A DNA stretch of 23,718 bases from Bacteroidota bacterium (GCA_013696965.1 JACCXN010000064.1:1-23718); one strand, 5' to 3'. Counted from the stretch's first letter, positions 1 to 23,718 are shown. Notes: a model not told the origin generated them from the sequence alone. Translations and numbers: made by a program.

Positions 1-326
1 ACCTTTCGTGCCGGTGGACAGAAACGCTGCAAATCAGCCCCACCTGCGGGTATGCAGGAAACGTTTTTTCTTCTGTTTCTGGGAATTTGTACCGCCCAGC
101 GTCTAAGTAAAACTCCGCTCAGCAGGGAAACAAAGGTTATAAACCCTTTCCAAAAGCTTGGCCTGGTACTATGTCACGAAGCCCTTACACTTTACCCTGG
201 CTTCAGCTTCGCGCCTACTGGGGACAGCTTAGCTCCTACTGGGCAAGTTAATTTTAGGGTTTTTTTATAAAATTAAGTGGGTTCGGGGGAACTGGCTAAA
301 ATAAAAGAGGATTAATTCTGGAAATT
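1..326. other. G+C-rich gene-less left edge
   Basis: No gene is supported here. The first 240 bases are about 51% G+C by count, clearly above the roughly one-third G+C of the rest of the window, and the composition falls back at about 250. A plus-strand open frame (52-270) exists, but it has no recognisable domain and its C-terminal part is made by a tandem repeat. The segment may be the edge of a mobile or repeat element, or of a structured RNA, that continues outside the window. I found no tRNA, rRNA or tmRNA signature in it. Confidence 0.4.
204..245. repeat. 21-bp tandem direct repeat, two copies
   Basis: Two adjacent 21-bp units (204-224 and 225-245) match at 18 of 21 positions. Both begin CAGCTT and contain CCTACTGGG. 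They lie at the right end of the G+C-rich left-edge segment, just before composition returns to the genome norm. The function is unknown. Confidence 0.7.
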
Positions 327-416
327 TTAGCCAATTTGTGTATAAAACCTTCCAACATCGGTAATTAAAATTGGTAGGTTATCACCTTTAAAAGCGGCAA
401 ATGTTTTATCGATTAA
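327..416 (-). pseudogene. C-terminal remnant of a GIGT-repeat surface protein
   Basis: The minus strand encodes 29 residues and a stop that align with the C-terminal region of the repeat protein at 3652-5328. The remnant reads DKTFAAFKG...ILITDVGRFYTQ where the intact gene reads DKAFAAYKG...FLITGDGRFYAR. The frame has no start codon, and a stop codon (TGA) closes it about six codons upstream. It lacks the FPDYVF and LP.MPSAKE parts. It sits directly downstream of the T9SS-sorted pseudogene. I infer a degraded paralogue. Confidence 0.6.
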
Positions 417-437
417 CCTTTTGTTTATTCTTCAATA

Positions 438-2224
438 TTACCTCTGGTACACAACTTTAGTGGTTTTTACAGAATCACCAGATGTTACTTTTACAAAAAA
501 TAAACCGGGTGAGCAATGGGAGAGGTCAACATCAAAAGATGTATCATTTAAAATGTTCTTTTGCAGGGCAACTTTGCCCGTTGCATCATAAACAACAATG
601 TCTGCCTCTGTGGTTTCTGAGGGTAAGTTTATTGTAAAATTGCCATTGGTAGGATTTGGGTAGATATTAAACTCCAGTTGGTTTGCTGTAAAAGCATCTT
701 CTATTAAAGTTACAGTTTCTAGTTCCGTTTCCTTTGCATCCGGCTCATAATACTTGTAATTATACATGGCTGTGTTATCCGGATTTCTTTCATTACCCTC
801 TTCATTCCCACTCATAAGTCTTTCGTTGTCTCCGCAGGGAACAATTTCTGCTGTAATATCTGCATTTGGACTGGAGTTATGGTAGGGATCACCAATAATT
901 TCATTCCCCGCCCTGAAAATTACAACAGCATCATTTGCAATAGTTACATTATTGCCAATATATAAATTATTTGAAGCATGATATTCAATTACACCCGGGC
1001 CTTCCAAGTAATATTATCCACATAAATATCATTTTGACAGCAGGCTTTGGGGGTAATAATGTCACTATATTCATAAACTGGGGGATAACTTGAAGGCCCT
1101 GTTCCAAAATGAGACTTTTCAAAACTATTTTTAAAAACTGGTGCTTTACCACAATCATTCCACATATGTAATTCATACAAATAAGGTCCAGGAACCATTT
1201 CAAATCCACCATTAATGTTTTTTCCATCCCAGTATATTGGGTTAGTGATGCCATTTTCGCTTTTTACAACACTTGAACTTATCAATGCTGAATTTACATT
1301 ATAAATATATAATTCTGCCTTCTTAACATTATCTAAATTCCAAAATTTAAGATAATTATTAGGAGCACAATTAGTTGCTTCAGCAGAACATGCCCAATGA
1401 ACATCATTGGTTGATGGGTTCATGCAACCCGAAGTTCTTGAACAGTCATCACAGTCCATTGTAATTGATACATCATCAATTAAAATATATGTGTCACAAT
1501 TTGATTCTTGATCGGAAAGTTCTATTACGACCCAATCATAACTCTCCGCATCTGATGGAGCTTTAAAAGTAGCATTTAGTTCATACCAATTACCATTAGG
1601 ATATATATTTAAAGTAATTGTTTCATTTAATATTTGAATAGTATTTCCTGAATTTTCACTTAGTTTATCACAATAATTTGATGAAGAACAAATAGTGTTT
1701 TCTATACTATATCTCATTTTACTCTTTCTGAGTTTCACTGTGAGTATACCAAAATTCGGATTGGACCAGCTTAAACTACTCCCATAATACCCATATGTTT
1801 TATATATCACTGGTCTAATAAACATCTTTAATTGGTAAGTATTATTTTTTATAAGTTTATTACTTCCAGAGAATTGTTGTTGAACTAATTCACATTTCAT
1901 CATTCCAACATAATTGAAACCCGTAACAGCATCAATTTTATCATAATTAATACCGATATTCAACAAATCTTCCTTTACTTGATAAAAACTAGAGGATGTA
2001 TCATTACTATACTAGTCAGGGGAATGATTAGCATTATTTTCTCTATCCTCCCAATACCTTAAATATTTAACTTGACTTGACCAATTAGGGTACTTAGGAT
2101 CTGCATTTGGGTCACGCTCTTCGAAACTACCATTTCTGATTAAATTACACTGACCTATTATTTTTGTGCTTACACAAATAAACAATACAATCATAAAAAA
2201 TGAGAATCTTTTCATTTTAAACAT
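438..2224 (-). pseudogene. T9SS type A sorting-domain protein, broken by amber codon and frameshift
   Basis: Three frame segments together make one secreted protein of about 595 residues. It starts with a signal peptide (MKRFSFFMIVLFIC...IIGQ; first ATG at 2224, a better-looking one at 2215). The mature N-terminus reads CNLIRNGSFEE, as in carbohydrate-binding-like Bacteroidota surface proteins. A FlgD/gliding-motility-like module follows, containing a YWDGKN motif. The protein ends with YPNPTNGNF...VKVTSG...TTKVVYQR, a type A T9SS sorting domain that directs export and surface anchoring. An in-frame TAG lies at 2012-2014 in an SPD-x-YSND context. A one-base loss near 1003 breaks the frame: restoring one A gives DNITWKGPGVIEYHAS. 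The open pieces are 2224-2012, about 1966-989 and 1007-438. It is last in a leftward operon with two beta-barrel genes. The lesions may be real decay or sequence errors. Confidence 0.75.
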
Positions 2225-2378
2225 ATTTATTTTTCTAGCCTTGTAAATAATATTACATTATTTAATAATTTATGCTTGCAATATGTTTTTTCATTTTTAA
2301 ATGTTATTTTAAAAATAATTAACTAAAAATAAAAGGAGCATAATACTTTTTATTAACAATTCTGACTTTTAATTTTTC

Positions 2379-2918
2379 TTAATGTTTTATTTTAAATCTT
2401 TTTCTAATTCCTAATGTAATTATTCCAGTTGTATATTTTTCTAAATAGTTCTGGTTATCTTCATATTTTATCCAACGATACATTATTCCACCTCCTACTT
2501 CATTTGTTAAATACAATTCTTTAAATAATTTCAATTCGAATCCATATCCAAATGTGTTTTCAAGGAAGACCTTTCTCTCATCTCCCATTCTTAATAGTCT
2601 AACTTCTCTTAAAAATTGGGAGTTAAAAGAGAAATGAAAATTAACTTTATTCTGTCTTCCATTCGGATAAAATTTATATCCGCAAATGAGTCCAAAACTA
2701 TCGCCAACTCGGCTTTCAAGAGGCAATTTGGGGCCAATAGAAATAGAATGTTTATTGATATTATATGCAGTTATTGGTGTAAAAAAAAAACCAGTCCCAG
2801 ATGCAATAGTAGCTACTTCGAATCCAATTTTTTTATAATTATTTTCTAAAAGAGTTTCTTGTCCATAAACAGTTATAATTGTGAAATAGATAAAAAATAG
2901 GGAAAATGAGTTTTTCAT
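2379..2918 (-). CDS. Predicted outer-membrane beta-barrel protein
   Basis: This is a 179-residue protein with a signal peptide (MKNSFSLFFIYFTIITVYGQ). Its mature part consists of alternating hydrophobic and aromatic strands, such as FGLICGYKFYPNG and VNFHFSFNSQF, and it ends in GIRKRFKIKH. That pattern is typical of small Bacteroidota outer-membrane barrels. No specific family can be named. It lies 38 bp after the beta-barrel gene at 2957-3643 in the same direction and before the T9SS-sorted pseudogene, so it is probably part of the same surface operon. The first ATG, at 2918, gives a good signal peptide. Confidence 0.65.
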   Translation of the reverse strand: MKNSFSLFFIYFTIITVYGQETLLENNYKKIGFEVATIASGTGFFFTPITAYNINKHSISIGPKLPLESRVGDSFGLICGYKFYPNGRQNKVNFHFSFNSQFLREVRLLRMGDERKVFLENTFGYGFELKLFKELYLTNEVGGGIMYRWIKYEDNQNYLEKYTTGIITLGIRKRFKIKH

Positions 2919-2956
2919 TCTTGTATATTTAAATAAATTATTTAAAACTTCAATTT

Positions 2957-3643
2957 TTATTTAATTGGGTTTAAAAATTTGTACCTCATGCCAATAGTCA
3001 ATTGCTGATTTCTCCATCTAAAATAAGATTGCAAAGAATTGTTAATAATATTATTGATCCCCTGATAGTAATTTGCCTCTATATCAAACTTTTCTGTTAT
3101 TTTATATATAATCCCGGCCCTTGGCCCAAAATCATAACGGTCAATATTTAATTTCCCGTGATTATTGTCCCAACTTATTACCTCTCCGTTGTAATTCATT
3201 TCCCCTTTTTGCCTGCCATTACTTGTTATTAATAACAGGAATTGAAGACCTGCATTAACTGAAATTTTATTGATATTTATTCCGTAATAAACTGGAAGCG
3301 CCATATAAGAAAGATGCTTGTAATATTTATTTGTAATAAATTCACCAGTGTAATTGCCTTGATTATCTGGCATTGGAGTTTCAACATGCATTTTATCTTC
3401 AATTTGTACAAATAATAGTTCAGCACCAAAGGATGTTTTTTCTTTTATCTTTTTTGAGTAATACAATCCCGCCTGTCCCGAGGGTGCAAATTGCAATTTT
3501 TTCCGGGCTGGATCAGGAAAATCAAAGTTTGTAACAATACGGCTTAATCCGATATTTGCTTTTACACCCAAGTCCTGCTGTCCAAAAACGTCAATACTTA
3601 AAGACAATAAAATTAGTAATGGAAATATAATGAACCTCATCAT
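2957..3643 (-). CDS. PorT-like outer-membrane beta-barrel protein
   Basis: This is a 228-residue protein. Residues 1-21 form a signal peptide (MMRFIIFPLLILLSLS...FGQ). The mature part is beta-rich, with GLYYSKKIKEKTSFGAELLF, MALPVYYGININKISVNAGL, FGPRAGIIYKITEKFDIEANY and a C-terminal strand LTIGMRYKF. This is the usual pattern of PorT-family/outer-membrane barrel proteins in Bacteroidota (DUF-type, about 200-230 residues). It starts only 8 bp after the stop of the GIGT-repeat protein, so the two are almost certainly co-transcribed. Two consecutive ATGs (3643, 3640) could both serve as start. The role is unknown beyond the outer membrane location. Confidence 0.7.
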   Translation of the reverse strand: MMRFIIFPLLILLSLSIDVFGQQDLGVKANIGLSRIVTNFDFPDPARKKLQFAPSGQAGLYYSKKIKEKTSFGAELLFVQIEDKMHVETPMPDNQGNYTGEFITNKYYKHLSYMALPVYYGININKISVNAGLQFLLLITSNGRQKGEMNYNGEVISWDNNHGKLNIDRYDFGPRAGIIYKITEKFDIEANYYQGINNIINNSLQSYFRWRNQQLTIGMRYKFLNPIK

Positions 3644-3651
3644 GAATTTTT

Positions 3652-5328
3652 TTATTTTCTAATCAACTTTTTTAATTCCTCTATTTCCATTTCCAGATTT
3701 TTTATTTTTTCATCTCTTTCTTTATTCATTGTTGCTATAACCTTGTTTTTCTCAAAAAGTTCTATAATATCCAATGAGTTTTCCTCTGTATTTCGCGTAA
3801 TTCCAATTAAGCCATCTCCAACATCCAAACCATCATTTTCAATTTCTTTTGCAGAAGGCATATATGGTAATCTTTTATTTTTATTAAAATACTCAGATTT
3901 TTCTTGAGGCGACATCCTCTTATAACTATCTTCAAATACATAATCAGGAAAATTACCCATTTTTATCCTATACGCTCTTGCATAAAACCTTCCATCTCCC
4001 GTAATTAAAAATTGCTCAGTGGTTCCTTTATAAGCTGCAAATGCTTTATCACTATCATTATCCACTTTAACATGTAATTTAGCTTGTGGATTATCTGTTC
4101 CTATTCCTACATTCCCATTATTCTTTAAAAACAAAAAATAATTTCCAAAGCCTCCAACACTTCCGGAAGGTTTCCAGAAATTCAAACCGCCTGCATTGTC
4201 ATCATATTCTATTCCCCAATTGCCACCGGTTCCAACTCCGTTACCAAAAAGCAGACTGCTGGTATTTCCTGTAAGCAATAGATTTCCATTATGAAGGTGC
4301 AGTTTTTGTGCCGGATTATTGGTTCCAATTCCAACAGAACCATTTCCGCTGTAATGAACATGATTTCCATTAATTTGCCAAAAGTTTGAACCGCCAGCAA
4401 TAGGAACTCCATTTATCAAAAAACCTGTGGCATTCACATTACCAGCTACATCTAATTTATAGGAAGGTGTTTCTGTTCCTATTCCAATATTTCCGTCTTC
4501 TCTAATTGTTAAGGTTCGTAGAAAATGTTCTGTTTGTATATTTGTAATATTATTTATGAAAAAGTTCTTATCTGTTCCAATTTCCCATTTTGAATGGTAG
4601 CTGGTAGTAGGTCCAAAGGTAAATATATTCTCAAATCTTATTGAAGGAAAGGGAGCTACATCTGCAAATGAACTTAATAAACCTATTTCGTCATTTGGAT
4701 TGCATGGAGGATTTGGACAAACCGGATCATATATTTGGTAATAATCAGACTTAATGTGTAATTTACTTTCAGGAGCGGTGGTTCCAATTCCTAGAAAGCC
4801 CACATTGTTCAATACCATTTGTTGGTTATTGTTGGTTCTGAACCGTAGATCCTGATTATTGATTGTTCCTAAAAAATGGGAAGCATTAATGTTATTATTT
4901 CCATTGATTAACCAGTTGTTATTTATACCATTTTGGGGTCCATTTGGAATATTAGCTCCAGGAATTGCAGGTACAAGTGGATTTCCTGCAATAATTTTCC
5001 CATCATTGTCAATTATAGCATATCGTTGACCAGAACCAGACTGGCTTCTCAGCCTTAAATTACCAGTTGCGATGTCAAGCTTTTCTGTAGGAAAATTGGT
5101 TCCAATACCTAATTTTCCATTTACCAATGTAGAACCTTCAATTTTTAAATCTTGTTCAACAATAACTTTTTGCTTAAAAGTAGAGGCACTATCAACTACA
5201 AACTCACCATTTACGTGCAGTTTCTTACTGGGGTTTGAGGTACCAACTCCTACGTTTCCATGGGTTGGAAAAGTGTTTGTTTGTGCAAAAGAAAGAGTTG
5301 CAATCAACATTGTTGATACTAAGCCCAT
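3652..5328 (-). CDS. GIGT-repeat surface protein with C-terminal coiled coil (tail-fibre-like family)
   Basis: A 558-residue open frame runs from an internal ATG. It carries repeated GIGT-N/T-P--KLHV units (GVGTSNPSKKLHV, GIGTNFPTEKLD, GIGTTAPESKLHI, GIGTETPSYKLDV, GIGTNNPAQKLHL, GIGTDNPQAKLHV). These beta-repeats are shared with phage tail fibres and Bacteroidota surface fibres. Next comes a conserved C-terminal module (DKAFAAYKG...GDGRFYAR...FPDYVFEDSY...LPYMPSAKEIENDGL) and a final Lys/Glu coiled coil. It is probably exported and fibrous. Start choice: the ATG at 5328 gives a poor signal peptide without basic residues. An ATG at 5392 (MKKTLL) fits better and has a promoter just upstream, but it is out of frame by one base across a C7 tract (5368-5374). 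With six C the protein would begin MKKTLLPPNLLLRLIKAS and run into the annotated frame. First gene of the leftward operon. Confidence 0.8.
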   Translation of the reverse strand: MGLVSTMLIATLSFAQTNTFPTHGNVGVGTSNPSKKLHVNGEFVVDSASTFKQKVIVEQDLKIEGSTLVNGKLGIGTNFPTEKLDIATGNLRLRSQSGSGQRYAIIDNDGKIIAGNPLVPAIPGANIPNGPQNGINNNWLINGNNNINASHFLGTINNQDLRFRTNNNQQMVLNNVGFLGIGTTAPESKLHIKSDYYQIYDPVCPNPPCNPNDEIGLLSSFADVAPFPSIRFENIFTFGPTTSYHSKWEIGTDKNFFINNITNIQTEHFLRTLTIREDGNIGIGTETPSYKLDVAGNVNATGFLINGVPIAGGSNFWQINGNHVHYSGNGSVGIGTNNPAQKLHLHNGNLLLTGNTSSLLFGNGVGTGGNWGIEYDDNAGGLNFWKPSGSVGGFGNYFLFLKNNGNVGIGTDNPQAKLHVKVDNDSDKAFAAYKGTTEQFLITGDGRFYARAYRIKMGNFPDYVFEDSYKRMSPQEKSEYFNKNKRLPYMPSAKEIENDGLDVGDGLIGITRNTEENSLDIIELFEKNKVIATMNKERDEKIKNLEMEIEELKKLIRK

Positions 5329-5409
5329 GGCCTTTATTGATGCCTTAATCAGCCTTAAAAGTAGATTGGGGGGGTAAAAGTGTTTTTTTCATTTGAGTTG
5401 TTTAAAAAG

Positions 5410-5440
5410 CAAAGGAAATAAATTCTTATTAGAAAGTCAA
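5410..5440 (-). promoter_or_regulatory. Bacteroidota-type promoter of the surface-protein operon
   Basis: On the minus strand a TTG (5438-5440) is followed after 20 nt by TTCCTTTG (5410-5417). This matches the Bacteroidota pattern TTG-N19-21-TAnnTTTG in seven of eight -7 positions. The TTTG lies 17 nt before the ATG at 5392, which supports 5392 as the original start of the repeat protein. Confidence 0.45.
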
Positions 5441-5454
5441 TTTATTTCTAATAA
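5426..5454. repeat. Perfect 10-bp inverted repeat over the operon promoter
   Basis: The arms TTATTAGAAA (5426-5435) and TTTCTAATAA (5445-5454) are exact reverse complements separated by 9 bp. The -33 TTG of the proposed promoter falls between the arms. The position and symmetry fit an operator for a dimeric regulator. An mRNA hairpin is less likely, because the site lies upstream of the expected transcription start. Confidence 0.5.
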
Positions 5455-5546
5455 AAACGGTTTTAAGTATTCCAAGTGCTGTTATTTATCCTTTTTATTA
5501 ACTCCCCTAGATTTTCCTAATAAAAGATTAAACAATTATTTTATTT

Positions 5547-5963
5547 TTGGAATTTGTTCCAGGAATTTTAAGTGAATTTCCATTTCAACAAAAACTGTTG
5601 ATTCTGCAACAAAAAGCGTTGATACCATTTTAAAAATAAGGTTAAAATGTATAAAAATAGTTTGTTTTAAGTAGGGATAGTGGAAATATTTAAGCTTAAA
5701 TTCAATTATAAATTCCTTTGTTTACAGGCTTTTTTGAATCAATCAACGCTTTTTGTTGATAGCGTTGATTTAACCGTTGCAACGTTTTCCAACAACGATA
5801 AATATAAAAGGATCCTAGTACAAAACAATGAAGAAATTAGAAGAGTTTTTAATCTAAAAATAATGTTACTGGAGATATTGCCATTTGTGGAATTTGTTCC
5901 AGGAGTTTTAAGTGAATTCCCAGTTCAACAAAAAATCGTTGATTTCTGCAACAAAAATTGTTG
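5547..5963. repeat. Gene-less repeat cluster: 75-bp direct repeat plus five CAAC-A(n)-GTTGAT elements
   Basis: No credible gene lies between 5393 and 6201. A roughly 75-bp segment beginning TGGAATTTGTTCCAGG occurs at 5547-5623 and again at 5887-5963, with about 80% identity and a 340-bp offset. Within and between the copies are five short elements of the form CAAC-A4to6-NN-GTTG(AT): 5586-5602, 5607-5623, 5742-5758 (inverted), 5926-5943 and 5949-5963. The element at 5607-5623 and the one at 5742-5758 are perfect 17-nt inverted copies. An open frame (5680-6030) crosses these repeats but shows no domain. Confidence 0.7.
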
Positions 5964-6201
5964 CTGCAGCATCTTTATTTTTGAGGTAATCGAACCATCG
6001 ATAAAATTTAGATACGCACCAAATAATTAAGAAACGGAAAGGTTTTTGCATTTAAAAAATAAATTTATTACATTTAAGTTATTGTTTATAAAGACATTAT
6101 TTTTAAAAAAGCCATCAAATTTTTTTTTACTATTGCAGCAACATGCTCACCCCGCTTCCCATTGAACAGCCGCTTAGGGTGATCTTTCTGTTTTTAAATA
6201 G

Positions 6202-6459
6202 ATGAGTAAAAAGCCATTTTCAAAGCCATTTTTATCATATTTAGGCCAGGTAGAGATATTAAAAAATAGAGGACTGATAATAGAAAATGAGCAAAAAGCC
6301 CTTCATGTTTTAGAGAATATCAGTTATTATAGATTAAGCGGATACTGGTATCCATTATTAGAAAATAAAAAAGAACATAAATTTAAGACTACTGCAAAAT
6401 TTTTACGCAAAGCTTTAAAGTTTGCGTGGCAAAAAATTCGGGAAAAAGAATTAATTTAG
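6202..6459 (+). pseudogene. Truncated Abi_2 (AbiD/AbiF-like) N-terminal fragment
   Basis: The 85-residue product starts with the N-terminal signature of the Abi_2/AbiD-AbiF phage-abortive-infection family: KPFLSYLGQVEILKNRGLII, then ENISYYRLSGYWYPLL and HKFKTTAKF. Intact family members are about 300 residues and carry a HEPN-type RxxxxH motif further on. This fragment leaves the family pattern after residue about 66 (LRKALKFAWQKIREKELI) and stops, so it has no catalytic part. Nothing resembling the missing two thirds lies between its stop and walJ. It is a decayed defence gene next to a repeat cluster, consistent with an old insertion or deletion. Confidence 0.65.
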
Positions 6460-6502
6460 TTGAAAACAGTATAGTACCGCTTCAAAAAATCAAATAAGCA
6501 AT

Positions 6503-6510
6503 TATATTTG
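6503..6510 (+). promoter_or_regulatory. -7 box of the walJ-like gene
   Basis: TATATTTG matches the Bacteroidota -7 consensus TAnnTTTG in all eight positions. It lies 33 nt before the ATG at 6544, giving a leader of about 27 nt. I see no TTG at the usual -33 distance, so the call rests on one element. Confidence 0.4.
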
Positions 6511-6543
6511 CAATAAAAGGAATCAACTTTTGTTAAACCAACC

Positions 6544-7374
6544 ATGTCACTTTTCATTAGCTCATTAAATTCAGGCAGCAATGGTAATTGCTATTACATA
6601 GGCAATGAAAAGGAGGCAATACTTGTGGATGCAGGAATATCATGCAGGGAAACTGAAAAACGCATGGCGAGGCTGGGACTGTCCATGGAGAAGGTAAAAG
6701 CAATTTTTATTTCCCATGAACATTCTGATCATATTCGAGGACTTAAGGTTTTGTCCAAAAAGCATCGGCTTGCTGTTTTTATAACCCCTCCAACATTAAA
6801 ATCCAGTAAACTTATATTGGATCTTGAATTAGTGCAAACATTCAAAGCATATGAGCCTGTAGCAATTGGCGGGCTTTCCATTACCGCATTTCCAAAATAT
6901 CATGATGCCAGCGATCCACATAGTTTTATTGTTTCCGGTAATGGGGTAAACATTGGAGTTATAACTGATGTAGGGGCTTCTTGCAAGCATGTTATTCAAA
7001 ATTTTAAGCTGTGTAATGCTGCTTTTTTAGAAGCAAATTATGATGTTGAAATGCTTGAAAAAGGCAGGTATCCCCTTAATTTAAAAAGACGCATAAGTGG
7101 AGGAAGAGGCCATTTATCAAATAAGCAAGCCCTGGCTATTTTAATGAAACATAAGCCCAAATTTATGAGTCATTTGTTTTTATCTCATCTTTCACAAGAT
7201 AACAACTGCCCAAAACTTGTAAATGAGCTGTTTGTAAAACATGCTCCAAAGCTACAGGTTGTTGTTGCATCACGATATAAGGAAACGGATGTTTATAAAA
7301 TAGTGAAAGGGCGTTTTCAAGAATCAATCCCAAGTGGGGAAACCCAAAGCCCTGTTCAATTGTCTTTATTTTAG
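6544..7374 (+). CDS. MBL-fold metallo-hydrolase, WalJ/YycJ family
   Basis: This is a 276-residue cytoplasmic metallo-beta-lactamase-fold hydrolase. The N-terminus SLNSGSNGNCYYIG and VDAG (28-31) form the first strands. The metal site HEHSDH is at residues 58-63, followed by further ligands in FPKYHDA and ITDVG. LFLSHLSQDNNCP near the C-terminus is the family's last metal-binding region. Family members (WalJ/YycJ, about 260-270 residues) act as DNA exonucleases or are linked to cell-wall/replication coordination in Firmicutes. The role in Bacteroidota is less clear. The gene ends with TAG, so TAG is an ordinary stop in this genome. It converges with the kinase-like gene at 7514-8074, about 140 bp away. 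Confidence 0.85.
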   Translation: MSLFISSLNSGSNGNCYYIGNEKEAILVDAGISCRETEKRMARLGLSMEKVKAIFISHEHSDHIRGLKVLSKKHRLAVFITPPTLKSSKLILDLELVQTFKAYEPVAIGGLSITAFPKYHDASDPHSFIVSGNGVNIGVITDVGASCKHVIQNFKLCNAAFLEANYDVEMLEKGRYPLNLKRRISGGRGHLSNKQALAILMKHKPKFMSHLFLSHLSQDNNCPKLVNELFVKHAPKLQVVVASRYKETDVYKIVKGRFQESIPSGETQSPVQLSLF

Positions 7375-7513
7375 CTGTTTTAAGGCCATGCCACACTAGT
7401 TTTCATAAACTCTTGCTTAATTATTAAAAAAGCCAGCAGAGGTATACAATCAGACACGTGAGGGGAAAATAAAATGAACCTTAGTTTAATTTGTACTTTG
7501 CTGCAATTGGAAA

Positions 7514-8074
7514 TTAACCTGCTTTTTTTTCAAACTCAATTCTATTGTTTCCTTGTTGTTTTAGAAAACAAATAAGAGAATTCAATTCTTTGGAAAAATC
7601 ATTCAGCGATAAAGCGGATTGTTTTATATATTTAATTGATATTTTTAATTTGGATGGTGAATTTTCTGACAAAATAAGAAGATTGGATAAATCTAAAATA
7701 GTGGCAATTGGCTGCTTTAAATTGTGAGAAACCATAAACATCATTTCTTCCAGTGCGAATAAGTTTTTTTTCAAATATTCCTGGGTTTTATTCAGTTCTG
7801 TATTGGCTACCATTAATTCCATTGTACGTTTTTCCTTTTCGTGGTTTTGAAAAACAAGTTCCTTGTTTGCCAGGAATAATTCCTCAGCACTTTTCACTTT
7901 TTCCTTGTTTTGAAATTCAAGTTTCTCAATTGCCTTGAGTAACTCTTCAGCCTGTTTTTCCTTTTGGAGGTTTTGAAATAAAAGTTTCTTATTTGCAAGG
8001 ATTAATTCATCCGCGCATTTTTCCTTTGCTTTATTTTTAATGGAAAATTTTCTATCAGGAAAAATATTTTTCAT
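7514..8074 (-). CDS. Histidine-kinase-like protein: coiled-coil repeats plus DHp, no ATPase domain
   Basis: The product has 186 residues from ATG 8074. An in-frame TTG at 8104 would add ten. Residues 13-96 are tandem repeats of about 21-22 residues of the type EK--(S/Q)AEEL--ANKEL-FQN, predicted to form a helical linker or signalling coiled coil. Residues 104-135 contain the H-box of a HisKA/DHp domain (MVSHNLKQPIATILDLSNLL, His117). The reading frame ends at residue 186, right after the second DHp helix. The N, G1 and G2 boxes of the ATP-binding domain are absent, and no continuation exists before the convergent walJ gene. It may accept phosphate from another kinase, act as a dimerising partner, or be a truncated kinase. 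It lies 54 bp downstream of the AI-2E transporter gene, in the same direction. Confidence 0.7.
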   Translation of the reverse strand: MKNIFPDRKFSIKNKAKEKCADELILANKKLLFQNLQKEKQAEELLKAIEKLEFQNKEKVKSAEELFLANKELVFQNHEKEKRTMELMVANTELNKTQEYLKKNLFALEEMMFMVSHNLKQPIATILDLSNLLILSENSPSKLKISIKYIKQSALSLNDFSKELNSLICFLKQQGNNRIEFEKKAG

Positions 8075-8128
8075 CTGGCTTCTTTCTTTTTGTCCATTAT
8101 TCAAAAGGCATTAATAAGTTGAATTTTT

Positions 8129-9307
8129 TTATGAAATACTGGTTTTATTATCAATAGTAATGTCGTTGATGGTTTGAGGACCTTCTGTAATACTTGAGTT
8201 TCCAAGGTTAAAGTCGGGTAATAGAATATTGCGCCATTCAAATGTTTTGGGCATATCATCTCCAATTAATTTTCCCCAGGGTTTTAAGGGTTCTACACGA
8301 TCGAAAATCACTTTTAGGATGGCAACAATTGGAATGGCTAAAAACATTCCTGCAATTCCTGCAATTGCCCCACCAATAATAATTCCTACCATGGATGCCA
8401 GGGCATTAATCCGTATTTTGTTTCCAACAATTTTGGGTACCAGGATATTATTATCAATAAATTGAACTATCAGGTTTAGTCCAAGAATCCCAACAATTAA
8501 TGACGGATCTGTTGAAGTAACAAGAGTAACCAGAATTGAAATAAGTACTGCTGTAAAAATCCCAATATAGGGAATCAGATTAAGCATGGCAGTAATAACT
8601 CCCAGCAATACTGCATACTGTACGCCCAATAACATTAAGCCAGATGTTGTTAATATACCAACAACGCCCATTTCAAGAAGTAATCCAACAATGTAACTTT
8701 GAACCACTGTTTTTATATTAATAAGTACGTCTATGAGTTTCTGTTCATTTTTTTGAGAAACTATTGAGGAAAGAAATTGTATAAAAAGATTTCTGTACAA
8801 TAGAATCAGAAATGTATAAATAGGAGTGAGGATAATATTGATTATGGTATCGGTGAATGAACTCAAGGTATTGCCTACAAGTGTATTGTTTCCATTCATT
8901 GTACTCTGGGTAACCTGTTGGATATAATTTTTCTGTTTGTAATAGCTTACATGATAGCGTTGTTTAATCCAGTGCTGAATGTGTTCATAATGATTTGAAA
9001 AATTTTTTTGAATCTTATTCCAATCCTCAGTGATATAAGAAATTTGCCAGGAAATAAACAGAATAATTGTGGCAATTAATATTACAAATAATACAACCGA
9101 TACCAAAACTGCAATAACATGTGGGAGTTTTAATTTAGCATTAAAAAAAACCACCACTGGCCTTAATATAATTGCAAACAATAAAGCAAGAAACAGTGGA
9201 ATTAAAACAGATTGACCAAAATAAAGCACCAGAATAATAATGCTTAAGCTCAACAGAGTGAGTGCCAATTTTACATAAGGCGGGTAATTTAAAGTTTGAG
9301 TTTCCAT
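8129..9307 (-). CDS. AI-2E family (PerM-like) membrane transporter
   Basis: This is a 392-residue integral inner-membrane protein with about eight helices. Two lie at the N-terminus (LALTLLSLSIIILVLYFG and LIPLFLALLFAIILRPVVV), one is at residues 64-87, and a soluble helical region follows. A C-terminal block contains VGILTTSGLMLLGVQYAVLLG, LIPYIGIFTAVLISI and the typical IVGNKIRINALASMVGIIIG...GMFLAIPIVAILKVIFD. Family members export AI-2 or small metabolites, or act as Na+(Li+)/H+ antiporters, so the substrate cannot be assigned. The polar tail of about 40 residues after the last helix is probably cytoplasmic. It lies 120 bp downstream of mlaD in the same direction, in the envelope-stress run. 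Confidence 0.85.
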   Translation of the reverse strand: METQTLNYPPYVKLALTLLSLSIIILVLYFGQSVLIPLFLALLFAIILRPVVVFFNAKLKLPHVIAVLVSVVLFVILIATIILFISWQISYITEDWNKIQKNFSNHYEHIQHWIKQRYHVSYYKQKNYIQQVTQSTMNGNNTLVGNTLSSFTDTIINIILTPIYTFLILLYRNLFIQFLSSIVSQKNEQKLIDVLINIKTVVQSYIVGLLLEMGVVGILTTSGLMLLGVQYAVLLGVITAMLNLIPYIGIFTAVLISILVTLVTSTDPSLIVGILGLNLIVQFIDNNILVPKIVGNKIRINALASMVGIIIGGAIAGIAGMFLAIPIVAILKVIFDRVEPLKPWGKLIGDDMPKTFEWRNILLPDFNLGNSSITEGPQTINDITIDNKTSIS

Positions 9308-9427
9308 GGAATAATTTTTTTAAATTTAATTCTTTGAATCACAATTATCCATTAGTGAAAAAGTACTACAATGCTAAATTAAATAAAGCGTAATGTTTTT
9401 CGAAAACCGATTAATTATATGTTGACT

Positions 9428-10147
9428 TTATTTTTTATTGCTGTTCTTTTGTTCTTCTTTAAGTTCTTTTCTTTCTTTTCTTTTCAAAGACCCACGCAAT
9501 AGAAAACTGTTTTTGGCAGCATCCATATTTTCCTCGAATCCTTTTGTCCCATGTTGTAAATTTTTGATGGTTTGGTCCAAATTTTTTGCAAAAACAGTAT
9601 CCATAAATAATTTACCTATTGTTCCATTACCCTTGCTAATATTGGCCATTATTGCAGCAAAATCAGTGGTAATTGTTGCAGCATTTTCACTTGTTATTTT
9701 TAAATTAAGTAAAATTTCATCCATATTAACAGGTTGAGATGTTTCAATAAAATCATTGTCTGATAATTCCTTTTCACCAGGAGTTCCCGGGATTATAAGC
9801 ATAATTTTATTTCCCATTAACCCATCTGAGCCAATAAGGGCTTTTGCATTTTTTTTAATAAAATGCCTGGAATTTTCATTAATCACCATATCTACCTTTA
9901 CAGTTGAATCAGTAATTTGTTGTATACTTTCTATTATTCCTACATTAATTCCTGAAAATCGCACATTGTTTCCAACCTGGAGTCCGCTAACATCCTTAAA
10001 TATTCCACTTATATGAAAAGTGCTGCTGAATAAATTCTCTTTTTGGCCAATAAAGTATATTCCTGCTATAAAAAGTATAAATCCTGTGGAGACAAGTATT
10101 CCAAGTCTTATATTATTTCCTGTTGTTTTTTTCATGATACTGTTCAT
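9428..10147 (-). CDS. mlaD: MlaD-like MCE-domain lipid transport protein
   Basis: This is a 239-residue protein with one N-terminal helix (residues 13-33) and a single MCE domain (about 39-115: FHISGIFKDVSGLQVGNNVR FSGINVG... GLMGNKIMLIIPG). A helical, Lys/Glu-rich C-terminus follows. In MlaFEDB-type systems the MCE protein forms a hexameric ring in the periplasm and binds phospholipid passing between the inner membrane and the outer membrane. It follows MlaF by 27 bp and MlaE before that, so the three form an mlaE-mlaF-mlaD operon. No MlaB or MlaC homologue is visible in the window. The start could also be the ATG at 10135 (MKKTTGNN). Confidence 0.85.
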   Translation of the reverse strand: MNSIMKKTTGNNIRLGILVSTGFILFIAGIYFIGQKENLFSSTFHISGIFKDVSGLQVGNNVRFSGINVGIIESIQQITDSTVKVDMVINENSRHFIKKNAKALIGSDGLMGNKIMLIIPGTPGEKELSDNDFIETSQPVNMDEILLNLKITSENAATITTDFAAIMANISKGNGTIGKLFMDTVFAKNLDQTIKNLQHGTKGFEENMDAAKNSFLLRGSLKRKERKELKEEQKNSNKK

Positions 10148-10174
10148 ATTATAAAAGACTTTCCTTTTTGGGTT

Positions 10175-10900
10175 TTATTCAAAGAATGAGCGCACCCATT
10201 CATCTTTTGATTGTGATAACTCTTTAAAAGTTCCTTCAGCCACACACAATCCTTCATTAATTATTACCATACGGTTGGCTGTAATACGCGCACACTCCAC
10301 ATCATGTGTAATTATTATGCTTGCAGTATTGTATTTTTTTTGCACCTCTAAAATCAATTTACTTATTTCTTTTGATGTAATAGGATCCAAACCAGTGGTA
10401 GGCTCGTCATATAGTATAATTTCGGGTTTTAATATTAAAGATCGGGCAAGTCCAACTCTTTTTTTCATTCCACCTGAAAGTTCTGAAGGCATTTTTTCGA
10501 TTGCTTCTTCCAGGCCAACATTTGTAAGGGCGTCTAAAACCAAAGTGTTAATTTCTTCTCTTGATTTGCTTTTTAGATCACGTAAAGGAAATTCAAGATT
10601 CTCTCTTACGCTCATAGAGTCATAAAGTGCGGCACTTTGAAAAAGAAATCCTACTTTTTTTCTCAATGCATTTAAATCCTTGCCTTTTAAGCCGGATAAT
10701 GTTTCTCCAAGAACAACAATTTTTCCTTCATCTGGTTCAATAAGGCCAATAAGGCATTTTATCAGGACTGATTTTCCGCTTCCTGATTTTCCGAAAATCA
10801 CAAGATTTTCACCTTTATTAATTTTTAAACTGATGTCTTTAAGTACATCATTGCTTCCAAATGATTTTTTCAGGTGTTCTATTTCTACAACAGTTTCCAT
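10175..10900 (-). CDS. mlaF: MlaF-like ABC transporter ATPase
   Basis: The 241-residue ATPase is complete. It has Walker A GKSGSGKS (37-44), Q-loop Gln88, ABC signature LSGGMKKR (141-148), Walker B IILYDE (161-166), the D-loop in GLDP and H-loop His199. The form LSGG-M-KKRVGLARS and the long insert after Walker A are typical of MlaF-type phospholipid/toluene-tolerance transporters. It energises lipid movement by the MlaE permease and MlaD ring. I chose the ATG at 10900, 5 bp after the mlaE stop. An in-frame TTG at 10909, overlapping the mlaE stop, is possible but weaker. Confidence 0.9.
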   Translation of the reverse strand: METVVEIEHLKKSFGSNDVLKDISLKINKGENLVIFGKSGSGKSVLIKCLIGLIEPDEGKIVVLGETLSGLKGKDLNALRKKVGFLFQSAALYDSMSVRENLEFPLRDLKSKSREEINTLVLDALTNVGLEEAIEKMPSELSGGMKKRVGLARSLILKPEIILYDEPTTGLDPITSKEISKLILEVQKKYNTASIIITHDVECARITANRMVIINEGLCVAEGTFKELSQSKDEWVRSFFE

Positions 10901-10905
10901 AACAA

Positions 10906-11730
10906 TCAATTTAAAAGGCTGGTTATTTGAACTGCAACCATGTCAATAATAAATATGGATAATGAAGCGAGTACAACAGCAGAGTTTGCGGCCTGCCCAA
11001 CTCCTTCGGTTCCCTTGGTGGCATTGTACCCTTTATAACAACTAATTATAGCAATTGAAAACCCAAAGAAAAATGTTTTAATTATTGCAGGAAAAACATC
11101 CATGAAAGAAAGTTTTTCGAAGACCTGTAAAAAGAAAAGCTGAAAACTTACATCTCCTTGCAGATTAACGCCAATATATGAACCATAAAGGGAAATGGAA
11201 TCAGCAACAATTACCAGTACGGGTAGCATAAGCGTTGCGGAGAGAACTCTTGTTACTACGATATAATTAAAAGGATTTATTCCTGAAACTTCCATCGCAT
11301 CAATTTGTTCGGTTACTTTCATGGAGGCTAATTCTGCTCCAATACCCGATCCTACTTTTCCAGCAAAAATTAGTGCAGTAATTACAGGTCCGATTTCCCG
11401 GATAATAGAAACCGCAACCATTGCAGGCAACCAGGATTCAGCACCAAACTCAGAAAGCGTTGGCCTGGCTTGTATGGTTAGTACAAGGCCCATAATAAAT
11501 CCGGTGATGGCTACAAGTGGAAAAGACTTATAGCCGATTAAAAAAGCTTGTTTACCAAGTTCCCTTAATTCATAGGGAGGTACAAAGACTTCACGGAAAA
11601 AGCGCATTGAAAACAAGGTTAATTGTGCAATCTCTTCAAAAAAGCCTTTTAATGCATTTGAGGGCCTCTTTGAAAGCACCAATGCCTTTTTTAAAGCAGT
11701 TTCTCCGGATGTTTTTAAATCTTGTGACAT
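10906..11730 (-). CDS. mlaE: MlaE-like ABC permease
   Basis: This is a 274-residue inner-membrane permease of the MlaE (DUF140) family. It has the amphipathic N-terminal segment, then FPLVAITGFIMGLVLTIQ, the cytoplasmic coupling region with REIGPVITALIFAGKVGSGI and AELASMKVTEQIDAMEVSGI, and later helices LMLPVLVIVADSISLYGSY and FFFGFSIAIISCYKGYNA. TEGVGQAANSAVV near the C-terminus is a family signature. It passes phospholipids to or from the MlaD ring, powered by MlaF. It is first in the mla operon, starting 25 bp after the hypothetical gene at 11756-12157, so it is probably read from an upstream promoter as part of the stress run. Confidence 0.9.
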   Translation of the reverse strand: MSQDLKTSGETALKKALVLSKRPSNALKGFFEEIAQLTLFSMRFFREVFVPPYELRELGKQAFLIGYKSFPLVAITGFIMGLVLTIQARPTLSEFGAESWLPAMVAVSIIREIGPVITALIFAGKVGSGIGAELASMKVTEQIDAMEVSGINPFNYIVVTRVLSATLMLPVLVIVADSISLYGSYIGVNLQGDVSFQLFFLQVFEKLSFMDVFPAIIKTFFFGFSIAIISCYKGYNATKGTEGVGQAANSAVVLASLSIFIIDMVAVQITSLLN

Positions 11731-11755
11731 TTTTAATAATAAAAATTAGAAAGTA

Positions 11756-12157
11756 TTAAAAGGACTTTTCATTTTCGGGATCAATCTTTTTTGTAAATAA
11801 ATTAAACAAGCTGCTGGCAACTAATTTAATTGTATCTGAATTTTTTGATACAGCATTTGAAACACCTAATTGCAAAAGTGAACCAAGTAATTTTTTTAAC
11901 GGATTATGTGACTCTCCTACAACTAATGATTTAGATAAATAACCAGCCGTTATTCCCATAGTGGCTCCCATTATGTCTTCTTTGAAATCAGGTAAAGTTG
12001 TAAACTCTTTGAAGGTGCTTTTTAGTACGTTTAAAGGCTTCATTTTTTCAAAGGTGTTCAGGAATTCTTCCTTTAGTAAAGGCCACTCCTGAGCTTGCTT
12101 ATACTCTAATTGCTCAATTGCATTTTTAAGATCTTTAACTGATGTTATTTTTTGCAT
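11756..12157 (-). CDS. Hypothetical protein of the YtxH/holin cluster
   Basis: The product has 133 residues and I recognise no named domain. The N-terminal half is helical and charged (VKDLKNAIEQLEYKQAQEWP). The C-terminal half is weakly hydrophobic and Gly-rich (GATMGITAGYLSKSL, LLGSLLQLGVSNAVS), suggesting membrane association, and it ends in a polar tail. It lies 7 bp after the holin-like gene and 25 bp before mlaE. Small proteins in this place, after YtxH and a holin-III-like protein, are common in Bacteroidota stress clusters. An envelope function is inferred from context only. Confidence 0.7.
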   Translation of the reverse strand: MQKITSVKDLKNAIEQLEYKQAQEWPLLKEEFLNTFEKMKPLNVLKSTFKEFTTLPDFKEDIMGATMGITAGYLSKSLVVGESHNPLKKLLGSLLQLGVSNAVSKNSDTIKLVASSLFNLFTKKIDPENEKSF

Positions 12158-12164
12158 AATCGTA

Positions 12165-12503
12165 TTATTTAAGCATTTGAGTGATGATGGAATTATTTAC
12201 CTGGGTTTTGATAAGTGGATGCATATAAAACAATATAATTCCAATTATCCCATAGAATGAAGCCACAAGTAAAAAGCCAAAGTAGTTCTTTCCTAATAGG
12301 TCACCCAGCCAAAGTGCAATAGCAATATTCAAAGTTAGTGCAAAAATAGAAAGCACTATAATTAATAATAAGCGGGAGAATAGTGTGGAGCTAACATCTG
12401 CTGTTTTATTCAGGGATTTTAGCTTAAATAATTCCAAGCTAGTTTTGCTATACTTCTCAGCCTTTAACAGTAGAGGTTCAATTAAATTTGCTTTTGCCTG
12501 CAT
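12165..12503 (-). CDS. Phage-holin-family-like small membrane protein
   Basis: This is a 112-residue protein. A polar helical N-terminus (residues 1-38, LIEPLLLKAEKYSKTSLELF) is followed by two transmembrane helices (LLLIIVLSIFALTLNIAIAL and FLLVASFYGIIGIILFYM) joined by a short loop, then a polar C-terminus. This layout is that of the 'phage holin family'/putative superfamily III proteins found in chromosomal stress clusters rather than true lysis genes. No endolysin is nearby. It lies between the ytxH-like gene and a hypothetical gene, all read leftward. The name reflects domain similarity, not a proven pore function. Confidence 0.7.
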   Translation of the reverse strand: MQAKANLIEPLLLKAEKYSKTSLELFKLKSLNKTADVSSTLFSRLLLIIVLSIFALTLNIAIALWLGDLLGKNYFGFLLVASFYGIIGIILFYMHPLIKTQVNNSIITQMLK

Positions 12504-12520
12504 AAGAGTTTTTTATTTAA

Positions 12521-12552
12521 TAATAGCCGGAATGCACTCATTCCGGCTATTA
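12521..12552 (-). terminator. Strong 14-bp hairpin between ytxH and the holin-like gene
   Basis: The arms at 12521-12534 (TAATAGCCGGAATG) and 12539-12552 (CATTCCGGCTATTA) are perfectly complementary with a 4-nt loop. The hairpin sits in the 77-bp gap between two same-strand genes. On neither strand does a run of T follow, so it may be a partial terminator, an mRNA-stabilising stem or a processing site rather than a classical Rho-independent terminator. Confidence 0.55.
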
Positions 12553-12580
12553 AATTGTTAAAAATGGATTCGAAATTAGA

Positions 12581-12853
12581 TTAGTTCCCTTTAAACTTTT
12601 CAACCTTTGCTACCCCATTCTCCACAAACCCATTTGCTTTTTCTTTTAATGATTTTACTTCTTTTTTTACATCTTCAAGTATATCACCTAACTGTTCTTT
12701 GATATTCTCTGCAAGGTCATCTCCTTTAGCTGCAAGTTTTTTCATTGTTTCACTTCCTTTGTCAGGAGCAAATAAGATTCCCAGAGCTCCACCAATGGCT
12801 GCGCCCAATATTAATGCTCCAAATAATTTTGCATTGTCGTTTGACTTTTTCAT
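12581..12853 (-). CDS. YtxH domain-containing protein
   Basis: The product has 90 residues. It has the YtxH signature: a short polar N-terminus, one Gly/Ala-rich transmembrane helix (LFGALILGAAIGGALGILFA, residues 10-29), then PDKG--TR-like PDKGSETMKKLA and a long charged amphipathic helix with repeated Lys/Glu to the C-terminus. Members are induced under general stress in many bacteria and may be membrane-anchored coiled coils. The biochemical role is unknown. It follows the two Lmo0937-type genes by 38 bp and precedes the holin-like gene, separated from it by a strong hairpin. Confidence 0.85.
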   Translation of the reverse strand: MKKSNDNAKLFGALILGAAIGGALGILFAPDKGSETMKKLAAKGDDLAENIKEQLGDILEDVKKEVKSLKEKANGFVENGVAKVEKFKGN

Positions 12854-12891
12854 TTTTTTTAGTTTTTAAATTGTTTGAAATAAGAGAGGTA

Positions 12892-13047
12892 TTATATAAT
12901 CCTTCTCCCTTGAATAATTCGAAATATAACTGCAATTAATGCAATTACTAATAGCATGTGTATTAGTCCTCCGGCACTGTAACCTACAAAGCCTATTGCC
13001 CAAAGGATAACTAATACTACTGCTATGATATAAAGAATATTACTCAT
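12892..13047 (-). CDS. Lmo0937-family mini membrane protein
   Basis: The frame encodes 51 residues, read directly from the minus strand: MSNILYIIAVVLVILWAIGF, then VGYSAGGLIHMLLVIALIAV and IFRIIQGRRII. This is the Lmo0937-family pattern: an N-terminal hydrophobic helix with a central Trp, GY-SAGG-IH in the loop, then a second helix and a basic tail. These proteins sit in general-stress clusters with YtxH and CsbD proteins. It is the intact copy of a tandem duplication: the upstream copy at 13057-13227 is broken. The next gene downstream is ytxH. Confidence 0.85.
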   Translation of the reverse strand: MSNILYIIAVVLVILWAIGFVGYSAGGLIHMLLVIALIAVIFRIIQGRRII

Positions 13048-13056
13048 GATTTAATT

Positions 13057-13227
13057 TTATTTAAGCGTGAAATTATTTAATTCATTTCCTTTGATAATCC
13101 TAAAAACAACCGCAATTAATTCAATCGCTAATAGTATGTGTATTGTTTCTGGTGCACTATAACCAATAAAGCCTATTGCCTAAAGAATAACTAATACTAC
13201 TGCTATAATACTAAGGATGTTTCCCAT
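13057..13227 (-). pseudogene. Lmo0937-family paralogue with TGG-to-TAG nonsense codon
   Basis: This frame of 57 codons is a tandem duplicate of the gene at 12892-13047. It reads MGNILSIIAVVLVIL, then TAG (13180-13182), then AIGFIGYSA...IHILLAIELIAVVFRII and a different tail, NELNNFTLK. The amber codon replaces the Trp16 codon (TGG) of the intact copy, a one-base change. The AGG after SA has become PET, so the copy is also diverging at the conserved loop. Only 10 bp separate the copies. Confidence 0.8.
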
Positions 13228-13238
13228 GATTGTATTTT

Positions 13239-13793
13239 TTAATGGTGAATTGCTAAACCAATTGTAGATGTACCGCTTGATAGGTCAAGAAAAACACCTA
13301 GCCTATTATTGATATGATATTCTGCACCAATATGAAGATCCAGGTATACCGGACTTGGTGAGCGGTAATAATTTTTGTCATGATAATAACCATAATCAGC
13401 ACGGTTGCTTACAAGTGCAAATCCCAAGGAACCTGCAGCATAAAAATCCCATTTTGAATTAGCATTAAACAATTCATCAAAATAATAGGTTCCTTTAGCC
13501 CCAACAGGAATTACCGTGTAACGAGAATTGTACCTGTAACCGTTTTTATCAATATAAGTTCTTTGGAAGGTATAAATAGATACAAAAGGGGCCAGGGTAA
13601 AGTTCCTAAAAAGGTCGAATTCGTAGTTAAGATGCAAGGTTGGGGTTGAATGGCCAATATAACCATAGTATCCTATTCCTACTCCTAAATTTAAGGTTTT
13701 ACCATAGCTTTCAGGATATGATTTTTCCTGTGCGAATGAATTAATCCCTATTATCATAAGGAATAAAATTGATGCGAGTGTTTTAGTTTTCAT
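13239..13793 (-). CDS. Outer-membrane beta-barrel protein
   Basis: The product has 184 residues from ATG 13793 (MKTKTLASILFLMIIGINSF AQ, a clear signal peptide). The open frame continues upstream to 13919, but that part is low-complexity Lys/Thr and overlaps the preceding gene. The mature chain is rich in Tyr, Phe and Gly and alternates in strands (LNLGVGIGYYGYIG, TLHLNYEFDLFRNFTLAPFV, FYAAGSLGFALVSN, VYLDLHIGAEYHINNRLGVFL). This fits a small eight-stranded barrel. It lies 49 bp after the PorT-like gene at 13843-14541, in the stress run. The function is unknown. Confidence 0.75.
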   Translation of the reverse strand: MKTKTLASILFLMIIGINSFAQEKSYPESYGKTLNLGVGIGYYGYIGHSTPTLHLNYEFDLFRNFTLAPFVSIYTFQRTYIDKNGYRYNSRYTVIPVGAKGTYYFDELFNANSKWDFYAAGSLGFALVSNRADYGYYHDKNYYRSPSPVYLDLHIGAEYHINNRLGVFLDLSSGTSTIGLAIHH

Positions 13794-13842
13794 TTTTTTG
13801 TTTTTTTGTTTTTTAGTTGTTTTTGTTAATGGTTTTTTTGGT

Positions 13843-14541
13843 TTAAAATAAACATGTAAATCCAAGGTAAGCTGAGTTTGTTCTAACAATGGCTCTATCC
13901 AGAATATAATAAGTACCATCGGCAGGCTGGTTTGTATTGCTTACATTTACAAAACCATATACTCCACGGTATCCAATATCCAAACGAAGGGTTTTCTTTG
14001 AATTAAGAATAAATTCAAGTCCTGCTCCGTATGCGGCACCAAAATCACCACTTTTGGTTGAAATAACAGTTTGTAAAGTATCCGAATCACCACCTCCTGC
14101 AGTTGTAACACTTGCTCCTAAACTATATCCTATTTGAGGCCCGAATTCAACTTTTAAATTAACAGGATTAGATTTACCTGTATTAAGCGAAAGCAGCAAA
14201 GGAATATTTACATAACGCACATTAAATTCACGCTGCATATCATTGTCTGTATATTTTTGTGAAAGTGAGTTGTAAATAATCTCTCCTGATAATCCAACAT
14301 GGTTGGAAAAATTAAAACCGAGAATGGCTCCAAATCCATATCCCAGTGTAGCTTCTCCTTTTATAGTTCCTCCACTTGAAGTTTGCATATCAAAAGAAGA
14401 AAGCGTAGGCATAAAACGCACTCCAAATTCTACTCTGTTAAAGTCGGGCTTTGGCGTTGCAACCATCATTGAGTCTTGTGCTTTTACCTTTGTACCAAAG
14501 GCTAAAGCAAATAGTCCGATTATTATTAAAGATTTTTTCAT
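13843..14541 (-). CDS. PorT-family outer-membrane beta-barrel protein
   Basis: This is a 232-residue protein with a signal peptide (MKKSLIIIGLFALAFGTKVK AQ). The beta-rich mature part includes VEFGVRFMPTLSSFDMQ, LGYGFGAILGFNFSNHVGLS, FNVRYVNIPLLLSLNTG and VNLKVEFGPQIGYSLGA, and it ends ...RTNSAYLGFTCLF, with a terminal Phe as usual for barrels. 'YVNIPLLL..NTG...L..GPQ.GY' is the PorT-like/outer-membrane beta-barrel family pattern. It follows the coiled-coil lipoprotein gene by 75 bp and precedes another barrel gene. Its place in the stress run suggests the regulon remodels the outer membrane. Confidence 0.8.
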   Translation of the reverse strand: MKKSLIIIGLFALAFGTKVKAQDSMMVATPKPDFNRVEFGVRFMPTLSSFDMQTSSGGTIKGEATLGYGFGAILGFNFSNHVGLSGEIIYNSLSQKYTDNDMQREFNVRYVNIPLLLSLNTGKSNPVNLKVEFGPQIGYSLGASVTTAGGGDSDTLQTVISTKSGDFGAAYGAGLEFILNSKKTLRLDIGYRGVYGFVNVSNTNQPADGTYYILDRAIVRTNSAYLGFTCLF

Positions 14542-14616
14542 GGTTTTTTTTATTTAAGTATTATTAATATTGTTTACCTGTTTTTATATGATTTACTGGT
14601 TTTTTGTATAGATTTT

Positions 14617-15045
14617 TTAACTGAAAAAATTGCTTAATGCCTTTCCTAACTCTTCAAGATCACTGTTGAATTTCGATTTAAAATCTGCCCATTTTTCTTT
14701 TCCCTCTACCTTGTAATCATCCATTTTCTTTTTTGTGTCAGTGTTTTTTCTTTCTAATTCTGCTATTTTCTTTCTATAATCAGCTTTAACATCATTTTTT
14801 TCATTCTCAATTCTTGCATTAAAATCTGCAATAATTTTGTTATTCGCCTCAATTTTATTTTCAACTTCTTTACGGTATTTTTCAACTTCTTCCAAATGTT
14901 CCTTGTTGGCTTTTTCTAATTCCCAGTTTGCATCTATAACCTTGTTCTCTGCTTGTTCTACCTTATCTGTTGTTGAGCTGCAACTTGTAAATATTGCTGC
15001 TGATAAACAAGTGTAAATTGATAGTGTTAAGATTGAATTTTTCAT
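14617..15045 (-). CDS. Coiled-coil lipoprotein of the stress cluster
   Basis: The product has 142 residues. A lipoprotein signal peptide ends in IFTSC-SS (Cys22 would be lipidated), so the protein should be anchored in the inner or outer membrane. From about residue 30 to the end it is an almost uninterrupted charged helix (EQAENKVIDANWELEKANKE..., IENEKNDVKADYRKKIAELE), predicted to be a coiled coil of about 100 residues. No named domain is recognised. It follows the CsbD-like gene by 44 bp, with no space for a separate promoter of the type found here, so both are likely read from the shared motif promoter at 15309-15373. Confidence 0.75.
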   Translation of the reverse strand: MKNSILTLSIYTCLSAAIFTSCSSTTDKVEQAENKVIDANWELEKANKEHLEEVEKYRKEVENKIEANNKIIADFNARIENEKNDVKADYRKKIAELERKNTDTKKKMDDYKVEGKEKWADFKSKFNSDLEELGKALSNFFS

Positions 15046-15089
15046 GTTTTTTTCGTTTAAATTAATTTATTCCTAATTGGTATGCTTTA

Positions 15090-15272
15090 TTACAAATCAG
15101 AAATTAATTTTTGGATCTCTTCTTTTGATTTACCAAACTTTTTCTGTAACCTTTTTAGAATTTCTTCCCTTTTGCCCTCTTCTAATAAGAGTTTGCTATT
15201 TGTAAGGTTATTGAGTTTTTGTTTGAGTATCTTTTTTATCTGATCCCAGTTTTCGTCAGATGAATCACACAT
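15090..15272 (-). CDS. CsbD-like general stress protein
   Basis: The frame gives 60 residues from ATG 15272. Upstream codons in frame (to 15311) run into the promoter -7 box and are excluded. The chain has the CsbD-like layout NWDQIKKILKQKLNNLTN, then LLLEEGKREEILKRLQKKFG and KSKEEIQKLISDL, matching the W--(I/L)K-KLKQK---LT / EGK--E---RLQ-K-GK-KEE--K pattern. CsbD-type proteins are small, hydrophilic and induced by stress, with unknown biochemistry. It is the first gene after the strongest shared-motif promoter and heads the run toward the mla genes. Confidence 0.75.
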   Translation of the reverse strand: MCDSSDENWDQIKKILKQKLNNLTNSKLLLEEGKREEILKRLQKKFGKSKEEIQKLISDL

Positions 15273-15308
15273 GTTTTTTGTTTTTAATGCCTTTAAATTT
15301 CTCTTTAA

Positions 15309-15373
15309 CAAAGGTGCGCAAGTAAGGGGCGATAATTGTTACACAACTTATTAAATTAGTTACATCATTCACA
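15309..15373 (-). promoter_or_regulatory. Shared-motif promoter A, upstream of csbD-like gene
   Basis: In + strand letters, half-sites TTACACAACTT (15339) and TTACATCATTCACA (15360-15373) are 21 bp apart. The CAAAGGTG at 15309-15316 (CACCTTTG on the minus strand) is the -7 box. Exactly 22 nt separate the two elements. The TTTG is 37 nt from the ATG at 15272. The same layout occurs at two other promoters in this window (15936-15999 and 20796-20860). Confidence 0.75.
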
Positions 15374-15486
15374 GTTTTGATTTTTGGAAACAACACTATT
15401 TCAACTCATCCTATCCATTATGCTATCAGCAATCCAAATGCAAGTATTGTTTTTTGCATTTAATTTTATGCGCGTTATATAACCTT

Positions 15487-15906
15487 TTATGCTTTTGATG
15501 TTAATTTAAAATACTCATTCACACTATTAAGGATTTCCTGGGTATCAAAGGGTTTTAAATAATTGGCAATAATTATTAATTCCTTTACACTTAATAATCT
15601 GTCTATGCATTGTGAATTGGTGCATATTATTGGAAGGGATTTTCCTACCAAAGCTTTTTTAAATAAATATAAACAGGAGGAAGTACTTGGTGCTGTATCT
15701 GAAATAACCAAATCTGGTTTAATGTTTGAGTGGGACTGGTCAAAGGAATTGGCCCGCACAACTTTATAACCGCTTTGTTCCAGTTTTTTTTGTAACTCTA
15801 AACCTATGATCGACTGTTCATCTATGATAAGAATTTTTTTAGCAAGAATTGACTTTAAATTTCCCATAACCCTGGTATTTAATATTGTTTTTTGACATTC
15901 ATCCAT
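15487..15906 (-). CDS. Stand-alone response-regulator receiver (REC) protein
   Basis: The product has 139 residues. From about residue 22 it forms a single receiver domain: KKILIIDEQ holds the acidic pair Asp29/Glu30, PDLVISD gives the phospho-acceptor Asp70, Thr96 follows PIICT, and Lys118 lies in NYLKPF. All receiver residues are present, although the loop after Asp70 (TAPSTSSCLYLF) is atypical. There is no DNA-binding or other output domain, so it may act as a phosphate carrier or by protein contact. ATG 15906 fits the promoter at 15936-15999 (30 nt from its TTTG). An internal Met14 is possible. It is read in the same direction as the stress run. Confidence 0.8.
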   Translation of the reverse strand: MDECQKTILNTRVMGNLKSILAKKILIIDEQSIIGLELQKKLEQSGYKVVRANSFDQSHSNIKPDLVISDTAPSTSSCLYLFKKALVGKSLPIICTNSQCIDRLLSVKELIIIANYLKPFDTQEILNSVNEYFKLTSKA

Positions 15907-15935
15907 AAAGTATTTTATAAATGAAGATTGCTTAT

Positions 15936-15999
15936 CAAAGGTGAAGTATAAAAAGGAGGAAAGTGTTACAAATTTTTTAAAAAAATTACATTATTCACA
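15936..15999 (-). promoter_or_regulatory. Shared-motif promoter C, upstream of the receiver gene
   Basis: In + strand letters, half-sites TTACAAATTTT (15966) and TTACATTATTCACA (15986-15999) are 20 bp apart. CAAAGGTG at 15936-15943 is the -7 box (CACCTTTG on minus), identical to that of promoter A. The gap between operator and box is again 22 nt. The TTTG lies 30 nt before the ATG at 15906. Confidence 0.7.
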
Positions 16000-16317
16000 C
16001 TTTGATTAAAACAATTGGATTGGTTTGAGTGAAGTGGAAATTAATTATTTAAGGCAGTTAAAACAGCTCCTTTTATAGTTTATTGTTGCAATTCAAGCCT
16101 GCCTTATTCAAACTATTTCTGGCTGTAATAATTCTATGGTTTTTGATTTAAATAAAAGGAAAAAAGGTTGAATTTCCATGTTATAACCAAAGGTTCACGC
16201 GCTCCGTTTACTACCTGATTTTATCCAGGTTTTAACCATTCCCAAAAGTGTTTGCAATTCAAAAGGATATTTTCATTCAATTAATTCTGCCAAGAAAAAA
16301 ACGAACTTTTATAAGAA
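16000..16317. other. Gene-less stretch between the DUF748 gene end and the receiver promoter
   Basis: About 320 bases of AT-rich sequence with no open frame over 25 codons that resembles a gene. I see no strong hairpin with a T-run for the upstream transcript's end, and no repeat shared with other parts of the window. It is the 3' flank of the DUF748 gene (stop at 16318) plus the region upstream of promoter C. Confidence 0.5.
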
Positions 16318-18633
16318 TTATAATTTAAAAACCGGCAGTTCTTTTTTACGTTCTGCCTTATCGTTTATTTCATTCATTTTTTGGTAAGCCTTAATTAAAG
16401 ATTCTGGAAACTCACTTTTGTATTCGATTTTGTAAAATGAAAATCCATTGTAAGGAACAACCCGCTGTTCAGAGGAAAACTTTACCTGGTTTCTCACCTC
16501 TTCTTTCTTAAAACAGGAAAGAAAATCTTCTTCTCTTTGCTTGTTTAATTGTTTATACTTTGAATTAAGAAAAGATGCATCAAGCAGTCTTATGCATTTT
16601 TCCTGCACGGTAAATAGCAATGAATCTTTAACCTGGGTGTTTAAATAGTGAATAAATTGAGCATCTTTTACCGACATTTTTTCAACTTTTATTGAGTCGA
16701 GTTCATTGAAGGTTTTGGAGGTTTTATTGTTGAAAGTAAGGAAGTATTTCTTCTTTGCCTCATAAAACAAAATGTATTCTTTTTCTTTAAGTTCAAAGTG
16801 ATGAGGATGTACTACAATGTTTTCTTCAGGATTTTTTTTCAGAAATTCTGCGAGTTTTTCAATAAATTTATTCTGGTCAGAAAACAGAAAACTCTGGCGA
16901 GTATTCCACGTTAAAACAAAGGATTCTTCAATTTCGGTTTCAATGCTGTTTACCTTCATTCTATAAGGTGTTGTAGGAGGTTTTACAAAAATGTTTTCTA
17001 ATAAATTCAAGAATACATCACGTAAATTAAATTTAGGATTCTTTAGATTTCCTGTAATTGGTATTTCGTAATCAATAACATTGTTGCCATCTCTTACAAA
17101 TGCCATTACCAGTGGCATAGGTATGTATTTAACGCTTTTGTTTTTTATTCTGCTACTCGTGCGGGGGTCTGTAATAAGCAAATGATTTTCACTATTTATA
17201 ACTCCATCTCTCACATGCCAGGTGCCATTAAATCCAATGGTTCCTCTATCTAATGGGAAAGAAGTATATTCGATAGTGTAAGGGTTAAACATAGCCACAG
17301 GAAGATTCTGCAAATTATAATGTAAATCAAAATCTGAACTGTCTTTAGGGTTTATGCTAAGGGTTCCGGAAAAATCACCATAAGGTTTAATTCCTGATTT
17401 AACGGATACATTTACACGCTTGTTATTTGTATCAATTGAATCAGCTATTATAGTGAGTGGATTTAATTCAATTGTAAATTTTTCATTTAAAGAATAGTCA
17501 TTGAATTTTATATCGCTATTGTAAATTGCCAGTTTGTCGACTTTGTAATGACTTTGTAAAAAATTTTGCGAAATCAGTTTTATATAATTTGCTATTTCAA
17601 TAACAAGATTAAATTTAGTATTATTTGCAATTGTGTTCTCAATGTTATTTCCATTTTTCCCGAACATAGTCTGTAAATTGTCAAGGGAATCATAGCGCTC
17701 ATATTTAAAGTAAGGGCGGTTAAGTATTATTGAATCATAGAAATACATCTGTTTTAACGGGCTTAATTCATTTATTGATATAGCCAGATTCTCAAAATAA
17801 GCATAGTCGTTATCAGGGGTTTTTCCAAAATGGAAATCATTGAATGCCACCATGCCCTTTGCAGTAATGTTTTTACCATTATTAAAGTTTCCTATTACAT
17901 TCATGTGCGCATCAAGGTTCGCAGAGAAGCTTCCATAGTTTGTTATATCTTTTAGATATTGTCCAATAAAGTTTAAATCATATTTGTTGGCAATAACCGT
18001 AAGACTATAATCCTTGGTGTTTACATTCATACCAAAATCTCCTTTTATATCACCATTTCCAATTCCTGGCGTAAAAGAAAAATTTGCAACAAGAGTATCC
18101 AAATTCCAACGCTTTCCTGTGCTTTGAATGTTTACCTGTTTTATAAAATAACTTATAGGCGTTACTTTATCTATGTAATAAAATTCCCCATCTTTTATAT
18201 TTATATCCAAAATATTAAAATGCACAGGAGCATTCACACTATTGGAATCTGTAGTAAATTTTTCAATAAGGTCTTCAAAATTAAATTTCAGTTTGTTTTG
18301 AATAACTATACCTCTGGGCTCATTAATAGTGATCTTGTTTATTTCATATGTTTGAGAAAACATTTTTAACATGCTAAAATTTGCATTTACTTCTTTTGCT
18401 GAAAAGAAAATGGTATCGCTATTATTCTCGTATATTTTAAGATTGCTAAGATGAATGAATCCGGTAAATGGATTTGTATATGCCCAGTCTATTGTAATTT
18501 GTCTGCCTGTATATTTTTCATCGTACTTTTGAATTAAATATTTTGTGATAGGGGAAATAAAAAGAATCACTCCCCCCACAAGGATTACAAGGACAATTCC
18601 ACTAATAAGTAGTGATTTTTTTAATTTACTCAT
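16318..18633 (-). CDS. DUF748/AsmA-like envelope protein
   Basis: This is a 771-residue protein with an N-terminal signal anchor (residues 7-28, LLISGIVLVILVGGVILFI). A mostly beta-stranded periplasmic body follows. The first part (ITIDWAYTNPFTGFIHLSNL KIYEN...FFSAKEVNANFSML) is characteristic of DUF748 and the AsmA-like/bridge-type superfamily. The middle region has repeated strands such as LNPLTIIADSIDTNN and FSGTLSINPKDSSDFDLHYN. The C-terminal 200 residues are charged and helical. AsmA-like proteins are thought to bridge inner and outer membranes in lipid transport, which would fit with the Mla genes nearby, but this is inference. It lies 117 bp downstream of the PorE-like gene in the same direction, probably co-transcribed from the shared-motif promoter. 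Confidence 0.7.
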   Translation of the reverse strand: MSKLKKSLLISGIVLVILVGGVILFISPITKYLIQKYDEKYTGRQITIDWAYTNPFTGFIHLSNLKIYENNSDTIFFSAKEVNANFSMLKMFSQTYEINKITINEPRGIVIQNKLKFNFEDLIEKFTTDSNSVNAPVHFNILDINIKDGEFYYIDKVTPISYFIKQVNIQSTGKRWNLDTLVANFSFTPGIGNGDIKGDFGMNVNTKDYSLTVIANKYDLNFIGQYLKDITNYGSFSANLDAHMNVIGNFNNGKNITAKGMVAFNDFHFGKTPDNDYAYFENLAISINELSPLKQMYFYDSIILNRPYFKYERYDSLDNLQTMFGKNGNNIENTIANNTKFNLVIEIANYIKLISQNFLQSHYKVDKLAIYNSDIKFNDYSLNEKFTIELNPLTIIADSIDTNNKRVNVSVKSGIKPYGDFSGTLSINPKDSSDFDLHYNLQNLPVAMFNPYTIEYTSFPLDRGTIGFNGTWHVRDGVINSENHLLITDPRTSSRIKNKSVKYIPMPLVMAFVRDGNNVIDYEIPITGNLKNPKFNLRDVFLNLLENIFVKPPTTPYRMKVNSIETEIEESFVLTWNTRQSFLFSDQNKFIEKLAEFLKKNPEENIVVHPHHFELKEKEYILFYEAKKKYFLTFNNKTSKTFNELDSIKVEKMSVKDAQFIHYLNTQVKDSLLFTVQEKCIRLLDASFLNSKYKQLNKQREEDFLSCFKKEEVRNQVKFSSEQRVVPYNGFSFYKIEYKSEFPESLIKAYQKMNEINDKAERKKELPVFKL

Positions 18634-18750
18634 GGGATTATAAAAATGTTGAAAATTGTTTTACTATGTTTTAAAGTATTATGATGTCAAACGGGCTCAT
18701 TCAAGAGAAGAAAGTTGAATTGATTCTCCTCTTTGAGTTTGGATTTCGCT

Positions 18751-20772
18751 TTAATTAATTTCAGTAATTTTCAATTCAACTCTTCGGTTGAGTTGCCTTC
18801 CTTCTGGATTGTCTGTTCCATTTGCATTTTTATTGAGTGCTGCTGGCATTGCTTTGCCGTATCCTTTAGCCTTCATTCGACTGGCCTTAATGCCATTTGC
18901 CTCAAGTTTGCTTACAACTGCTTGTGCCCGTTCTTCAGAAAGTTTCTGGTTGTATTTAGCATCACCTTTGCTGTCGGTATGTCCCGAAATTTCTACTTTT
19001 AGGTTGGGATTGCTTTTCATAAGTTGTAAAAGATTCTTTAATTCCACATTGGATAAAGGACGCAAAGTGGCTTTGTCGAAATCAAAGAAAATATTGTTCA
19101 AAATAATTTTTGAACCTACAACAATTGGATTTAGTAATACTTCTCTTTTTATTTCATAATAATTCGATTTCTTAGGTATTTCCATGTTTTCAGAATAAAA
19201 CAAGTGACCTTCGCCTTGATAAGTAATGTTGTAATTTTTTCCTGGTGTAAGAATAAAAAGAAATTGTCCTGTTTTACTGTTTGTGTTGTAAACCCCAACT
19301 ACTTCTTCGGTTTCATTATCAGTTACTGTAATAAAAACTTTCTTTGCAGTTTTACCTGATTCATCATAAACATTTCCTTTAATCAATGTAAGGGGCGTAG
19401 GTTCACGATTAAGGAAAGTCATTTGATAATTGTCTTTTCCACCATACCCTCCTTCTCTAAAAGAAGAGAAGTAAGCAGTACGGCTATCAGGACTAACCAT
19501 ATAAAATATATCATCGTCTGTAGTATTGATTGGATAGCCTGCATTTACTGGTTGTGACCAATTTCCATCACTGGAAAGTAAGCTGGTAAACACATCAAAT
19601 CCACCCATAGTGTTGTGTCCAGAGGAACTAAACATTAGGGTAACACCATCGGGATGAATGAAAGGAGCATCTTCATCATAAATGGTATTAATATTTGGTC
19701 CCATATTAACTGCCTTTTCCCAGTCTCCATCATGTTTACGTTTGCTTAAATATAAATCCCTACCACCAAATCCACCAGGCCTGTCGCTTGTAAAGTAAAG
19801 GCTATTGCCATCCGCTGAAATAAAGGCACTTGGTTCCCAGTGTTTTGTATTTATGTTATCGTTTAGCTTTACAGGATTGCTCCATTTGTCACCATCTAAG
19901 GATGTGGAATAGATATTTCCTATTCCATAATCATCCTTGTAAATTAATATGGTTTGTCCATCAGGAGAGATTCCTACTGTAGCCTCATGCCAGTCTGTGT
20001 TTATTGGGGCACCTATGCCTTCTGCTTTAGCCCAGCCAGTTTTGGTCTTGGTTGCCATGTAAATGTCTTCCATAAAATTGCCCTCACTGTCTTTTTGCTC
20101 GTTTTTAGTATTAGGTCTGCGCGATGTAAAAAAAAGAGTATTCTGATCGGCTGACAAAACGGGAGAGTAATCAGCATAAGGTGAGTTAATAGTACTTCCC
20201 ATGTTTTCAATCTTAACCTTCATAGGATTTGCAACCAATTGTTTTCCTGATTTACACTCCTCTATTTTTCTGTTTGTTTCTATAAAAAGGTCCTTATCCA
20301 TACTATTGTTTTCTGCCATAAGTGCTTTAAATTTTTCATAAATTTCAATGGCCTTGTCAAACTGGTAATCCAAATGATAAGCATCGCCAAGGAATTTATA
20401 GGTTATTAGCGGTGCATTTTTTTCCTTGTATGAATCTTGCTGGCAATCTTTTGAAACCGAAGTAACAGCCGTGCTGAAATAAGGAATGGCCTTAGATCTG
20501 TTTATTCTTGAACTTTGATGGCAAACACCTATTTTGAAAGCTAAATTCATGTTTTCAGGATTTTTTTCATAAAGTTCAAGGAATATTGGTAACGAGGCGG
20601 CATATCCATCTTTTGAATTATTCAACAATTCGCCTTTGGCATGTTTATAAACCTCAGAAAATGATTTTTCTGCACGATTAAAATCTTTTTCAAAAGTGCC
20701 TTTTCCGTTTTGGGCACAAAGGTTATACAGGCTCAATAAGACTAATATAGTAAGGGAAATAAGGTTTTTCAT
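18751..20772 (-). CDS. PorE-like TPR / beta-propeller / OmpA-family protein
   Basis: This is a 673-residue periplasmic or outer-membrane-associated protein. Residues 1-21 form a signal peptide (ending LCA-Q). TPR-like helices lie at about 30-170 (AASLPIFLELYEKNPEN, DAYHLDYQFDKAIEIYEKF). PD40/WD40-type blades lie at about 200-445 (VLSADQNTLFFTSRRP, FISADGNSLYFTSDRPGGFG, FIHPDGVTLMFSSSG, MVSPDSRTAYFSSF). A carboxypeptidase-regulatory-like fold covers about 455-530 (IKGNVYDESGKTAKKVFITV). A C-terminal OmpA domain (about 550-670) has IFFDFDKATLRP, SGHTDSKGDAKYNQKLSEER and LNRRVEL, with the peptidoglycan-binding Asp and Arg. This order is that of PorE of the type IX secretion system, but Bacteroidota carry several paralogues, so I give no symbol. 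It has its own shared-motif promoter. Confidence 0.85.
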   Translation of the reverse strand: MKNLISLTILVLLSLYNLCAQNGKGTFEKDFNRAEKSFSEVYKHAKGELLNNSKDGYAASLPIFLELYEKNPENMNLAFKIGVCHQSSRINRSKAIPYFSTAVTSVSKDCQQDSYKEKNAPLITYKFLGDAYHLDYQFDKAIEIYEKFKALMAENNSMDKDLFIETNRKIEECKSGKQLVANPMKVKIENMGSTINSPYADYSPVLSADQNTLFFTSRRPNTKNEQKDSEGNFMEDIYMATKTKTGWAKAEGIGAPINTDWHEATVGISPDGQTILIYKDDYGIGNIYSTSLDGDKWSNPVKLNDNINTKHWEPSAFISADGNSLYFTSDRPGGFGGRDLYLSKRKHDGDWEKAVNMGPNINTIYDEDAPFIHPDGVTLMFSSSGHNTMGGFDVFTSLLSSDGNWSQPVNAGYPINTTDDDIFYMVSPDSRTAYFSSFREGGYGGKDNYQMTFLNREPTPLTLIKGNVYDESGKTAKKVFITVTDNETEEVVGVYNTNSKTGQFLFILTPGKNYNITYQGEGHLFYSENMEIPKKSNYYEIKREVLLNPIVVGSKIILNNIFFDFDKATLRPLSNVELKNLLQLMKSNPNLKVEISGHTDSKGDAKYNQKLSEERAQAVVSKLEANGIKASRMKAKGYGKAMPAALNKNANGTDNPEGRQLNRRVELKITEIN

Positions 20773-20795
20773 CTTGAGTTTAGGTTTATTATATA

Positions 20796-20860
20796 CAAAG
20801 ATGAGTATCTTAATTGCAAAAAATATTACACAACTTTAGGAATTAGTTATATTATTCACA
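20796..20860 (-). promoter_or_regulatory. Shared-motif promoter B, upstream of the PorE-like gene
   Basis: In + strand letters, half-sites TTACACAACTT (20826) and TTATATTATTCACA (20847-20860) are 21 bp apart. CAAAGATG at 20796-20803 is the -7 box (CATCTTTG on minus), separated from the operator by exactly 22 nt. The TTTG is 24 nt before the ATG at 20772. The operator also overlaps the likely start region of the divergent GNAT gene. Confidence 0.7.
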
Positions 20861-20866
20861 TATTTG
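20859..20866 (+). promoter_or_regulatory. -7-like box of the GNAT gene
   Basis: CATATTTG matches TAnnTTTG at seven of eight positions and lies 24 nt before the ATG at 20890. It overlaps the distal end of the operator of promoter B, so one regulator could influence both directions. A -33 TTG is not evident. Confidence 0.35.
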
Positions 20867-20889
20867 TAAGCAAGTATCAAGCTATAAAA

Positions 20890-21345
20890 ATGAAGGATCA
20901 AGTATCAATTAAATCGTATGAAACGAAAGACAAATCGTTTATTATGGCTCTATTGAAAATGAATACACCAAAGTATTTTTCTCCCAAAGAAGAAAATGAT
21001 TTGATTTATTATTTGGAAAATGAAATTGAAAATTATTTTGTTGTTGAATATGAAAAAAAAATTGTAGCATGTGGGGGGATTAATTTTTCGGATGATTTAA
21101 CAACCGCAAAAATAAGTTGGGATATTATACACCCACATTTTCAAGCCAAAGGAATAGGAAGTTTACTTTTGAATCACAGATTAACACTATTAAAATCCTT
21201 TAATCACCTTCAAATTATTTCTGTAAGAACCAGCCAGCTTGCATATAAATTTTATGAAAAACATGGTTTTAAACTTGTAGAAGTTTCAAAGGATTACTGG
21301 GCAAAAGGTTTTGATTTATATAGAATGGAAAAGAGACAACAATAA
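20890..21345 (+). CDS. GNAT-family N-acetyltransferase
   Basis: This is a 151-residue cytoplasmic acetyltransferase. Motif A, the acetyl-CoA pyrophosphate loop, is at about residues 80-98 (IIHPHFQAKGIGSLLLNHRL, with Q85-x-x-G88-x-G90). Motif B is YKFYEKHGFKLVE near residue 120, and the central strand is YFVVEYEKKIVACGGI. The substrate cannot be predicted. It is one of the few plus-strand genes, divergent from the PorE-like gene across 117 bp, and convergent with the hydrolase gene. Confidence 0.85.
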   Translation: MKDQVSIKSYETKDKSFIMALLKMNTPKYFSPKEENDLIYYLENEIENYFVVEYEKKIVACGGINFSDDLTTAKISWDIIHPHFQAKGIGSLLLNHRLTLLKSFNHLQIISVRTSQLAYKFYEKHGFKLVEVSKDYWAKGFDLYRMEKRQQ

Positions 21346-21395
21346 AAACGGGCAGAAAAATTTGACTTCATTTTCTGATTGGTACTATAAAAATT

Positions 21396-21412
21396 CAAGC
21401 ACATTATGCTTG
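21396..21412 (-). terminator. Small hairpin with T-rich flank after the hydrolase gene
   Basis: CAAGCA and TGCTTG form a 6-bp stem with a 5-nt loop in the gap between convergent genes. On the minus strand the stem is followed by AATTTTTATA. This is a weak candidate terminator for the leftward hydrolase gene. Confidence 0.35.
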
Positions 21413-21458
21413 CAAATGAAAAACTTTTTCCAATTTATTCCTTTCAGGATTTTTGAAT

Positions 21459-22294
21459 TTAAATGCATTTTTGGTTTGCATTAATCTGTTGAACAAAGCT
21501 GATCAATGAATCATTAAAGATGATAGGATTCTCTAGGTTCGCTAAATGGCCTGCCTGTTCAATAGGGATTAACAAGGAGTTATGGGTTTTTTCATGCATC
21601 AGCCAGGATGCATCGGGAGGTGTAATTTTATCTTCTTTTCCTACCATAATAAGTATGGGTACTTTAATCTGATTAAGATTGCTGCATGTTTCATTTCTTA
21701 AAGATAAGGCAAGCAATGTATTGCAAAGCGATTTTTCGGAAGTATTCACTATCATTTCTTTAACTGTAATTGTTTCTTTAACTTTTGTTGTAAAAGATTC
21801 AGTTGCAAAAAGATTTTTAATACTCTCATCCGCGTATTTTTCTACTCCGTTTTCCTTGATTTTTTCAATTGTTTTCATTCTTTTTTCCTTTACCTCGGGA
21901 GTATCGGCTATACATTGAGTATCACTTAATATAAGGGCATTAAAATAGTGTGGATAGTTTTCAATAGCATTTAATGCAATATACCCTCCCATGGATAAGC
22001 CACAGAGAAATGTTTTATCGATTTCCAGGGCATTTATCAGGCCTATTAGGTCTTTAACAAAAAGTTCAATTGAGAAGTCTTCATTCCCACTATCAGAATT
22101 TCCATGGCCGCGAATATCATATGTAATTACCCGGTAATTATCCATGAGTGCTTGCACTTGAGGATCCCACATGGATTTATTGAAGGGAAAACCGTGAATA
22201 AATATTATCGAAGAAGCATCATCTGGTCCTTGATCGCTATAACATACGCTGTGATTATTACATTTATCCTAATATCGTTTCCTATTGTGCGCAT
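21459..22294 (-). pseudogene. Alpha/beta-fold hydrolase with 5' frameshift
   Basis: The longest frame from an ATG (22172-21459, 237 residues) lacks the oxyanion-hole motif. Reading further upstream in the same frame gives SSIIFIHGFPFNKS just before that Met, so translation should begin earlier, yet no ATG, GTG or TTG follows the upstream stop. One frame over, an ATG at 22294 begins MRTIGNDIRIN. Restoring one base near 22262 joins the two into MRTIGNDIRIN-(x)-NNHSVCYSDQGPDDASS and a normal hydrolase of about 277 residues. The catalytic parts are otherwise intact: GLSMGG nucleophile elbow (Ser60 of the short frame), GKEDKITP acid loop, and His in AGHLAN. The substrate is unknown. A real frameshift and a sequence error are both possible. 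Confidence 0.65.
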
Positions 22295-22408
22295 GTAAAA
22301 CTATTTTTTTAAGGTAATTGATGGGTTTTTTACTTTTCACAGCCTCTTTTTTTGCTTGTTTTCCATCTAAATTTAGTATAATTCTTTCTGTTATTGAAAC
22401 TCGTTTTT

Positions 22409-22627
22409 TTACTTATAGGAAAAAACTCCTAATGCCAGGATTATTGTTATCAAAAGGAAATAAAATAATTTATTTAGAGCTGTTGAAATTTTGCTTGCCA
22501 ATTCTTCGCCTGTGGTAAATCGCACCGATTTGTAAATGCTATTACTGGACAAGATAAAGGATAACATTATCGAATAAAGTTCATTTTCCTCACCATTGAA
22601 AATATGTTTTAGTTTTTCAGTTAACAT
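22409..22627 (-). CDS. Small hypothetical protein with C-terminal membrane helix
   Basis: The frame gives 72 residues from ATG 22627. An in-frame TTG at 22648 would add seven. It has a polar N-terminus (LTEKLKHIFNGEENELYSIM), a Ser-rich middle (FILSSNSIYKSVRFTTGEEL), and one hydrophobic C-terminal segment (LFYFLLITIILALGVFSY), so it may be a tail-anchored membrane protein. No family is recognised. It is upstream of the hydrolase gene on the same strand, 114 bp before its proposed ATG. Coding status is moderately supported by the coherent amphipathic-plus-TM layout. Confidence 0.45.
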   Translation of the reverse strand: MLTEKLKHIFNGEENELYSIMLSFILSSNSIYKSVRFTTGEELASKISTALNKLFYFLLITIILALGVFSYK

Positions 22628-22795
22628 TTTTTTGGTGTTAAATGTCAAATACTAAATATGAGGTTAATTTACCTCTTTTCGGTGGTAATTGCATTTTTAT
22701 CTCACCTAATAGTGATAGTTGCAATTACACTTATGTAGGCATTGAATTAGGCTAGTAAATAGTAAACTCCTGCTTTAAGTTGTAAATATTGGTTT

Positions 22796-23008
22796 TCAGA
22801 ACTTAATGGTAAACTCCAGGTAATCATCATCAGGTAAACTGGTAAAAGTGAATGGCCTTTTTTCTCCTATACGACTTTCTTTTTGTATGCATTCTTCTGT
22901 TGCTTTACCTGAAAGAAAAGTATATGGATTAGATTTTTCGCTTACAATTTTCAGAATCTTAAAAGCAACTTTATCTATTGGTTTTATTTTTTCAATTTGT
23001 GTTTTCAT
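22796..23008 (-). CDS. Small hypothetical protein
   Basis: This is a 70-residue soluble protein (MKTQIEKIKPIDKVAFKILK..., then TEECIQKESRIGEKRPFTFT and a short LEFTIKF end). It has no signal peptide, no membrane segment and no recognised domain. The ATG at 23008 is the only plausible start. A weak copy of the shared-motif promoter lies about 210 bp upstream, with no other gene between. It is probably a real gene, but homology support could not be checked. Confidence 0.45.
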   Translation of the reverse strand: MKTQIEKIKPIDKVAFKILKIVSEKSNPYTFLSGKATEECIQKESRIGEKRPFTFTSLPDDDYLEFTIKF

Positions 23009-23214
23009 GATATTTGTGATAAGAATTAATAATCAGTATTTAATTTTGATTAATTCATATACCTCCCCCTTAATTTTTCATCTGTTCGGCTATTGCAAGG
23101 TTTTATAAATGTGTTTTTAGTGTAAACAAAAGTTTATTGCAGCCAGTTTATTTTAATGTGCATTGCAATCCCAGTTGCAGGATTAGGCGAATCAAAAATT
23201 AATTTTTAACAATA

Positions 23215-23278
23215 CAAATGTGAGCAATTAATATAGCGCATTGTTTTAGAATTGCATCAAATATTTGCATGATTCACA
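23215..23278 (-). promoter_or_regulatory. Possible fourth shared-motif promoter (weak)
   Basis: In + strand letters, TTGCATGATTCACA (23265-23278) matches the distal half-site of the three clear copies, and CAAATGTG (23215-23222; CACATTTG on minus) matches the -7 box. The distance equals that of promoter C. The proximal half-site is poor (around 23245) and the nearest downstream ATG is about 207 nt away, unlike the 24-37 nt of the clear copies. The stretch 23009-23342 holds no gene. Confidence 0.3.
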
Positions 23279-23342
23279 CATCTATAAAATAAAACTCATT
23301 GGGAATTTGAAATTCAAAATATTTTTGGACTCATTTACACCA

Positions 23343-23594
23343 TTAATCAAGAAGAGATGGGGCAAAAACCTGAATTAATACAACAGCGGAAAATATAATG
23401 GCAATACCAATGAAGGAAGCAACAAGAAGTCGTTTGTATCCCTTTGCTTCGGCATTCACCTCTAAAATTTTTATTAGATTGAATAAGGAATAATTGATTT
23501 TTTTAAATTGTGTTTCACTTTTAACAACATAATCAGAAGCCCCATGGGTAAATGACTTTGATGCAATTTCAATATTGTCATTTGCGGTTAGCAT
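23343..23594 (-). pseudogene. 5'-truncated receiver-domain protein with C-terminal membrane helix
   Basis: The 83-residue frame begins in the middle of a receiver domain: MLTANDNIEIASKSFTHGAS, then DYVVKSE with the conserved Lys. It continues through the last receiver helix (INYSLFNLIKILE) and ends in one membrane helix (LLVASFIGIAIIFSAVVLIQ). The acidic pocket and phospho-acceptor Asp, normally about 50 residues earlier, are missing. An in-frame TGA immediately precedes the ATG, and the 124 bases up to the window edge show no receiver N-terminus in this frame. It is most likely a remnant of a receiver-TM signalling protein. Confidence 0.55.
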
Positions 23595-23718
23595 GGATCA
23601 AGCGGAAAAGTTGGGGGCTGCAAATTTCTAAGCATAAATATTTGCTAATCTGAACAAGAAAAAACTTACATTTCTAACTCCTCTAAAAGCAGACCTAAAA
23701 GCTTTTATTTTTGCATTG

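Follow-up and report, generated by a model that had tools for sequence, protein, structure and literature searches.

LytTR regulators bind to direct repeats with a period of 21-22 bp, in which 9-mer consensus copies lie 12-13 bp apart; repeats in direct orientation and separated by two helical turns are likewise used by AraC proteins. At araBAD (araI1-I2) AraC occupies direct half-sites two turns apart, the proximal one overlapping the -35 region, an arrangement shared by the class II promoters of MarA, SoxS and Rob, and these promoters are activator-dependent and the systems show autoregulation. Little is known of the co-ordination of stress and envelope genes in Bacteroidota, a phylum in which few operators have been defined. 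Here we describe a repeated operator-promoter element which we read as defining a new regulon in patchily distributed Bacteroidota, together with a small AraC-family protein as its likely regulator. Our search of the open-access literature found no earlier description of the motif, of the regulator or of a link between the two, which is not proof of absence.

Operator-promoter units and their genes

The window, by which we mean the whole stretch of DNA analysed, comprises 23,718 nt of Bacteroidota bacterium GCA_013696965.1 (JACCXN010000064.1:1-23718). It holds three units on the minus strand, at the positions given by the initial annotation, each reading TGTGAATnATrTAAY ... T(G)TGTAAYA in the direction of transcription, with the box 22 nt after TGTAA in all three, the spacing which had been claimed. 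The first unit (65 nt, 15309-15373, 73.6 bits against our position matrix) has a half-site period of 21 bp, a 22-nt gap and the -7-like box CACCTTTG, and reads TGTGAATGATGTAACTAATTTAATAAGTTGTGTAACA-n20-CACCTTTG. The first regulated gene, encoding a 60 aa CsbD-like protein (15090-15272, minus strand; PF05532 E=2.7e-7, under the curated cut-off), would be driven by this unit, and the cluster behind it probably also. Further along the same strand lie genes for a lipoprotein-like coiled-coil protein (14617-15045), whose relatives are found directly behind the motif in other genomes, an outer-membrane beta-barrel protein (OMP_b-brl_2, 13843-14541) and a YtxH-like protein (12581-12853; PF12732 E=5.1e-16). 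At 12890-13230 on the minus strand a small membrane protein of the lmo0937/DUF5670-like type is encoded in tandem copies, the upstream one of which has an early in-frame stop.

The second unit (64 nt, 15936-15999, 53.4 bits) has the same box, CACCTTTG, and a period of 20 instead of 21, and lies upstream of, and would drive, a gene for a 139 aa receiver-like protein (15487-15906, minus strand). The protein had been called a stand-alone receiver, and whilst its own match to Response_reg is weak (E=0.012), it is homologous (34% identity, E=3e-17) to a better receiver located under the motif in another genome, G017. The third unit (65 nt, 20796-20860, 69.9 bits), with a period of 21 bp and the box CATCTTTG, reads TGTGAATAATATAACTAATTCCTAAAGTTGTGTAATA-n20-CATCTTTG and is upstream of, and would drive, a gene for a PorE-like T9SS/OmpA protein with PD40 repeats and an OmpA domain (18751-20772, minus strand). 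From the G of TTTG to the start codon we measured 37, 30 and 24 nt in the first, second and third unit, which reproduces the range of 24-37 nt reported earlier.

A fourth, weak and probably decayed copy (64 nt, 23215-23278, minus strand) scored 26.2 bits with the full matrix and 21.3 bits in its operator part; it reads TGTGAATCATGCAAAT...CACATTTG and stands ~206 nt before a truncated ferredoxin-reductase-like ORF of 70 aa (22796-23008, minus strand). The ORF shares 52% identity with the N-terminal part of a 222-aa reductase, the full-length gene of which is found downstream of the motif in G008 (L049). An ORF at 23343-23594 (minus strand) has its start within a receiver domain and a likely membrane helix at its end, and is possibly a broken gene; full-length receivers of this type are present in the regulon clusters of G017 and G020.

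Architecture of the element

The element is 65 nt long and, read in the direction of transcription, has the sequence TGTGAATnATrTAAY-n13-TGTGTAAYA-n20-CAyCTTTG. The matrix was trained on 27 sites from five genomes, and the logo of 136 sites independent of this training set reads TGTGAATkATGTAACTTATTTcnAAAgTTATGTAACAC...CAnCTTTG. Its best internal self-similarity is a direct repeat with an offset of 21 bp and the core ATGTAAC. The spacing of the half-sites is exactly 21 in 242 of 245 sites (one base shorter in two), so that the receiver-gene copy in the window, with its period of 20, is the odd one, and the gap between operator and box is exact in 225 of the 245. Scanning 191 kb of shuffled sequence gave no match of at least 16 bits, and 40 Markov-1 copies of the window gave none of at least 10 bits, whilst the window units score 53-74 bits; the earlier statement that such copies are unlikely by chance is borne out.

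The -7 element of Flavobacterium johnsoniae is T-12 A-11 H H T-8 T-7 T-6 G-5 (PMC6847099). On this scale the operator spans approximately -69 to -33 and the last G of the box is at -5, which would place transcription starts ~5 nt after the TTTG, rather than the ~7 nt first proposed. The proximal half-site overlaps the -33 region, in place of a -33 element and with its helical phase fixed, as is a feature of class II promoters, in which an activator-type site overlaps -35/-33 at a fixed helical phase. There was no sign of a separate -33 box in the collected sites, and position -12 is C in most copies, where T is usually near-invariant. Because the -33 place is taken and T-12 has become C, the promoter would look too weak to fire without an activator, and we infer that the sites are promoters of this kind. 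In G272 (L185 and L186) a canonical TAATTTTG box takes the place of CAnCTTTG behind this operator; an AraC orthologue was not found in this genome.

Another reading has all 65 nt acting as the promoter for an alternative (ECF) sigma factor such as SigP, given the fixed spacing between upstream element and box, and the control of T9SS genes by an ECF factor in Porphyromonas (PMC4800418). We give this next to no likelihood, as TTTG boxes belong to the primary sigma factor, the published SigP motif is unlike the element, and the conserved upstream part, at 37 bp and with a repeat inside it, greatly exceeds a -35 element in length.

Distribution and content of the regulon

Searching the window's own genome with the exact pattern and a free gap recovered seven sites, six of which have CAyCTTTG although the search asked for TTTG only, and relaxed searches raised the number to ~11. 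Allowing one mismatch, the pattern was present in 59 of 295 genomes of the class, in up to 21 copies each, whilst the reversed pattern had no match in any of the 295. Where an ORF lay downstream (199 sites), 152 sites were 20-80 nt before its start, compared to ~4% of random positions. The initial annotation had predicted that a scan of the genome and its relatives would place matches 20-40 nt upstream of the start codons of stress and envelope genes; the outcome agreed with this, most matches being 20-80 nt before the starts of such genes.

Among 141 first-downstream proteins, the Pfam tally was led by ice-binding-like proteins (PF11999, 29), followed by CsbD (12), T9SS sorting tails (8), receivers and outer-membrane beta-barrels (7 each), OmpA (6), YtxH (5), and MlaE, ferritin/Dps and DUF5670 (3 each). 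An NCBIfam search of the regulated genes added T9SS_PorE matches, and porin genes were also found behind sites. The window's cluster (CsbD-like, lipoprotein, barrel, YtxH and Mla-type ABC genes) is found again, behind the motif, in five other genomes (G017, G008, G020, G219 and G100). The proposal of an envelope-stress regulon thus held up, with CsbD, YtxH, Mla, receiver, OmpA and T9SS-type genes all among the members, and judged by predicted gene content it is close to certain that the element marks a stress/envelope regulon.

A candidate AraC-family activator

The clusters of other genomes include a gene for a small AraC-family protein, in some cases immediately following the motif. We take this protein, of ~190 aa and with an HMA-like N-domain (G000:C81:54721-55266), as the best candidate for the regulator. 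Residues 95-173 of the G000 protein match HTH_18 (PF12833 E=3e-16), the AraC/XylS double helix-turn-helix, and its AlphaFold2 model (pLDDT 89) shows a beta-alpha-beta-beta-alpha-beta N-domain followed by the AraC double HTH. Foldseek matched the C-terminal part to MarA (1bl0, 1xs9), SoxS (7w5w) and AraC DNA-binding domains, and the N-terminal part to the HMA domain of mercuric reductase (NmerA 2kt2, probability 1.00, TMt 0.66), in keeping with the ferredoxin-like beta-alpha-beta-beta-alpha-beta fold of model residues 2-61. The GMxCxxC metal motif is absent from the orthologue clade, which has MVSxRC, one of the two cysteines being replaced by serine, whilst many relatives under ~55% identity retain MVCxRC (CxxC). 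With MVSxRC instead of MVCxRC the classical two-cysteine metal site is therefore lost, and by its predicted structure and sequence the N-domain is an HMA-like fold, not a classical metal site.

The distribution of this gene follows that of the motif. An AraC homologue was present in all 11 motif genomes in a set of 60 relatives, the closest homologues being in the motif-rich ones. Comparing AraC matches of at least 220 bits with at least two motifs across the 295 genomes, 21 had both, 13 AraC only, 11 the motif only and 250 neither (odds ratio 37, p ~1e-15, for genomes that are phylogenetically non-independent). Despite this non-independence the association persists inside a single genus (g18), where only G017 has AraC, with 18 motifs, whilst of the AraC-less species five have none and one has a single motif.

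We collected 80 named orthologue loci from Flavobacterium, Lutibacter, Paludibacter, Prolixibacteraceae and one Ignavibacteria MAG, a few of which are contigs of discovery genomes (e.g., L094 is G100 and L128 is G020). These contain 157 full sites, compared to none for the reversed matrix in 1.3 Mb. A full site is present in the locus (within 10 kb) in 60 of the 80 and directly upstream of araC in 32; the operator alone is present in 68, and in 46 its distance upstream of the araC start is 200 nt or less (shuffled control, 0). Five of six AraC homologues at 66% identity or more have the operator upstream of their own gene, and 24 more distant homologues (paralogues) have no obvious operator there. 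In homologues at ~60-70% identity (G024:C6, G247:C59, G258:C26 and G277:C56) the motif often overlaps or immediately adjoins the end of the araC match, and points at a neighbouring gene. The araC start codon is TTG in 65 of 81 loci, GTG in eight and ATG in six, the TTG lying seven codons before the ATG picked by simple ORF calling, and the retention of a weak start suggests selection for low translation. In most of the 81 loci araC is followed by a gene for a PAS-type histidine kinase, the domains of which we analysed in G000. The window itself has a histidine-kinase-like fragment of ~196 aa at 7514-8104 (minus strand), whose ANKEL/FQN coiled repeats are of the type found in kinases of AraC operons; it lacks an ATPase domain and has only a weak match to HisKA.

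The initial annotation had compared the repeats to LytTR-regulator sites, and a LytTR-type response regulator could be pictured on them, as the 21-bp period fits, LytTR genes occur in every motif genome tested and the proximal half-site (AAAGTTATG) agrees with eight of nine positions of the LytTR consensus. The distal half-site is however a poor fit to the same consensus, presence is uninformative since LytTR is found in 31 of 34 genomes about equally with or without the motif, and LytTR genes are hardly ever near sites, being absent from the clusters read except for one neighbour. The small AraC gene is by contrast linked by position, autoregulatory sites and co-occurrence, so the hint of a LytTR regulator was probably wrong and we regard such a regulator as very unlikely. 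More improbable still is a Crp/Fnr-family protein, which was considered as TGTGA resembles a Crp half-site and a G017 gene with cNMP and Crp-HTH domains (L036:3041-3802) stands 41 nt behind its own copy of the motif; the site is a direct repeat, not the TGTGA-N6-TCACA palindrome. Its homologues are common in motif-less genomes and absent (E<=1e-30) from the motif-bearing G000 and G053, which disfavours it.

A more serious alternative is that the regulon is real but controlled by another DNA-binding protein, the AraC gene being merely a target that travels with the cluster, as an autoregulatory position alone cannot separate regulator from target. Motif-rich genomes without the AraC gene speak for it: AraC above 220 bits is missing in four of the 14 genomes with at least five sites (G219, G272, G167 and G208), the first three having 16, eight and six sites, respectively. 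These are drafts of 110-210 contigs, in which the absence of AraC is not proven, although in G219 there is no AraC homologue at all, and the syntenic spot of the gene of its congener G100 is intact without it. An assembly gap at that spot was thereby rejected as the cause. Incomplete assembly or recent loss of the gene could account for such genomes, as could regulation by another protein. In addition, no clear operator precedes araC in G000, and most loci of the psychrophilic Flavobacterium clade have no full promoter near araC. Set against this, no other DNA-binding family consistently accompanies the sites in the clusters read, AraC is the sole linked DNA-binding family in most loci (60 of 80 within 10 kb), and an AraC protein would require just such a direct repeat, with a period of 21 bp and overlapping -33. 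We therefore judge control by some other protein to be unlikely, and consider that the AraC-family protein is, from its sequence and genomic context, likely to be the regulator.

Under the mechanism we propose, each site would be an activator-dependent promoter at which the AraC protein, acting as a dimer or as a pair of molecules, occupies both half-sites from one face of the helix. With the promoter-proximal half-site overlapping -33, AraC would recruit RNA polymerase carrying the primary sigma factor; a 21-bp direct repeat reaching -33 fits such class II activation. AraC would also activate its own operon, usually with a PAS hybrid histidine kinase and receiver next, and the outcome would be the co-ordinated expression of ice-binding-like surface proteins, CsbD, YtxH, DUF5670 and Dps, as well as OmpA/porins, Mla transport, PorE-type proteins and stand-alone receivers. 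Taken as a whole, activator-dependent promoters with class II activation of a stress/envelope regulon by AraC are, in our reading of the sequences, the probable explanation. If true, this would explain the joint switching-on of ice-binding-like, CsbD/YtxH, Mla transport and T9SS-linked proteins. More tentatively, with somewhat less than even confidence, the system may be a horizontally mobile general-stress and envelope response, in which an HMA-like AraC protein without the metal-binding CxxC, coupled to a phosphorelay (the hybrid kinase of its operon and the many stand-alone receivers), fills the role that belongs to sigma-B, RpoS or EcfG in other phyla, with no alternative sigma factor in charge. 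The result provides a well-defined motif, a list of genes and a single candidate activator that offers a clear knock-out target in cultivable Flavobacterium, as well as an inducible promoter of natural origin for use in a phylum that has few such parts.

Comparison with known systems

The predicted system resembles AraC at araI1-I2 and MarA/SoxS/Rob in its direct half-sites, -35 overlap, apparently activator-dependent promoter and putative autoregulation, and MarA/SoxS also in the fold of the candidate's C-terminal domain. It differs in having a Bacteroidota -7 box (CAnCTTTG), where the araBAD and MarA systems have sigma70 promoters, in an N-domain that is HMA-like rather than arabinose-binding as in AraC of araBAD, and in serving dozens of stress and surface genes rather than a sugar operon. 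Closer in sequence are small Bacteroidota HMA-AraC proteins (annotated ‘AraC family transcriptional regulator’), with the same domain order at 40-60% identity, which are found on plasmids in Hymenobacter and Runella, among others. That the orthologue itself is plasmid-borne was rejected, as plasmid matches were only to relatives under 60% identity. The clade is set apart from these relatives by MVSxRC, where MVCxRC is frequent among them, and by its operator, found upstream of none of the 24 distant ones.

In gene content the regulon is similar to those of sigma-B (Bacillus/Listeria), RpoS and EcfG, with CsbD, YtxH and Dps under sites, and as in general stress regulons, catalase and Usp proteins are found in the same clusters. 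Unlike these it has an activator-type operator and no alternative sigma factor, with T9SS-linked genes and those for ice-binding-like surface proteins standing out. The PorXY-SigP system of Porphyromonas gingivalis (PMC4800418) is likewise a two-component pathway tied to T9SS-related genes in Bacteroidota, but differs in its ECF sigma factor, its unrelated motif and its lack of an AraC protein.
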